A program made the position numbers and the translations under genes. Of a stretch of DNA of 64,000 nucleotides, positions 1-64,000 are shown piece after piece. The stretch is from Solidesulfovibrio sp. (GTDB lineage Bacteria > Desulfobacterota > Desulfovibrionia > Desulfovibrionales > Desulfovibrionaceae), in the NCBI RefSeq assembly GCF_038562415.1, contig NZ_JBCFBA010000001.1:310001-374000 (forward strand), read 5' to 3'. Numbering within the stretch: the first letter of the stretch is position 1; each line of letters opens with the position of its first letter. Below the pieces are notes generated by a model, which worked only from the letters and a program-made list of their open reading frames with translations, made no database searches and was not told the DNA's origin.

Positions 1-1571
1 GCCATGAGCAGGGAGCAATCCACGCCGCCGACGGCTACGCCCGGGCCTCGGGCAGGGTGGGCGTCTGTCTGGTGACCTCGGGCCCCGGAGCCACCAATGC
101 CGTAACCGGCATCGCCACCGCCTACATGGACTCCGTGCCGGTGGTCATCGTCACCGGCCAGGTGCCGACGCCCTTGATCGGCAACGACGCCTTCCAGGAA
201 GTCGACATCGTCGGCATCACGCGCCCCTGCACCAAGCACAATTACCTGGTCAAGGACGTGCGCGACCTGGCCCGGGTCATCAAGGAGGCCTTCTACCTGG
301 CCGCCACCGGCCGCCCCGGCCCCGTGCTCATCGACCTGCCCAAGGACGTGCAGCAGGCCAAGTGCGAATACAAGTACCCGAAAACGATCAAGATGCGCAG
401 TTACAACCCGACCTATGCCCCCAACCTCAAGCAGGTGGCCAGGGTGGCGGACGTGGTGCGCAAGGCCAAAAAGCCCATTATTTACGCCGGCGGCGGCGTC
501 ATCGCCTCCGGGGCTTCCGAGGACCTCATCTGGCTGGCCCGGACGTACGACATCCCGGTTACGGCCACGCTCATGGCCCTGGGCTGCTTTCCGGCCGACG
601 ATCCCCTGTGGCTCGGCATGCTGGGCATGCACGGCACCTACGCCGCCAACCTGGCCATCAGCCACGCCGACCTGATCCTGGCCATAGGCTCCCGCTTCGA
701 CGACCGGGTCACGGGCAAGCTCAGCGAATTCGCCAAGAACGCGAAAATCGTCCACATCGACATCGACCCGACCTCGATCCAGAAAAACGTGGCCGTGCAC
801 ATCCCGGTGGTGGCCGACTGCAAGAGCTTCCTGGCCGCCCTGCGCCAGTCCCTGGCGGCCGCGCCCGCGGGAGCCGCTGCCGAGGACACCCCGCCGGCCG
901 CCGGCCGCCATGCCTCCTGGCTGGAGCGGATCGACGCCTGGAAGGCCGAAAAACCCCTGACCTACGCCGCCGATTCCAAGGTCATCAAGCCCCAGCACGT
1001 CATCGAGGTCATCTCGCGCTTAACCAAAGGCCAGGCCGTCATCACCACCGAAGTGGGCCAGAACCAGATGTGGGCCGCCCAGTTCTACCAATTCACCCGG
1101 CCGCGCTCGTTCATCAGTTCCGGGGGCCTGGGCACCATGGGCTTCGGCTTCCCGGCGGCCATCGGCGCGCAGATGGCCTGCCCGGACCGGCTGGTCATCG
1201 ACGTGGCCGGCGACGGCTCCATCCAGATGTGCATCCAGGAGCTGGCCACGGCCGTATGCTACGACCTGCCCGTGAAAATCGTCATCCTAAACAACGGCTA
1301 CCTCGGCATGGTCCGGCAGTGGCAGGAGCTTTTCTACGCCAAAAACTACTGCGCCACCTGCCTGGACGTGGCCCCGGATTTCGTCAAATTGGCCGAAGCC
1401 TACGGCGCGGCGGGCTACCGCCTGACCGACCCGTCCCAAGTCGAATCCGTGCTGGCCGAGGCGTTTGCCCTGCCCAAGACCGTCATCGTGGACGTGGTCA
1501 TCGACCGCGAGGAAAACGTCGCGCCCATGGTCCCGGCCGGCAAGTCCATAACCGAGATGATCCTCGTCTAG
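1..1571 (+). CDS. ilvB: Acetolactate synthase large subunit (5' end outside window)
   Basis: Catalytic subunit of acetohydroxyacid synthase, a thiamine-diphosphate and FAD enzyme that condenses pyruvate with pyruvate or 2-ketobutyrate in branched-chain amino acid synthesis. The reading frame is open from base 3, so the true start lies upstream; 522 residues are visible and about 40 are missing compared with the usual 560. The first visible residues [17 protein letters not shown] carry the catalytic glutamate of the TPP domain. The C-terminal TPP/Mg site is seen as GDGSIQM followed by NNGYLGM. It lies 9 bases upstream of ilvN and heads an ilvBNC operon. The internal GTG at 57 is not the real start, because the conserved motif lies before it. 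Confidence 0.96.
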
Positions 1572-1580
1572 GAGCCGCCC

Positions 1581-2063
1581 ATGCGCCACATCCTCTCCAT
1601 ACTGGTCGAGAACGAACCCGGGGTGCTCTCCCGGGTGGCCGGCCTTTTCAGCGGCCGGGGCTACAACATCGAAACGCTCAACGTCGCCCCGACCCTGGCC
1701 GACGGCCTGTCCATGATGACCATTACCACCGAAGGCGACGAGGCCATCATCGAACAGATCGTCAAGCAACTGCGCAAGCTCGTCACCACGGTCAAGGTCG
1801 TGGATCTGACCGACGTCAAGTCCGTGGAGCGCGAGATGATGCTGCTGCGGGTGGACGCCGAAGGCGCCAAGCGGGCCGAGGTGCTGCGCATCGTCGACAT
1901 TTTCCGCTGCAAGGTGGTGGACGTGAGCCTCGATGAACTCATCCTCGAGGTCACCGGCACCCAGGACAAGCTCGGAGCGCTCATCAACCTGCTCCAGCGC
2001 TACGGTATCAAGGAAATCGCCCGCACCGGCGCCGTGGCCATGCGGCGCGGCATGCAGGAATAA
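1581..2063 (+). CDS. ilvN: Acetolactate synthase small (regulatory) subunit
   Basis: Regulatory subunit that confers valine feedback inhibition on IlvB and stimulates it. The 160-residue protein starts with an ACT domain ([20 protein letters not shown]) and has the C-terminal ALS-SS domain ending in [12 protein letters not shown], the normal family length. A GGAG at 1571-1574, overlapping the ilvB stop, gives a good ribosome binding site. It sits between ilvB and ilvC, so the three products are made together. Confidence 0.96.
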
Positions 2064-2076
2064 AAAAGGAGTCCCA

Positions 2077-3066
2077 ATGAAAATCTACTACGACCAGGAC
2101 GCCGACCTTTCCCTTTTGGCCGACAAAACCGTGGCCATCATCGGCTACGGCAGCCAGGGCCACGCCCACGCCCAGAACCTGCGTGATTCCGGCGTCAAGG
2201 TGGTCATCGGCCAGCGTCCCGGTGGGCCCAACTGGCAGTTGGCCAAGGAAAACGGCTTCACCCCGCTGTCCGCCGCCGAGGCCGCCGCCGCTGCCGACGT
2301 CATCATGATCCTGGTCCCGGACCAGCACCAGAAGGCCATCTACGAAAAGGACATCCTGCCGCACCTCAGCGCCGGCAAGATGCTCATGTTCGCCCACGGA
2401 TTCAACATCCACTTCCAGCAGATCGTGCCCCCGGCCGAGGTGGACGTGACCATGGTCGCGCCCAAGGGCCCGGGCCACCTGGTGCGCCGGGTCTACACCG
2501 AGGGCGCCGGCGTGCCCAACCTCGTGGCCGTGCACCAGAATGCCACGGGCAAGGCCCTGGAAATGGCGCTGGCCTACGCCAAGGGCATCGGCGGCACCCG
2601 CGGCGGCGTGCTCACCACCACCTTCAAGGAAGAGACCGAAACCGACCTCTTCGGCGAACAGGCCGTGCTGTGCGGCGGCGCCTCGGAACTGGTCAAGGCC
2701 GGGTTCGAGACCCTGTGCGAGGCCGGCTACCAGCCCGAGATCGCCTACTTCGAGTGCCTGCACGAATTAAAGCTCATCGTGGACCTCATGTACGAGGGCG
2801 GGCTGTCCCGCATGCGCTACTCCATTTCCGACACGGCCGAGTACGGCGACTACTCCCGCGGCCCGCGCGTGGTCACCGACGAGACCCGCAAGGAAATGAA
2901 GAAGATCCTCAAGGAGATCCAGGAAGGTTCCTTCGCCAAGGAATTCATCGTGGAAAACATGTCCGGCCGGGCGCATTTCCTTTCCATGCGCCGCATCAAC
3001 GCCGAACATCCCATCGAGAAGGTCGGGGCGAAGCTGCGCGACATGATGAGCTGGCTCAAAAAATAA
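2077..3066 (+). CDS. ilvC: Ketol-acid reductoisomerase (class I)
   Basis: Second common step of valine and isoleucine synthesis: Mg- and NADPH-dependent isomerisation and reduction of acetolactate or acetohydroxybutyrate. The 329-residue length is that of short class I enzymes. The N-terminal Rossmann motif [17 protein letters not shown] is near residue 25. The C-terminal catalytic acids are in [12 protein letters not shown] and [18 protein letters not shown] chose the ATG at 2077, preceded by AAAAAAGGAG; a longer open frame to 1933 merely reads back through ilvN. The gene ends the ilvBNC run; a 59-base gap separates it from the next gene. Confidence 0.97.
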
Positions 3067-3125
3067 GACCTCGACGCGGCCGCGCCCCGTAGCGGAGCGC
3101 GGCCGCATTCCAGGGAGGAGCCTTC

Positions 3126-3659
3126 ATGCCCGTGTCCCTTCGCTTCGCCGGACGGCCCATCCTGGCCGGTCTGGCGTTTCTGATCGCGTTTGCGCCCGTG
3201 GCCGCCGCGGCCCAGGCCGACCCCGCCTACGCCGTCCCGGAGGCCGCCCAGGCCGCCGAGGCGCCGGAAACCTTCGACACCCGCTTCGCCAAGGCCCAAG
3301 CCGGCGACGCCAGGGCCCAATGCGAAATCGGCGTGGCCTACATCAACGGCACCGCCGTGCCCCAGGATTTCCGCCTGGGCCTGGATTGGCTGCACCGGTC
3401 CTCGGACGCCGGGTTCGGCTATGCCCGCTTCGTGCTGGCCGACCTCTACAGCCGGGGCTACGGCGGCGTTTCGGTCGACGACGCCCAGGCCTACTATTTC
3501 GCCTCCCTGGCCGCCGCCTCCTCGTCCCTGGCCGAACGCTACCGCGAACGGGCGGTCAAGCTGCGAAACGCCAGCGCCAAGCGCCTCAGTTCCGCCCAGT
3601 TGACCAGCCTGCAAGCCAAGGCCGCCCTGGCCCCCCTGGACGCCGCCTTCGGTCAGTGA
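3126..3659 (+). CDS. Exported Sel1-repeat protein
   Basis: A 177-residue protein with an N-terminal signal sequence (hydrophobic stretch about residues 12-28, AAAA-type cleavage region). It has two Sel1-type TPR repeats at about residues 57-130: AKAQAGDARAQCEIGVAYIN, then a WLHRSSDAGFGYARFVLADL-like second helix pair. Sel1 repeats are protein-protein interaction modules; the partner cannot be told. A strong ribosome binding site (GGGAGGAG) precedes the ATG. It follows ilvC but has no obvious link to amino acid synthesis. Confidence 0.75.
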   Translation: MPVSLRFAGRPILAGLAFLIAFAPVAAAAQADPAYAVPEAAQAAEAPETFDTRFAKAQAGDARAQCEIGVAYINGTAVPQDFRLGLDWLHRSSDAGFGYARFVLADLYSRGYGGVSVDDAQAYYFASLAAASSSLAERYRERAVKLRNASAKRLSSAQLTSLQAKAALAPLDAAFGQ

Positions 3660-3701
3660 CGCGCCCCTTGACGCGGGAGCGCGGATTCCCCATCACAAGC
3701 C

Positions 3702-4349
3702 ATGGACCGTTTCGCCCCTCTGCCTGCGTCCCTTGATCCGACCGTCGTTGGGCCGAACCCCGGCGTCCGGTATCGGGCCCGGCGCCGGGCCGCGCGGCCG
3801 GTCTGGCTGCGCCTGGCGGCGGTGGCGGTCCTGGCGGCCGGCCTCCTCCTGGGCCCAAGCCTCCCGGCCCGGGCCGCGCCCAAGGCCGACACCCGGGCCT
3901 TCAACGCCTCCTTCGCGGGCTTAAGCGCCAAGCTCTACGACCACCTGCTCAAGGTGCAGGACTACTACGCCTCCCTGGTCAAGGAGGGCAACGCCGAGCG
4001 CGTCAAGGACGCGTTGGCCTTGCGGGCCTCCCTTTCGGCCTGCTGGGAGCTGTTTCTCAATGCCGGGGACATGGTCTACGTCTACGACCAGCTCGACCCG
4101 GCCTGCGCCGACAGCGTCGCCAAGGTCGGCGGCATGCTGCAACGGGGCCTGGGCGTGGTCGCCGGCAAGCTGGACAAGGAGCTGGAGTGGATGGGGCTGA
4201 CGGAAAAAAACCTGACCGACCAGCCCATCTCCGTGGAACTGGTCCAGGCCCGCAAGGACATCCTGGCCGCGGCCGCCGCCTTCCGCCAGGCGGCCACGCT
4301 GTTTACGGCCCCGGCAACCGGCGAAACCCGCCAGCCCGTGTCCAAATAG
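3702..4349 (+). CDS. Hypothetical membrane-anchored or exported protein
   Basis: A 215-residue protein of no recognised family. A basic N-terminus (RYRARRRAAR) precedes one hydrophobic segment at about residues 36-58, so it is either anchored in the inner membrane or exported by a long signal peptide ending in ARA-AP. The rest is helical and polar with two cysteines (SACWELF and DPACADS). There is no clear Shine-Dalgarno sequence, and the start could lie further in. It ends 7 bases before the SemiSWEET gene, so the two are probably co-transcribed. Confidence 0.6.
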   Translation: MDRFAPLPASLDPTVVGPNPGVRYRARRRAARPVWLRLAAVAVLAAGLLLGPSLPARAAPKADTRAFNASFAGLSAKLYDHLLKVQDYYASLVKEGNAERVKDALALRASLSACWELFLNAGDMVYVYDQLDPACADSVAKVGGMLQRGLGVVAGKLDKELEWMGLTEKNLTDQPISVELVQARKDILAAAAAFRQAATLFTAPATGETRQPVSK

Positions 4350-4356
4350 GCCGCCC

Positions 4357-4614
4357 ATGACCACGCTTTCCGACATCGTGGGCTACGCGGCCGGCCTCCT
4401 GACCACGGCCGCCTTCGCGCCGCAGGTGCTGCAAGTGGTGCGCACGCGCTCCACCAAGGACATTTCCCTCGGCATGTACGTCATCATCTCCGTCGGCATC
4501 AGCCTCTGGCTCGTCCACGGCCTGCAGGTCGGCTCCATGCCGGTGGTGGCGGCCAACGCCGTCACCTTGGTGCTGGTGCTGGTGATTCTGGCCATGAAGC
4601 TTCGCTATAAATAA
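4357..4614 (+). CDS. SemiSWEET / PQ-loop family small transporter
   Basis: An 85-residue protein with three predicted membrane helices: GYAAGLLTTAAFAPQVLQVV, a central helix from YVIISVGISLWLVHGLQV, and VVAANAVTLVLVLVILAM. The PQ motif (FAPQVLQ) followed by TRSTKDIS is typical of bacterial SemiSWEETs (MtN3 family), which form dimers and move sugars or similar solutes by facilitated diffusion. The substrate is unknown. It is complete for the family and closely follows the hypothetical gene at 3702. Confidence 0.85.
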   Translation: MTTLSDIVGYAAGLLTTAAFAPQVLQVVRTRSTKDISLGMYVIISVGISLWLVHGLQVGSMPVVAANAVTLVLVLVILAMKLRYK

Positions 4615-4653
4615 TCCGACCCGACGCGCCGCCCGCGGCGCGAGGAGGCCCCG

Positions 4654-4941
4654 ATGCGCGCCGCCCGCCTTGTCGTCTTCCTGCTGCTCCTCGGCTGCTT
4701 GCCGCTTTTCGGCTGCGCCCGGCACACGTATTACGTGGAACTGGCCAACGGCAAATACTTCTACGCCGACCCGCCGCTGGTGCTCGACAACGACAAGGGC
4801 GTCTACCGCATGTGGGTCGCCGGCCAACTGCACATCATTCCCCTCGACGACGTGCGCTACTTGGACGACGCGGCGCAGATCTGCTACAAAAACGGCGTCA
4901 CCGACACCTTCACCTGCTACGACGCCCTCTACCAGTTCTAG
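4654..4941 (+). CDS. Small lipoprotein, YgdI/YgdR-like
   Basis: A 95-residue protein with a type II signal peptide and lipobox LFGC (lipidated Cys about residue 21). The mature part (YYVELANGKYFYADPPLVLD) resembles the small SH3-like YgdI/YgdR (DUF903) lipoproteins of unknown function. Two further cysteines (ICYKNG, TCYDAL) near the C-terminus could pair in the periplasm. The ATG at 4654 follows a GAGGAGG-like ribosome binding site. The family assignment rests on the overall pattern and is moderate. Confidence 0.7.
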   Translation: MRAARLVVFLLLLGCLPLFGCARHTYYVELANGKYFYADPPLVLDNDKGVYRMWVAGQLHIIPLDDVRYLDDAAQICYKNGVTDTFTCYDALYQF

Positions 4942-4957
4942 ACGGCCGGCTTCGCCC

Positions 4958-5941
4958 ATGGATGCGGTCAAGGACCTGGCCCTGCGGCTGCTGGAGCGGG
5001 AGCCGCCGCCGGGGCCGGTCATGGACCCGGCCCGGTACGTGGCGGGCAGCCTGCCCGGGCTGCTGGCCGCCATGGCTCGGCCGGGCGGGAGGGCCGACGG
5101 GCCGGCCCTGGGGAGCCTGTGCCTCAAGTACGCCTACGCCTACGTCCATCCGGACCGGATCGGGGAGGATGTTTCCCTGGAGGCGGTCACGGAGCTGGCC
5201 GGGCAGTTCGCGCGCCGGCGTGGCGGTTGCCGGGCGCTGGCCGGCCGGGGCGAACTGCGCCGGCTGCTGTTGCACCACGGCTTCGCCTTGCAGATGCTCT
5301 TGGACCTGCCCAAGACCGTCCATCTGCTGACGGCGCTTGTGGCGGCCGCTTCCCGCGTCCGGACCCCGGAAGGCTTTCTCGGCCTGGACTGCGGCGCCGG
5401 CACGGGCATCCTGCTGCTCGGCCACTTCCTGCTGGCCGGGCGGCTGGGGGTGGCCGGGCCGTCCTTGTGGGGCATCGAGCACCTGCCGGCCGTGGCTGAG
5501 CGGGCCGATGGCCTGCTGTCCGCCTTGGGCGTGGGCAGGGTCGTGTGCGGCGACGCCACCGCATCCGCAATCTACGACAACCTTCCGCAAGGCCCTGTCG
5601 CCTGCCTGACCAACGAAACCCTGCCCTCGCGCGGCCGACGGCTCTACAAGGAGCCGTTTACGGCCATAAGCCAGGCCCTTTTCGCGGCCCTGGGCGACAG
5701 GCTCCGGGAAACGGCCTTCGTGCCGGAGGCGGTCTGGGCTTCGGAGAGGGAAGGGCGGTGGTTGCGGTTGGCCCCGGAAAACGCCTTTGCCGGGGAGGGC
5801 GGCCAGGGCAAGCCGGCGCGCCTTTTCGTCATGGCCGACGTGGAACTGGCCGGGCGGCGCCTGCCGGCCGACCGGGTGGGGGAACCGTTCGCGGCGTTGC
5901 TCGCCCCGCCCTGGCGCGAAATCCTGGGGCGTCGTTGGTAA
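4958..5941 (+). CDS. SAM-dependent methyltransferase-like protein
   Basis: A 327-residue soluble protein. The middle carries a class I methyltransferase motif I (GLDCGAGTGILLLGHFLL, about residues 144-161), followed by an acidic motif II region (WGIEHLPAVAERADGLL) and VVCGDATA, which looks like motif III. The target is unknown. The start is the ATG at 4958, just after the lipoprotein gene; the same frame is open upstream but overlaps that gene. No strong ribosome binding site is visible, so translation may be coupled to the gene before. It could also be an inactive methyltransferase fold. Confidence 0.65.
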   Translation: MDAVKDLALRLLEREPPPGPVMDPARYVAGSLPGLLAAMARPGGRADGPALGSLCLKYAYAYVHPDRIGEDVSLEAVTELAGQFARRRGGCRALAGRGELRRLLLHHGFALQMLLDLPKTVHLLTALVAAASRVRTPEGFLGLDCGAGTGILLLGHFLLAGRLGVAGPSLWGIEHLPAVAERADGLLSALGVGRVVCGDATASAIYDNLPQGPVACLTNETLPSRGRRLYKEPFTAISQALFAALGDRLRETAFVPEAVWASEREGRWLRLAPENAFAGEGGQGKPARLFVMADVELAGRRLPADRVGEPFAALLAPPWREILGRRW

Positions 5942-6027
5942 CACCGGCCGCGTGCGCCGACGCCGTCCGCAGGCGCGACGCGGGGTCGGCCCGGCCGGCG
6001 CAGGCGGACGCAAGGGGGCTTTCGTCG

Positions 6028-6387
6028 ATGTTCAAAGTCAAGCGCATCTATGAAGCGGCGTCCCCGCAGGACGGCAAACGCTACCTCGTCGATCGGATCT
6101 GGCCCCGTGGCCTGACGAAGGAGCGGGCGGGGCTGGACGGGTGGCTCAAGGACCTGGCCCCGAGCCATGCCCTGCGCGCCTTCGTGCACGGCGACCCCGC
6201 CGGCTGGGAACAGTTCGAGTCGCGCTATCGGCAGGAATTGACGACACCGGCGGCCGCCTCGCTCCTGGAAACCTTGCGCGGGGAAGCCGCAAGCGGCGTG
6301 GTGACCCTGCTGTACGCGGCCAAGGACGAACGGCGCAACAATGCCGTATGCCTGAAAAAAATCCTGGAGGACAACAGGGAGCGCTGA
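6028..6387 (+). CDS. DUF488 family protein
   Basis: A 119-residue protein matching the DUF488 (YeaO-like) pattern: VKRIYEAASPQDGKRYLVDR, then IWPRGLTKERAGLDGWLKDL, a central LRAFVHGD and a C-terminal VVTLLYAAKDERRNNAVCL. The conserved arginine- and aspartate-rich segments suggest a small enzyme or nucleic-acid-related role, but the family has no firm function. AAGGGGG lies upstream of the ATG. It converges with the acetyltransferase gene on the minus strand. Confidence 0.8.
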   Translation: MFKVKRIYEAASPQDGKRYLVDRIWPRGLTKERAGLDGWLKDLAPSHALRAFVHGDPAGWEQFESRYRQELTTPAAASLLETLRGEAASGVVTLLYAAKDERRNNAVCLKKILEDNRER

Positions 6388-6414
6388 CGTGTCCTCCTGG
6401 GTTGGAAAGGCGGC

Positions 6415-6906
6415 CTACAGCCGCAGTTCGTAGTAGAGCGCTCCGGCCAGGGGATTTTCGCAGTAGGGCGCGATCTGGCCAAAGCCCAGTTTCCTGTAGA
6501 GCGCGTTGGCCGCGGTCATGGATTCCAGGGTGTCCAGGCGGATGGCGGCGTAGCCGCGCTGCCGGGCGCCGGCCACGGCCGCCTCGGCCAGCTTGCGCCC
6601 CAGCCCCTGGCCGGCGTAGGCCGGGCGCACGTAGAGCCGCTTCATTTCGCAGGCGCCGTCCGTCAGCGGGCGCAGGGCCACGCAGCCCGCCGGCATGCCC
6701 TCCATCCAGGCCAGCCACACGCCGCCGCCCGGCAGGGCGTAGCGGCCCGGCAGACTGGCCAGTTCCTCGTCGAAACGCTGGAAACACAGGTCGAAGCCCA
6801 GGCCCTTGGCGTATTCCTGGAAAAGCAGGCGCACCACGGCCATGTCCGCGGCCGGGGCGATGCCCGTGCCCAGGCGCAGGGCGGGGCGGGAGGCGGTTTC
6901 GGTCAT
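6415..6906 (-). CDS. GNAT family N-acetyltransferase
   Basis: A 163-residue GCN5-related acetyltransferase. The acetyl-CoA binding motif A is clear: RLYVRPAYAGQGLGRKLAEA, followed by motif B with TLESMTAANALYRKLGF. The substrate cannot be deduced. The start at 6906 has GGAG about 10 bases upstream; a longer frame to 6945 has no better site and would overlap the upstream gene. It lies 25 bases after the LOG-family gene on the same strand, so the two probably form an operon. Confidence 0.85.
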   Translation of the reverse strand: MTETASRPALRLGTGIAPAADMAVVRLLFQEYAKGLGFDLCFQRFDEELASLPGRYALPGGGVWLAWMEGMPAGCVALRPLTDGACEMKRLYVRPAYAGQGLGRKLAEAAVAGARQRGYAAIRLDTLESMTAANALYRKLGFGQIAPYCENPLAGALYYELRL

Positions 6907-6931
6907 GGGGGAGACGCTCCTTGATGGCCGA

Positions 6932-7588
6932 TCAGACGATGACATGGCGGCGGATGTAGGCCACGGCCTCTTCCGGGGTGTCCATGACCGTGAACAGTTC
7001 CAGGTCCTCCTCGGACAAAAAGCCCCGCGCCAGCATGGACTGGCGGAACCAGTCCACCAGCCCGCCCCAGAAGGCCTTGCCCAGGAAGATGATGGGAAAG
7101 GGCTTGATGCGCCGGGTCTGGATGAGGACCAGGGCCTCGGACAGTTCGTCCAGGGTGCCGAAGCCGCCGGGCATGGCGATGTAGGCCATGGCGTATTTGA
7201 CGAACATGAGCTTGCGGATGAAAAAATAGCGGTAGTCGCTGCGAATCGTCAGGTACGGGTTGGGCTTCTGCTCCAGGGGCAGGTGGATGTGCAACCCGAT
7301 GGATTCGCCGCCGGCGTCGTGGGCGCCCTTGTTGGCCGCTTCCATGAGCCCCGGCCCGCCGCCGGTGATGACGGAATAGCCGGCCCGGCACAGCAGCGAC
7401 GCCAGCCTGGCCGTGTCGGCGTACAGGGGGTCGTCGGGCGCCACCCGGGCCGAGCCGAAGATGGACACGGCCGGCTTGATCTCGCCCAGGACCTCGAAAC
7501 CGTCCACGATTTCGGCCATGATGCGGAAAAGGCGCCAGGATTCGGAGACGGACAGGTCGTCGATGAGGTATTGGTGCGACGTGCTCAA
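6932..7588 (-). CDS. LOG family protein (TIGR00730-like)
   Basis: A Rossmann-fold protein of the LOG family, formerly called lysine decarboxylase-like; characterised members release the base from nucleoside 5'-monophosphates. The diagnostic motifs are ITGGGPGLMEAANKGA and MPGGFGTLDEL. I chose a TTG start at 7588 because AAGGAG lies five bases upstream; an ATG at 7609 and a GTG further out at 7723 are possible but have poorer or closer sites. From 7588 the protein has about 218 residues. It is co-directional with the acetyltransferase and divergent from the exonuclease gene at 7747. Confidence 0.85.
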   Translation of the reverse strand: MSTSHQYLIDDLSVSESWRLFRIMAEIVDGFEVLGEIKPAVSIFGSARVAPDDPLYADTARLASLLCRAGYSVITGGGPGLMEAANKGAHDAGGESIGLHIHLPLEQKPNPYLTIRSDYRYFFIRKLMFVKYAMAYIAMPGGFGTLDELSEALVLIQTRRIKPFPIIFLGKAFWGGLVDWFRQSMLARGFLSEEDLELFTVMDTPEEAVAYIRRHVIV

Positions 7589-7746
7589 GGGGGCTCCTTG
7601 CGGGGCCATAGGCTCCCGGGGCTTTTCAGGGCCGTCCAAACGCAGTAACACGGCGGCCTCGGTGAACCGCCCGACGGGATAGCTGTGCTCCCTCGGGCCA
7701 GGATAATCAAGACGCGGCCGCAACCCGGCCCAGCCTCGGAGGTTTC

Positions 7747-9354
7747 ATGAAGGTCAAGTTCCTCGGCGCGGCCGGCACGGTCACCGGCTCCTGTCATGTG
7801 GTCGCCACGGAAACCGCCCGTTTCGCCGTGGATTGCGGCATGCACCAGGGCAGCGACGTCATCGAGCGCCGCAACCTCGACACCAGCGTCTACGACCCCC
7901 GGCGCATGGATTTTTTCATCGTCACCCACGCCCACATCGACCATTCGGGGCTGTTGCCCCGCATGGTCAAGACCGGATTCGCCGGCAAGATCTACTGCAC
8001 CCCGCCCACCAGGGAACTCCTCGGCATCATGCTCGAGGACAGCGCCCACATCCAGGAGATGGAGGCCGAGTGGGCCAGCCGCAAGAACAAGCGCCACGGC
8101 GGCCGCGCGGTGGAGGCCCTGTACACCCGGGCCGACGCCGCCGCAACCGTCAAGCGCCTGGTGGCCGTGCCCTACGGCGAACCCTTTTCCCCGGCGCCCG
8201 GCATCACGGCCGTCTACCACGACGCCGGGCACATCCTGGGCTCGGCCTTCGTGGAGCTGTCCGTGGAGGAGCAGGGCCGCCGCACCCGGATGCTTTTTTC
8301 CGGCGACCTGGGCCGGCCCGACCAGTTGCTCGTCAACGACCCGGACAGTCCCGTGGATTCGGACTACCTCTTCCTGGAGGGCACCTACGGCGACCGGGAC
8401 CACAAGGACGTGGAGCAAAGCCGCGACGAACTGGCCCAGGCCGTGGCCTACGCCCACCAGGGCGGGGGCAAGGTCATCATTCCGGCCTTTGCCGTGGAAC
8501 GCACCCAGGAGGTGCTCTACTGCCTGCACCTGCTGCAAAAGGACGGCAAGATTCCGGCCGACATGCCGGTGTTTGTGGACAGCCCCCTGGCCATAAAGGC
8601 CACGGAGATCTTCCGCCGCAACCCGAAGTACCTGGATCAGGAAACCCAGGCCGCCTTCGACCGGGGGGAAAACCCCCTGTCCCTGCCGGGCCTGCGCTTC
8701 ACCGAGTCCACGGACCAGTCCCGGGAGATCAACACCCTGCAGGGGCCGGCCATCGTCATCGCGGCCAGCGGCATGTGCAACGCCGGGCGCATCAAGCACC
8801 ACCTGCGCCACAACCTCTGGCGGCCCGAGGCCTGCGTGGTCTTCGTCGGCTTCCAGGCCGTGGGCACGCCCGGCCGCAAGATCGTCGACGGGGCCAAAAC
8901 CATCCGCATCCTGGGCGAGGAGGTGTCGGTGGCGGCGAAAGTCTTCACCATCGGCGGCTTCTCCTCCCACGCCGGCCAGAGCCAGATCCTGGCCTGGCTG
9001 ACCCATTTCAAGGTCAACCATCCGCAGGTCTTCCTGGTCCACGGCGAGCAGAAGGCCCTGACCATCCTGTCCGGGCTCATCAAGGAGCGCTACGGGCTTA
9101 AGGTCCGCATTCCCCAGTACCTGGAGGAATATACGCTCACCCCGGGCAGCGAGCCGTCGGTGGCCGTGGACGAGGCCAAGGCGAAGCCGCGCATCGACTG
9201 GGACGCGCTGCTTGCCGAACTGGGCGGCCGCATCGAACGCATGCGGTCCAAAACGGAGGCGCTGGCCGCCCGCACGCCCGAGGAACAGGCGGAATGGCGC
9301 CAGCGGCTGGCGGCCGTGGACGGGGATCTGCTGCAGCTGCTGTCGGAAATGTAG
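7747..9354 (+). CDS. Metallo-beta-lactamase / beta-CASP ribonuclease-like protein
   Basis: A 535-residue zinc-dependent nuclease of the beta-CASP group (CPSF73/YSH1-like), expected to process or degrade RNA in the cytoplasm. The N-terminal metal site is HAHIDHSGLLPRM; the beta-CASP domain lies in the middle (VFVDSPLAIKATEIF); the C-terminal RMMBL part has GFSSHAGQSQIL and VHGEQKAL. The last 70 residues are charged and helical (MRSKTEALAARTPEEQ). The GAGG before the ATG supports the start. Its neighbour infA on the other strand is a translation factor, but no direct link is shown. Confidence 0.9.
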   Translation: MKVKFLGAAGTVTGSCHVVATETARFAVDCGMHQGSDVIERRNLDTSVYDPRRMDFFIVTHAHIDHSGLLPRMVKTGFAGKIYCTPPTRELLGIMLEDSAHIQEMEAEWASRKNKRHGGRAVEALYTRADAAATVKRLVAVPYGEPFSPAPGITAVYHDAGHILGSAFVELSVEEQGRRTRMLFSGDLGRPDQLLVNDPDSPVDSDYLFLEGTYGDRDHKDVEQSRDELAQAVAYAHQGGGKVIIPAFAVERTQEVLYCLHLLQKDGKIPADMPVFVDSPLAIKATEIFRRNPKYLDQETQAAFDRGENPLSLPGLRFTESTDQSREINTLQGPAIVIAASGMCNAGRIKHHLRHNLWRPEACVVFVGFQAVGTPGRKIVDGAKTIRILGEEVSVAAKVFTIGGFSSHAGQSQILAWLTHFKVNHPQVFLVHGEQKALTILSGLIKERYGLKVRIPQYLEEYTLTPGSEPSVAVDEAKAKPRIDWDALLAELGGRIERMRSKTEALAARTPEEQAEWRQRLAAVDGDLLQLLSEM

Positions 9355-9419
9355 GCCGGATGCCGGCGCGGTCGGGGAAATCCGGCCGCGCCGCCCGCCC
9401 CGTTTCGGACCAGGCGGCC

Positions 9420-9638
9420 TTACTTCAGGCGGTAGGTGATGCGGCCGCGGGTGAGGTCGTAGGGGGAAAGTTCGACCTTGACCCGGTCGCCGGGCAGGAT
9501 GCGGATATAGAACTTGCGCATTTTGCCGGAAATGTGGGCCAGCACCTCGTGCCCATTTTCCAGCACCACACGGAACATGGCGTTGGGCAGGGCTTCCTGC
9601 ACCACGCCGTCGACCTCGATGGCGCCTTCTTTGGCCAT
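9420..9638 (-). CDS. infA: Translation initiation factor IF-1
   Basis: A 72-residue single OB-fold protein that binds the ribosomal A site during initiation. The sequence is full length and canonical: [36 protein letters not shown], then [28 protein letters not shown] precedes the ATG. It stands alone, not in a ribosomal protein operon. A GC-rich inverted repeat (GGCGCGG near 9364 and CCGCGCC near 9387) just beyond its stop may end transcription. Confidence 0.97.
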
Positions 9639-9844
9639 AAAATGTATCCTCCCGGCGGCGCGGGAAAATCCCGGCCGCGCGATCGTTTTCGCGTGAACGT
9701 AGCCGGATAGCCGTTTTTTCCTGGGATGGCAAGGGGTGGTGCCCCGCGCCCCGGGCGACCCGTCCCGGGGTGGGGGCGAAGGCTCGGCGGTTCTTGCCGC
9801 CGGGACGGCTTTCGGGCTATGCTTTGGGAAAAAGGAACAATGCC

Positions 9845-11044
9845 GTGCTCACGCGCCCCCAACTCGAAAAATACGCCGATGTCCTGCTCTGGGGCCTGAC
9901 CACCTCCCGGGTCGAGCCCTACAAGCCCGGCGACGTGGTCCTGGTCCAGTTCGAACTGCCCGCCTTGCGCCTGGCCGAGGCCGTCTACGCCAAACTGCTG
10001 GCCCGGGGGCTCAACCCCGTGCCCCGGCTGGCCCTGACCCCGCGCATGGAAAAGGATTTCTACACCGTGGCCGACGAGGCCCAGCTCGTCTTCCAGGCCC
10101 CGGGCCAGGCCGTGCTCCACGAAAACGTCCACGGCGCCATGCATCTGCTCGCCCCGGAAAGCCTGACCCACTTAAGCGCCGTCGACCCCAAGCGCATCGC
10201 CGCCGCGGCCGTGGCCCGAAAGCCCCTGCGCGACATCCTGGTGCGCCGGGAGGAGAAGGGCGAGTTCGGCTGGACCCTGTGCCTGTATCCCACCCGCGAG
10301 CTGGCCGAAAAAGCCGGCATGACCGCCCGGGAATACGCCGCCCAGGTCACGGCCGCCTGCTTCCTCAAGGAGGCCGAACCCGTGGCCGTGTGGCGCGGGC
10401 TCTACGAGGAGGCCCGGGAGATCAAGTCCTGGCTGGACAGCCTCGAGGCGGTCTCGCTTCGCGTCGAATCCGACCACGTGGACCTGACCGTCACCCCGGG
10501 CGAACACCGCCGCTGGCTGGGGCTTTCCGGCCACAACATCCCGAGCTTCGAGATCTTTACCTCCCCGGATTGGCGCGGCACCTCGGGCCGGTACTACGCC
10601 GACCAGCCGTCGTACCGCAGCGGCAACTACGTCAAGGGCGTGCGCCTGACCTTCGAGGCCGGCGTGGTCACCGAAATCGCGGCCGAGCAGGGCGAGGCCT
10701 TCGTGCGCAAGCAGTTGGCCATGGACCCCGGCGCCTCGCGCCTGGGCGAATTCTCGCTGACCGACAGGCGCTTCTCCAAGATCGACCGCTTTATGGCCAA
10801 CACGCTGTACGACGAAAACTTCGGCGGGCCGCACGGAAACTGCCACGTGGCCGTGGGAAGCTCCTATTCCGACACCTTTAACGGCGACCCGGCCGGCCTC
10901 GACGGCGCCCGCAAGGAAGCCCTGGGATTCAACGACTCGGCCCTGCACTGGGACCTGGTCAACACCGAGCCCAAGCGCGTGCGCGCCCGCCTGGCCGACG
11001 GCCGCGAGACCACGATTTATGAGGACGGCCAATTCCGGTATTGA
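9845..11044 (+). CDS. M29 family aminopeptidase
   Basis: A 399-residue cytosolic metallo-aminopeptidase of the thermophilic aminopeptidase (AmpS/PepS) family, which removes N-terminal residues from peptides. Family hallmarks are the N-terminal [12 protein letters not shown], the metal-ligand region [13 protein letters not shown], and the C-terminal [20 protein letters not shown] use the GTG at 9845, preceded by AAAAAGGAA; the frame is open upstream to 9770 without a better site. It is transcribed away from infA. Confidence 0.88.
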
Positions 11045-11122
11045 CGTCGCCGCCAAGGCACCGTAATCGCGGCCTTGTCGGGGCCGTTCCCGGGGAAGGG
11101 GAGCGGTTTTAAGGAGATGCCC

Positions 11123-11605
11123 ATGCGCGCCGTGCTGTTTTCGTTGCTGGCCGTCTTTGTCGTTTGGTCCGGCCCGGCCTTGGCCGGCCCCAAGGCCAGC
11201 CCGGATATCAAGGGCTGGGAAAAGGGCGGCGAATACGACCGCCTCTTCGATCCCAAGGAAGCCGATTCCCTCAAGGGCCGGGTGGTCAAGATCCTGGACA
11301 TCAAGCCCCTGCCCGGCATGGCCCCGGGCATCGGGCTCCAGCTCGAGGACAAGAAGGACAAGACCCTGGAACTCATCCACCTCGGCCCCAAGGAGTTCGT
11401 GGACCTCGGCGCCATCGGCCTCAAGGAGGGCGACCAGGTCAAGGTCATGGGCGCCTGGGCCGAAATGGACGGCCAGGATGTGCTCATGGCCACCAAGGTC
11501 AAAAAGGACGAGAATGTCCAGCTCAAGGTCCGGCGCACCAAGGACGGCTTTCCTTTCTGGAGCATGACCCCGGAGGAGCGCAAGGCCGAAAGTTCCGGGG
11601 ATTGA
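11123..11605 (+). CDS. Exported protein with a possible OB-fold domain
   Basis: A 160-residue protein with a clear signal peptide (about residues 1-20, ending GPALAGP). The mature domain (LKGRVVKILDIKPLPG, IHLGPKEFVDLG, EGDQVKVMGAWAEM, DVLMATKVKKDENVQLKVRR) alternates short strands in the way of small periplasmic OB folds, which often bind ligands or metals. That is inference from pattern only. AAGGAG at 11111-11116 gives the ATG at 11123 the best spacing over a nearer ATG at 11117. Confidence 0.65.
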   Translation: MRAVLFSLLAVFVVWSGPALAGPKASPDIKGWEKGGEYDRLFDPKEADSLKGRVVKILDIKPLPGMAPGIGLQLEDKKDKTLELIHLGPKEFVDLGAIGLKEGDQVKVMGAWAEMDGQDVLMATKVKKDENVQLKVRRTKDGFPFWSMTPEERKAESSGD

Positions 11606-11727
11606 CCCGGAAGCGGTTTTTTTGGCTCGACGCCCTTGCCCAACCCGGGCGCGATTGGATAGATGTCCGAAGATAGGGTCGTACTGCCGCCGCCCGCGCG
11701 GTCACATTCAAAACGGGAGCTTGCCGC

Positions 11728-12204
11728 ATGGAGGAAACCCTCAAGAAACAGGATGCCGAGCTGCTCCAACTCGTCACATTCAGCATCGGCGAGGAGGAGT
11801 TCGGCGTCGATATCCTCAGCGTGCAGGAAATCATCCGCATGATGGATATCACCAAGGTCCCGCGCGCCCCGGAATTCGTCGAGGGCGTCATCAACCTGCG
11901 GGGCAAGGTCATCCCCATCATCGACCTGCGCCGGCGTTTCGGCCTGGCCACCCGGGACCACGACAAGCACACCCGGATCATCGTCATTGAAATCAACAAC
12001 ATGATTGTTGGATTCGTGGTCGATTCCGTTTCCGAGGTCCTGCGCATACCCGCCAGCACGGTGGAGCCGCCGCCACCGGTCGTCTCCGGCTTGGAATCGG
12101 AATACATCAGCGGCGTGGGCAAGCTGGAAGACCGCCTGCTCATCCTGCTCGACCTCAACAAGCTTCTGTCCGGCGAAGAACGCGACATGCTCGGTTCCTT
12201 CTAG
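11728..12204 (+). CDS. cheW: Chemotaxis adaptor CheW
   Basis: A 158-residue SH3-like adaptor that couples chemoreceptors to the CheA kinase. The family pattern is plain: LVTFSIGEEEFGVDILSVQE, RAPEFVEGVINLRGKVIPII, then VGFVVDSVSEVLRIPAS and a C-terminal DRLLILLDLNKLL. GGGAG about 8 bases upstream supports the ATG. No other chemotaxis gene is nearby, so this is an orphan cheW, and Desulfovibrio-type genomes often carry several. A hairpin follows the stop. Confidence 0.93.
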   Translation: MEETLKKQDAELLQLVTFSIGEEEFGVDILSVQEIIRMMDITKVPRAPEFVEGVINLRGKVIPIIDLRRRFGLATRDHDKHTRIIVIEINNMIVGFVVDSVSEVLRIPASTVEPPPPVVSGLESEYISGVGKLEDRLLILLDLNKLLSGEERDMLGSF

Positions 12205-12210
12205 TTTTAC

Positions 12211-12240
12211 CCCCTGGAAACCCGGCTCGGGTTTCCGGGG
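12211..12240 (+). terminator. Hairpin after cheW, possible terminator
   Basis: An inverted repeat, GGAAACCCG then CGGGTTTCC flanked by pairing C and G runs, forms a stem of about 13 bp with a three-base loop just after the cheW stop. No T-run follows, so it may be a weak or factor-assisted terminator. Confidence 0.45.
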
Positions 12241-12416
12241 TCACGACGAATACCGTACCGTCGCCGCCAGGGGCATGCCCGTGACGACGACACAAGGCGA
12301 GGCCCGGCCACGGCCGTGAACGCCGGCCATGGCCGGCCTCGCCTCGATTCGGCGGCGCGCGGCGCCGCATCCGCAGCCGGCGCCGCGCACGTGGCGACGG
12401 CCATCCCGCGTTTCCC

Positions 12417-15400
12417 ATGAGGCTCGCTTTGTCCCGCACCACACCCCTTGCCGCGCTCCTGGACAGCCCCGATTCCGTCTCGGTCTACAAAAGCGGCCCG
12501 GCCACCCTGGCCTTTCTCGCCGCCGAGGCCCTCGCGCGCGGCCGGTCCGTGGTGGTCACCACCCCGGGCCACAACGAACTGTCCCGCATCGCCGCCCTGC
12601 TGGAACTGGTGGCCCCGGCCGGAACCGGCAGCCTGTGGGGCCGCTCGGTCATGACCTTGCCGTCCTACGCCCCGGGCGCGCCGAGCGGTTCCTTCTGGGC
12701 CCGGCGCATGGCTTTCCTGGCCCATGCCGCCCTGGGGAGCGGGCCGCGGGCCTTCCTGTTTTCCGCCGACAACCTCCTGCCCAAATGGCCGCCCTTGCGG
12801 TCCCTGGAAGGCAACGTCCTGACCGTGGCCGTGGGCGAGGAGCTGCCCCGGGATTTGGTGGCCGAGCAGGCCGTGCTGTGGGGCTACAAGCGCACGCCCA
12901 TGGTCACCAACCCCGGGGAATTCTCGCTGCGCGGCGACATCCTGGACATCTTCCCGCCGGGCTACGAGAACCCGCTACGCCTGGAATTTTTCGGCGACAC
13001 GGTGGAGGCCGCCCGCCGCTTCGACGCCGGCTCCCAGCGCTCCCTGGCCGAGCTGCCCGAGGCCGTGCTCGTGCCGGCCGCGCCGGCCGTGCTCTCGGAA
13101 ACCTTCAAGGAGGAGGCGGCCCGGCTCTGGGAGGTCATCGCCGGTACCGGCGAACTGCACCGGGCGGCCAAGGCCCGGCTCGAAGCCGCCGTGGAGGCCG
13201 CCGACGGCTGTCTGTGGCCCGGGCTGTATTACGAAAAACCGGCCGAACTGTCCGACTGGTTCCCGGACGACGCCGTCTGGATCGTCTGCGACGCCGGCAA
13301 GGTCAAGGAGCGCCTGGAAGAGACGGAGCATGCCTGGCGCCGCTTCTTCGAGGGCGAAACCAAGGAGCGGGGCCATCCCTGGCCGAGCGCCCGGGTGTTG
13401 TGGCCCGAGAACATGGCCCGCAAGGCCCTGGTGGCCGGCCGGCGCGTCCTGTTCGAGGACCTGGTCATGGGCCGGGGCCGCCACGGGCCGGACCTGCCCG
13501 AAAAGGCCCTGGAGCGCTTCGGCGACTTGTTCTGGAAGCCCGGCTCGGACAAGCGCCCCTGGACGACGCTCACCGCCGCCCTCAAGGAATGGAACGGCCA
13601 CGGCCAGACCATCCTGTCGTTTCACGGCGAGCGCTCCCGCAAGAAGTTTCTCCAGATGATCGAGCCCGAAGGGCTGGCCTTTCGCACGAGCTATTCCCCC
13701 GGCGAGACCGGGCTGTTCGCGCTCCTCTCGGGCCTGCGCCACGGCATGGAGCTGCCCTGGCGCGACACCCGCATCCTGGCCGAGGACATCCTCCACCCCG
13801 AATCCTCGGGCGGCGAGGCCGGCCGCGGCCGGGACAAGGACTTCAAGGGCCTGGCCTCCTTCGACGACATCCGCCCCGGCGACCTGGTCGTGCACCGCGA
13901 CTACGGCGTGGGCTCCTTCGAGGGCCTCACGCGCATGACCGTGGACGCCACGGGCGGCGACTACCTGCTGCTGGTTTTCGCCGACGAGGACAAGCTGTAT
14001 CTCCCGGCCGACCGCCTGGGCCTGCTCCAGCGCTACAAGGGGCCGGAGGGCATTTCCCCGCCGCTCGACCGCCTGGGCGGGGCGCGCTGGAAGTCCGTGC
14101 GCGAGCGGGCCAAAAAAGCCATCGAGCGCATCGCCGCCGACTTAGTCGAGATGTATGCCTACCGCCAGGTGGCCAAGGGCTACGCCTACGGTCCCACCAA
14201 CGAGCTCTACCTGGAATTCGAGGCCACCTTCGGCTTCGAGGAGACGCCGGACCAGGAAAAGGCCATCGGCGAGGTGCTGGCCGACATGGAGCGGCCCGAG
14301 CCCATGGACCGCCTGGTGTGCGGCGACGTGGGCTTCGGCAAGACCGAGGTGGCCCTGCGTGCCGCCTTCCGGGCCGTGCTCGACGGCAAGCAGGTGGCCA
14401 TGCTCTGCCCGACCACGGTGCTGGCCGAGCAGCACTACCAGAATTTCGCCGCCCGCCTGGAAGGGTTCCCCGTGCGGGTGGAGATGCTCTCGCGCTTCGT
14501 TACGCCCAAGCGGCGCAAGGTCATCCTCGACGCCGTGGCCCGGGGCGAGGTGGACATCCTGGTCGGCACCCACCGCATCCTCTCGGCCGACGTGACCATC
14601 CCCAACATCGGCCTTTTAATCCTCGACGAGGAGCAGCGCTTCGGCGTCAAGCACAAGGAGCGCCTCAAGGCCTTCAAGAAGAACATCGACGCGCTCACGC
14701 TCACGGCCACGCCCATCCCGCGCACGCTCCAGCTGTCCCTTTCCGGGGTGCGGGGCCTGTCGGTCATCGAGACCCCGCCGGCCGAGCGCAAGGCCGTGGA
14801 AACGGCCCTGGTCGAGCGCGACGAGGCCTTTTTGCGCGAGGTCCTGCGCCGGGAGCTGGAACGCCAGGGCCAGGTCTTCTGGGTCCACAACCGGGTCCAG
14901 GGCCTGGAGGAGGTGGCCGCCTACGTCAAGACCCTGGCCCCCGGGGCCAAGGTGGCCATGGCCCACGGCCAGATGTCCGAAACCGCCCTGGAACAGGCCA
15001 TGCACGGCTTCTGGCACGGCGAGACGGACATCCTGGTGTGCACCTCCATCATCGAGTCCGGCCTGGATTTCCCCCGGGCCAATACCCTTGTCGTGGACAA
15101 CGCCCACTGCTTCGGCCTGGGCCAGCTTTACCAGCTGCGCGGCCGGGTGGGCCGCTCGCCGCGCCAGGCCTACGCCTACTTCGTGGTGCCGAGCCTGGAG
15201 AAGGTGCCGGAGCTGGCCCGCAAGCGCCTGCGCGTCATCCTCGACATGGACTACCTCGGCGCCGGCTTCCAGGTGGCCATGGAGGACCTGCGCCTGCGCG
15301 GGGCCGGCAACATCCTGGGCGAGGCCCAGTCCGGGCACATCGCCCGCATCGGCCTGGACATGTTCCTGGAGATGCTGGCCGAGGAAGTGGGGCGGCTTAA

Positions 15401-15881
15401 GGGCGAGCCGGTCAAGGAGCGCACCGAGCCGGAACTGACGCTGGGTGTGGCCGCCCGCATCCCCGAGCGCTACGTGCCCGAGGCCTCCGACCGGCTGCGG
15501 CTCTACAAGGCCCTGTCCACGGCCCGCACCGAGGAGGGGCTGGCCGAGCGCATGGCCGAGATGCGCGACCGCTTCGGCCCGCCGCCCCAGGAAGTGGAGA
15601 ACTTCCGGGCCGTGCTGGCCTTCAAGCAGGTGCTTTCGCGCCTGGGGGCGCGCAAGGCCGAGATCGCGCCCACCCGGCTGACCGTGTCCTTCGAGGCCGA
15701 GGAGGCGGCGGTTTCGCCCGAGCGGCTGGTGGATTTCGCGGCCAGGCGCGGTGACGGGGTCAGGCTTTTGCCGCCGGGCCGGCTGGCCCTGCCGCTCGAC
15801 GCCGCGATTCCCCTGCCCGAGGCCGTGGCCGTCTGGACCCGGGAGCTGACCGGCCTGGCCGGTGAGGGCGGCGCGCCGTGA
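12417..15881 (+). CDS. mfd: Transcription-repair coupling factor Mfd
   Basis: A 1154-residue DNA translocase that removes RNA polymerase stalled at lesions and recruits UvrA. The N-terminal UvrB-like part is followed by the RNA polymerase interaction domain (GDLVVHRDYGVGSFEGL, about residue 488), the helicase core with Walker A GDVGFGKTEVALRAAF (about 637), Walker B DEEQRFGVKHKERLK (about 737) and the TRG motif region TATPIPRTLQLSLSGVRG, and the C-terminal regulatory D7 domain. No strong ribosome binding site is seen before the ATG. Its stop overlaps the start of the SurA-like lipoprotein gene (GTGA). Confidence 0.96.
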   Translation: MRLALSRTTPLAALLDSPDSVSVYKSGPATLAFLAAEALARGRSVVVTTPGHNELSRIAALLELVAPAGTGSLWGRSVMTLPSYAPGAPSGSFWARRMAFLAHAALGSGPRAFLFSADNLLPKWPPLRSLEGNVLTVAVGEELPRDLVAEQAVLWGYKRTPMVTNPGEFSLRGDILDIFPPGYENPLRLEFFGDTVEAARRFDAGSQRSLAELPEAVLVPAAPAVLSETFKEEAARLWEVIAGTGELHRAAKARLEAAVEAADGCLWPGLYYEKPAELSDWFPDDAVWIVCDAGKVKERLEETEHAWRRFFEGETKERGHPWPSARVLWPENMARKALVAGRRVLFEDLVMGRGRHGPDLPEKALERFGDLFWKPGSDKRPWTTLTAALKEWNGHGQTILSFHGERSRKKFLQMIEPEGLAFRTSYSPGETGLFALLSGLRHGMELPWRDTRILAEDILHPESSGGEAGRGRDKDFKGLASFDDIRPGDLVVHRDYGVGSFEGLTRMTVDATGGDYLLLVFADEDKLYLPADRLGLLQRYKGPEGISPPLDRLGGARWKSVRERAKKAIERIAADLVEMYAYRQVAKGYAYGPTNELYLEFEATFGFEETPDQEKAIGEVLADMERPEPMDRLVCGDVGFGKTEVALRAAFRAVLDGKQVAMLCPTTVLAEQHYQNFAARLEGFPVRVEMLSRFVTPKRRKVILDAVARGEVDILVGTHRILSADVTIPNIGLLILDEEQRFGVKHKERLKAFKKNIDALTLTATPIPRTLQLSLSGVRGLSVIETPPAERKAVETALVERDEAFLREVLRRELERQGQVFWVHNRVQGLEEVAAYVKTLAPGAKVAMAHGQMSETALEQAMHGFWHGETDILVCTSIIESGLDFPRANTLVVDNAHCFGLGQLYQLRGRVGRSPRQAYAYFVVPSLEKVPELARKRLRVILDMDYLGAGFQVAMEDLRLRGAGNILGEAQSGHIARIGLDMFLEMLAEEVGRLKGEPVKERTEPELTLGVAARIPERYVPEASDRLRLYKALSTARTEEGLAERMAEMRDRFGPPPQEVENFRAVLAFKQVLSRLGARKAEIAPTRLTVSFEAEEAAVSPERLVDFAARRGDGVRLLPPGRLALPLDAAIPLPEAVAVWTRELTGLAGEGGAP

Positions 15882-17479
15882 GGCGGCCGGGCCGTTTGCC
15901 CGCCCGCCTGGCGGCGCTCGCCCTGGCGGCCTGCCTGGGCCTTGGCGGTTGCGGCGGCGACGTGGCCGAGGAGCCGGGCGTGGTGGCCGTGGTCGGCGGC
16001 GAGGCCATCCGCCTGGCCGATGTCGAGGCCCGCCACGACCTTTCGCGCCTCGGTCGGCCCGAGGCCGACAATCCCGCCGTGGAGCGGCTGCGGGCCGAAT
16101 ACGGGGCCGTTGTCGCCGACCTGATCGTGGTGCGGCTCGCCGCCCAGGAACTGGCCCGCCGCAAGCTTTCCGTCACCCGGGCCGAGATCGACGCCGCCGA
16201 GGCCGAAGCCCGGGCCGACTACTCCGACGAGGCCTTTTCGCGCCTGCTCCGCGAGGAGCGCATCGACCTCGCCCGCTGGCGCGAGGTCCTGGCCGACCGC
16301 CTGACCCTGGAGAAGTTCACCCGCGAGGTGCTGCGCCCGGGCGTGCGCGTGGACGTGACCGAAGCGGCCAACTACTACAAGGAACATATCGACGCCTTTG
16401 CCCAGCCGGCCCGGGTCAAGCTGCTGCGGGTGCGCGGCGGCGACCCGGAAGCGGTCAAGGCGGCCCAGGCCGCGGCGCGCAAATCCGGCCCGGCCGGCCT
16501 TGCGGGCCTTTCCGGCCTCAGCGTGGCCGAGGCCGACCTGCCCGAGGCCAACCTGCCGGCCGCCTGGCACGAGGCCGTCAAGGGGGCCAAGGCCGGCGAG
16601 GCCACGGCCGTGTTGCCCGAAGGGAAGGGGGGCGTGTTTTTCGTGGTGCTCTCCCGCCGGCCCGCCGCCGTCCTGGAACCGGCCACGGCCTATTCCCGGG
16701 TCGAGGCGGCGCTTTCGGCCAGAAAGCTCGAAGCGGCCTTCGCCGCCTGGCTCGAGGCCGCCCTGGCCGAGGCCGGAGTGCGGGTCAGCCGGCAACTGCT
16801 GGCCTCGGCCGCCCCGCCGGAAGGCGGGGCCTCGGCCGACAACCTTTCGGCCGACGAACTGGCCCGGGCCCGGGAGGAAGCCGCCGTCCGAGAAGGGCTG
16901 GCCCGGGAAGCCAGAAAGGCCCTGGCCCACAAAGTTCAGGCCTCCCGGGAGGGCGCCGCGCCGGCCGAAGACCGGGCGGCGACCCCGGCGGCAACGTCGT
17001 CCGAGCCTGTCGAAAGGCCCGCCGTGCCGCAATCGGCCTCCGGGACGGCCGGGCCCGACGGTCCCGTGGCCGTGGCCGCGGAGATTCCCCCGGCCGTTTC
17101 GCCGGGCGAAAGCCTGGCCCCGGACGCGGAGTCCGCGCCGGCCGCGCCCGAAGCCCCGGCCCCGGCACCGCCCGAGGCGACGGCGCCCGCCCCGGCCGCC
17201 GCGCCCGGAAACGCCGCGGCCCCGCCGGCCGAGGCGGCGAAAAAGGACGGGGGAGAGGTCGTCCTGAGCGCCATCAAGGCCAGCTGGGTCCTCTACACCG
17301 TCGACGACGGCCAGGAACAGCGGGTCTACCTCAAGCCCGGCAAGCCCGTCAGCGTGGAATACGCGAAAAAACTCGTGGTGCGCCCCGGCAGTCCCAGCGA
17401 GTTCTCCTACCGCGCCGGCGGCCGGGAAACCACGGTCGTGGTCGGGAAAAAGGAGAGCCGCGTCCTGGAATTTCCCTGA
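15878..17479 (+). CDS. SurA-N-like lipoprotein with RodZ-like C-terminal domain
   Basis: A 533-residue envelope protein. It has a lipoprotein signal (lipobox LGGC, Cys about 25), a SurA N-terminal-like chaperone region (EEPGVVAVVGGEAIRLADVE, with a KFTREVLRPGV helix), a weak parvulin-like segment, and a long Ala/Pro/Glu linker (about 300-455). The last 70 residues (SWVLYTVDDGQEQRVYLKPG to the end VLEFP) align with the C-terminal domain of the RodZ-like protein at 18741. The GTG start overlaps the mfd stop by four bases, implying coupling. It is likely a periplasmic folding factor tethered to a membrane; function is inferred from domains only. Confidence 0.72.
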   Translation: MRRPGRLPARLAALALAACLGLGGCGGDVAEEPGVVAVVGGEAIRLADVEARHDLSRLGRPEADNPAVERLRAEYGAVVADLIVVRLAAQELARRKLSVTRAEIDAAEAEARADYSDEAFSRLLREERIDLARWREVLADRLTLEKFTREVLRPGVRVDVTEAANYYKEHIDAFAQPARVKLLRVRGGDPEAVKAAQAAARKSGPAGLAGLSGLSVAEADLPEANLPAAWHEAVKGAKAGEATAVLPEGKGGVFFVVLSRRPAAVLEPATAYSRVEAALSARKLEAAFAAWLEAALAEAGVRVSRQLLASAAPPEGGASADNLSADELARAREEAAVREGLAREARKALAHKVQASREGAAPAEDRAATPAATSSEPVERPAVPQSASGTAGPDGPVAVAAEIPPAVSPGESLAPDAESAPAAPEAPAPAPPEATAPAPAAAPGNAAAPPAEAAKKDGGEVVLSAIKASWVLYTVDDGQEQRVYLKPGKPVSVEYAKKLVVRPGSPSEFSYRAGGRETTVVVGKKESRVLEFP

Positions 17480-17684
17480 GCCAGGCGAGAAACCCGGTCC
17501 GGGCCGCGTTGCCTGGGCAGGCAAAAACGTTTATAGGCCCCGGATACGCTGGCCGTCCGCCTGGGAGTGAGGCTTGGCGGCACGGCCCAAACGCCCGCAA
17601 CGGCATCCGCCGTCCGACCGATACGCGTTGTCGCGGTCGCGTCCAGGCTGCGGTCCTGACGCAACGCCCATCACGGAGGAAGCT

Positions 17685-18674
17685 TTGCCTCGTCTGCCCA
17701 AAATATGCATCGCGCTCGGCCTGCTGCTGGCCATGGCCGCAACCGCCCCGGCGGCGGAACTGGTGGACAGGGTGGTGGCCGTGGTCAACGGCAAGCTCAT
17801 CACCCTTTTCGATCTCAACACCCGCGTGGCCGAACTGGTGCAGCGCACCCAGGGCGTGTCGCTTAAGCCCGACGATCCCCGGGCCGACGAACTGCGGCGC
17901 CAGGTCCTGGACACCATGGTCACCGATCTGCTCATCGAATCCGAGACGGCGCGCCTGAAAATCAACGTTTCGGAAACGGAACTGGACAACCAGATCGACG
18001 AGCTCAAAAAGAAGAACAACCTGACCCAGCAGCAGTTCGTGGCCGAGTTGGCCAAGGAAGGCCTGACGCTGCAGGAATTCCGCAAGCGGCTTCGCGACGA
18101 CAGCATGAAAAAGCGCCTGCTCGGCTACATGGTGCATCGCAAGGTGCTGGTCACCGACGACGAGGTCCGCGATTACTACGAGAAAAACAAGGATTCCCTT
18201 TCGACGACCCGGTCCATCACCGGGCCCAAGGTTTCCGGCAACATCGGCTTCATCATGGTGCCGAATGTCAAGCAGGCCGAGGAACTGCGCGGCAAGATCA
18301 ACAGCGGCGCCCTGAGCTTCGCCGAGGCGGCCAAGAAGTTTTCCGTCGGCCCCGGCCGCGACCAGGGCGGCGACCTCGGCGACGTCCAGGTCAAGGACCT
18401 GGCGCCGCCCCTGCGCGACGCCCTGGGCGCCGTGCCCGCCGGCCAGGTCAGCGCGCCGGTCATGCTCGACGGCAAGGCCGTCCTGCTGGTCATGCGCACC
18501 GGCGCGGCCGCCAAGCCGGCCCCCGCGCCGGCGGCGCCCCCGGCGGGCGGTCCGGGCTACGACGGCGTCAAGGACCAGATTCAGGAAACCCTGTACAAGG
18601 AAAAATTTGACAAGCTTTTTCAGGCGTATATCGACAACTTGCGCTCCAAGGCCGTTGTCGAGATCAAGCTGTAG
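17685..18674 (+). CDS. surA: Periplasmic peptidyl-prolyl isomerase/chaperone SurA
   Basis: A 329-residue exported protein that escorts outer membrane proteins. It has a signal peptide (CIALGLLLAMAATAPAA), the SurA N-terminal domain (LVDRVVAVVNGKLITLFDLN) and one parvulin domain (NIGFIMVPNVKQAEELRGKI, then FSVGPGRDQGGDLGDV). It is shorter than E. coli SurA, which has two parvulin domains. I chose the TTG at 17685 since GGAGGA lies just upstream; the frame is open to 17574 but with no ribosome binding site. It lies between another SurA-like gene and rodZ. Confidence 0.85.
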   Translation: MPRLPKICIALGLLLAMAATAPAAELVDRVVAVVNGKLITLFDLNTRVAELVQRTQGVSLKPDDPRADELRRQVLDTMVTDLLIESETARLKINVSETELDNQIDELKKKNNLTQQQFVAELAKEGLTLQEFRKRLRDDSMKKRLLGYMVHRKVLVTDDEVRDYYEKNKDSLSTTRSITGPKVSGNIGFIMVPNVKQAEELRGKINSGALSFAEAAKKFSVGPGRDQGGDLGDVQVKDLAPPLRDALGAVPAGQVSAPVMLDGKAVLLVMRTGAAAKPAPAPAAPPAGGPGYDGVKDQIQETLYKEKFDKLFQAYIDNLRSKAVVEIKL

Positions 18675-18740
18675 CCTGCCCCGCCCGGCACTTCCGGGGT
18701 CTCCCGCCCCGGGCGTCGTGGTCACGGAGGAATTTTTTTT

Positions 18741-20156
18741 ATGGATTTGCGTGAGTTAGGGACAATGCTGCGCGAGGAACGGGAGCGGCAGGGTCTGTCC
18801 ATCGAGGACGTATCGGACAGGATCAAGATCACACGCAGCTGTCTGGCGGCCATCGAGGACGGGAACGAAAGCGTTTTGCCCCACCCGGTCTACGCCAAGG
18901 GGTTCATCAAGAATTACGCCAAGCTCCTCGGGGTCGACCAGGAGGAGTTCACCCGTCGGCTGTCCGAGGTCTACAAGCCCGAGGAAACGCCCGTGCGGGA
19001 CGTGTCGCTCGTCAAAGACCTTCCGGACGACGACTGCGGCTGCGTGCCGGCCAAGAAAGGCGGCAGGATCCCCCCGGTTGCGGCGCTGGTCACCGCCGGC
19101 GTGGTGCTCGCGGTCATCGGCCTGGCCTGGTATCTGTTCACACACGTCTTTTCCCGCTCCGGGGAGGTGGCCGACACCGCGCCGCCGGCGAAGGTCGAAC
19201 CGGCCAAGCCGGCCGCCGAACCGGAAACGCCGGCCCGGCCCGTGCCCGTGGTGCCCGTGCAGAAGCCCCAGGAGGCCACGCCCCCGGCCGTTGTTCCGCA
19301 CCCGGCCGAGGCCGTGCCGGTCGCGCCGGCCCCCCCAGTGGCCGCGCCCAAGCTGTCGCCCGTGGAAACCAAGGCCCAGCCCGCGCCGAGCCCCGACGAC
19401 CAGGTCACCCAGGACATCGCCGTCAGCGGCCCGACCAGCCCGGCCGCGCCGCCGGCCATCCCGCCGGCCCCGGAAGCCGCCCCCGCGCCCAGCCTGCCGG
19501 CGGCCAAGACCTTCACCGTGGGCGAAACCGGCCCCCATAGCGTCACCATCGTGGCCAACGACCGCTGCTGGCTGCAAGCCGGCGCCGACGGCGGCCCCAT
19601 GCACGAGACCATGCTGGAAAAGGGCGACGCCTTCACCGGCCGCTTCGCCGACTACCTGCTCGTGCGCCTGGGCAATGCCGGCGCGGTGGAGATCCGTTTC
19701 GACAACAAGCTCTATCCGCTCCAGGCCACCAAGGGCGCGGTCAAGACCCTCAAGTTCGTGGCGAAGAAATCCGAGGACGCGGCTGCCAAGCCCGCACCGA
19801 CGCCCGCGCCGCCCCAGGCGCCGGCCGTTGCGCCCGCCGCGCCGGGTTCCTCCGCCGCGCCGGCCCCGACCGCCGCCCCGGCTGCCGCCGTGGCCTCGCC
19901 CGCGCCCGGCCCAGGCGGCCAGGCTGCCCGGGAAGTGGAAATTTACGGCCAGGACGGCAGTTGGGTCATCGTCACCCCGGACAAGGGGCCGGCCAAGGAA
20001 ATCTACGTGAAAAAGGGCCAGCGGCTCACGGTGCCCTTTGGCGAACGCATCGACATCAAGCTCGGCAATCCGAGCAACGTGGTCTTCCGCTACGACGGCA
20101 AGGAAACGGCCGTGGTCACGGAAAAGGGCGAGACCAAGTCCATCCGTTTCCCGTAA
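18741..20156 (+). CDS. rodZ: RodZ-like cytoskeletal/envelope protein with two C-terminal beta domains
   Basis: A 471-residue inner membrane protein. Residues 1-70 form a RodZ-type helix-turn-helix (LRELGTMLREERERQGLSIE, KGFIKNYAKLLGVD) that in RodZ binds MreB. One membrane helix follows at about 112-136 and then a Pro/Ala-rich linker. There are two related periplasmic domains: one at about 257-340 (VTIVANDRCWLQAGADGG) and one at about 398-471 (SWVIVTPDKGPAKEIYVKKG). Most RodZ proteins carry only one. GGAGGAA precedes the ATG. The position after surA and before recO fits an envelope-growth role. Confidence 0.85.
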   Translation: MDLRELGTMLREERERQGLSIEDVSDRIKITRSCLAAIEDGNESVLPHPVYAKGFIKNYAKLLGVDQEEFTRRLSEVYKPEETPVRDVSLVKDLPDDDCGCVPAKKGGRIPPVAALVTAGVVLAVIGLAWYLFTHVFSRSGEVADTAPPAKVEPAKPAAEPETPARPVPVVPVQKPQEATPPAVVPHPAEAVPVAPAPPVAAPKLSPVETKAQPAPSPDDQVTQDIAVSGPTSPAAPPAIPPAPEAAPAPSLPAAKTFTVGETGPHSVTIVANDRCWLQAGADGGPMHETMLEKGDAFTGRFADYLLVRLGNAGAVEIRFDNKLYPLQATKGAVKTLKFVAKKSEDAAAKPAPTPAPPQAPAVAPAAPGSSAAPAPTAAPAAAVASPAPGPGGQAAREVEIYGQDGSWVIVTPDKGPAKEIYVKKGQRLTVPFGERIDIKLGNPSNVVFRYDGKETAVVTEKGETKSIRFP

Positions 20157-20203
20157 ACGCGCCCACGGCGCGGGTGCGGACGGGGGACGCGCGGCGGGGC
20201 GGC

Positions 20204-20953
20204 ATGGAATTCTCCGAACAGGCGCTCGTGCTCAAGGTGGGGCGGTTCCGGGAGATCGATGCCTGGGTGCGGCTGGTCTCCCCGGTGCGCGGGGTGTACA
20301 CGGCCTTCGCCTTCGGCGGGCTCAAAAGCCGCCGCCGGTTCCTGGGCTGCCTCGACCCCTTGAACCATGTCCGCTTCAAGGTGCGCCGGGCCGGCTACCG
20401 GGGCTACCACTGCCTGACCGAGGCGCGCCTGCTCGACGCGCCGGTCAGCCTTCGCGGCGACCCGAACCGCTTGGGCATGGCGGTCAACTGCTTGAAATTT
20501 TTCGAAGCCGTGCACATCGGCCCCACGGGCGCGGCCGAGGCATACGCGCTGCTGCGGGACATGCTCGGGGCGCTGGAGGCAGCCGCCGCGCCGGCGTCGC
20601 TTTTCCCGATGCTGTTTCGGGCCAGGCTGGCCGCGTTGCAGGGCACTTTTCCGGCCTGCCGGTGCTGTGCCCTCTGCGGCGCGCCGCTGTGCGGCGGCGA
20701 GGCCGTGTGCCATGTGGAGGCCGGGCGCTTGACCTGCGCCGCCTGCCGGGACGATAACGCCCCGGGCGTGCGCCAGCGCCTGAGCGCCCCGGCCCTGGCC
20801 CTGTTCGCGGCGGCCGAGTCCGGCGACGCCCGCGACTGGGCCGCCCGGCGGCCCGATCCGGCCGCGGCCCGGGAGTTTTCCCGCGCCGTGGACCTGCTCG
20901 TGCGCTACCACATGGGCCTGGCCTGGGAGCAGGGCGGGTTCGTGCGCACCTAG
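20204..20953 (+). CDS. recO: DNA repair protein RecO
   Basis: A 249-residue RecFOR pathway protein that loads RecA and anneals ssDNA. It has an N-terminal OB fold ([20 protein letters not shown]) and a C-terminal helical part with a four-cysteine zinc site ([12 protein letters not shown] and CAAC). The ATG at 20204 follows GCGGGGCGGC, a weak site. The gene is close to rodZ and ends 73 bases before glyQ. Confidence 0.92.
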
Positions 20954-21026
20954 GGCCCGACGCTGTTTTCGACCTGGACCGACCCGCCGCCATGGCCACG
21001 GCGAAACCTTGAAATTCGGAGCGACC

Positions 21027-21902
21027 ATGCATTTTCAGGATGTCATCTTGACGCTGCAAAACTTCTGGGCCAAATCCGGCTGCCTCGTGGTCCAGCCCTA
21101 CGACATCGAGGCCGGCGCCGGCACCTTCAACCCGGCCACCTTTTTCCGGGTCATCGGCCCCGAGCCCTGGCGGGCCGCCTACGTCGAGCCCTCCCGCCGC
21201 CCGACCGACGGCCGCTACGGCGAGAACCCCAACCGGCTCCAGCACTATTTCCAGTTCCAGGTCATCCTCAAGCCCTCGCCGGAGGGCGTCCAGGACCTGT
21301 ACCTGGAAAGCCTGGCCGCCCTGGGTGTTTCCGCCGCCGACCACGACATCCGCTTCGTGGAGGACGACTGGGAGTCCCCGACCCTCGGCGCCTGGGGCCT
21401 GGGTTGGGAAGTCTGGCTCGACGGCATGGAAGTGACCCAGTTCACCTATTTCCAGCAAGTGGGCGGCATCGACCTTTCGCCGGTCTCCGTGGAAATCACC
21501 TACGGGCTCGAGCGCATCAGCATGTATTTGCAGCAAAAGGAATCGGTCTACGACCTGGCCTGGAACGACCGGGTGACCTACGGGCAGGTGTACCAGCGCG
21601 GCGAGTACGAGCATTCGCGCTACAATTTCGAGGAATCCGACGCCGTCATGTTGCTTTCCCACTTCAACGACTTCGAGAAGGAATGCAAACGGCTGTGCGA
21701 GCTGGGGCTGCCCTGGCCGGCCTACGACTACTGCCTCAAGTGCTCCCACACCTTCAACATGCTCGAAGCCCGGGGCGCCATCTCGATCACCGAACGCACG
21801 GGCTACATCGGCCGCGTCCGCGCCCTGGCCTCCAGCCTGGCCCGCCTCTACGCCGCCCAGCGTAAGGAACTCGGCTATCCCCTCCTGACTCCCAGTGCAT
21901 AA
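21027..21902 (+). CDS. glyQ: Glycyl-tRNA synthetase alpha subunit
   Basis: Catalytic subunit of the bacterial alpha2-beta2 glycyl-tRNA synthetase. The 291-residue sequence is full length: [56 protein letters not shown] and a C-terminal [20 protein letters not shown]. The ATG at 21027 has GGAG five bases before it, so I prefer it to the TTG at 21009. It is 13 bases from glyS, forming the usual glyQS pair. Confidence 0.97.
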
Positions 21903-21915
21903 AGGACGATACGAC

Positions 21916-24009
21916 ATGCCCCATTTTCTTTTGGAGATCGGATTCGAGGAGATGCCGGCCCGGTTCCTGTCGGGCCTTGCCGCCGAGTCCCGCGCCCTGG
22001 TCGTCGACGCCCTGGCCCAGGCCAAGCTCGACGCCCCGGCCGTGGCCGCCTTTGCCACGCCCCGCCGGCTGGTGGTCAGCGTGCCGGAGTTGGCCGCCAC
22101 CGCCCGCCGGGAAGAGGAGCTCGTCACCGGGCCGCCCGAAAAGGTCGGCTTTTCCGCCTCGGGCGAGCCCACCCCGGCGGCCATGGGCTTTGCCAAGGGC
22201 CAGGGCAAGGACGTCGCCGACGTGTTCGTCATGGAAACCGGCAAGGGCCGCTATCTGGCCCTCAACAAGACCACCGGCGGCCAACCCGCCCTGGAGCTCC
22301 TGCCCGGCATCTGCCTGGAACTGATCAGGAAGCTGTCCTTTCCCAAGCGCATGCACTGGGGCAGCCGCGATTTCGCCTTCGGCCGGCCGGTCCACTGGTT
22401 CGTCGCCCTGCTGGGCGCCGACGTGGTCCCCTTCACCCTGGACGACATCGCCTCGGGCAGGCGGACCCACGGGCATCGCATCATGGGTCCCGGCCCCTTT
22501 GACGTGCCCGCGGCGGCCGACTATTTCGCCATCATCCGCGACCAGGGCAAGGTGGTCCTCGACGCCGAGGAACGCCGGGCCATAGTCCGCGCCCAGGCCG
22601 AGCAGCTCGCCCGCGAGGCCGGCGGCACGGCCGTGATCAACCCGTCCCTTCTGGCCGAGGTCACGGGCCTGACCGAACACCCCGTGGTCATGCTGGGCCG
22701 CTTCGACCGCAAGTTCCTGGACGTGCCGCGCGAGGTGCTCATCACCAGCATGGAGAGCCACCAGAAGAGCTTCGCCGTGGAGGACGGCAAGGGCGGGCTG
22801 TTGCCGGTCTTCCTGACCACCCTGGGCCTGGTGCCGGGCAACCCGGAGCTGGTGCGCCGGGGCTGGCAGCGGGTGCTGGCGGCGCGCCTCGAGGACGCCC
22901 GCTTTTTCTGGGAAGCCGATTGCGGCACGGACATCGAGGCCTGGCAGAAAAAGCTGGAGCGGGTGGTCTTTCTGGCCGGCCTCGGCAGCATGCGCGACAA
23001 GGCCCGGCGCCTGGAGCGGTTGTGCGGCCTGGTGGCCGAGATGGCCGGCAAGCCCGAGGCCATGCTCGACGCCTCCCAGGCCGGCGGGCTGGCCAAAGTC
23101 GACCTCGTGTCCGACATGGTCGGCGAATTCGCCGAACTGCAAGGGGTCATGGGCGCCATTTACGTGCGCCGCAAGGGCCATTCCCAGACCGTTTCCCGGG
23201 CCATCGCCGAGCAGTACCTGCCGGCCGGGCCGGACAGCCCCGTGCCGCCGACCCTGGCCGGGGCCATCCTGTCCGTGGCCGACAAGGCCGACACCCTGGC
23301 CGGCTGCTTCGGCCTGGACATGGCCCCCACCGGCGCGGCCGACCCCTACGCCCTGCGCCGGGCGGCGCTGGGCATCTGCCGCATCGTCATCGAGCACGGC
23401 CTGCGCCTGGACCTCATGGAGCTGCTCCAGGCGGCGCTGGACGGCTACGGCGACGTCAAGTTCAAGGTGGACCGCACCCACAGCCTGGCCAAGCTCCTGG
23501 ATTTTTTTGGTCAGCGCCTCAAGGCCTACTTCACCGGCCGGGGCTTCGACACGCTGGTGGTGGACGCGGCGCTGGGCGCCTCGTTTACCGACATCGCCCA
23601 GCTGGCCGCGCGCATCGACGCCCTGGCCGCCTTTGCCGCCAAGCCGGATTTCGACCAGGCCGTGCTGACCTTCAAGCGCGCCGCCAACATCATCCGCAAG
23701 CAGGGCGTGGGCGCCGGCGTGCCCTTGACCGGCACGGTCAAGGCGGCGCTTCTGGCCGAGCCGGCCGACAAGGACCTGGCCGCGGCCTGCGCCGACGTCT
23801 TCCCGCGCTTCGACGCGCTGTTCGCCGACGGCGACTACCGGGCCGTGCTGGACCTGCTCTACGAACTGCGGCCGGCCGTGGACGCCTTTTTCGACAACGT
23901 CATGGTCATGTGCGACGACATGGACGTGCGCCTCAATCGCTTGAACCTGCTCAAGTCCCTGGTGGACCGCCTGGGCCGCGTGGCCGACTTCGCGGCGCTG
24001 CAGGTGTAG
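21916..24009 (+). CDS. glyS: Glycyl-tRNA synthetase beta subunit
   Basis: A 697-residue tRNA-binding subunit partnering GlyQ. Family segments are [20 protein letters not shown] at the N-terminus, [38 protein letters not shown], an HD-like [17 protein letters not shown] region, and the C-terminal anticodon-binding part ending [25 protein letters not shown] precedes the ATG. The length matches homologues. A REP-like palindrome follows the stop. Confidence 0.96.
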
Positions 24010-24046
24010 GGCAGGGGAAGGGGAAGCGAAGAAGGAATGCAGGAAA

Positions 24047-24096
24047 GAGGCCTCCGGCGGCCAGGAGGGGCGACGGCCCCTCCTGGACCTCCCGAA
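24047..24096. repeat. REP-like palindromic intergenic element A
   Basis: After glyS, the stem CCAGGAGGGG (24061-24070) and CCCCTCCTGG (24077-24086) frames a six-base loop, preceded by GCCTCCGGCGGCC. Similar elements lie near 40059 and 53082. Confidence 0.6.
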
Positions 24097-24131
24097 AGGG
24101 GGGAGATAAACCGTACGGATGGATTTTTTGC

Positions 24132-24160
24132 TTGACAGGTTTGACGAGTCGGGCTAATTG
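24132..24160 (+). promoter_or_regulatory. Probable rpsT promoter
   Basis: A perfect -35 TTGACA at 24132-24137 is followed at 15-17 bases by GCTAAT/TAATTG (24153-24160). It lies about 40 bases before the rpsT start and after the palindrome that follows glyS, so rpsT probably has its own transcript. Confidence 0.65.
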
Positions 24161-24197
24161 GTCCTGCTTCAGCGAACACTACACGGAGGAACGATCC

Positions 24198-24461
24198 TTG
24201 GCCAACCATAAATCCGCCATCAAACGGCACCGCCAAAGCCTTTTGGCCCGGGCTCGCAACCGGGCGGTCAAAACCCGCGTGCGCAATGTCATCAAGGCCG
24301 TACGCGCCGCCCTTTCCGCCGGTGACGCCGCCGCCGCCGAAACCGCCCTGCTGAGCGCCACCAAGGTCCTGGACAAGGCCGCCACGAAAAAGGTCATCCA
24401 CTGGAAGACCGCCGCCCGCAACATCTCCCGCCTGTCCACGGCCATCAACAAGGCCAAATAA
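24198..24461 (+). CDS. rpsT: Small ribosomal subunit protein bS20
   Basis: An 87-residue basic helical protein that binds 16S rRNA early in 30S assembly. The typical start [20 protein letters not shown], the run [15 protein letters not shown] and the C-terminal [20 protein letters not shown] identify it. It starts with TTG, with CGGAGGA seven bases upstream. Rare start codons are known in S20 genes and relate to autogenous control in E. coli; that control is not shown here. A strong terminator follows. Confidence 0.97.
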
Positions 24462-24496
24462 GGTCCCAGGCACACCGTTTCCAGACAAGATTGTTT

Positions 24497-24526
24497 GCCC
24501 GTCGCGGTTCGCCGCGACGGGCTTTT
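24497..24526 (+). terminator. Rho-independent terminator after rpsT
   Basis: A perfect 11-bp stem (GCCCGTCGCGG and CCGCGACGGGC) with a TTCG loop, followed by TTTT. Confidence 0.9.
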
Positions 24527-24543
24527 GTGCTTGGTCCGCGTGA

Positions 24544-24885
24544 CTACGGCTTGATGTAGGCAAAGCCCTTGCGCTGCAGATCCACCAGCTCCACCACGCC
24601 GGCCGGCACGATGGCGCAGGCCGGGTGGAGCTGCTCGGCCGGCACGCCGAAATGCCGCATGGCGTTTCGGCACACCCGCACCGACAGCCCCTTGGCCGCC
24701 AGGTCGCCGATAAGGCTGGCCTGCTCGCCGTCGGCCGTCAGGAGCCCGATGGCCGGGCCGTTGACCAGCAGCACCACCGTGAACGCCTCGTGCACCAGGG
24801 CATCGAGATAGTTGGCCACGTTGGTCAGGGCCATGCCCAGGGCGGCCGCGTCCGTATCCACGTGAAAAACCACGTCGAAGTGCAT
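24544..24885 (-). CDS. DsrE family small protein
   Basis: A 113-residue DsrE/DsrF-like protein, a fold used in sulfur transfer and also found next to selenium genes. It begins FDVVFHVDTDAAALGMALTN, has VLLVNGPAIGLL, and a single conserved-type cysteine in LSVRVCRNAMRHFGV; a second cysteine (HPACAIVPAG) lies nearer the C-terminus. AAAGGAG supports the ATG at 24885. It is the last gene of the operon running down from 29876 and follows selD by 22 bases, so a role in handling sulfur or selenium is a reasonable inference. Confidence 0.78.
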   Translation of the reverse strand: MHFDVVFHVDTDAAALGMALTNVANYLDALVHEAFTVVLLVNGPAIGLLTADGEQASLIGDLAAKGLSVRVCRNAMRHFGVPAEQLHPACAIVPAGVVELVDLQRKGFAYIKP

Positions 24886-24907
24886 TCCCGGCTCCTTTTT
24901 TCCGATG

Positions 24908-25951
24908 TCACGCCAGGCGCAGCCGGGCCGCGTCCGGCAACGCCGCAACCACCCGGCCGATGACCGCCGCCAGGTCGCCGGCGTCGGTCAGCATCCGCCG
25001 GGCCGCCGCGACCTTGCCCTCGGGCACGGCCAGCACCAACCCGCCCGAGGTCTGGGCGTCAAACACCAGGTCGCAACGCACCGGATCGAGCCCGGCGGCC
25101 ACGGACACCGTCCTGGCGCAGTGGTCGCGGTTGGCGAAGCTTCCGGCCGGGAGCATCCCCAGGCCGGCCAGTTCCACGGCCAGCGGCAGGAAGGGCACCT
25201 CGGCCAGGGTCAGCTCCACGGCCACGCCCGAGGCGGCGGCCATCTCCAGCAGATGCCCGCCTAGGCCGAAGCCCGTCACGTCCGTGGCCGCCTTGAGCCC
25301 AAGCTCCCGGATCACCCGGCCGCCGGCGGCGTTGAGCCGGCCGGCCACGCGAAACAGCAGCTCCTCGAGCACGGCCGCGTCGCCGAAATCCCCCTTGAGC
25401 GCCGTGGCCAGCACGCCCGTGCCCAGCGGCTTGGTCAGGATGAGCAGGTCGCCGGGCGAAAGCCCGGTGTTGGAGGCGAAGCCGTCGGCCGCAACCAGCC
25501 CGGAGACGGCCAGGCCGTACTTGATCTCCTTGTCCTCCACGCTGTGCCCGCCGGCGGGCACGGCCCCGGCCTCCAGGACCGCGTCCAGGCCGCCGCGCAG
25601 GATGTCGGCCAGTATCCGCTTGTCCATGGTCTTTATGGGGAAGCAGACGATGTTCATGGCACTTAGCGGCGTGCCGCCCATGGCGTAGATGTCGGAGAGG
25701 GCGTTGACCGCGGCGATGCGGCCGAACTTGTAGGGGTCGTTGACGATGGGCGTAAAAAAATCCACGGTCTGCACGAGCCCCGTGCCGTCCGGAAGGCGCA
25801 CCACGGCCGCGTCCTCGTTGACGCCGCTTGCGGTCAGCAGCCGAGGATCGGTCACGGGCGGCAAGCCCCGCAAGACGGCCTCCAGGTCCCCTGGAGCGAT
25901 CTTGGCCGCTCAGCCGGCGGCGGTGACGGTCTTGACCAGTTCCACGGTCAT
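24908..25951 (-). CDS. selD: Selenophosphate synthase containing selenocysteine (UGA at 25910-25912)
   Basis: Makes selenophosphate from selenide and ATP, the selenium donor for Sec-tRNA and selenouridine. A plain translation stops at an in-frame TGA at codon 14. Read through as selenocysteine, the N-terminus is TVELVKTVTAAGUAAKIAPG, exactly the SelD active-site pattern where Cys or Sec is followed by a conserved lysine. The body has NEDAAVVRL, VDFFTPIVNDPYKFGRIAA, GGHSVEDKEIKYGLAVSG and TDVTGFGLGGHLLEMA. The total is 347 residues, the usual size. The ATG at 25951 overlaps the preceding stop (ATGA). Confidence 0.95.
25876..25912 (-). promoter_or_regulatory. SECIS-like hairpin directly after the selD UGA codon
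   Basis: In the mRNA the UGA is followed by GCGGCCAAGAUCG, then stem CUCCAGG, loop GGA, stem CCUGGAG and GCCG, which can extend pairing with the upstream CGGC. The apical loop is about 20 bases after the UGA and starts with G, as in bacterial SECIS elements. The sequence also codes for protein. Confidence 0.75.
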
Positions 25952-26163
25952 GACGGCTCCTTGTCGATGCTTTCCCTCAAATCACGCACCAGCGCCTCCC
26001 GGTCAAGGCCGAACCGGGCCGCCAGTGCGCCGATGGTCTCGAAAAGCCCCTGGCACAGCAGGCAACAGCCGGCCGGGCCGTCGTAGCGCCGCAAAACGTC
26101 CTCGGTGGCCGGATGGGCGGCCACCAGGTCGAGGACGGTGGCCGTGTCGGGGTCAAAGGTCAC
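25948..26163 (-). CDS. DUF1858-like small redox-type protein
   Basis: A 71-residue protein resembling the DUF1858 / hybrid-cluster-associated disulfide domain: TVLDLVAAHPATEDVLRRYD, then GPAGCCLLCQGLFETIGALA and FGLDREALVRDL. The CCLLC cluster could form a disulfide or bind metal. It starts with GTG at 26163, eleven bases inside the ABC transporter gene, and its stop overlaps the selD start by four bases. It is therefore translationally coupled on both sides. Confidence 0.7.
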   Translation of the reverse strand: MTFDPDTATVLDLVAAHPATEDVLRRYDGPAGCCLLCQGLFETIGALAARFGLDREALVRDLRESIDKEPS

Positions 26164-27949
26164 GGCCGGACTCCGCGCCGCTTTGCACGGCCCACATGCC
26201 GGCGTAGACCCCGCCGGCGGCCACCAGGGACTCGTGGTCGCCGCGCTCGACCAGGCAGCCCTCGACCACGACCAGGATTTCGGCGCACTGGCGCACGGTG
26301 GACAGGCGATGGGCCACGGCCAGAGTCAGCCTGCCTTCGCGGAAGGCATGGAGGTTTTGCTGGATGATCGCCTCGGTGCGGGTATCCACGGCCGAGGTGG
26401 CTTCATCCAAAATGAGCACGGCCGGATCGCGCAGGATGGCCCGGGCCAGGGACACGCGCTGGCGTTCGCCGCCGGAGAGCTTCATGCCGCGTTCGCCGAT
26501 GAGCGTGTCGTAGCCGGCCGGCAGCTTCATGATGAAGTCGTCGGCCCCGGCCACGGCGGCCGCCCGGCGAACGGCCGCCAGGTCGGCCTCGGGGCGCCCC
26601 AGCAGGATGTTCTCGGCCACCGTGCCGTGGAACAAAAAGGCGTCCTGGGAGACGTAGCCGAGTTGGCCGCGCCAGCTTTTGAGCGTGTAGCCGGCCAGAG
26701 GCCGGCCGTCGACGAGGATCGCGCCGCCGGTTGGCTCGTAGTAGCGCAGCAGCAGCTTGACCAGGGTGGATTTGCCGGCCCCGGTCGGGCCGACCACGCC
26801 CGTCACCTCGCCCCGGCGCAGGGAGAAGGTGATGCCGTGCAGCACCGGTCCCCGCGACGGGTAGGCGAAACGGACATCCCGGAAGGCGATCTCCCCGGGC
26901 CGGTGGGGCAGGGCCACGGCCTCGGGCCGGTCGGCCACCCGGGGCTTGACGGCCAACAGTTCGGCGATGCGCGAGGCGGCGGCCTCGGCCCGCTGGATCT
27001 GGTTGATGAGCATGCCGAAGACGAAAAGCGGCAGCACGAGCCGGGCGGCAAAAAGGACGAAGGTGGTGTAGTCGCCGACGGTTGGCCCGTGGCCGGCAGC
27101 CACCAGGTAGCCGCCGCCGGCGAAAACCGCGCCAAAGGACAGGCCGGCCACGGCGTAGATGGCCGGGACGAATTTGGCCCGCTCGGCCTCGGCGGCGATG
27201 GCCTCGTCGCGGTAGCCGGCCGAACGCGCGGCCACGGCGGCGTGGAGGCGGTCCTCGGCGGTGTAGGCCTGGATGACGCCCATGCCGGCGATGTTGTTTT
27301 CGAGCAGCCCGGCGATGGCGCCCACGGCCCGGCGCGTTTCCCGGTAGCGGGGCTGCACCCGGGTGACGAACCGGCGCACGGCGAAGATGGCCAGGGGCAG
27401 CGGCAAGAAAAGCAGCAGCGCCAGCCGCCATTCCAGGAAGAAGAGGTAGCCGTAGATGCCAACGAATGTCACCACCAGACGGATGATGGAGGTCAGCGCG
27501 TCGGTGAGAAAGCTTTCCAGGGTGTCCACGTCGGCCACGATGACGGACATGATGTCGCCGGTCTGCCGGTCCTCGAAAAAGGCCGGGTCCAGGGACTGGA
27601 GGTGGCCGTAGAGGCTCAGGCGGATGTCGTGGCGCGTCTTTTGGGCCATGGCCGCGAGCACGTAGTCCGAGCCGCTCTGGAAGACGGCCAGGAAGAGGAA
27701 ACTGGCCAGGATGGCTAGGCCGTAAAGGACATAGACGGAGGCTTGGGACTCGCCCCGGGCGGCGACGTCGATGACCCGGCCGGCCAGGGCCAGGGGCAGC
27801 AGGTCGCAGGCCCGGGCCAGGACGTTGAGGGCCAATCCGCCGGCCAGGGCCGCCTTGTAGGGCCGCAAAAAGGCGTAAAGCCGCCAGACGTGGCGGCCCA
27901 GAAAGGCCTGGGCGGCCTTTGGCGCGGGGTGCGGGGCTGTCTGTTTCAT
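26153..27949 (-). CDS. ABC exporter, fused membrane and ATPase domains
   Basis: A 598-residue half-transporter of the type that works as a dimer in the inner membrane. Residues about 25-320 hold six membrane helices (LRPYKAALAGGLALNVLARA, VTFVGIYGYLFFLEWRLALL and others). The nucleotide-binding domain has Walker A GPTGAGKST, signature LSGGERQR, Walker B AVLILDEAT and the switch histidine AVAHRLSTV. The cargo is unknown; family members export lipids, peptides or drugs. Its ATG overlaps the stop of the gene before it (ATGA). Confidence 0.88.
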   Translation of the reverse strand: MKQTAPHPAPKAAQAFLGRHVWRLYAFLRPYKAALAGGLALNVLARACDLLPLALAGRVIDVAARGESQASVYVLYGLAILASFLFLAVFQSGSDYVLAAMAQKTRHDIRLSLYGHLQSLDPAFFEDRQTGDIMSVIVADVDTLESFLTDALTSIIRLVVTFVGIYGYLFFLEWRLALLLFLPLPLAIFAVRRFVTRVQPRYRETRRAVGAIAGLLENNIAGMGVIQAYTAEDRLHAAVAARSAGYRDEAIAAEAERAKFVPAIYAVAGLSFGAVFAGGGYLVAAGHGPTVGDYTTFVLFAARLVLPLFVFGMLINQIQRAEAAASRIAELLAVKPRVADRPEAVALPHRPGEIAFRDVRFAYPSRGPVLHGITFSLRRGEVTGVVGPTGAGKSTLVKLLLRYYEPTGGAILVDGRPLAGYTLKSWRGQLGYVSQDAFLFHGTVAENILLGRPEADLAAVRRAAAVAGADDFIMKLPAGYDTLIGERGMKLSGGERQRVSLARAILRDPAVLILDEATSAVDTRTEAIIQQNLHAFREGRLTLAVAHRLSTVRQCAEILVVVEGCLVERGDHESLVAAGGVYAGMWAVQSGAESGRDL

Positions 27950-28680
27950 ACGAGCAGGAGCAGGACGCCGTACCCGGTCGCGCCCAGGGCGAAGGCCGGG
28001 AAATTGCCCGACCCGTCGAGGGGGATCTCGTCCTTCATGGTGTTCATGATCACGCCGCCGGCCAGAAAGGCGAACAGGATGGCCAACACGGCCTCGTGGA
28101 CGCGCAAGGCCGTGCCCACGGCCCAGCCGGCCAGGATGGCCCCGGCCAGGACCTTGCGGCCCAGGCGGCGGTAGTCGTCGGTGAAATGGCGCCGCAGGCC
28201 GTAGTCGCCGGCGGCCATGTGCAGGGCCATGGCCGCGAAATAGGTGACAAGGCTCACCGGCCCGGGCTGCACCCGGTTGACCAGCAGGTAGCCGATGAGG
28301 AAATTGTACAGGCCAAAGGAGACCAGGTGGAGCCAGAACACGCCCGCGCCCCGGGAACCGGCGCCCACGGGCGGGTTTTGCCGGCCGCCCCGGGCGGCCA
28401 GGGCGGCCCGCTCCAGGCCGTAGAAGACCAGCAGGCCGAGCAGGGCGATGAGAAAGACATGGCGGTCCAGCACCGCGACAAAAGCCCAGCCCGTGCGGCG
28501 CAGCGCCTCCTGGCCGTCGCACAGCCCGGGAAAGATGTGCACGAACACGTAGGCCGCGGCCGCGCCGCCGGCCGCCGACAGCCAGGGGCTTCGCGGCGCG
28601 TCCAGGGCCGGGGCGAGCAGGCGCACCTCCAGGTGCAAGGCGGCCAGGCACAGGGCGGCCAGGCCCGTGGCGAGGATCAC
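27946..28680 (-). CDS. Polytopic membrane protein, possibly distant ZIP-like
   Basis: A 244-residue protein with about eight hydrophobic segments, for example PWLSAAGGAAAAYVFVHIFP, WLHLVSFGLYNFLIGYLLV, FAAMALHMAAGDYGL and LAILFAFLAGGVIMNTMKDE. Topology and the His/Asn/Gly placement recall ZIP metal transporters, but the canonical HNxxEG and HExPHE motifs are not present, so this is only a guess. The GTG start at 28680 overlaps the upstream stop by four bases. It lies between a synthase and an ABC exporter. Confidence 0.6.
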   Translation of the reverse strand: MILATGLAALCLAALHLEVRLLAPALDAPRSPWLSAAGGAAAAYVFVHIFPGLCDGQEALRRTGWAFVAVLDRHVFLIALLGLLVFYGLERAALAARGGRQNPPVGAGSRGAGVFWLHLVSFGLYNFLIGYLLVNRVQPGPVSLVTYFAAMALHMAAGDYGLRRHFTDDYRRLGRKVLAGAILAGWAVGTALRVHEAVLAILFAFLAGGVIMNTMKDEIPLDGSGNFPAFALGATGYGVLLLLV

Positions 28681-29876
28681 GGCGCGCCGTCCCTGGCCAG
28701 GGCGGCGGCCCGGCGCAGCAAGGCCTCCTCGTCGGCCCAGGCGGCGGTGTCGGCGTTCTTGACGATGCGGCTGGCCCGGGAGAGTTCCTCCCCGGTCAGG
28801 CGGATGCCGATCTCGCCCAGGCGCAGGGCCAGGGCGGCCCGGCCGGACAGGGGCGACAGGGGCAGGCGGATGCCGGCGGCCCCCACCGTTTCCGGCCGGA
28901 AGGGCAGGTAGGTGTCGGGGTGCTTGAGCAGCCCGTCCTGGTGGACACCGGCCGAGGTGGCGAAGACGTTGCCGCCGACCACGGCCTTGTTGGGCGGCAG
29001 GGCCACCCCGGACAGGCGCGAAACCAGGCCGCACAGGGCGGTGAGCCGGGCCGGGTCCAGGCGGATGGCCCGGCGGTACTGCTTGCGGTGCAGGGTCAGG
29101 GCCATGACCGTCTCTTCCAGGGCGGCGTTGCCGGCCCGCTCGCCGATGCCGCCGACCGTGAGGTGGACGATGTCCGCCCCGGCGCGCACGGCGGCCAGGG
29201 TGTTGGCCGTGGCCAGGCCCAGGTCGTCGTGGAAGTGCACCCGCAGCTTGACCCCGCGCGGATGGGCCAGGCCGACGAGCATGCGCACGCGCCGCGTGAC
29301 GGTTTCGGGCGTGAGCACGCCCAGGGTGTCGGGAAAGCCGATGCCCGTGGCCCCGGCGTCCATGGCCACGGTGTAGGCCTTGACCAGAAAGGACGGCTCG
29401 GTGCGGCTGCCGTCCTCGCAGCTGAAAGTGACCTTGGTGAAGCGCCGCCGGGCCTCGGTGACGGCCGATGCGATCATGGCCAGGCAGGCGTCCTTGGACT
29501 TGCCGAGCTTGTAGCGGCGGTGCAGGGGGCTTGTGGCCAGAAAGACACCGATTCCCCGGCGGTCGGGTTCCACCTCGGCCAGGGCCTGCCAGGCGGCCTC
29601 GATATCGCCGGAAACGGCCCGGCACAGCGCCATGATCCGGGGACCGGCCACCTCGGCGCCGATGCGGCGCACGGCCTCGATTTCCCGGTCGGACACGGCC
29701 GGGAAGCCGGCCTCGATGACGTCGACCCCGGCCTCGGCCAGGGCGGCGGCGATGGCCACCTTGTCATCCACGGAAAAGCGCACACCGGGCATTTGCGCCC
29801 CGTCGCGAAGCGTTGTGTCGGAGAGGATCAGCGGTGTGAGGGATCGGGTTGAAGCTGCGGCAAGGGAAGTGGGCAT
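28677..29876 (-). CDS. Homocitrate/isopropylmalate/citramalate synthase family enzyme
   Basis: A 399-residue DRE-TIM metallolyase that joins acetyl-CoA to a 2-oxo acid. Motifs are SDTTLRDGAQMPGVRFSV (active-site RD), DVIEAGFPAVSDREIE and the metal-binding RVHFHDDLGLATANTLAAV, then GIGERAGNAALEE. It resembles NifV more than full LeuA and lacks the C-terminal LeuA regulatory domain. It has RDGAQ where NifV and LeuA usually have RDGEQ; RDGAQ is known in citramalate synthases. It is the first gene of the operon leading to selD. The substrate cannot be decided. Confidence 0.75.
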   Translation of the reverse strand: MPTSLAAASTRSLTPLILSDTTLRDGAQMPGVRFSVDDKVAIAAALAEAGVDVIEAGFPAVSDREIEAVRRIGAEVAGPRIMALCRAVSGDIEAAWQALAEVEPDRRGIGVFLATSPLHRRYKLGKSKDACLAMIASAVTEARRRFTKVTFSCEDGSRTEPSFLVKAYTVAMDAGATGIGFPDTLGVLTPETVTRRVRMLVGLAHPRGVKLRVHFHDDLGLATANTLAAVRAGADIVHLTVGGIGERAGNAALEETVMALTLHRKQYRRAIRLDPARLTALCGLVSRLSGVALPPNKAVVGGNVFATSAGVHQDGLLKHPDTYLPFRPETVGAAGIRLPLSPLSGRAALALRLGEIGIRLTGEELSRASRIVKNADTAAWADEEALLRRAAALARDGAP

Positions 29877-29987
29877 GCGCCTTCATGCGCTCATTTCGGC
29901 CCGAAGGCAATGCGGCTCGTTTCCTGGTTTTTCGGTGAACCATGGCCGACGCGCCGGGGGGGGGGACGGACAGGGCCTGGGCAAGAT

Positions 29988-30016
29988 TTGACGAACGAGT
30001 GGTCAAAGGATAGATT
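29988..30016 (+). promoter_or_regulatory. Probable elbB promoter
   Basis: A -35 TTGACG (29988-29993), a 17-base spacer and a -10 TAGATT (30011-30016), about 50 bases before the elbB start. Confidence 0.65.
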
Positions 30017-30068
30017 TTCCGAGTTTGGTTGGAAGGGATTCGCCCTTTTTTCCATCCCGGAGGAAGGT

Positions 30069-30728
30069 ATGGCCACCATAGGCGTTTTGCTGTCCGGCTG
30101 TGGCGTGTTCGACGGTTCGGAGATCCACGAGGCCACGCTCGCGTTATACTTCCTCGGCAAGGCCGGGGCCAAGGTGGTGTGCCTGGCTCCGGAGGCGGAT
30201 TTCGCCGCGGTCGACCACGCGACCAAGGCCCCGTCCGGCGAGCGGCGCAACATCCGGGTGGAGGCCGCCCGCCTCGCCCGGGGGCCGGTGGCCGACGTGG
30301 CCGCCGTCTCGGCCGCCGACCTCGACGGCCTCATCCTGCCTGGCGGTTTGGGCGCTGCAAAAAACCTGTGCGATTTCGCAGAGAAAGGCGGCAAAGGTAC
30401 GGTGGTGCCCTCGGTTGCCGCCCTGATTTCGGCCATGCACGCCGCGGGCAAGCCCATCGGCGCCATCTGCATCGCCCCGGCCGTGCTGGCCCTGGCCCTT
30501 GGCGGGCACAAACCGGAGTTGACCATCGGCAACGATCCGGGCACGGCCCAAGCCCTGGAGGCGGCCGGCGCCAGGCACGTGGCCCGGGCCGTGGACGAAA
30601 TCCAGGTGGACGCGGCCAACAACCTCGTGACCACGCCGGCCTACATGCTTGGCCCCGGCATCGCCGACATCGCCAAGGGCATCGAAAAGCTCGTGGACGC
30701 GGTGCTGGCCCGGGTCAAGGCGTCCTGA
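30069..30728 (+). CDS. elbB: ElbB-like glyoxalase/DJ-1 superfamily protein
   Basis: A 219-residue protein matching ElbB (isoprenoid biosynthesis protein with glyoxalase activity). It opens TIGVLLSGCGVFDGSEIHEA, has LDGLILPGGLGAAKNLCDFA, and a nucleophile region GKPIGAICIAPAVLA with cysteine in the DJ-1-like elbow. In E. coli ElbB affects isoprenoid formation by an unclear route. GGAGGAAGG precedes the ATG at 30069; the frame is open further up but has no ribosome binding site. Confidence 0.9.
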   Translation: MATIGVLLSGCGVFDGSEIHEATLALYFLGKAGAKVVCLAPEADFAAVDHATKAPSGERRNIRVEAARLARGPVADVAAVSAADLDGLILPGGLGAAKNLCDFAEKGGKGTVVPSVAALISAMHAAGKPIGAICIAPAVLALALGGHKPELTIGNDPGTAQALEAAGARHVARAVDEIQVDAANNLVTTPAYMLGPGIADIAKGIEKLVDAVLARVKAS

Positions 30729-30752
30729 CGGCTCGTTTCGGGAGGAGGGCGG

Positions 30753-31571
30753 ATGCGCCGGCTTTTCGTCAATGCGGACGATTTCGGCCTGACCGACGGC
30801 GTGACGCGCGGCATCGTCGAAGCCATGGAGCGCGGCCTGGTGGACGGGACCACGGCCATGGTCTGCGCCGCGGGCGCGCCCGAGCGCATCCGCCGGTTCG
30901 GCGCCGGGCTGGGCGGCCGGGTGGGGCTGCATTTGCAGCTCACCGGCGGCCGGCCCTGCCTGCCGCCCGAGGCGGTGCCGAGCCTGGTTACGGCCGAGGG
31001 GCTTTTTCCCCGCAAGAAGCTCGACGTGGCCGACGTCGACCCCGGGCACGTCCGCCGGGAATGGCGGGCCCAACTGGCCAGGTTCCTGGAAACGGGGCTT
31101 TCGCCCAGCCATCTCGATTCCCATCACCACATCCACAAGCGCGCCGAAGTGTTTCCGGTCTTCCTGGAACTGGCCAGGGAACTCGGCCTGCCGGCCCGGG
31201 CCCTGTCCGACGACATGCGCCGGGCCATGGACGCGGCCGGCGTGCCCCATGCCGACGTGTGCGTCACCCGGTTCTACGGCGAGACGGTCGACGCCGAAAC
31301 CTTCCTGTCCCTGGTCGACGCCGCCTTCGCCGCCCTGGGCGGCGCGGGCACGGTGGAGGTCATGGCCCATCCGGGCCGGGCCGACGCGGCCCTGGCGGCC
31401 ATCAGCAGCTATGACCAGGGCCGGGACCAGGAACTGCGGGTGCTGACCGATCCGGACCTGGCCGCGAGGCTCGCCTCGCGTGACATCGTCCGATGCGGCC
31501 CTGCCCAGGTGGCGGAGACCGCCTCGTCCCTCCGGTCCGGCGGACGGACGCAACGGCGCGCGAGCGCCTAA
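30753..31571 (+). CDS. YdjC/ChbG-like carbohydrate deacetylase
   Basis: A 272-residue protein of the YdjC family, metal-dependent deacetylases acting on N-acetyl sugars; some members (HpnK) are linked to hopanoid synthesis. The metal and active-site signatures are LFVNADDFGLTDGV, GLHLQLTGGRP, and SHLDSHHHIHKRAEVFPVF. Later, VEVMAHPGRAD carries another conserved His. It lies 24 bases after elbB with its own GGAGGAG. The substrate is unknown. Confidence 0.85.
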   Translation: MRRLFVNADDFGLTDGVTRGIVEAMERGLVDGTTAMVCAAGAPERIRRFGAGLGGRVGLHLQLTGGRPCLPPEAVPSLVTAEGLFPRKKLDVADVDPGHVRREWRAQLARFLETGLSPSHLDSHHHIHKRAEVFPVFLELARELGLPARALSDDMRRAMDAAGVPHADVCVTRFYGETVDAETFLSLVDAAFAALGGAGTVEVMAHPGRADAALAAISSYDQGRDQELRVLTDPDLAARLASRDIVRCGPAQVAETASSLRSGGRTQRRASA

Positions 31572-31607
31572 CCGGATGGCAGGGCGGAACTTCGCCCGGG
31601 AGGGGAC

Positions 31608-32789
31608 ATGCCGGAACAACTGCTCTTGTCCCTGCGCAAATTCGTGGCCCCGGAATTCGTGTTCGGCCGGGGGGCCCTGGCCCTGGCCGGGCGGCAGGCG
31701 GCCGGGCTCGGGGTACGGCGGGCGCTGCTCGTGGCCGATCCGGGGCTTTTCGCTTTCGGCTGGCCGGACAAGGTGGCGGCGAGTCTGGTCGCGGCCGGGA
31801 TCGAGCCGCGCCTTTTTTCCGCCCTGTCCTCCAATCCGCGCGACCACGAGGTCATGGCCGGGGCGGCCCTGTTCGACGAATCCGGCTGCGACGCGCTGGT
31901 GGCCGTGGGCGGCGGTTCGGCCATGGACTGCGCCAAGGCCATCGGCATCGTTGCGGCCAACAGGCGGCATATCCTCACGTTCGAGGGCGTGGACAACGTG
32001 GGCCGGCCCGGGCCGCCGCTGGTGTGCGTGCCGGCCACGGCCGGCACCGGGGCCGACGTCTCCCAGTTCGCCGTCGTCACGGACACGGCCAGGCAGGTCA
32101 AGGTCGTCATCGCCAGCAAGATGCTCATTCCCGACGCCTCGCTGATCGACCCGGAGGTCACGGCCACCATGCCCCGGGAACTGTCGGTCCACACCGGGCT
32201 CGACGCCCTGACCCACGCCGTGGAAGCCTATGTGTCCAATGCCCACGGCCCCATGACCGACCTGCTGGCCCTGGAGGCGGTGCGGCTGGTACGCGTCAAC
32301 CTGCCCCGGGTCCTGGCCGCCCCGGGCGACATCGACGCCCGGGGCGGCATGTGCCTGGCCAGCCTTTACGCCGGCATGGCCTTTTCCAACGCCATCCTGG
32401 GCGCGGTCCACGCCATGGCCCACAGCCTGGGCGGCCTGCTCGACCTGCCCCACGGCCTGTGCAACGCCATCTTGCTTGACCATGTGGTCCGCTACAATTA
32501 CGACGCCGTTGCGGATCGCTACGCGACACTCGGCCGGGCCCTGGGCGCCCGTTTCGACGACGATGCCCCGGAGGCGGTGAAAAAGGAGTCGGTGTTGGAG
32601 GCCTTTTCAGGTTTTAAAAAGGCCATGGGCCTGACCATGACCCTGGCCGACCTGGGGGTCACGCCCCAGGCCATCCCCGAACTGGCCCGCAAGGCCCTGG
32701 CCGACCCGTGCCTGCTGACCAACCCCCGCGAAGCGGCCCAGTCCGACCTCGAAGCCATTTATGAAGATGCCCGGCGCGCCGCCTCCTGA
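31608..32789 (+). CDS. Iron-containing alcohol dehydrogenase
   Basis: A 393-residue group III alcohol dehydrogenase. The NAD-binding motif is ALVAVGGGSAMDCAKAIGI; PATAGTGADVSQFAV follows; the metal ligands lie in TGLDALTHAVEAYVS and GAVHAMAHSLGGLLDLPHG. Such enzymes let sulfate reducers oxidise short alcohols. It ends within the next gene, overlapping it by 29 bases, so dehydrogenase and histidine kinase are probably made together. Confidence 0.93.
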   Translation: MPEQLLLSLRKFVAPEFVFGRGALALAGRQAAGLGVRRALLVADPGLFAFGWPDKVAASLVAAGIEPRLFSALSSNPRDHEVMAGAALFDESGCDALVAVGGGSAMDCAKAIGIVAANRRHILTFEGVDNVGRPGPPLVCVPATAGTGADVSQFAVVTDTARQVKVVIASKMLIPDASLIDPEVTATMPRELSVHTGLDALTHAVEAYVSNAHGPMTDLLALEAVRLVRVNLPRVLAAPGDIDARGGMCLASLYAGMAFSNAILGAVHAMAHSLGGLLDLPHGLCNAILLDHVVRYNYDAVADRYATLGRALGARFDDDAPEAVKKESVLEAFSGFKKAMGLTMTLADLGVTPQAIPELARKALADPCLLTNPREAAQSDLEAIYEDARRAAS

Positions 32790-34479
32790 ACCCGACTACC
32801 GCCGGGCCAGACTGCTTGGCTTCGGCGAACAGTCCGTCAGCAAAAGCTATTTTCCCGAGCTCAAGCGGCGTCTGGACGAGCTCGAACGCTTCCGTTCGCT
32901 CCTTGACCAGACGGCCGAGGGCATTTTCCTCATCGACGGCCGCACGGGGCGCATCACCGACGCCGCCGGGGCGGCCGGCGCGCTGCTGGGCCTGGAGCGG
33001 GGCGCCCTGGTCGGGCGCCATTTTTCGGACCTGCTGCCCCGGGAGGCCGTGGAGCATCTGCGCGGGCTTTTTTCCGGCGATTTCGCCGCCGGGCGCATCG
33101 AAACGTCCCTGCCCGCCCCGCGCGGCAAGGGCGCCGACCTGGCCGTGGAAATGACCTTCCGCCTGGCCCGGGGCGAGGAGGGGGCCATTGCCGTCATCGT
33201 GGCCCGGGACGTGACGGACCGCAAGAAAAGCGATCTGGCCCTGCGGCGGGCCGAGGAAAAATACCGGGGCATCGTGGAAAACGCCGCCGAGGGCATCTTC
33301 CAGAGTTCCCTCGACGGCCGGCTCATCAGCGCCAACCCGGCCATGGCTTCCATCCTCGGCTACGCTTCGCCGCGCGAACTCATGCGGCGCATCAAAAATA
33401 TCGTGGACGAGGTGGTGGCCCACGAACACGACCGGCAGCGCATCCGGTCCGAGCTCGTGCGCTACGACGAGGTCAAGCGGCTCGAGGTCGAGTTGCGCAC
33501 CAAGTCCGGCGGGCTCATCTGGGGCCTCATCAACGCCCGCCGCATCCGCGACGCCGCCGGCGAACCCGAACGTTTCGACGGCTCGCTCCAGGATGTCACC
33601 ATCCGCAAGAAGGCCGAGCAGACCCTGCAACGCTACCAGGACGAACTGGAGCAGGCCGTGGCCGAGCGCACGGCCGAACTGACCCGCATCAACGAACGCC
33701 TCACCCACGAGGTGACCACCCGCAAGCGGGCCGAGGAGGCGGCCGAGGCCGCCAACCGGGCCAAGTCCGACTTCCTGTCCATGGTCTCCCACGAGATCCG
33801 CACGCCCCTGACCTCGGTGCTGGGGTTCGCCGTCATCATCGAGAAGCGGCTGGAGGAACTCTTCGAAAAACTCCTCGACGACAATCCCCGCCATCGCCGG
33901 CAGGCCGGCCAGGTCATGGACAACCTGCGCATCATCGTCTCCGAGGGCGAGCGGCTCAAGCACCTCATCAACGACGTGCTGGATCTGGCCAAGCTCGAAG
34001 CCGGCAAGATGGCTTTCCGGTCCGAGCGGGTGGATCCGGCCGCCATCGTGCGCCATGTCATGTCCGCCTCGGCCGGGCTGCTCGGGGCCAACAAGAAGGT
34101 CTCGCTGAACACCCGCATCGAGGGGCGCCTGCCCGAGGTCCTGGGCGACCGGGACCGGATCATCCAGGTCCTGGTCAACCTGGTGTCCAACGCCCTCAAG
34201 TTCACCGAGCACGGCTCGGTCTCCTGCCGGGCCCGGGCCGAGGGGCACTACGTCGTCATCGAGGTGGCGGACACGGGCATCGGCATCCCCGAACCCGAGC
34301 AGCACAAGGTCTTCGAGAAGTTCAACCAGATCGGCGCCACGCTCACCAACAAGCCCAAGGGCACGGGACTGGGGCTTCCCATCTGCAAACACATCGTGGA
34401 GTCACACGGCGGTCGCATTTTTTTCGTATCCAAGCCCGGGACCGGCAGCACCTTCACCTTCACCCTGCCGATTGCCTAA
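32761..34479 (+). CDS. PAS-domain sensor histidine kinase (soluble)
   Basis: A 572-residue cytoplasmic kinase with no membrane helix. It has a PAS domain (about 45-155: LLDQTAEGIFLIDGRTGRIT), a second PAS/PAC (about 165-290: IVENAAEGIFQSSLDGRLIS, DGSLQDVTIRKKAEQ), a coiled coil, the H-box MVSHEIRTPLTSVLG (about 340) and the HATPase with NLVSNALKFTEHGS and ADTGIGIPEP, then GTGLGLPICKHIVE. The cognate regulator is not adjacent. It overlaps the alcohol dehydrogenase gene by 29 bases. The ATG at 32767 is an alternative start. Confidence 0.92.
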   Translation: MKMPGAPPPEPDYRRARLLGFGEQSVSKSYFPELKRRLDELERFRSLLDQTAEGIFLIDGRTGRITDAAGAAGALLGLERGALVGRHFSDLLPREAVEHLRGLFSGDFAAGRIETSLPAPRGKGADLAVEMTFRLARGEEGAIAVIVARDVTDRKKSDLALRRAEEKYRGIVENAAEGIFQSSLDGRLISANPAMASILGYASPRELMRRIKNIVDEVVAHEHDRQRIRSELVRYDEVKRLEVELRTKSGGLIWGLINARRIRDAAGEPERFDGSLQDVTIRKKAEQTLQRYQDELEQAVAERTAELTRINERLTHEVTTRKRAEEAAEAANRAKSDFLSMVSHEIRTPLTSVLGFAVIIEKRLEELFEKLLDDNPRHRRQAGQVMDNLRIIVSEGERLKHLINDVLDLAKLEAGKMAFRSERVDPAAIVRHVMSASAGLLGANKKVSLNTRIEGRLPEVLGDRDRIIQVLVNLVSNALKFTEHGSVSCRARAEGHYVVIEVADTGIGIPEPEQHKVFEKFNQIGATLTNKPKGTGLGLPICKHIVESHGGRIFFVSKPGTGSTFTFTLPIA

Positions 34480-34561
34480 CGGACGCCATTGCGGTATGTC
34501 CCCGTCCCCGGTGTCGCGGCGACCGCGCGCCGGCAACGTTTTTTTCAAGGACCCCCCCATC

Positions 34562-36406
<1,845 letters not shown>

Positions 36407-36433
36407 GCCGCCGGCCTGGCTTTGTTGAACGCC

Positions 36434-36459
36434 AAGCCCGGGTTCGCCCGGGCTTTTTT
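36434..36459 (+). terminator. Rho-independent terminator after typA
   Basis: Stem GCCCGGG / CCCGGGC with a TTCG loop (36436-36453), preceded by AA and followed by six T. Confidence 0.92.
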
Positions 36460-36694
36460 ATGGAAAAAGGTCGAAGGCAGCTTCCGGTGGCCGGCCAACG
36501 GGAGCTTGCCGTTGGCATCCCACAGGCCGACATCCATCAGACCGACATCCATCGGGGGGGCAAACGGGGAACAGGTGCAATGTGCCAGCGGTTGGCGTCC
36601 GTGCTTGGGACTTGCTGACGAAGAATTGGCAGGGCAGGCTTTGTCGGCGTTTGTCGGCGGAAAATGCCAGCGCAAATCGGAACAGCCGTAGTAA

Positions 36695-36722
36695 AGTTAA
36701 CATAATTTACATTATGAGACAA
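36695..36722. other. dif: dif site (XerCD recombination site at the replication terminus)
   Basis: Reading + strand: half-site AGTTAACATAA, central TTTACA, half-site TTATGAGACAA. The reverse complement matches the E. coli dif at 21 of 28 bases, with 19 of 20 from position 7 to 26. AGTTAACATAA is the XerD-type arm and TTATGAGACAA the XerC-type arm. It lies in a gene-free convergent gap where gene orientation switches, which is the expected setting. Confidence 0.88.
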
Positions 36723-36978
36723 ATAGCCGGGAACGGGAAAGCCCTCCCGGCCGCCGCCCGGCGCCTTGCCCAGCCGCTTTCCGTTCCCGGAATTTCGTTT
36801 CGCCGCGCCAATCCCGGAAAACGTCCGCCGCCACCGGATGTTCCCGCTGCCCGGGCCATTTGCCTCGTGTCACGTCCTCGAAAAGGATTATGGCTGTAAG
36901 GATTTATGCTTGTTCAGGTACAACGCCTGCAAAGAAGGTCCGGCATGGGGTCGCTCCATAACGGCATGTGCCGCAACG

Positions 36979-37013
36979 CCGCCGGCCCTGAACACCAGGC
37001 CCAGGGCCGGCGG
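36979..37013. repeat. Strong GC-rich stem-loop
   Basis: A perfect 12-bp inverted repeat, CCGCCGGCCCTG and CAGGGCCGGCGG, with an 11-base loop. No T-run follows on either side. It could end transcripts between typA and ade, or be part of an RNA; nothing decides this. Confidence 0.5.
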
Positions 37014-37095
37014 TCCCTCGGGAAACGGAGCTTGTTATAATAATCTTGTTAATTTCATAGGTTGTCGAAAAAGATATTGATATGTATTACAAAAT

Positions 37096-37112
37096 GTGTA
37101 CATTCTGTACAC
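37096..37112. promoter_or_regulatory. Perfect palindrome GTGTACA-TTC-TGTACAC
   Basis: A 7-3-7 inverted repeat in an AT-rich stretch 15 bases beyond the ade stop. It looks like a binding site for a dimeric regulator, but no promoter or gene next to it is evident. The protein is unknown. Confidence 0.45.
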
Positions 37113-37126
37113 GTTGACTCCCTGCC

Positions 37127-38860
37127 TCAGGCGAACAGCCCGACCCGGGAAAAGGTCGTCACGTCGAAAAGCCCCTGGTCCGTGAGCTTGAGCGACGGAA
37201 TCACCTCCAGGGACAAAAACGACATGGCCATGAACGGATGGGCCAAGGCCTCGGGACCCGCGCCGGCCACCTGGCGGTAGGCCTGGCCCAGGGCCGCCAG
37301 CTGGGCCGTGACCACCTCCAGCGGCGCGTCGCTCATGAGCCCGGCCACGGGCAATCGCACCTGGCCCAGGACCTTGCCGTCGGCCACCACGGCGAAGCCG
37401 CCGCCCGAGACCATGAGCGTGCGTGCGGCCAGCACCATGTCCGCGTCGTTGACCCCGGCCACGATCAGGTTGTGGGCGTCGTGGGCCACCGTGCCGGCCA
37501 CGGCCCCGCGCTTGAGCCCAAGGCCGGACACGAACCCCAGGCCCATGTTGCCCGTGGCCTTGTGGCGCTCGATGACGGCCAGCTTGGCGATATCGCGCTC
37601 GGGGTCGGCCACGGCCAGGCCGTTTGCGATACGGGCCTCCACAATGCGCGCCTCGGTGACGATCTGGCCCGGGATGAGCCCGATGACCCGGTGGCGCGGG
37701 CCGCTGGCCGGGATGGCGAAGCCGGCCTCGGTCAGCTCCCCGCCCACGCGCATGGCCCGGGGCGGCGTCAGGCAGGAATGGTCGGCGAATTCCCAGTCGG
37801 CCAGGTGGCGGCCGTTGAGGAAGACATCCGTGATATCGAAGGTCGTAAGGTCCGTGACCAGCATGAAGTCGGCCCGGTAGCCCGGGGCGATGGCGCCGCG
37901 CCGGCGCAGGCCGAAATACCGGGCCGGGTTGATGGAGGCCATGGCCACGGCCCGAAGCGGCGGCACGCCGCGCGAGACGGCCTGGCGCACCAGGGCGTTG
38001 ATGTGCCCTTCCCGGCTCAGGTCCACCGGGTCGCGGTCGTCGCTGACCAGGGAGAACTGGGTGGAATTGTCCGCCGTGACCAGCGGCAGGAGCGTGTCCA
38101 GGTTCTGTTCGGTGCTGCCCTGCCGGATCATGACGTGCAGGCCCCGGCGCAGCTTTTCCCGGGCCTCCTCCAGTTCCGTGCACTCGTGGTCCGAGCCCGG
38201 CCCGGCCGTGACGTAGGCGTCCAGGGCCCGGCCGGCCAGCCCCGGCGCGTGGCCGTCGATGACCCGCCCCCGGGCCGCCCGCAGCTTGCGCAGCATGTCC
38301 TCGTCGCCGCCAACCACCCCGGGGTAGTTCATGACCTCGGCCAGGCCCAGGATGCGGTCGGGATAGCGGGCCAGCATGGCGGCCACGTCCGAGGCGCCGA
38401 TGCGCGCCCCGGAAGTGGCCATGTCCGTCGCCGGCACGCACGAGGGCATCATGAAGTAGCAGGTCACGGGCACGTCCCGGCTGCAGGCCAGCATGTATTC
38501 GATGCCGGCGAGGCCCAGCACGTTGGCGATCTCGTGGGGGTCGGAGACCACGGCGCAGGTGCCGTGGGGGGCCACGGCCCGGGCGAAGACCGGCGGCGAA
38601 AGCAGCGTCGATTCGATGTGGATGTGGCCGTCGATGAAGCCCGGGCACAGGTAGCGGCCGTCGGCCTCGACCACCGTCGCCGCCTCGCCCCCGGCAAAGC
38701 CGACGACGACGCCGTCGGCCACGGCCACGTCGGCTTCGTGGATTTCGCCGGAAAGGACGTTGAGCACACGGGCGTTTTTGATGCACACATCGGCCGGCGC
38801 CTCACCGCGCGCCACGGCCAGCCGCCGCCGCAGGATGTCGAGGCTTTCGGAATCGGGCAT
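37127..38860 (-). CDS. ade: Adenine deaminase
   Basis: A 577-residue amidohydrolase converting adenine to hypoxanthine and ammonia in purine salvage. The metal site appears as [34 protein letters not shown] and [12 protein letters not shown] follow; the C-terminal region has [19 protein letters not shown] and [15 protein letters not shown], typical of bacterial Ade. The ATG is at 38860, with AAGGAGAGCCC before it. It is divergent from tgt with only 57 bases between the starts. Confidence 0.95.
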
Positions 38861-38917
38861 GGGCTCTCCTTGGGGAAGACGTTGAATCCCGGGGAAAAAT
38901 TGCGTATATCACGGCAC

Positions 38918-40054
38918 ATGAACGTACCAGGAACGTTTACCTTGGGCCCCGGCGACGGCGCGGCCCGCACGGGCGTGCTCACGACCGCCCACGGCCGTAT
39001 CGAAACGCCCATTTTCATGCCCGTCGGCACCCAAGGCACGGTCAAAAGCCTGTGCCCCACCGACCTGCACGACTTGAAGGCGCAGATCATCCTCGGCAAC
39101 ACCTACCACCTCTACCTGCGCCCGGGCGACGACCTGGTGGCTAGGCTCGGCGGGTTGCACCGCTTCATGGGCTGGGACGGGCCGATCCTCACCGATTCCG
39201 GCGGCTTCCAGGTGTTCAGCCTGTCGGGGCTGCGGCGCATCACCGAGGAGGGCGTCACCTTCTCCTCCCACATCGACGGCTCCAAGCACCTCTTTTCGCC
39301 GGAAAAAGTCGTCTCCATCCAGCGAAACCTGGGCTCGGACATCATGATGGTCCTCGACGAATGCGTGCCCTACGGCGCCGACCGGGCCTACACGGAAAAA
39401 TCGTTGGCGCTCACCACCCGCTGGGCGGCCCGCTGCCGCCAGGCCCATCCGCCCTTGGACCGGGGCCAACTGCTGTTCGGCATCGTCCAGGGCGGCTTTT
39501 TCAAGGACCTGCGCGCCGAAAGCGCCCGGCAGCTCGTCGACCTGGACTTCGAGGGCTACGCCCTGGGCGGCCTGTCGGTGGGCGAGAGCCGGCCGGAGAT
39601 GTACGACATCCTCTTCGACGCCACCCCCCTGCTCCCGGCCCGCAAGCCCCGCTATCTCATGGGCGTGGGCGCGCCGCGCGATTTGCTTGCCGGCATGGCC
39701 GCCGGCATCGACATGTTCGACTGCGTGCTGCCGACCAGAAACGCCCGAAACGGCACGCTTTTCACCACCAAGGGCAAGGTCAACATCAAGCGGGCCGAAT
39801 ACCGCGAGGACGACTCGCCGCTCGACGCCGACTGCCCCTGCTACGCCTGCCGGACCTTTTCCAAGGCCTACCTGCGCCACCTCTACATCGCCAGGGAACT
39901 TTTGTCGTACCGGCTCAATACCCTGCACAACCTGACTTTTTTCTCCCGGATGATGGAACGCGCCCGGGCCGCCATCCGTGACGGCCGCTTCGCCGCCTTC
40001 CGGGCGGACCTGGAAGCCGTCTACCCGGAACACGAGGAAGGGGAAGAAGAATAA
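38918..40054 (+). CDS. tgt: Queuine tRNA-ribosyltransferase
   Basis: A 378-residue enzyme that exchanges guanine 34 of certain tRNAs for preQ1. It has [18 protein letters not shown] (catalytic aspartate), [16 protein letters not shown], the nucleophile region [16 protein letters not shown], and the zinc site [18 protein letters not shown]. The ATG at 38918 starts [19 protein letters not shown]. The same frame is open back to 37238 only because it runs antisense to ade. No clear ribosome binding site is seen. Confidence 0.96.
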
Positions 40055-40058
40055 GATC

Positions 40059-40102
40059 GGGGCGCCGCCCCGAACCCTGCCGGGGGGCATGATGCCCCCC
40101 GG
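40059..40102. repeat. REP-like palindromic intergenic element B
   Basis: Two palindromes between the converging tgt and nitroreductase genes: GGGGCGCCGCCCC (40059-40071) and an 11-bp perfect arm pair CCGGGGGGCAT/ATGCCCCCCGG (40080-40102). It may act as a terminator for both genes. Confidence 0.6.
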
Positions 40103-40114
40103 ACCCCCTCGAAG

Positions 40115-40936
40115 TTAAAAAAACGTCACCGGCGGCATGTCCCGCGGCGGGATGGCCAGGGGCCGGGCGGCGCGCCGGCCGAGCAGCAAGGCGGCGTAGC
40201 CCTTGCGGCCGGCCGGGATGCCGAGCATCTCCCCCAGCGGCCGGTGCGCGTCCAGGGCGAAAATCAGGTAGCCGCACCAGCAGGCGCCGTAGCCGGCGGC
40301 CGCGGCCGCAATCTCCAGCCAGGAACAGGCGATGGCCGCGTCGAGCGCCGGGGTGATGCCCCTGTCCGGGGCATGGGCCACCACCACGTGGGGCGCGCCG
40401 CGAAAAACGACGTCCTTGCCCTTGCCCGCCGCCCGGGCCGCGCCGGCCAGGTGCAACTCCCGGGCACGCTCGGTCTTGGCGCCGACTTCCATGGCCATCC
40501 AGTCCAGTACGCCCCGGCGGGCCACGTCCATGCGCGCCGGGCCGTCCACGATCACATAGCCGACGTCCCGGGTGTTATGCCCCGTGGGCGCGTGGCGCAC
40601 GGCGGCAATAAGCGCCAGCAGCTCCTGGCGCGGCACGGGCGCCGGATCGAAGGTGCGGCAGGAACGTCGGCTGTCCAGCAGATGGCGCACGGCGGCGAAA
40701 TCCGGCAGGTCCTTGCGCCGGATGGGCTCGAATTCGTCGGCCGGCAGCAATTCGTGGACGAAGGCCCCGGCCGGGCAGGCGATGGCGCAGTGGCCGCAGC
40801 GGATGCAGTGGGCCTCGCGCCCTTCCAGGGCTGTCGGGGGCTCGCCCGGGGCGGCCTGGCGCACCAGGCTGGCCGGACAGGCGGCCACGCACAGGCCGCA
40901 GCCGGTGCAGGCCTCGGTCACGGTGAACAGGGGCAT
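40115..40936 (-). CDS. Ferredoxin-nitroreductase fusion protein
   Basis: A 273-residue protein. The N-terminus is a two-cluster ferredoxin: CTGCGLCVAACPASLV and CIRCGHCAIACPAG. The rest is a nitroreductase-type FMN domain (RRSCRTFDPAPVPRQELLAL, APTGHNTRDVGYVIV, CSWLEIAAAAAGYGACWCGY). It probably passes electrons from the clusters to FMN to reduce an unknown compound. AAAGGAC lies nine bases before the ATG at 40936. The start overlaps by one base with the stop of the upstream gene. Confidence 0.88.
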   Translation of the reverse strand: MPLFTVTEACTGCGLCVAACPASLVRQAAPGEPPTALEGREAHCIRCGHCAIACPAGAFVHELLPADEFEPIRRKDLPDFAAVRHLLDSRRSCRTFDPAPVPRQELLALIAAVRHAPTGHNTRDVGYVIVDGPARMDVARRGVLDWMAMEVGAKTERARELHLAGAARAAGKGKDVVFRGAPHVVVAHAPDRGITPALDAAIACSWLEIAAAAAGYGACWCGYLIFALDAHRPLGEMLGIPAGRKGYAALLLGRRAARPLAIPPRDMPPVTFF

Positions 40937-41874
40937 CACGAACCGTCCTTTTTCCCGGAGGATGTTGCGCCGAAGCGGGCGTTTAAAACGGCCAGGGCCT
41001 GCTCTTCCTGGCGCACGTAGAGGTCGGTGTCGAAAAGCGCCTTGTGGCCGCCCACGGCATGGCGCAGGCACGAAGCCAGGGGGACGTGAGCGAATTCGTG
41101 CCCCCGGCGGACCAGGTCGCCGAACCAGGCCACGCCGATGTCCAGCACCCCCTCGCCGGTCTCGGGATTGCCCACGTCCACATAGGCGCCAAACGGCCGG
41201 GCCGGGCCGGCAGGGCAGGTGTCCGGCCGGGCCTTGGCCATGTTGATCAGGCAGCAGTATTCGTTGAGCCGGCATTCCGGCAGGGGCCAGGGGTTGGCCA
41301 CGAGTTCGGGCCTCGGTTCCCACATGTAGCGCCGCCGGTAGATGGCCGGGTCCAAGGCGTCGTAGAGGCCGCGCAGGGTGGGGAAATCGGGCCGGAATTC
41401 CCGGTAGCGCCCGGGGCCGCAATGCCCCAGGTACTTGGCCGGGCACAGCCAGCACTGGCCGACCTCGCCCGCGCCCGTGGCCTCGCCGATGCGGTCGAGC
41501 AGCAGCCCCACGGCGTCGCCGATGAATTCGCAGTCGTTGTGAAGCAGCAGCAGGTAGTTTTTGTCCGTGCGCTCGAAGGCGTACTGGTAGCGCAGGCTCA
41601 GCCTGTAGTCGGCATCGCCGAGCCGGGCGGCGTCCACAGGGTAGCGCCAGTTCATGAAACGCGGCCGGAAATGGACGAGCCGTTCGCCCAGAAGCCGCCG
41701 GGTGTCGGCGTGGGCGAACAGGTCGTTGACCACGTCCGGCTCCTCGATGAAATAGATCGTGTCGATCCAGTGGCCGCTGTGGTGCATGAGCGTCAGCAGG
41801 GACAGGGCCGTCTGGGCCGGTTTGCCGAAAACGTTGATGGCCACGTCGACGATGCGGGTCTTGCCTTGCCTCAT
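40936..41874 (-). CDS. Putative glycosyltransferase-like protein
   Basis: A 312-residue protein without a firm family. It starts TRIVDVAINVFGKPAQTALS, and the segment KNYLLLLHNDCEFIGDAVGL looks like the DxD region of GT-A glycosyltransferases. Further conserved-looking pieces are the Cys-rich VGQCWLCPAKYLGHCGPG and VPLASCLRHAVGGHKAL. AGAGGAGCC precedes the ATG. It is followed by the ferredoxin-nitroreductase gene and preceded, 51 bases away, by the GT39-type gene, so all three may be one transcript. Confidence 0.55.
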   Translation of the reverse strand: MRQGKTRIVDVAINVFGKPAQTALSLLTLMHHSGHWIDTIYFIEEPDVVNDLFAHADTRRLLGERLVHFRPRFMNWRYPVDAARLGDADYRLSLRYQYAFERTDKNYLLLLHNDCEFIGDAVGLLLDRIGEATGAGEVGQCWLCPAKYLGHCGPGRYREFRPDFPTLRGLYDALDPAIYRRRYMWEPRPELVANPWPLPECRLNEYCCLINMAKARPDTCPAGPARPFGAYVDVGNPETGEGVLDIGVAWFGDLVRRGHEFAHVPLASCLRHAVGGHKALFDTDLYVRQEEQALAVLNARFGATSSGKKDGS

Positions 41875-41925
41875 GGCTCCTCTTGCCAGAAATCGACGGG
41901 CGGGCCTAGCCCCGCCCGGTCGCGT

Positions 41926-44247
41926 TCACGGGGCCGCGACCAGGCGCAAGGCGCGGAAAAAAAGGGCCATGGTCCGCAAATCCGTCGGCGCGAACGCGGT
42001 TTTGCCCTGGTTCCAGTCGGCGTAGTCGATGGTCACGACGTTTTGGCCCTTGCGAGCCTCCACGGGCAGGCGCAGGCTTTTGACGGCGTCGGCCGGCAGG
42101 TCGGCGAGCCTGGCCAGTTCCCGGCCGTTGGCGGCGATGGTCACGGTCTGGCCGGGGATGACGTTGGCGAAGTCGCATTCGAGCACGTACCGCCCGTCCT
42201 CGGGCAGATCGAAGGCCAGGCTGCTTCGCGGCCCCAGGCCCCAGCGCCAGAGATTGGCCGGGTTGTGCTCGATGGTGCCCAGGCTCGATTCGGCGACCTG
42301 CAGGCCCGGCGAATCGAAGCGGCCCGTGGGCGCGATTTCCAGGTCGAAGCCCCGGAAAGCGACGGTTTCCAGGTTGCCGCCGGGGTAGCGGGCCGTATAG
42401 GACGCGCAGACCGTGGTGACCAGCAGGCGCAGCCGCGTGTAGGGGCGCTGGCGCACCAGGCTGACCGTGCGCGCGGTCGCCGGGTCCGGGCCCGTGGAGG
42501 TGAAAAGCGGCAGCGGCGGCTCGTCGTCGAAGGCCAGGGCGTAGGCCATGGTGCTGTCGCGGCCCTCGTTGCGGTACTCGAAAACCCATTGCAGCAGCTG
42601 GGGCGCCTGCCCAGCGGCGTTGTCCACGGCATATTCCAGGCTGGCCGGGCTGTCGTTTCGGGTGGCCAGGGCCTCGCCGCCCCAATAGGGGTTGACGGTG
42701 ACGTCGGTGAAGGCGGCCACCTGCCGGTAGAATTCCGGAAAGGCCGCCCGGCGGCGCAGGTGATACGGCACGGCCGCGACGACCGGGGCCGGCTCGCGCG
42801 TAACGGGCAGCGTATAGAGCATGGCGTTGAGCACCGGTTCGGCCTTGGCGATGGGCCCCACGGCGGCGGCAAAGGCTTCCTCGGTTTTACCGAGATGGCC
42901 CCAGATCTTGTACGGCGCGAAAAACAGCAGGTCGAAATCCCCGGCCCCGGCCTCCAGGCGCTGGTGACGGAAGGGGTTTTGGGCGGTGAACCGGTCCAGG
43001 TACCAGGACACGGCATTGACCGTGCCCGGGTCCGAGGCGGCGAGGACCTGTCCCGGGCGCAGCCGCCAGGCCAACTCCCGGGCCATGGGCTTGGCATTGG
43101 TGACGAAGACCGGGTGGCGGTAGCTCGTCTCCTCGAAATAGGCCTCGGGGTGGCCGCAGGTCACGCCCAGGCAACCGAGGGCGGCCAGGGCCACGGCCAG
43201 GGGCGGGACCAGGCCCGGCCGGGGCAGGAGGCGGGCCGCCTGGCCGGCCACGAGGGCCGCCGGCACGGTCATGTAAAGGAAATGGCGGGGCGAGAAATAG
43301 GCGGTCTTGCGCATCAGAAAAAGGATCACGGCCGGCACGGCGACCAGCAGCAGGCAGGCGGCCAGTTCCCGCGGGGCGCGCCGGGCCAGGACCACGGCGC
43401 CGCAAAAAACCCAGGCGCCCATGAAAAGGCGCAGGGCCAGGTCGTCGTGGCTCCACAGGACCATGGCCGCGTATTGGGCGATGAGCCGGCCGATTTCCTC
43501 GTACCCGGCCTTGAAACCGAAAATCGACAGGGTCGTCTGGCTGGGCAGGAAGAAATAGAGCAGCACCGGCACGGCCACGACCAGGGTGCCGGCGGCGAAA
43601 AGCAGGATTTGGCGCGTGGAAACGCCGTTGCCTCCCGGCCGCCAGTTGGCCAGCAAAACGAGCCCCTGGGCGAAGACGATCTGAAAGGTGAAGTAGTGCA
43701 GGAGGAAAAGCGGCGCGTTGACGCCCACCAGGGCCCAGAGGTCGCGGTCGCGGCGCTCGCGCAAAAAGCGCAGCAGAAAGTATAGGGAAAAGACGAACAG
43801 CAGCGTCAGGAGGGCATAGGGCCGCACCTGGCGGACATGCCAGACCTGCATGGCGCTGCCGGCCAGGAAGGCGGCCGCCCAAAGCCCCGCCGCCCGGCCG
43901 TAGAGCGCCGTGCCCACCCGGTACAGGGCATAGACCGCCGCCAGCCCGCACAGGGCCGAGGGCAGGCGCAGGGCGAAATCCGACAGCCCGGCCGCTTCCA
44001 CCAGCTTGATCAAAAAATGATACAGTGGCGGATGCATCTCGCAGTGCCGGGCGAAGTCGATGATGTAGGCGGCCGGAAACCGGGCTGTGAGCGGCACGAG
44101 GATCTCGTCCCACCACATGGACGGGGTTTCCAGGTGGTAGAACCGGGGCCAGGCGGCCAGGGCCAGGAGGCAGCCCAGGGCCAGCCGCCAGGGCCAACCG
44201 GGGGCCTGCCCGGAGCGGCCTGGGGATGGTGGGGACAGTTGTGGCAT
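41926..44247 (-). CDS. GT39-like membrane glycosyltransferase with C-terminal soluble domain
   Basis: A 773-residue protein. The first 450 residues hold about ten membrane helices with the PMT/ArnT-type first loop (HLETPSMWWDEILVPLTARF), where the Asp-Glu pair is the catalytic region, and PPLYHFLIKLVEAAGLSDFA. These enzymes use polyprenyl-phosphate sugars. The C-terminal 320 residues are beta-rich and end with a carbohydrate-binding-like section (RYVLECDFANVIPGQTVTIA). The start at 44247 has no ribosome binding site. The acceptor is unknown. Confidence 0.75.
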   Translation of the reverse strand: MPQLSPPSPGRSGQAPGWPWRLALGCLLALAAWPRFYHLETPSMWWDEILVPLTARFPAAYIIDFARHCEMHPPLYHFLIKLVEAAGLSDFALRLPSALCGLAAVYALYRVGTALYGRAAGLWAAAFLAGSAMQVWHVRQVRPYALLTLLFVFSLYFLLRFLRERRDRDLWALVGVNAPLFLLHYFTFQIVFAQGLVLLANWRPGGNGVSTRQILLFAAGTLVVAVPVLLYFFLPSQTTLSIFGFKAGYEEIGRLIAQYAAMVLWSHDDLALRLFMGAWVFCGAVVLARRAPRELAACLLLVAVPAVILFLMRKTAYFSPRHFLYMTVPAALVAGQAARLLPRPGLVPPLAVALAALGCLGVTCGHPEAYFEETSYRHPVFVTNAKPMARELAWRLRPGQVLAASDPGTVNAVSWYLDRFTAQNPFRHQRLEAGAGDFDLLFFAPYKIWGHLGKTEEAFAAAVGPIAKAEPVLNAMLYTLPVTREPAPVVAAVPYHLRRRAAFPEFYRQVAAFTDVTVNPYWGGEALATRNDSPASLEYAVDNAAGQAPQLLQWVFEYRNEGRDSTMAYALAFDDEPPLPLFTSTGPDPATARTVSLVRQRPYTRLRLLVTTVCASYTARYPGGNLETVAFRGFDLEIAPTGRFDSPGLQVAESSLGTIEHNPANLWRWGLGPRSSLAFDLPEDGRYVLECDFANVIPGQTVTIAANGRELARLADLPADAVKSLRLPVEARKGQNVVTIDYADWNQGKTAFAPTDLRTMALFFRALRLVAAP

Positions 44248-44363
44248 CAAGGGATCAAAGGACGCTTGTGCGGCCGCACCCGGCCGTGGACAACCCAAGG
44301 GGACCGCCCCGGGGACGGGCGCGGGACGAGGCAGCCAAAGCCGCGTCGCCTGGGGCGGAGTGT

Positions 44364-44684
44364 CTAGGCCCGGCCGTTGCCGACGTGTTCGCCTTCCTTG
44401 GCTTGGCCCACGGACTGCTGCTGGGTACGCGTGGCTTCCAGGCGCTTGACGAAGGCGTCGCGGCATTCGTAGCTGCAAAAGGCGTAGACCTTGTCGCCGT
44501 CGCGGGCGCGGATGTCGGCGTCGGCCGGCACGTAGGTGCCGCAGACAGGGTCCTTGACCATTTCGCCGGTGGCGGCCATGCGCTTTTTCGACTCGGCTTC
44601 CTGGTCCTTCTTGCGGCCCCGGTCGCCCATGAACAGCTTGTACAGCACGAAAGCGGCCACGATCAGTATGAGCCAGCGGTACAT
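44364..44684 (-). CDS. Membrane-anchored YHS-domain protein
   Basis: A 106-residue protein with one N-terminal membrane helix (YRWLILIVAAFVLYKLFMG), a charged linker and a YHS domain (KDPVCGTYVPADADIRARDG, then YAFCSYECRDAFVKRLEA). YHS domains bind metals through such cysteines and are found in metal-handling proteins. AAGGAG lies seven bases before the ATG at 44684. It is on its own between folK and the GT39-like gene. Confidence 0.82.
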   Translation of the reverse strand: MYRWLILIVAAFVLYKLFMGDRGRKKDQEAESKKRMAATGEMVKDPVCGTYVPADADIRARDGDKVYAFCSYECRDAFVKRLEATRTQQQSVGQAKEGEHVGNGRA

Positions 44685-44716
44685 AACGCTCCTTGGAGGC
44701 CCTTTTCCAGAGCCGG

Positions 44717-45226
44717 TCAATCCTCGCTCCATAGGCTATTTCCGGAGATTTTGAAAGGGATTTTCGCCAGGGCCTCGGCCACGCTCCCCCCCTGCCCGTC
44801 CGGGATGGGGAGGTCCGGCGCCAGGTCGGCCAGGGGCACCAGGACGAAGGCGCGCTGGCGCAGGCGCGGATGCGGCACGACCAGATCCGGTTCGTCGAGA
44901 CGCTGCCCGCCGAAAAGCAGGATGTCCAGGTCGATGGTCCGGGGGCCGAAACGCCGGTCGGGGTCGCGCACCCGGCCAAGGGCCGCCTCGATGGCCTGCA
45001 AGGCCGCAAGCAGCCGCCGCGGCGACCAGGTGGCGTCGAGTTCCAGGGCCACGACCTGGTTGCGGTAGCCGGGCTGGTCGGGATCGCCCCAGGGCTCGGT
45101 GGCGTAGATCGGGCTGGCGGCGGCGAGCGTCGCCCCCGGGAGTGCGGCCAGGCGCTCCCGGGCGGCGGCGAGAACGGCCTCCCGGTCCCCGAGGTTGGAC
45201 CCCAGGCCGAGGTAGGCCGTAACCAT
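44717..45226 (-). CDS. folK: 2-amino-4-hydroxy-6-hydroxymethyldihydropteridine pyrophosphokinase
   Basis: A 169-residue folate-pathway enzyme that transfers pyrophosphate from ATP to the pterin. It has AYLGLGSNLGDREAVLAAAR, YATEPWGDPDQPGYRNQVV, RRFGPRTIDLDILLFGG and VVPHPRLRQRAFVLVPLADL. The ATG shares its A with the dapL stop (TAATG), so the two are coupled. Confidence 0.96.
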   Translation of the reverse strand: MVTAYLGLGSNLGDREAVLAAARERLAALPGATLAAASPIYATEPWGDPDQPGYRNQVVALELDATWSPRRLLAALQAIEAALGRVRDPDRRFGPRTIDLDILLFGGQRLDEPDLVVPHPRLRQRAFVLVPLADLAPDLPIPDGQGGSVAEALAKIPFKISGNSLWSED

Positions 45227-46395
45227 TAGAGTTTGCCGGCGATGCGGGAAAGCGCCTCTTCCAGGCGGGCCACCGGCACGGTCATGGCGATGCGGAAATA
45301 GCCTTCCCCGGGCGCGCCGAAGCCGTTGCCCGGCGTGACCACCACGCCCGTCTCCTGGAGCACGCGCGTGACGAAGGCGGCCGAGGTCTGGCCGGCCGGC
45401 ACCTTGCACCACAGGTAGAAGGAGGCTTTGGGCGTGCGGCAGGTGATGCCCATCCTGGTCAGGGCGGCCACGGCCACGTCGCGGCGCTCCCTGTAGACGT
45501 CCCGGAACTTGGCGGCATGGGGCTCGCCGTGCCGCAAGGCGGCGATGCCGGCTTCCTGCACAGCCTGGAAGATGCCCGAATCGACGTTTTCCTTGATCTT
45601 GCCCAGGCCCTTGACCAGGCCGGCGTTGCCCACGGCCATGCCGATGCGCCAGCCGGTCATGTTGTAGGTCTTGGACAGGGAATGGAACTCGATGGCCACC
45701 TCGCGCGCCCCTTCGATCTCCAGAATCGACAGCGGCTTGTCCGCAGGATCGTAGTACATCTCGGTGTAGGCGGCGTCCGAGACCACGATGGTGTCGGTTG
45801 CCCGGGCCTTGGCGATAAGCTTCTCGTAGAAGGAACGCGGGGCGGTGGCCGCGGTGGGGTTGTTGGGGTAGTTGACGAAGATCATCTTGGCCCGGGCCCA
45901 CTCGGCATCGGTCACGGCGTCCAGGTCGGGCAGGAAGTCGTTTTGTTCGATAAGCGGCAGGGTTTTGACCTCGCCGCCGCAAAAGCCCGTGGCCACGGGA
46001 TAGACCGGATAGTTGGGCGGGCACACCAGCACCAGGTCGCCGGGGTTGACGTAGGCCAGGGGGAAATGGGCGATGCCCTCCTTGGAGCCGATCAGGCTCA
46101 CCACCTCGCTGGCCGGGTCCAGGGCGACGCCGAAGCGGGCCTTGTACCAGTCGGCCACGGCGGTGCGGAAGGCCAGCAGGCCGACGTAGTCCGGGTACTG
46201 GTGGTTGGCCGGCTTCTTGGCCGCTTGGCACAGGGCCTCGACGATGAAATCCGGGGTGGGCATGTCCGGGTCGCCGATGCCCAGCGAAATGATGTCCACG
46301 CCACGGGCCCGGACTTCGGCCTTGACCCGGTCGATTTCGGCGAAAAGATATGGCGGCAGGGCGGCCAGGCGGTCGGCCATGGGGAATGCGGTCAT
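45226..46395 (-). CDS. dapL: LL-diaminopimelate aminotransferase
   Basis: A 389-residue PLP enzyme converting tetrahydrodipicolinate to LL-diaminopimelate in one step for lysine and peptidoglycan. It begins ADRLAALPPYLFAEIDRVKA; SLGIGDPDMPTPDFIVEAL is the substrate loop; FVNYPNNPTAATAPRSFYEK precedes the PLP lysine in EFHSLSKTYNMTGWRIGMA. This form is usual in Desulfovibrio and related deltaproteobacteria. AAAGGAG sits five bases before the ATG at 46395; the longer frame to 46596 reads through the promoter repeats. Related aminotransferases acting on other substrates cannot be fully excluded. Confidence 0.88.
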   Translation of the reverse strand: MTAFPMADRLAALPPYLFAEIDRVKAEVRARGVDIISLGIGDPDMPTPDFIVEALCQAAKKPANHQYPDYVGLLAFRTAVADWYKARFGVALDPASEVVSLIGSKEGIAHFPLAYVNPGDLVLVCPPNYPVYPVATGFCGGEVKTLPLIEQNDFLPDLDAVTDAEWARAKMIFVNYPNNPTAATAPRSFYEKLIAKARATDTIVVSDAAYTEMYYDPADKPLSILEIEGAREVAIEFHSLSKTYNMTGWRIGMAVGNAGLVKGLGKIKENVDSGIFQAVQEAGIAALRHGEPHAAKFRDVYRERRDVAVAALTRMGITCRTPKASFYLWCKVPAGQTSAAFVTRVLQETGVVVTPGNGFGAPGEGYFRIAMTVPVARLEEALSRIAGKL

Positions 46396-46443
46396 GGGGG
46401 CTCCTTTAAAGGCGTGTCTCGGCGCGCGGGGCGCGGGCAGCGA

Positions 46444-46472
46444 ACTTAAGTGCGACGAAATGACCCTGTCAA
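46444..46472 (-). promoter_or_regulatory. Probable dapL promoter
   Basis: On the minus strand a perfect -35 TTGACA (46472-46467), a 17-base spacer and TTAAGT (46449-46444). It lies about 50 bases before the dapL start, next to the tandem repeats. Confidence 0.7.
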
Positions 46473-46474
46473 GG

Positions 46475-46518
46475 CCGCTTGCCCACCGCTTGCCCACCGC
46501 TTGCCCACCGCTTGCCCA
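46475..46518. repeat. Four tandem copies of an 11-base repeat (CCGCTTGCCCA)
   Basis: Four exact copies end two bases from the -35 box of the dapL promoter, in the region shared with divergent xerD. Eleven bases is close to one helical turn. Confidence 0.9.
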
Positions 46519-46588
46519 CCTTCCCCCTCCGGGAACACGCCATTGAAGCCCGGTCCAAATCGTGTCACTGTCCGGCCCGGGCGCACCC

Positions 46589-47545
46589 ATGAGCACCGCA
46601 AACGCATCCTCCCCCCCTGCCCCCTCCCACCCCTGGGTGGACCGTTACCTGGAGCACCTGGTCGTGGCCAAGGGGCTGTCCGAGCACTCTCTTGCAGCCT
46701 ATTCTACCGATATCACAAGCTTTTTGATTTTCTTAAACACGCATGACGGCGTGCTGGAACGCGTCACCGACGACACGCTGTTCCTCTATCTGATGCATTT
46801 GCGCGCCCGGGGGCTGGCCAGCCGGTCCCTGGCCCGGCACTTGTCGGCCCTGCGGGGATTTTTCGCCTTTGCCGCCGACGAGGCCTGGCTGCCCGGCTCC
46901 CCGGCGGCGCTGATTGAGAACCCCAAGCTGCCGCGCCTGTTGCCCGACGTGCTCTCCCGCGAGGAGGTCGCGCGGCTTCTGGCCGCGCCGGATACCGAAA
47001 CCCCGCTGGGCTACCGCGACCGGACCATGCTGGAACTGCTCTACGCCGCCGGGCTGCGCGTCTCGGAGCTGGTGGGCCTGACGCTTGGCGATTTCGACGC
47101 CCAGGCCGGGCTGTTGCGCGTTTTCGGCAAGGGGGCCAAGGAGCGCCTCACCCCCATCCACGCCCTGGCCCGGGAGTTTCTGGCCACCTATATCGCCACG
47201 GTACGCGGCGCCTTCCGTCCCCGGGAGCCGTTCCTGTTCCTCAACCGCTCGGGCACGGGCCTCACCCGCCAGGCCGTGTGGAAGGGCATCAAGCGCCACG
47301 CCCTGGCCGCCGGCGTGTCCCGGGACATTTCGCCCCACAGCCTGCGCCACTCCTTCGCCACCCATCTGCTCGAAGGCGGGGCCGACCTGCGCACCGTCCA
47401 GATGCTGCTCGGCCACGCCGACATCAGCGCCACGGAAATCTATACCCATGTCCAGGCCGGCCGGCTGTTGGCCGTGCACCGCGCCCACCATCCCCGCTCC
47501 GGCCCGGCGGCCAAACCCGCTCCGGACGAGCCGGAGCAACGTTAA
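46589..47545 (+). CDS. xerD: Tyrosine recombinase XerC/XerD
   Basis: A 318-residue site-specific recombinase. The N-terminal SAM-like core-binding domain (VDRYLEHLVVAKGLSEHSLA) is followed by the catalytic domain with LLYAAGLRVSELVGL (Arg), GKGAKERLTPIH (Lys), the HSLRHSFATHLLEGG (His, Arg) and LLGHADISATEIYTHV (His, Tyr nucleophile). It would act at dif, which lies 10 kb away. The start at ATG 46589 has no clear ribosome binding site; GTG 46562 is another option. Whether it is XerC or XerD is not settled. Confidence 0.9.
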   Translation: MSTANASSPPAPSHPWVDRYLEHLVVAKGLSEHSLAAYSTDITSFLIFLNTHDGVLERVTDDTLFLYLMHLRARGLASRSLARHLSALRGFFAFAADEAWLPGSPAALIENPKLPRLLPDVLSREEVARLLAAPDTETPLGYRDRTMLELLYAAGLRVSELVGLTLGDFDAQAGLLRVFGKGAKERLTPIHALAREFLATYIATVRGAFRPREPFLFLNRSGTGLTRQAVWKGIKRHALAAGVSRDISPHSLRHSFATHLLEGGADLRTVQMLLGHADISATEIYTHVQAGRLLAVHRAHHPRSGPAAKPAPDEPEQR

Positions 47546-47560
47546 AGTGAAACATTACCT

Positions 47561-50323
47561 ATGAGCTTTCCACCAAAGCCGCCCCTGCAAAAGGCCCCGG
47601 TCATCGTCACCGGCCACGCCAACGCCGACTTCGACTGCCTGGCCGCCATCATCGCCGCCGGCAAGCTCTATCCCGGGGCCACGCTGATCTTTCCGGGCAG
47701 CCAGGAAAAAAACCTCCGGCATTTCTTCATCCAAAGCGCGACCTATCTCTTCAATTTCAAGAACTTCAAGGATATCGAGCCGCAAAGCGTCCAGACCCTG
47801 GTGCTGGTCGACACCCGCCAGCGCTCCCGCGTGCCCCACATCGAGCCGGTGTTCGCCAATCCGGGCCTGACCATCCACTGCTACGACCACCACCCGGACA
47901 CCGACGAGGACGTCGCGGCCACGGTCAGCCTGGTCAGGCCCTGGGGCTCCACCACGGCCATCCTCATGGAACGCATCATGGCCGAGAACCTGGAGCTGAC
48001 CACGGACGAGGCCACCATCCTGGGCCTTGGCATCTACGAGGACACGGGCTCGTTCACCTTCGCCTCGACCACCGAGCACGACCTGGCCGCCGCCGCCTGG
48101 CTGCGCGGCCGGGGCATGGACGTGGGGGTGATCGCCGACCTCATGACCCGGGAGCTGTCCTCGGAACAGATCACCATCATGAGCCAGCTCATCGAGTCGG
48201 CGCAAACCCACGACGTCAACGGCGTGGAAGTGGTCATCGCCGAGGCCACCAGCGACCAGTACGTGGGCGATTTCGCCCTGCTCGTGCACAAGTTCCTGGA
48301 CATGGAGAACCTGCGCGTGCTTTTCGCCATCGGGCTCATGAACGACCGGGTGCACCTGGTCGCCCGCTCGCGCACGCCGGACGTGGACGTGGGCAGGATA
48401 TGCGCCTCCCTGGGCGGCGGCGGCCATCCCTACGCCGCCTCGGCCTCCATAAAAAACCGCACCCTGACGCAGGTGCGCGAGGAACTCTTCGGCCTGCTCT
48501 ATTCCCAGGTCAACCCGCAGATCCTGGTGCGCCAGCTCATGAGCAAGCCGGCCGTGTCCATCGAGGAAACCGCCTCCATGCGCCGGGCCGAGGAGATCAT
48601 GACCCGCTACGGCCTGAAAGCCCTGCCGGTCATCGCCGGCAAGGGCAACCGCCGCTGCCTGGGCGTCATCGAGCACGACATCATGGACAAGGCCATCAAC
48701 CATGGCCTGGGCGACGTGCCGGTCGCCGAATACATGATCCGCGACCCGGCCGTGGTCACGCCGGAAACCGACCTCTACCCGGTCATGGAGATCATCCTGG
48801 GCCGGCGGCAGCGGCTGGTGCCGGTGGTGGAAAACGGCAAGCTTTCGGGCGTGGTCACGCGCACCGACCTGGTCAACACGCTGGTCAAGGAACCGGCCCG
48901 CATCCCGGAATCGCTTTTGCCCGAGCGCAAGCGCGACCGCAACATCGGCGGCCTGCTGCGCGAACGACTTCCTAAAGAACTGCTTGAACTTTTGCGCAAG
49001 GCCGGCAGCCTGGGCCAGAGCCTGGGCTACGGCGTCTACGTGGTGGGCGGCTTCGTGCGCGACGTGCTGCTCAAGCACCCCAATTTCGACGTGGACCTGG
49101 TGGTCGAGGGCGACGGCATCGCCTTTGCCGCGGCTATGGTCCGGGAGATGGGCGGCCGGTTCAAGTCCCACCCGAAGTTCAAGACGGCCGTGGTGGTCCT
49201 GCCCGACGGCCAGCGCGTGGACGTGGCCACGGCCCGGCTCGAATACTACGAATACCCGGCCGCCCTGCCCACGGTGGAGCTGTCCTCCATCAAGATGGAC
49301 CTCTACCGCCGGGACTTCACGGTCAACGCCCTGGCCGTGCACCTTTCGCCCGAGCGCTTCGGCGAACTGGTGGATTTCTTCGGCGCCCAGCGCGACATCA
49401 AGGAACGCGTGCTGCGCGTGCTGCACTCCTTAAGCTTCGTCGAGGACCCCACGCGCATCGTGCGGGCCATCCGCTTCAGCGAGCGCTTCGGCTTCCGCAT
49501 CGGGGCGCAAACCGACCGGCTGATCAAGAACGCCGTGCGCCACAACTTCTTCCACAAGCTCTCCGGCGCCCGGGTCTTCCACGAACTGCGCCTGATCCTG
49601 GAGGAGAAAACCCCCCTGTCCTGCCTGCGCCGCATGCAGGAATACAAGCTATTAGCCGCCGTCCATCCGCTGTTGGCCCTGACCCCGGCCCGGGAAGGCG
49701 TGCTCATGGAGGTGGAAAACGTCATCAACTGGTACCGGCTGCTCTACATCGAGCCGGCGCCGCGCACCTGGCTGGTCTATTTCCTGGCCCTGTGCTCGGG
49801 CATGGACGCCCAGCAGTTCGGGGCCGTCGGCAAGCGCCTCAACTTCTCCAAGCGCACGGCCGAGGACCTCGCCCGCCTGCGCGAGATGGTGCGCGACACG
49901 GCGCAGGGGCTTTTCAACTGGGAATACCACAAGGGGCCCCTGTCCGGGCTCTATTTCCTGCTCGAGGACCTGCCCATCGAGGGGGCGCTGTTCCTCATGG
50001 CCCGCAATCCCCGGGAGCCGCTCCAGAAATACGTGTCCCTCTTTCTCACCGGGCTTCGCAACAAGCGGGTGGAAATCACCGGCAACGACCTCAAGAAACT
50101 CGGCATCGAGCCCGGCCCCCGCTATACCGACATCCTGCGCCAGATCACGGCGGCGGTCATCGACGGTCACGCCCCCTGCCGCTCCGAGCAGCTGGAACTG
50201 GTGCGGCGGCTGGCGGCCGGGCGCTCCATCGCGTCTTTGCTGGCCCGGACCACGACCGGCGAGCGCTGCACGCTGCCCGCCGCCACGGCACCGCCCGAAG
50301 CCACGGACGGGGATGAGGCCTGA
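47561..50323 (+). CDS. DHH-CBS-tRNA nucleotidyltransferase fusion protein
   Basis: A 920-residue multidomain protein. Residues about 1-310 are a DHH/DHHA1 phosphoesterase (VTGHANADFDCLAA, YDHHPDTDEDVAATVS, GGGGHPYAASASIKN). Two CBS domains follow at about 320-440 (MSKPAVSIEETASMRRAEEI, MIRDPAVVTPETDLYPVME). The rest is a class II tRNA nucleotidyltransferase/poly(A) polymerase head (YVVGGFVRDVLL, FDVDLVVEGDG) and body (RRDFTVNALAVHL, DPTRIVRAIRFSERFGF). It likely adds A or CCA to tRNA 3' ends. The start is 15 bases after xerD. Confidence 0.9.
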   Translation: MSFPPKPPLQKAPVIVTGHANADFDCLAAIIAAGKLYPGATLIFPGSQEKNLRHFFIQSATYLFNFKNFKDIEPQSVQTLVLVDTRQRSRVPHIEPVFANPGLTIHCYDHHPDTDEDVAATVSLVRPWGSTTAILMERIMAENLELTTDEATILGLGIYEDTGSFTFASTTEHDLAAAAWLRGRGMDVGVIADLMTRELSSEQITIMSQLIESAQTHDVNGVEVVIAEATSDQYVGDFALLVHKFLDMENLRVLFAIGLMNDRVHLVARSRTPDVDVGRICASLGGGGHPYAASASIKNRTLTQVREELFGLLYSQVNPQILVRQLMSKPAVSIEETASMRRAEEIMTRYGLKALPVIAGKGNRRCLGVIEHDIMDKAINHGLGDVPVAEYMIRDPAVVTPETDLYPVMEIILGRRQRLVPVVENGKLSGVVTRTDLVNTLVKEPARIPESLLPERKRDRNIGGLLRERLPKELLELLRKAGSLGQSLGYGVYVVGGFVRDVLLKHPNFDVDLVVEGDGIAFAAAMVREMGGRFKSHPKFKTAVVVLPDGQRVDVATARLEYYEYPAALPTVELSSIKMDLYRRDFTVNALAVHLSPERFGELVDFFGAQRDIKERVLRVLHSLSFVEDPTRIVRAIRFSERFGFRIGAQTDRLIKNAVRHNFFHKLSGARVFHELRLILEEKTPLSCLRRMQEYKLLAAVHPLLALTPAREGVLMEVENVINWYRLLYIEPAPRTWLVYFLALCSGMDAQQFGAVGKRLNFSKRTAEDLARLREMVRDTAQGLFNWEYHKGPLSGLYFLLEDLPIEGALFLMARNPREPLQKYVSLFLTGLRNKRVEITGNDLKKLGIEPGPRYTDILRQITAAVIDGHAPCRSEQLELVRRLAAGRSIASLLARTTTGERCTLPAATAPPEATDGDEA

Positions 50324-50430
50324 TCGTCGCGCCAGGGCTGGATTCCGGGGAGCGACGTCGCCAAACGTTCAACAAACACTTTTACTTTTCCCGGGGCATA
50401 TCCGTTCGCGGGGGAGGTGCCGCGCCCGGC

Positions 50431-50459
50431 TCGACATTTGGCCGGCTTGGGGCTATTTT
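50431..50459 (+). promoter_or_regulatory. Probable hisD promoter
   Basis: TCGACA (50431-50436), 17 bases, TATTTT (50454-50459). It lies about 54 bases before hisD, in a gene-free stretch. Confidence 0.6.
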
Positions 50460-50512
50460 TTTTATTTCCGAACAACATCCCAGCGCATCCCTTTCGGATA
50501 AGGATATTCCGT

Positions 50513-51820
50513 ATGCCCTGCCCCAGTTTCATGGTCAACGGCCCGGAGGATTTCGGGCCCATCCGCGCCTTGCTCGACAGCCGCGAGGAGGCCGCCGGCG
50601 ACGCGGCCCAGAAAGTCGAACGCATCCTGGCCGACGTGGCGAAACGCGGCGACGAGGCCCTGGTCGATTTCACCAGCCGGTTCGACTGCTCCACCTTCGA
50701 CGCCTCCTGCATCCGGGTCGCGCCCGCGGACATCGCCGCCGGCCTGGCCGCCATTCCCGCGTCCGACGCGGCCATCATTGCCGAGGCGGCGGACAACATC
50801 CGCGCCTTCCACGCCGCCCAGAAGGAACGCTCCTGGTGGCAGCCCGCCGCCGACGGCACCATGCTCGGCCAGATCGTCAGCCCGGTGGACGCGGCCGGCT
50901 GCTACGTGCCCGGCGGGCGCGGCGGCGAAACGCCGCTTATTTCCAGCCTGCTCATGAACGCCATCCCGGCGCAGGTGGCCGGCGTGCCGCGCATCGTGGC
51001 CGTCTCCCCGCCGCGCGCCGACGGGACGCTCAATCCCTACATCCTGGCCGCCGCCGCCATCTGCGGCATCGAGGAAATCCACCGGGTGGGCAGCGCCTGG
51101 GCCGTGGCCGCCCTGGCCTACGGCACGGCCTCCATCAAGCCCGTCGACGTCATCGCCGGGCCGGGCAACATCTACGTGACCACGGCCAAGCGGCTTCTCA
51201 TCGGCAAGGTCGGCATCGACATGATCGCCGGCCCCAGCGAAATCGCCATCCTGGCCGATGCCAGCGCCAACCCCGAGTGGCTGGCCGCGGACATGCTCTC
51301 CCAGGCCGAGCACGACCCCATGGCCGCGGCCATCTGCGTCTCCACCGAGGCGGCGCTGTTGCAGGAGGTGTGCGAGGCCCTCAGGCGCCAACTGGCCGAC
51401 CTGCCGCGAAACGAGATCGCCGCCGCCGCCCTCGGCAGGTTCGGCGCCCTGGTGGCCGTGCCGGACCTCGACGTCGGCATGGCTCTTCTCAACGCCATGG
51501 CGCCCGAGCATTTCGAACTGTGCGTGGCCGATCCCTGGAGCCTGGTCGGCAAGGTGCGCCATGCCGGCGCGGTGTTTCTGGGCCACCACTGCCCGGAGCC
51601 GGTGGGCGACTACTTCGCCGGCCCCAACCACGTGCTGCCGACCATGGGCACGGCCCGGTTTTCCTCGGCCCTGTCCGTGGCGACGTTCACCAAGAAAACC
51701 AGCCTCATCGCCGCCGCCCCGGGCTACGTTTCCGCCCACGGCGCGAAGATCGCCCGCCTGGCCCGGCTCGAAAACCTGGAAGCCCACGCCAGAAGCGTGG
51801 AATGCCGGCTCAAATCCTAA
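50513..51820 (+). CDS. hisD: Histidinol dehydrogenase
   Basis: A 435-residue zinc enzyme carrying out the last two oxidations of histidine synthesis. Family segments are FDASCIRVAPADI, YVPGGRGGETPLISSLLMNA, PGNIYVTTAKRLLIGKVGID, IAGPSEIAILAD and LSQAEHDPMAAA. The ATG at 50513 follows an AAGGA; the frame open to 50417 has no such site. It is alone among his genes here and is followed 16 bases later by purC, a pathway connected through AICAR. Confidence 0.95.
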   Translation: MPCPSFMVNGPEDFGPIRALLDSREEAAGDAAQKVERILADVAKRGDEALVDFTSRFDCSTFDASCIRVAPADIAAGLAAIPASDAAIIAEAADNIRAFHAAQKERSWWQPAADGTMLGQIVSPVDAAGCYVPGGRGGETPLISSLLMNAIPAQVAGVPRIVAVSPPRADGTLNPYILAAAAICGIEEIHRVGSAWAVAALAYGTASIKPVDVIAGPGNIYVTTAKRLLIGKVGIDMIAGPSEIAILADASANPEWLAADMLSQAEHDPMAAAICVSTEAALLQEVCEALRRQLADLPRNEIAAAALGRFGALVAVPDLDVGMALLNAMAPEHFELCVADPWSLVGKVRHAGAVFLGHHCPEPVGDYFAGPNHVLPTMGTARFSSALSVATFTKKTSLIAAAPGYVSAHGAKIARLARLENLEAHARSVECRLKS

Positions 51821-51836
51821 GCGAGGACCAACGCCC

Positions 51837-52730
51837 ATGACCGCCGTGACCGAAACCGACATCAAGGCCTATCCCCTGCGCTCGCGCGGCAAAGTCCGCG
51901 ACATCTACGAACTGTCCCCGGAAAGCCTGCTCATCGTCACCACCGACCGCATCTCGGCCTATGACGTCATCATGCCCGACCCCATCCCGCAAAAGGGCGT
52001 GATCCTCAACCAGATCACGCTGTTTTGGATGGACATGTTCAAGGACATGATCCCCAACCATCTGCTGGCCACGGACGTCGCCGACTTCCCGGCCGACCTG
52101 GCGCCCTACGCCGACATGCTCCAGGGGCGGGCCGTGGTGGCCAAGAAGGCCAGGCCGCTGCCCATCGAGTGCATCGTGCGCGGCTTCATCACCGGCTCGG
52201 GGCTTGCGGACTACAAGGCCACCGGGACCGTGTCCGGCCATGCCTTGCCCGCCGGCCTGGTCGAAGCCGACATCCTGCCCGAGCCGCTTTTCACGCCCTC
52301 GACCAAAGCGGAGCTCGGCGCCCACGACGAGAACATCACCCTGGCCAAGGCCAAGGACATGCTCGGCAAGGAGCTGTGCGACAAGGTCGAGGCAGTCAGC
52401 CTGGCCATGTATGCCCAGGCCCGCGACTACGCCCGGGCGCGCGGCATCGTCATCGCCGACACCAAGTTCGAGTTCGGCCTGACCGACGACGGCCTCATTC
52501 TCATCGACGAGGTGCTCACCCCGGATTCCTCGCGCTTCTGGCCGGCCGAGGGCTACGCCCCGGGCAAGGCCCAGCCGAGCTTCGACAAGCAGTACCTGCG
52601 CGACTGGCTGACCTCGGTCGGATTCGACAGGCAGCCGCCCGCGCCGCGCCTGCCCGAGGCCGTGGTGGCCAGGACGCGCGAAAAGTACCTGGCGGCCTAC
52701 GAAGTGCTGACCGGGAAAAAGTTGTTCTGA
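51837..52730 (+). CDS. purC: Phosphoribosylaminoimidazole-succinocarboxamide synthase
   Basis: A 297-residue SAICAR synthetase, the step of purine synthesis that joins aspartate to CAIR. It has LRSRGKVRDIYELSPESLLI, TDRISAYDVIMPDPIPQKG, IVRGFITGSGLADYKATG, IADTKFEFGLTDDGLILIDE and DSSRFWPAEGY. The length fits the fungal-like long SAICAR synthetase form. The start ATG at 51837 follows GCGAGG. It is probably co-transcribed with hisD. Confidence 0.95.
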   Translation: MTAVTETDIKAYPLRSRGKVRDIYELSPESLLIVTTDRISAYDVIMPDPIPQKGVILNQITLFWMDMFKDMIPNHLLATDVADFPADLAPYADMLQGRAVVAKKARPLPIECIVRGFITGSGLADYKATGTVSGHALPAGLVEADILPEPLFTPSTKAELGAHDENITLAKAKDMLGKELCDKVEAVSLAMYAQARDYARARGIVIADTKFEFGLTDDGLILIDEVLTPDSSRFWPAEGYAPGKAQPSFDKQYLRDWLTSVGFDRQPPAPRLPEAVVARTREKYLAAYEVLTGKKLF

Positions 52731-52744
52731 CCGCCACTTTCTTC

Positions 52745-52771
52745 TTGCCAACACAAGGGAGTTCGTATAGA
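52745..52771 (+). promoter_or_regulatory. Probable tRNA-Ser promoter
   Basis: TTGCCA at 52745-52750, 15 bases, then TATAGA at 52766-52771, sixteen bases before the tRNA. The spacing is slightly short. Confidence 0.5.
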
Positions 52772-52786
52772 TAGACGAGCTCTTGC

Positions 52787-52876
52787 GGAGAGGTGTCCGA
52801 GCGGCCGAAGGAGTACGATTGGAAATCGTATGTACCTTGACGGGTACCGAGGGTTCAAATCCCTCCCTCTCCGCCA
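52787..52876 (+). tRNA. tRNA-Ser (anticodon GGA)
   Basis: A 90-base tRNA including its encoded CCA. The acceptor stem is GGAGAGG/CCTCTCC with discriminator G; the anticodon stem ACGAT/ATCGT holds loop TTGGAAA (anticodon GGA, reading UCC and UCU). A long variable arm (GTACC, TTGACG, GGTAC) identifies it as class II serine. The T-arm is GAGGG TTCAAAT CCCTC. It sits 10 bases ahead of the SRP RNA. Confidence 0.97.
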
Positions 52877-52886
52877 GCTAAATTTT

Positions 52887-52975
52887 GGGGAAGTCGGGCG
52901 GCGGTTTCGCCGCCAACCCCGTCAGGTCCGAAAGGAAGCAGCGGTAACGGTTGGAGCCGGGTGTCCGGCTTCCCT
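52887..52975 (+). ncRNA. ffs: Signal recognition particle 4.5S RNA
   Basis: The small bacterial SRP RNA that binds Ffh to target membrane proteins. The 5' GGGGAAGTCGG pairs with the 3' CCGGCTTCCC. The conserved distal hairpin region is present as GTCAGGTCCGAAAGGAAGCA, the Ffh-binding loops. The GGCGGTTTCGCCGCC segment forms a small extra hairpin near the 5' end. It ends close to a strong terminator. Confidence 0.93.
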
Positions 52976-52978
52976 TGA

Positions 52979-53005
52979 AAGCGCGAGGCAACTCGCGCTT
53001 TTTTT
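52979..53005 (+). terminator. Rho-independent terminator after the SRP RNA
   Basis: A 9-bp stem, AAGCGCGAG and CTCGCGCTT, with a GCAA loop and a seven-T run. Confidence 0.93.
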
Positions 53006-53081
53006 ATGCCCGCTCGGGCACCTTCCGGCCCCCGCATTTCCGGCCGCGCCAGCCGGTCCGAACGCCTCGCCCGATCCCTTG

Positions 53082-53169
<88 letters not shown>

Positions 53170-53215
53170 CCGGAGGCTTCCCCCCACCTCCCCCCACCTC
53201 CCCCCATCCCTCTCC

Positions 53216-53815
53216 CTACCGTTCCAGGTACTCCAGTTCCGTGCCGGCCAGGGCGACGGCCGCCCCGGTTACGTGGCCGGCCTCGATGCCGAAGCGCAGC
53301 ACTTCCCCGAGCGCAAGCGGCGCGGCCACGGGCAGGGGAAAGTCCGCCCGGCGCGAGCGCGGCCGCTTGTCCACGAAGACGAAAAGCGAAACCTCCCCGG
53401 CCCCGTGCTCGCGGTAGGCCCGGGCGGCGGCCAGGGCCGTGCCGCCGGAGGTGAGCACGTCGTCGAGGATGACGACGGGCAGGGGCAGCATCCGGCCGAA
53501 CACCTGGCCGGCCAGCCCCTTTTCCGCGTCGTCGGGCCGAAAAAGGAGCAGCGGCAGGCCGAAGCGCCCGGCGAAGGCCCCGGCCAGGACCGGCGACAGC
53601 AGGCTGGCCGCCGAGGCCACGGCCGCCACGCGCTGCCCGAGGTGGCGGCCGAACAGGTCGCCGCACAGGCGCAAGCCGTCCGGGGCGCACAGGAAATGGC
53701 GCAACGACACGTAGACGTGGCTCAAGCGGCCCGACTTGAGGGTGACGGGCCGTGGCGAGACGGTCACGGCGCCGGCTTCCCACAGCGCCCGGCACAGACG
53801 TTGTTCCAGGGGCAT
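53216..53815 (-). CDS. pyrE: Orotate phosphoribosyltransferase-like protein
   Basis: A 199-residue type I phosphoribosyltransferase. It begins EQRLCRALWEAGAVTVSPRP, then VTLKSGRLSHVYVSLRHF as in OPRT, and has the PRPP loop VVILDDVLTSGGTALAAARA. Orotate is the likely base, making OMP in pyrimidine synthesis, but some relatives use other bases. The last genes of this minus-strand group (MFS, aldo-keto reductase, this gene) run in the same direction; the 65-base gap to the reductase leaves co-transcription open. Confidence 0.78.
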   Translation of the reverse strand: MPLEQRLCRALWEAGAVTVSPRPVTLKSGRLSHVYVSLRHFLCAPDGLRLCGDLFGRHLGQRVAAVASAASLLSPVLAGAFAGRFGLPLLLFRPDDAEKGLAGQVFGRMLPLPVVILDDVLTSGGTALAAARAYREHGAGEVSLFVFVDKRPRSRRADFPLPVAAPLALGEVLRFGIEAGHVTGAAVALAGTELEYLER

Positions 53816-53880
53816 GGCCTTTCTCCCGGGCTGGCGTTGGGGGCCGGGAAGGGGTTCGTGTCAGCCTTCCCGGCCCGTGG

Positions 53881-54903
53881 TCACTGGGCGGCCTTGTGGC
53901 TGTCGAACATGGCCAGGTGCTCGCGCAGCATTTCCGGAATGGGCAGATTGTACGGGCAGCGCGTGGCGCATTCGCCGCAGTCCAGGCAGTTTCGCACCGA
54001 CTCCATGGTCGTGGCGGCGAATTTGACCGCCTTGGCCGGAGACATGCGCTTGGCCACCACCCGGTACATCATGGCGTAGGTGATGCTCACGCCCTGCGGG
54101 CAGGGCTGGCAGTATTCGCAGCGCCGGCAAAACCGCGAGCCGAGCTCGTCGCGGTAGGCCTGCGCCTTGGCTTCGTCGGCCTCGGTCCAGTCCGCCTCGG
54201 CCGCAAAGATGTCCACGGCCAGGTCCACCTGCTCCACGGTGTCGCAGCCGGGCAGCGCCAGCAGGCCCGGGTCGCGGCGCAGGAAGCGCAGGGCCAGCCC
54301 GCCGTCGTCGAGCATGCCGCCGGCGAAGGGCTTCATGACCAGGATACCCATGCCCGCCGCCTTGGCCTCGGGGAAGAGGTTGTCGGCCGCCTCGGTCTCG
54401 ACGATGTTGTAGGGAAACTGGACGGTGGCGAAAAGCCCGGTGGCCACGAGCTTTCGGGCCATGGCCAGGCTGTGGGAGGTGATGCCGATGTGGCGGATCT
54501 TGCCTTGGGTTCGGGCGGCCTCCAGGGCCTCCATGGCCCCGCCCGGGCCGAGCAGGGCCTCGAGCTCCTCGGGCTTGGACACCTGGTGGGGCTGGTAGAG
54601 GTCGATGTAATCGGTGCCGAGGCGCGCAAGGCTCAGTTCGAGTTCCTCCATGGCCGCCTTGGCCGAGCGCTGGCCGGTCTTGGTGGCGATGACCACCTTG
54701 TCGCGAAGGCCGGCAAAGGCCCGGCCCATCTTCTCCTCGCTGTCCACGTAGCGGTTGGCGGTGTCGAAAAAGGTGACGCCCCGGTCCACGGCGTGGCGCA
54801 GCACGGTTTCCGCCTCTTCGAAATTCAGGCGGATGAGGGGGATGCCGCCGAACCCGACGGCCGAGACCATGATTCCGGTCGATCCCAACGGCACAAGACG
54901 CAT
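53881..54903 (-). CDS. Aldo/keto reductase with two [4Fe-4S] clusters
   Basis: A 340-residue protein. The N-terminal TIM barrel is aldo-keto reductase-like (GSTGIMVSAVGFGGIPLIRL, FFDTANRYVDSEEKMGRAF, DYIDLYQPHQVSK). The C-terminal 90 residues carry two ferredoxin-type cysteine sets: CRRCEYCQPCPQG and CLDCGECATRCPYN. Such fused enzymes are common in anaerobes; the substrate is unknown. AAGGAG lies upstream of the ATG. It starts 11 bases after the MFS gene ends. Confidence 0.88.
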   Translation of the reverse strand: MRLVPLGSTGIMVSAVGFGGIPLIRLNFEEAETVLRHAVDRGVTFFDTANRYVDSEEKMGRAFAGLRDKVVIATKTGQRSAKAAMEELELSLARLGTDYIDLYQPHQVSKPEELEALLGPGGAMEALEAARTQGKIRHIGITSHSLAMARKLVATGLFATVQFPYNIVETEAADNLFPEAKAAGMGILVMKPFAGGMLDDGGLALRFLRRDPGLLALPGCDTVEQVDLAVDIFAAEADWTEADEAKAQAYRDELGSRFCRRCEYCQPCPQGVSITYAMMYRVVAKRMSPAKAVKFAATTMESVRNCLDCGECATRCPYNLPIPEMLREHLAMFDSHKAAQ

Positions 54904-54914
54904 GCGATGCTCCT

Positions 54915-56198
54915 TCAGGAGGCGCGGGCCGACGGTTGCGCGTCGCCCGCGGGAAGGGTTGCGGCCAGGACCCCCACGCCCAGGGCGCATATGGCGCCGC
55001 ACACGGCCAGGGTCGCCGGCGCGCCGATGAGGCTCGCCAGCCACCCGGCCAGCAGCGACCCGAACGGGGCCATGCCGACCAGCGTGATGGAATACAGCGC
55101 CATGACCCGGCCCCGCAAGGCGTCGGGACTGCGCAGTTGCAGCGAGGTGTTGGCGGCGGCGAAAAAAAGGATCAGGCAGAATCCCAGGACCGGCGTCACG
55201 GACAGGGACAGCCAAAACGCGCGCGACAGGCCGAACGCGGCCAGGGACGCCCCGAAGCCCAGGCCGGCCAGCAGCCGGATGCGGCCAAGTCCCCGGCTCT
55301 CCGGCCGCACGGCCAGCGTCAGGGCGGCGGCCACGCTGCCCACACCCATGGCCGCGGTGAGAAAGCCCAGTCCCTGCGCCCCGTGCCCCAGCACGGCGTC
55401 GGTCATGACCGGCAGCAGGATCATAAACGACGCGCCGAAAAGGCTCGTCAGGCCCAACCCGGCCAGGATGCCGCGCATGGCCTTGTCCCTCCAGGCATGG
55501 CGCAAGCCTTCGAGGATACGCGCGGCCATGGGCTCCTTGACCCGGCATCCCGTCACGGGCGGCAGGCGCATGCTGACCAGGCTGGCGATGACGGCCAGGT
55601 AGCTGACGGCATTGAGCAGGAAACACATCCCCTCGCCCACGGCGGCCACGAGCAGGCCGGCCAGGGCCGGCCCCAGGACCCGGGCGCTGTTGAACATGGA
55701 GGAATTGAGCGCGATGGCGTTGTGCAGGTCCTCCTTACCCACCATCTCCACCACGAAGGCCTGCCGCGTGGGCATGTCCACGGCGTTGACCACGCCAAGG
55801 AGCATGGCCAGGGCGCCGACCTGCCAGACCGTGGCCGTGCCGGTGAGCGTCAGGGCGGCCAGGGCAACGGCCTGGAACATGGCCGCGATCTGCGTGGTCA
55901 CAAGCAGCCAGCGCTTGTCCCGGCGGTCGGCCAGGCAGCCTCCCCACAGCCCCAAGGCGAAGACCGGCAGATGGCTGACGAAGCCCACGGTCCCCAGGGC
56001 CAGGGACGAGCCCGTGAGCCGGTAGACCAGCCAGGACACGGCCACGGACTGCATCCAGGTGCCGATGAGCGAAATGAACTGGCCGGCGAAAAAAAGCCGG
56101 AAATTGCGATGGCGAAACGAACGAACGAGCAGGGAAAAGGAACGGCGAGCCTGCGGGCCGCCCGGAAAATCAGCGCCTCGCGGCCCGTGGTGTTCCAT
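54915..56198 (-). CDS. MFS transporter (EntS-like MFS_3 type)
   Basis: A 427-residue inner membrane exporter with twelve predicted helices. It shows FRLFFAGQFISLIGTWMQSV, LADRRDKRWLLVTTQ (loop 2-3 motif), NAVDMPTRQAFVVEMVG and NSSMFNSARVLGPALAGLLV, all usual in this group, which exports siderophores or drugs. A MarR-type gene lies upstream in the same direction with a 218-base gap, and an aldo-keto reductase gene downstream. The substrate is not known. Confidence 0.9.
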   Translation of the reverse strand: MEHHGPRGADFPGGPQARRSFSLLVRSFRHRNFRLFFAGQFISLIGTWMQSVAVSWLVYRLTGSSLALGTVGFVSHLPVFALGLWGGCLADRRDKRWLLVTTQIAAMFQAVALAALTLTGTATVWQVGALAMLLGVVNAVDMPTRQAFVVEMVGKEDLHNAIALNSSMFNSARVLGPALAGLLVAAVGEGMCFLLNAVSYLAVIASLVSMRLPPVTGCRVKEPMAARILEGLRHAWRDKAMRGILAGLGLTSLFGASFMILLPVMTDAVLGHGAQGLGFLTAAMGVGSVAAALTLAVRPESRGLGRIRLLAGLGFGASLAAFGLSRAFWLSLSVTPVLGFCLILFFAAANTSLQLRSPDALRGRVMALYSITLVGMAPFGSLLAGWLASLIGAPATLAVCGAICALGVGVLAATLPAGDAQPSARAS

Positions 56199-56416
56199 GA
56201 CGAATCATCATCCTTAACAAGGCGCCGCGATGGCGGTTTTCATTCCATGCGCCTGGCCCGGCTCCGAAAGGGCGAAGCCCCGCCGCGCAAGCCCGGCCGA
56301 CGGTCGGATCGGCGGCCGGCCCCGGTGCCGGGATCGTGCCGCGTCCCCCAAAAAAACAGGGCACGTTTTTCCTACTCTCCTCGAAACCCGCTTGCGCGAG
56401 GTGCGAGGACGCGCCA

Positions 56417-56905
56417 CTAGGCCTCGACCGGTTCCGGCGCGACGGCCTTGGCGGCCAGGGCGGCACCTGGGACAAAAACGAACAAGTCGCGCAACAGCCC
56501 CAGGCTCGTCGTGACCGTGGCGACGTCTTCGGGCCGCAGGCGGGCCAGTTTGGCGGCAAAGGCGGTCTTGACCGCCTCCCTGGCCTTGGTCAGCACGGCC
56601 GTCCCTTCCTCTGTCAGAAAAAGCCGCACGCGGCGGCGATCCCCGGGATCGGACTGACGGTCGATGAGGCCGCGAAAAGCCAGCGCGTCCACGAGCTTGG
56701 ACATGGATGGCAGGGAAACGCCAATGTATTCGGCCAGATCGGTGAGGTTGGAGCCGGGGCTGTGTCGCAGAAAGGCCAGGCTTCGCAGTTCGGGAACGCG
56801 CAAGTCCGGGGCGCTGTGGCTGCGCATGGTCCGCCGCAGGTCCTGCATGACCAGCGGCATGACCTCCAGGAGTTCGCGGGCGCACGCATCCAGTGTGTCG
56901 GCCAT
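56417..56905 (-). CDS. MarR family transcriptional regulator
   Basis: A 162-residue winged-helix dimer. The DNA-binding part is LRSLAFLRHSPGSNLTDLAE, the recognition helix SLPSMSKLVDALAFRGLIDR, and the wing DPGDRRRVRLFLTEEG. MarR proteins are usually repressors released by small phenolic or toxic ligands and often control a neighbouring exporter; here the MFS gene is downstream. A palindrome over its own promoter suggests autorepression. Confidence 0.92.
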   Translation of the reverse strand: MADTLDACARELLEVMPLVMQDLRRTMRSHSAPDLRVPELRSLAFLRHSPGSNLTDLAEYIGVSLPSMSKLVDALAFRGLIDRQSDPGDRRRVRLFLTEEGTAVLTKAREAVKTAFAAKLARLRPEDVATVTTSLGLLRDLFVFVPGAALAAKAVAPEPVEA

Positions 56906-56926
56906 GGCTGTACCCTTTCAAAAAGT

Positions 56927-56965
56927 TAGTTAGAGAAACTATGAGGCTCGCTGGCCCGAGGTCAA
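56927..56965 (-). promoter_or_regulatory. marR promoter with overlapping palindromic operator
   Basis: On the minus strand: -35 TTGACC (56965-56960), 18 bases, -10 TAGTTT (56941-56936). The palindrome TAGTT-TCTCT-AACTA (56941-56927) covers the -10, so a bound dimer would block transcription. Confidence 0.65.
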
Positions 56966-56975
56966 GGCACGGCGG

Positions 56976-58811
56976 CTAACGAATCCGTGACAGCGCCGCA
57001 TCCATCTCCGGTTGCGGCGAAAGCCCGAGCGCCGCGCACACCGTGGCCGCAAGCCGCGTCTGCGCCACCCCTTCGTCGGGCGCCATATAGGGCAAATTAG
57101 CAAAAAGTGTGCCCGGAACGAAGGAAGCGTCGACGCAGTGGTCACCGGACCACTTCTGCCTGTTGTCCGTGAAAATGGCCGGGCCCGTGCCGCCGATGGC
57201 CGAAGTCCAGGCCACCCGGTAGGGCGGGCGAAGCCCCACCACCAGATCCGGCGCCGCGTCCAGGCGCTCCCCGGCGTAGAGCGCCTGCTTCCGGTGCACG
57301 GCGGCCACGGCCGGCCGGCCGGCGTCGCTCGCGGCGACCAGACGGCCGGCGATCTCGTCGGCCAGCTCCAGGGCGGGCGCCCCGGCCGGCACGATGCCCT
57401 GGGGCTCCCGGCCGGCGATATTGAGGTAGAGGGAGCCGAAGCCCAGGGCGTAGGCCCGGGTGCGCGACCAGTCCACGTGCGTGAAGAGCTCGCCGGGATC
57501 GTCCGGGTCGTGGGGCCGCACGGCCAGATAGCCGGCATCGGCCAGCCAGGCGTTGAGGTGCATGGACCGGGCATAGGAACAAAAGCCGTGGTCGGAACAC
57601 ACGAACAGGGCCGTGTCGTCGCCGGCCGCCTCCATGGCCAGCCCCACCGCCGCGTCCATGCGGGCCAGGTGCTCCTCGATGACCGGCCCCAGCCGCCTGG
57701 CCTCGGCCGGGTCGTACAGCGGGTGCGACGGGTCGTGCAGCCGCCAGAAACAATGCTGGATGCGGTCCGAGGTGTCGAAGACCACCGAAAGCAGCCCCTC
57801 CCGGAAACGGCCCAGCTCAAAGGCCAGCATCCGCTCCCGCTCGCCGGTCACGTCGTCGCAAAACGACAGGAAGGCCTCGTCCGTGACCGCGCCGTCGGTG
57901 AGCCCTTTGGTCTCCTCGGGCATGCCCAGGGTGCTGTAGGGGCCGCCCAGGGCCTCGGCCAACGCCCCGGCGTAGTCCGGCGGCGAGGCGATGGGCAGCG
58001 ACGGCGCCCGGGGATCGACCTGGATGGGGCCACAGTACAAGGACAACGGCTCCAACGCGTTGAGAAACAAGCGGGTCAGCCCCCAGACGCGTTTGCCCTC
58101 GCCCAGGTCGAAGGCCAGACGCAGGTAGGGCGACCACTGCCCCGGCCGGAGGCTTCCGGCGGCCTCGCCCAGGGCATAGCCCAGGCGGCCGTCGCCGCGG
58201 GTCAGGGTCAGGGAGGCCAAGGCCGGCGCGCGCTTGCCCGCGACCAGGGTGGCCGGCCCTTCCACGGCGGCCACGGCCCGGCCGTCGACGAAACGCACGG
58301 TCACAGCCTTGCCCCGCCCGACTTCCCGAGGCGTCGCCTCCGCGTACAGGACATAGTTGCCCAGGCGCCCCTTGACGTCCGGGGCGCCCAGGCCGGCCAG
58401 GACCGTGGCCCCGGCGAAGGCCGGGGGATAGGTCACGGGCCAGCGCACGGCCGTCACGGGCAGCCCGGCCCGGGCGGCCACGTCGAAGAAGGTGGGCGTC
58501 GCGTAGGCCGGCGCGGGCTGGCCGCCCGGGCCGGGCCGGGTCAGGGACAGGCGCGGCAGATAGGAACCCGGCTCGCGCACGATGAAATCAAACACGCCAT
58601 GGCGGCCGGGATTGGTTCCGGTGGCCAGGCAGGTCCAGGCCACCGGGCTTTGGGCGGGATTGGCCGTATGAAGCGGGCTGCAGACGCCCGAGGCCGCCAG
58701 GCGGGCCAGATGCGGCAGCCGTCCCCGGGCCGTCATGGAGCGGCAAAGCCCCGGGTCCAGCCCGTCGATACCGACGATGATCGCCTTGCGGAACGTGCGG
58801 GGAAGCGCCAT
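56976..58811 (-). CDS. Alkaline phosphatase superfamily phosphodiesterase/nucleotide pyrophosphatase-like protein
   Basis: A protein of about 611 residues. It has the superfamily metal and nucleophile features: IIVGIDGLDPGLCRSM (first Asp), AQSPVAWTCLATGTNPGRHG, where a Ser/Thr is the likely nucleophile, VVFDTSDRIQHCFWRL, and VCSDHGFCSYARSMHLNAWL. No signal peptide is evident, so it may be cytosolic. The ATG at 58811 has a weak GGA upstream; 58826 is another option. The substrate is unknown. It stops 70 bases before marR and is probably separate. Confidence 0.85.
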   Translation of the reverse strand: MALPRTFRKAIIVGIDGLDPGLCRSMTARGRLPHLARLAASGVCSPLHTANPAQSPVAWTCLATGTNPGRHGVFDFIVREPGSYLPRLSLTRPGPGGQPAPAYATPTFFDVAARAGLPVTAVRWPVTYPPAFAGATVLAGLGAPDVKGRLGNYVLYAEATPREVGRGKAVTVRFVDGRAVAAVEGPATLVAGKRAPALASLTLTRGDGRLGYALGEAAGSLRPGQWSPYLRLAFDLGEGKRVWGLTRLFLNALEPLSLYCGPIQVDPRAPSLPIASPPDYAGALAEALGGPYSTLGMPEETKGLTDGAVTDEAFLSFCDDVTGERERMLAFELGRFREGLLSVVFDTSDRIQHCFWRLHDPSHPLYDPAEARRLGPVIEEHLARMDAAVGLAMEAAGDDTALFVCSDHGFCSYARSMHLNAWLADAGYLAVRPHDPDDPGELFTHVDWSRTRAYALGFGSLYLNIAGREPQGIVPAGAPALELADEIAGRLVAASDAGRPAVAAVHRKQALYAGERLDAAPDLVVGLRPPYRVAWTSAIGGTGPAIFTDNRQKWSGDHCVDASFVPGTLFANLPYMAPDEGVAQTRLAATVCAALGLSPQPEMDAALSRIR

Positions 58812-58826
58812 GGGGCAACGGTCCAT

Positions 58827-59117
58827 CAGGTTGAGGTATCGCGGAAAGGGTCGCAGCGTGATCGAACTCTAGCACGAAAAAAAATGCCTGCCCAGAGTGG
58901 CCGCGGCCTTCCCGGGAAGGCCGCGGCCAGGGCAATCGGTGCATGACCAAGGCACCTGGCGCGTCGCGCGAAACATCCCGGTTGTCCGATTCGATAAATC
59001 CATGCTGTGGCGACACGTACCGCCGGACGGTCGCGGCTGACCGTCCGCAAAAATGCTTTCGATGCAATCCTATTTAAACTATTAGATATTGAAACTGTAA
59101 ACAATATATCGAAAACA
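58827..59117. other. Gene-free region, AT-rich at its right end
   Basis: I see no convincing gene here. The first 200 bases have ordinary composition. From about 59050 the DNA becomes AT-rich, unlike the rest of the window. Confidence 0.6.
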
Positions 59118-59177
59118 ACTTGCGCAAGCGCGCAAGTCAAGAATTTTCATTGACTGACTTCCGTTATGTGCTACACA
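59118..59177 (+). promoter_or_regulatory. Promoter and upstream palindrome of the small secreted protein gene
   Basis: A perfect palindrome ACTTGCGC-AAGC-GCGCAAGT (59118-59137) lies 12 bases before a -35 TTGACT (59150-59155). An extended -10 TGCTACACA (59169-59177) follows, 16 bases from the -35. An activator binding the palindrome is plausible. Confidence 0.6.
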
Positions 59178-59234
59178 GGATTCTCGTGTTCAAGGCAGGA
59201 AACTCAAAAATAAAAAAACAACGGAGAAAGCAAG

Positions 59235-59501
59235 ATGAAATCATTCGCATGTGTTTTGGGTTTACTCTTTGTATTTGCGATCGCAGGGACGTCCTTTGCC
59301 GGTTCCGATGATGCGAAATGGGTGGCCCGGTGTATTCAGGACAACAAGGACGCCAAGGTCTCGATCGATGTCATTACAAAATATTGCACGTGCATGAACA
59401 ACAAGATGGATGACAACGAAACGAAAACCATCACGCAGTGGGAAAAAACGCATCCGGCCGAAATGGCGGCTTGCGACAAAGAGGCCGGCTGGGACAAGTA
59501 G
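59235..59501 (+). CDS. Small secreted cysteine-containing protein
   Basis: An 88-residue protein with a clear signal peptide (FACVLGLLFVFAIAGTSFAG, cleavage near residue 23). The mature 65 residues hold four cysteines (ARCIQDNK, YCTCMNNKM, AACDKEAG), enough for two disulfides or a metal or heme-like site, but no CxxCH is present. I do not recognise the family. GGAG at 59222-59225 gives a good ribosome binding site. The upstream DNA is AT-rich; recent acquisition is possible. Confidence 0.8.
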   Translation: MKSFACVLGLLFVFAIAGTSFAGSDDAKWVARCIQDNKDAKVSIDVITKYCTCMNNKMDDNETKTITQWEKTHPAEMAACDKEAGWDK

Positions 59502-59607
59502 CGGCGACAAGCAACCGCTGGCCGACGCCGTGATGGCTTGATTTTTTCGCACCGGCGACCGTCCAAGGCCCCTTCGGGGCCAGGCCCGACCTGCCGATCA
59601 CTTTTTT

Positions 59608-59636
59608 AAGGGGCTCGCCCCCGGGGCGAGCCCCTT
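59608..59636 (+). terminator. Probable terminator after the small secreted protein
   Basis: AAGGGGCTCGCCCC pairs with GGGGCGAGCCCCTT, a long stem with a tight loop, followed by the T-rich TTTCCTTTGCC. No true T-run is present, so the strength is uncertain. Confidence 0.65.
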
Positions 59637-59766
59637 TCCTTTGCCTTTCCCCCGGTCGTGGGATTTTCCCGTTGCAGCATACGGACGACGAGGAACCCGG
59701 CAGGAGTTCATGGCCTACCACTTCTCCCCTTGCCGCCGGCGCGCCGATTTTGCTACAGGCCACGGC

Positions 59767-60885
59767 ATGAACAAAGAACGCAGACAATTCTATTCGACCT
59801 TCCTGCTGCTCGTCCTGACCGGCGCCCTGGTCCTGGCCTTTCTGGTCCTGCGTCCCTTCGTCGACATCCTCATCATCGGCCTGGTCCTGGCCGCCCTGTT
59901 CCGGCCCGTCCACCGCCGCATCGCCGGGCTGTGCGGCCCGCGCGTCACCCTGGCCGCGCTGGTCACCACCGGGCTCATCTTTTCCTGCCTCATCATCCCG
60001 GTCTTTTTCTTCCTCGGTGCCCTGCTCGCCCAGGGCGTCCAGTCCGTCAACGCCCTGCAGGCCAAGCTGGCCACCACGGACTTCAACGCCCTGTTCAGCC
60101 ACGAATCCGTGGCCCCCTACTTGAACTGGGTCCAGGAACACCTGCCCTTCCTGGACATCAAGAAACTCGCCTTGCAGGCCGACCTGCTGTCCCTGTCCAA
60201 AAACGCCGGCCAGATCCTCCTCGACAGCGGCACCACCATCCTCGGCAACGTCTTCGTGCTGACCATGAACTTCGTCATCCTTATCTTCGTGCTGTTCTTC
60301 CTCATCCGCGACGGCGAGGCCATGCTCGGCTACGCCCGCTACCTGCTGCCCCTGTCCACGGACCAGGAAAACCGCATCTTCCGCCAGCTCGACGACGTGG
60401 CCAAATCCGTGATCCTCGGGGCCTTCGTCATCGCCCTGGCCCAGGGCGCGGCCGGCGGGCTGGGACTGTTCATCGTCGGCGTACAGCCTTTTTTCTGGGG
60501 CTGCATGATGGGCTTCGCCTCCCTGATCCCGGTCGTGGGCACGGCCATCATCTGGCTGCCGGTCTCGCTCTACCTCATGCTGACCGGCCAGTGGCAGTGG
60601 GGGCTTTTCCTCATCGGCTGGGGCGCTGTCGTGGTGTCCAGCATCGACTCGATCATCCGGCCCATCCTCATGCAGAACCGGTCCAAGATGTCGACCTTCT
60701 GGGTGTTTTTGTCCATCATCGGCGGCATCAAGCTCTTCGGGGCCCTGGGCATCCTCTACGGCCCGCTGGTGCTGGGCTTCGCCATGGTCATGCTCTCGCT
60801 TTACGGGGAGGATTACCGGCACGTGCTCGACGAGCGCAACCTCGTCGCCGCGCCCCGCCCCGGGCCGGACAAGGCACCGCAATGA
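59767..60885 (+). CDS. AI-2E/PerM family membrane permease
   Basis: A 372-residue protein with seven to eight membrane helices. It begins KERRQFYSTFLLLVLTGALV, then RPFVDILIIGLVLAALFRPV, and has the C-terminal hallmarks GFASLIPVVGTAIIWLPVSL, IRPILMQNRSKMSTFWVFLS and GILYGPLVLGFAMVML. The family includes AI-2 exporter TqsA and sodium/proton-linked transporters; the substrate here is unknown. The ATG at 59767 is chosen by similarity; an ATG at 59710 has GGAG only three bases before it. Confidence 0.88.
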   Translation: MNKERRQFYSTFLLLVLTGALVLAFLVLRPFVDILIIGLVLAALFRPVHRRIAGLCGPRVTLAALVTTGLIFSCLIIPVFFFLGALLAQGVQSVNALQAKLATTDFNALFSHESVAPYLNWVQEHLPFLDIKKLALQADLLSLSKNAGQILLDSGTTILGNVFVLTMNFVILIFVLFFLIRDGEAMLGYARYLLPLSTDQENRIFRQLDDVAKSVILGAFVIALAQGAAGGLGLFIVGVQPFFWGCMMGFASLIPVVGTAIIWLPVSLYLMLTGQWQWGLFLIGWGAVVVSSIDSIIRPILMQNRSKMSTFWVFLSIIGGIKLFGALGILYGPLVLGFAMVMLSLYGEDYRHVLDERNLVAAPRPGPDKAPQ

Positions 60886-60915
60886 CCCGGGGCCGGGGTG
60901 TCGCCTCCCGGCATG

Positions 60916-60959
60916 AAAAAAGCGCCGGCGCCGCCCGTCCCGCGGGCCGCGCCGGCGCT
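60916..60959 (-). terminator. Terminator after the decarboxylase gene (minus strand)
   Basis: AGCGCCGGCG (60921-60930) pairs with CGCCGGCGCT (60950-60959). Reading the minus strand, the stem is followed by TTTTTT, so it serves the gene at 60982-62631. Confidence 0.8.
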
Positions 60960-60981
60960 GCGGCGTCCGGGCCGGCGGGCC

Positions 60982-62631
60982 CTACTGCCCGCCGTAGAGG
61001 GTGCGGATCGACTCCCCGAGCTTTTGGGCCAGGGGCGAGGCGGCCATGCGGTCCATGACCACCTCGATGTACACGCCGGTGCGCCGGGTTTCGGCCGCGG
61101 CCATGGCCGCGTCGAGCTGGGCGTTGGTGGCCGCCTTGGCGCAGTACCAGTCGGGCATGCCAAAGGCGGCCGGCAACTGGGCGTAGTGCCAGGGCGCCAG
61201 GTCGTTGTAGGAACTCTTGGGGTCCTTGCACAACAGCCGCTCGATCAGGTAGCCGTCGTTGTTAAGGCAAAACACGATGGGCCGCAGGCCATGGCGGCCG
61301 AACTGGCCGAGTTCCTGCACCGTCATCTGATGGGAGCCCTCGCCGGTGAAAAGGAGCGTGCGCCGCTTCGGCGCGGCCATGGCCGCGCCGAAGGCCGCCG
61401 GCGTGGCCCAGCCGATGGCCCCCCACAGGGTCTGGTTGAAGAATTCCGCCCCGGCCGGCATGCGGGCGAACCCCAGGCCCATGGAGATGGTGCCGGTCTC
61501 GGCCACCACGATGTCGCCTTCGCGCAGAAACCGTTCGAAGCGGGGATAGAGGGAATCGGGACTGATGGGGTCGCCCGGCGCGCCCTTGGGTTCGCCCAGC
61601 CCCTTCGGCCCGGCCACGGTCGCGGGCTTGGGCGCGACGGAGCCGGCCAGGCCTTCCATGACGTCGCGCATCTCCACGTCCTTGAAGGTGGCGTGGCCCA
61701 CCCGGGTCTCGTGCTGCATGACCGCGATCATGCGCGAGGGGTCGATCTTGGCCGTGAACGCCCCGGTGTTGAAATCGCTCCACAGCGCCCCGAGGTTGAG
61801 CACGCAGTCGCAGCCCTCGACGAAGTCGCGCACCTCGGGGTTCATGATCCGGCCGTCGTAGAGGCCGAGGTAGCCGGGCAGGGTCTCGTCCAGGGCGGTC
61901 TTGTCCATGAACATGGTGGCAAAAGGCAGGCCGGTGCGGGCGAGCAAGGTCTTGGCCACCTCGCGCAGCCCCAGGCGGGCGATGAGGTAGCCGGCCAGGA
62001 CCACGGCCGAGCCGGCCGCATCGAGGCGCTCGGCCACGGCCTCGACGGCGGCGGCCAGGGTGCCGGGGTCGCTTTGCGGGGCCTCGGGGGCGCAGACCAG
62101 CTCCCCGGCCAGGGGCACGTCGGCATAGTCCTGGGGCAGGGCGATGTAGACCGGCCGGTTGCGGGTCAACGCCGCCTCCAGGCAACGCTCGATCTGGCAG
62201 GCGGCGTTTTCCGGGGTCAGCACGGCCCTTGCCGCCACCACGGGCTCGGTCATGCGGGCGTAGGCCTCAAAACTGCCGTCGCCCAGGGTATGGTGCACGA
62301 TGCGCCGGGCCCGCTGGGTGGACACGCTCGGCATGCCGACCAGATGGATCACGGGCAGGTGCTCGGTGTACGAGCCGGCCACGCCGCAAAGCGCCGACAA
62401 CTCGCCCACGCCGTAGGTGGTGCACAAGGCCGAGCGGCCCTTGATGCGGGCGTAGCCGTCGGCGGCGTAGGCGGCGTTGAGTTCGTTGCAGCAGCCGATC
62501 CAGCGCATGTCCGGATCGCCTTCCACGGCGTCGTTTAAGGCGAAGGAGAAATCCCCGGGCACGCCGAAGACGTCCCGAATGCCGATCGCCTTGAGCCGCT
62601 GGATCAGATAGTCGACGACGGTCGGGGCCAT
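60982..62631 (-). CDS. Thiamine-diphosphate 2-oxo acid decarboxylase (pyruvate/indolepyruvate type)
   Basis: A 549-residue enzyme. It has GCCNELNAAYAADGYARIKG (catalytic Glu near 50), the paired histidines of pyruvate decarboxylase in RRIVHHTLGDGSFEAYARM, and the TPP site GEGSHQMTVQELGQFGR with NNDGYLIERLL. This set separates it from acetolactate synthase. It would convert pyruvate or indolepyruvate to the aldehyde and CO2; the exact substrate is not readable. GGAGG lies 9 bases before the ATG. It stands alone. Confidence 0.88.
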   Translation of the reverse strand: MAPTVVDYLIQRLKAIGIRDVFGVPGDFSFALNDAVEGDPDMRWIGCCNELNAAYAADGYARIKGRSALCTTYGVGELSALCGVAGSYTEHLPVIHLVGMPSVSTQRARRIVHHTLGDGSFEAYARMTEPVVAARAVLTPENAACQIERCLEAALTRNRPVYIALPQDYADVPLAGELVCAPEAPQSDPGTLAAAVEAVAERLDAAGSAVVLAGYLIARLGLREVAKTLLARTGLPFATMFMDKTALDETLPGYLGLYDGRIMNPEVRDFVEGCDCVLNLGALWSDFNTGAFTAKIDPSRMIAVMQHETRVGHATFKDVEMRDVMEGLAGSVAPKPATVAGPKGLGEPKGAPGDPISPDSLYPRFERFLREGDIVVAETGTISMGLGFARMPAGAEFFNQTLWGAIGWATPAAFGAAMAAPKRRTLLFTGEGSHQMTVQELGQFGRHGLRPIVFCLNNDGYLIERLLCKDPKSSYNDLAPWHYAQLPAAFGMPDWYCAKAATNAQLDAAMAAAETRRTGVYIEVVMDRMAASPLAQKLGESIRTLYGGQ

Positions 62632-62693
62632 CCTTGGAAACCTCCGGTATGGGTTGGGTGTTCCTGACGGTCAAGCATGCCCGGGAAACGGCG

Positions 62694-64000
62694 TCAAGCG
62701 TCGGGACGCGGGCGCGGCCCGGCCGCCCGGGCCACGGCCCGGCCCAGGGCCGCGATGTCCACGGGCTTGGACAGGTAGTCGTCCATGCCGCAGGCCAGGT
62801 AGCGCTCGCGGTCGCCGTCCATGGCGTGGGCGGTCAGGGCGATGATGGGGATGCCCGGGTCGATGCCGGGCCGTTCGCCCCGCCGGATGCGCCTGGTCGC
62901 CTCGTCGCCGCTTAGGCGCGGCATCTGGATGTCCATGAGGACCACGTCGAAGGCCGCGCCGTCCAGGGCGTCGAGGGCCTCGTCGCCGTCCTCCACGGCC
63001 TGGGCGGCGAAGCCCATCTTGCGCAGCATCGACACGGTGGCCATGCGGTTGACGGCCTCGTCCTCCACCACCAGCACCCGCACGGCGTGCGTCGCGTCCG
63101 GCCCGCCCAGGGTTTCGTCGCCGGTGGCCGGGGTCCTTTGCCGGGCCGGCTGGCAACGGATGGAAAAGCACAGTTGCGTACCCCGGCCGGGGCCGCTCTC
63201 CACGGTGACGAAGCCGTCGAGCAACCCCACCAGGCGCTTGACGATGCCAAGCCCCAGGCCGGTGCCGCCGTATTTGCGGGTCAGCGACCCGTCGAGCTGG
63301 GTGAACGGTTCGAAGATGGCCTCGATCTTGTCCGGCGGGATGCCGATGCCGGTATCGGTGACGGTGAACAGGAGGTGGACGTCCCGTTCGTGGCGCGAGG
63401 CCAGGTTGACGTCCAGGCGCACCGTGCCGGCCTCGGTGAATTTGACGGCGTTGCCCACGACGTTGAAAAGGATCTGGCGCAGCCGGGCCGTGTCCGTGGT
63501 CACCTGGGGCGGCACGTCCAAGGCCACGTCCGAAACCAGCGCCAGGCCCTTGCGGTCGCTTTCCAGGGAGAAAACCTCCAGGACCTCGGCCACCAGGCCA
63601 TGGATGTCGCAGTCGTCCCGGCGCGGCACCAGCCGTTCGGCCTCAAGGAGGCTGAAGTCCAAAATGTCGGCCAGCACCCGCACCAGCCCCCGGCCGCAGG
63701 CCAGGGCCGTGTGCACGTGGTCCGCGTCCTCCTTGGACAAAAGCGAGGTTTCCAGGAGCTGGAGCATGCCCAGGACCCCGTTTAAGGGCGTGCGCACCTC
63801 GTGGCTGATGTTGGCCAGAAACTCGCTCTTGGCCGTGCTTGCCGCCTTGGCCTCGGTCATGGCCTGGCGCAGCCGCTCCTCGACGCGCTTGTGTTCCGTG
63901 ACATCCACCAGGATGCCGTCGAAGACGACCCCGCCCTCGGGTGTCCGGCGCGGCGCGGCGCGAAGCTGGCCCCAGCGCGCCGCCCCGTCCGCTCCCCGGA
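62694..64000 (-). CDS. Hybrid histidine kinase/response regulator (5' end outside window)
   Basis: The C-terminal 435 residues of a sensor protein. The frame is open to the window end, giving a PAS/PAC tail ([20 protein letters not shown]), the H-box [20 protein letters not shown], the HATPase [19 protein letters not shown] with [19 protein letters not shown] and [15 protein letters not shown], then a receiver domain ([19 protein letters not shown], phospho-Asp in [12 protein letters not shown], and YLSKPVDI). The GTG at 63908 is internal. It probably passes phosphate onward to another regulator. Confidence 0.92.

What the first reader, a model, noticed from the sequence alone, without database searches (positions are those of the whole stretch)
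36695..36722. A dif-like XerCD site marks the replication terminus in this window
The 28-base site has two 11-base half-sites around TTTACA and agrees with E. coli dif at 21 of 28 bases by direct comparison, 19 of 20 in the core. It lies in a gene-free gap between converging genes. dif is known and conserved, but it is usually missed by gene annotation and defines where this chromosome ends replication.
Basis: partly seen in the sequence, partly recalled or inferred. Interest (0 to 1): 0.85.

Follow-up and report, generated by a model that had tools for sequence, protein, structure and literature searches.

The report
Ordinary dif site at replication terminus
This is the short DNA site where a sulfate-reducing bacterium most likely separates joined sister chromosomes before it divides; it is a standard site of a known kind, and in related species it often lies close to the gene for one of the two enzymes expected to act on it.

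Summary
In detail: window 36695-36722 (minus strand TTGTCTCATAATGTAAATTATGTTAACT) matches E. coli dif at 21 of 28 bases, 19 of 20 in the core, in the 720-bp gap between converging typA and ade. The core occurs once in the 5.07-Mb draft (next best 3 mismatches) and, with at most 2 mismatches, in 99 of 119 genomes searched, own included. Over 14 loci of the genus the 28 bases are 98% conserved, the flanks 48-59%. XerD, a XerC-like protein and an FtsK gamma domain are encoded. A published D. vulgaris dif agrees at 26 of 28. So: a classical XerCD dif, not new in kind. On the host contig the cumulative skew maximum is 55.8 kb away; in single-contig congener G003 dif lies between clearly positive and negative skew samples.

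Additional: xerD lies 9.9 kb away, and within 25 kb of dif in 55 of 68 Desulfovibrionales genomes with both on one contig (75 examined), always reading away from dif; outside the order 3 of 20, one family. Plain conserved gene order explains this: a neighbouring small gene stays with xerD where dif has left. Interest is modest.

The parts
36695..36722 (-). dif: TTGTCTCATAATGTAAATTATGTTAACT, 28 bp
   Evidence: 21/28 to E. coli dif, 26/28 to D. vulgaris dif; core unique in the draft genome; mean column identity 0.98 in 14 loci of the genus, own included
36712..36722 (-). putative XerC arm TTGTCTCATAA (the more variable arm)
   Evidence: by alignment with E. coli dif; columns 1 and 6 are 0.67 and 0.72 conserved in 43 loci
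36706..36711 (-). central hexamer TGTAAA (TTTACA on +)
36695..36705 (-). putative XerD arm TTATGTTAACT
   Evidence: invariant in 43 loci except one T/A column at 0.56
36693..36694 (-). two further conserved T just outside the XerD arm
   Evidence: fractions 1.0 and 0.98 of 43 loci
34550..36406 (+). typA/bipA, left neighbour, reads toward dif (start approximate)
   Evidence: TIGR01394 888.7 bits, over cut-off
36434..36455 (+). terminator-like hairpin after typA
   Evidence: consensus match only
37096..37112 (-). palindrome GTGTACAGAATGTACAC with T-rich tail, perhaps terminator of ade
   Evidence: consensus match only; no such palindrome in the other 13 loci of the genus scanned
37127..38860 (-). 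ade (adenine deaminase), right neighbour, reads toward dif
   Evidence: TIGR01178 587.1 bits, over cut-off
44364..44732 (-). small conserved protein of the xerD block (N-terminus looks like a membrane anchor, by eye)
   Evidence: no NCBIfam match at E 1e-8, no Pfam match at 1e-5
44717..45241 (-). folK (start approximate)
   Evidence: TIGR01498 138.1 bits
45226..46420 (-). LL-diaminopimelate aminotransferase (start approximate)
   Evidence: TIGR03540 597.9 bits
46562..47545 (+). xerD, 9.9 kb from dif, transcribed away from it
   Evidence: TIGR02225 344.1 bits, cut-off 329.6; distance
47561..50323 (+). DHH-CBS-polyA polymerase head protein (A-adding tRNA nucleotidyltransferase-like), directly after xerD
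   Evidence: NF041569 901.2 bits, below its cut-off of 1440; Pfam domains

Best explanation
The site is the chromosomal dif of a Solidesulfovibrio species (Desulfovibrionaceae). The XerC-like protein binds the variable arm and XerD the conserved arm; at division FtsK, moving along the DNA toward the terminus, reaches dif and its gamma domain activates XerD; XerD then XerC exchange strands at the borders of the TGTAAA centre and convert chromosome dimers to monomers. Shown here: sequence, uniqueness in the draft, conservation, presence of the three protein genes, a contig-wide change of strand bias around the site. Inferred from E. coli: binding, activation, order of strand exchange. The nearby xerD belongs to an old conserved gene block beside dif.
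For: Match to E. coli and D. vulgaris dif. Core once exactly in the genome. Core with at most 2 mismatches in 99 of 119 genomes searched (own included), once in 97 of the 99; the reversed control pattern matched in 3 of 119. 28 columns 0.98 identity vs 0.48-0.59 in 20-column flanks (14 loci of the genus) and 0.94 vs 0.35-0.48 (43 loci). XerD over cut-off; XerC-like protein best to TIGR02224, 317.7 bits; FtsK gamma 98.8 bits, over cut-off. GGGNAGGG 87 + / 25 - left of dif, 38 + / 96 - right, p 5.5e-15. In single-contig congener G003, skew samples are positive from 1.46 to 3.6 Mb and negative from 3.8 Mb round to 1.0 Mb; dif is at 3.726 Mb.
Against: Cumulative skew maximum on the host contig is 55.8 kb from dif. 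In G003 the 10 kb on the far side of dif is still slightly positive (0.0096). GGGNAGGG polarity is only 10th of 56 arrangements of the same letters, so it reflects general strand composition and proves no FtsK guide motif. The draft has 51 contigs, so distance to oriC is unknown here. The XerC-like protein is below its curated cut-off of 335.15. In 4 of 11 near-complete relatives worked out by hand, dif is 19-35% of the chromosome from the DnaA-like gene used, not about half.
Confidence: 0.95

Rival explanations
1. The site is an attachment site or remnant of an element that uses Xer recombination (IMEX), not the chromosome's own dif.
For: Such elements are known to sit at dif (PMC9765430 and PMC5357621, passages).
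Against: Core unique in the draft; flanked by housekeeping genes typA and ade; ade adjoins dif in 14 of 14 loci of the genus and typA too in 7 of 14; the core recurs across the order.
Confidence: 0.02
2. dif and xerD are kept together by selection as one module, as xerS-difSL and xerH-difH are, although this is a two-recombinase system.
For: xerD within 25 kb of dif in 55 of 68 same-contig order members (75 examined, 7 with the two on different contigs), 55 of 55 transcribed away from dif; outside the order 3 of 20 same-contig (50 examined), all in one family at 30-174 bp. Restricted to contigs I saw to exceed 2 Mb, where drafts cannot bias the count: 15 of 19 in the order, 0 of 11 outside (by hand). 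Genes of the xerD block are the commonest neighbours of dif, 21-22 of 24 genera within about 10 kb, though 20 of those 43 loci were fetched after I had seen the linkage and are mostly linked ones.
Against: The small gene of the block stays within 6 kb of xerD in 34 of 36 genomes with both on one contig (39 searched, a set enriched for genomes with dif far from xerD), including genomes where dif is 28 kb to over 600 kb away. So dif is less tightly linked to xerD than an ordinary neighbour is; plain conserved order suffices. In G051, G079 and G112 dif and xerD are 155 kb or more apart.
Confidence: 0.12
3. Chance dif-like sequence.
For: None found.
Against: 0 in 100 shuffles; conservation against diverged flanks.
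Confidence: 0.01

Closest known systems
dif of Desulfovibrio vulgaris Hildenborough, Carnoy and Roten 2009 Table 1 (PMC2731167, passages seen)
   Same: 26 of 28 bases, all 20 core bases, intergenic, low G+C, listed 18,398 bp from the skew extreme
   Different: differs at positions 1 and 6, both in the XerC arm; neighbour genes of the D. vulgaris site were not compared here
E. coli dif with XerCD and FtsK
   Same: 21 of 28 bases, 11+6+11 layout, two recombinases, FtsK gamma present
   Different: in E. coli xerD and xerC lie far from dif (recalled); here xerD is 9.9 kb away
xerS-difSL (streptococci) and xerH-difH (epsilon-proteobacteria), recombinase gene linked to its site (PMC2731167, PMC5357621, passages)
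   Same: recombinase gene near its site
   Different: those are single-recombinase systems with a different site; here two recombinases and a classical dif, with several unrelated genes between

Membership tests
Classical XerCD dif | 28 bp, two 11-bp arms around a 6-bp centre, matching known dif | tested here: met
Classical XerCD dif | one copy per chromosome | tested here: met
   (draft of 51 contigs; one exact core, next best 3 mismatches)
Classical XerCD dif | conserved in relatives while flanks diverge | tested here: met
Classical XerCD dif | both XerC and XerD encoded | tested here: met
   XerD over cut-off; second protein scores best with the XerC model, but 317.7 against a cut-off of 335.15
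Classical XerCD dif | FtsK with gamma domain encoded | tested here: met
   PF09397 98.8 bits, cut-off 30.6
Classical XerCD dif | lies at the replication terminus / skew switch | tested here: inconclusive
   host contig maximum 55.8 kb away on a plateau; congener G003: sign change between 3.736 and 3.80 Mb, dif at 3.726 Mb, from samples
Classical XerCD dif | FtsK guide motifs converge on it | tested here: inconclusive
   GGGNAGGG polarised but not beyond same-composition controls
Classical XerCD dif | bound and recombined by XerC/XerD | not testable with these tools
   needs biochemistry
Single-recombinase dif module (xerS-difSL, xerH-difH) | one recombinase only, site next to its gene | tested here: not met
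   XerD and a XerC-like protein both present; 9.9 kb and several genes between site and xerD

The most novel reading that the evidence does not exclude
In Desulfovibrionales the terminus carries a two-recombinase dif-xerD neighbourhood (dif, in some genera a transaldolase gene, small conserved gene, folK, LL-DAP aminotransferase, xerD, polyA-polymerase-like gene) kept together by selection, with xerD read away from dif, perhaps so that XerD is made where and when the terminus is copied; family f60 reached an even tighter xerD-dif arrangement on its own.
Probability: 0.12. Interest if true: 0.5.

Novelty: new member of a known kind. Interest (0 to 1): 0.27.

Why it matters
It fixes a terminus marker that gene annotation usually skips and gives a well-supported dif motif for much of this order (28 bp plus two T; one genus has a different centre). 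The frequent linkage with xerD offers a second landmark for termini in draft genomes, with known exceptions, and a natural test of whether recombinase-site linkage matters in two-recombinase systems.

Tried and rejected
Rejected or failed: (1) an E. coli-like 28-base pattern with up to 3 mismatches finds nothing in the genome; the own site differs from it at more than 3 positions. (2) GGGNAGGG as FtsK guide: polarised but 10th of 56 same-letter patterns. (3) The inverted repeat at 36716-36801: flanks in the genus are not conserved. (4) The palindrome near 37096 as a terminus motif: found only in the window among 14 loci of the genus; it scores as terminator-like. Looking about 15-16 kb upstream of its xerD found no site, so linkage failed as a predictor there; a looser pattern found the same exact site with centre TGATAA once in each of 8 of 8 genomes (that pattern also gave chance hits, as did its control), 28-116 kb from xerD in the 7 with both on one contig. 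(6) A functional tie of dif and xerD: the neighbour control favours plain gene order. (7) Choice of DnaA-like gene: I used the lower-scoring of two after seeing that it sits at the skew switch in G003.

Literature: six searches (listings and starts of abstracts) showed no paper reporting xerD beside dif in this order. PMC2731167, PMC3025954, PMC5357621 and PMC9765430 were searched for passages; none was read whole. Most subscription journals are not held, so this is weak evidence of absence.

Full report
What is there. Window 36695-36722 reads AGTTAACATAA TTTACA TTATGAGACAA on the + strand, i.e. TTGTCTCATAA TGTAAA TTATGTTAACT on the minus strand. Against E. coli dif as printed in PMC2731167 it agrees at 21 of 28 bases and 19 of 20 in the core; against the D. 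vulgaris Hildenborough dif in the same table at 26 of 28 and 20 of 20. The site lies in the gap 36407-37126 between typA (+) and ade (-), both reading toward it. No Rfam family reaches its gathering score there.

Chance and uniqueness. The inner 21 bases with up to 3 mismatches occur once in the window and in none of 100 shuffles. In the whole 5.07-Mb draft the 20-base core occurs once exactly, and the only other place with up to 3 mismatches has 3.

Conservation. Of 119 genomes searched (own included), 99 carry the core with at most 2 mismatches, 97 of them once and two (G030, G112) at two places; the reversed control pattern matched in 3 of 119. In the 14 loci of the genus (own included) the 28 columns average 0.98 identity to the majority base, the 20-column flanks 0.48-0.59; in all 43 loci that I aligned 0.94 against 0.35-0.48. 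Two T just outside the XerD arm are also conserved (fractions 1.0 and 0.98 of 43), so the motif extends to 30 bases. Columns 1 and 6 of the XerC arm vary; the XerD arm has one T/A column. This is the footprint of a bound site.

Who the host is. The window is therefore from the genus Solidesulfovibrio, order Desulfovibrionales (inferred from these kin and the tool's 'same genus' label; the assembly itself is unnamed).

Machinery. XerD is in the window at 46562-47545 (344.1 bits, cut-off 329.6). A second Xer protein on contig 15 scores best with the XerC model (317.7 bits, below its cut-off of 335.15). An FtsK gamma domain is present (98.8 bits).

Terminus. On 690 of 724 kb of the host contig, cumulative G-C rises to 290,949 and falls after it; dif is at 346.7 kb, 55.8 kb further, on a plateau. 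GGGNAGGG reads toward dif more often than away on both sides (87/25 left, 38/96 right reversed; p 5.5e-15), and its cumulative count stays between 57 and 64 from about 337 to 390 kb. But the motif ranks 10th of 56 same-letter patterns, so I do not claim FtsK guide sequences. In the single-contig congener G003, 20-kb samples are positive from 1.46 to 3.6 Mb; the 10 kb on either side of dif (3.726 Mb) are weakly positive (0.0105 and 0.0096); samples from 3.8 Mb round to 1.0 Mb are negative, and those at 1.25 and 1.40 Mb near the other switch are mixed. The lower-scoring of two DnaA-like genes lies at 1.442 Mb, 48.7% of the chromosome from dif; the higher-scoring one is only 430 kb from dif (my arithmetic). 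Using the lower-scoring, or only, DnaA-like gene, a choice made after seeing G003, dif is 47-53% away in 7 near-complete relatives (G003, G004, G008, G010, G057, G063, G106) and 19-35% in 4 (G028, G051, G078, G079), by hand; the other 4 of the 15 genomes (G000, G021, G049, G096) were left out because the contig is partial or the two lie on different contigs.

The neighbour xerD. xerD lies 9,927 bp from dif (core edge to model match) and reads away from it. I examined 65 of the 99 core-carrying genomes, none from family f3, plus G359, G379 and the 8 genomes of g40: 75 in all, 68 with both on one contig, 7 on different contigs (G009, G019, G032, G053, G068, G070, G397). xerD is within 25 kb in 55 of 68 and within 120 kb in 65 of 68; within 25 kb it reads away from dif in 55 of 55, within 120 kb in 64 of 65 (G359 and G379 by hand). 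In G379 I took the hit cut by the contig end beside dif (300.7 bits) rather than a slightly higher one on another contig (305.6 bits), so that one row is a judgement. dif itself points either way relative to xerD (13 of the 53 have the XerD arm on the xerD side). The linked genomes span five families. The second Xer gene is 173 kb or more away in 17 of the 20 genomes tabulated, but 9.6-30 kb in G079, G022 and G062 and about 3.5 kb in G319 (by hand). Outside the order I chose 50 genomes with a listed dif match (the listing was capped): 20 have both on one contig, 3 within 25 kb, all in family f60 at 30-174 bp with xerD reading toward dif. On contigs that I saw to exceed 2 Mb, where fragmentation cannot favour near pairs, the count is 15 of 19 inside the order and 0 of 11 outside (by hand).

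What the linkage means. In 43 loci of 24 genera, within about 10 kb of dif, the folK-containing and small-protein families occur in 22 genera, xerD and the polyA-polymerase-like gene in 21, the LL-DAP aminotransferase in 14, a HIT-domain family in 13 and a transaldolase family in 12 (the last two named from one member each; ORF-based, with overlapping false frames). 20 of these loci were chosen after I had seen the linkage, so these figures lean high; of the 7 loci outside the genus fetched before, 5 have xerD within 10 kb. xerD together with the polyA-polymerase-like gene is older: in 10 of 20 genomes outside the order both lie in the same 20-kb stretch, while the four f60 loci have xerD without it. 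The control for a special tie: the small gene is within 6 kb of xerD in 34 of 36 genomes with both on one contig (39 searched and enriched for genomes with dif far from xerD; one without a match, two with the genes on different contigs), including seven of g40 and G030, G054, G066 and G112, where dif is 28 kb or more away; in G051 and G079 it is far from xerD as well. dif is thus lost from the block more readily than an ordinary gene. Conserved gene order next to a site that has to stay at the terminus explains the pattern; a functional module is possible but not needed.

Verdict. A real, ordinary dif, a new member of a known kind whose closest published relative that I found was predicted in 2009. 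The xerD neighbourhood is the only part that I did not find described, within the limits of the six searches named in Tried and rejected.

Noticed in passing
L108 about 9946-9973; L109, L110, L111: Family f60 outside the order: a XerD-family gene ends 30-174 bp from a classical dif (core CATAATGGATATTATGTCAA) in G220, G365 and G401 and reads toward it; G305 looks alike by tblastn. G220 and G365 also have a second Xer gene. A tight recombinase-site pair in what looks like a two-recombinase system.
   Followed up: partly
genomes G052, G213, G237, G259, G280, G319, G339, G397 (genus g40): All 8 genomes have one exact copy of a dif with centre TGATAA (ATAATGATAATTATGTAAA), which stricter core searches miss; xerD is 28-116 kb away in the 7 with both on one contig.
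   Followed up: yes
L115 about 10000 (-) and 10083 (+): Genome G243 (another family) has two full dif-like copies in inverted orientation 83 bp apart.
   Followed up: no
L112 about 7000 and L113 about 7000 (G112); L114 about 10000 (G030): Second dif-like copies in two relatives, possible remnants of elements that use Xer recombination.
   Followed up: no
L038 3948-8846 (contig C1 from 243948, outside the window): A CRISPR-like array: 73 exact copies of GTTTCAACCCACGCTCCCGCGAAGGGAGCGAC, mostly about 67 bp apart.
   Followed up: no
window 36693-36694: Two T next to the XerD arm are conserved in nearly all 43 loci, so the motif here is 30 rather than 28 bases.
   Followed up: partly
window 44364-44732: Small protein (122 aa) conserved beside xerD in many relatives, no NCBIfam or Pfam match at the thresholds used; 8 of 38 match rows show one in-frame stop.
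   Followed up: no
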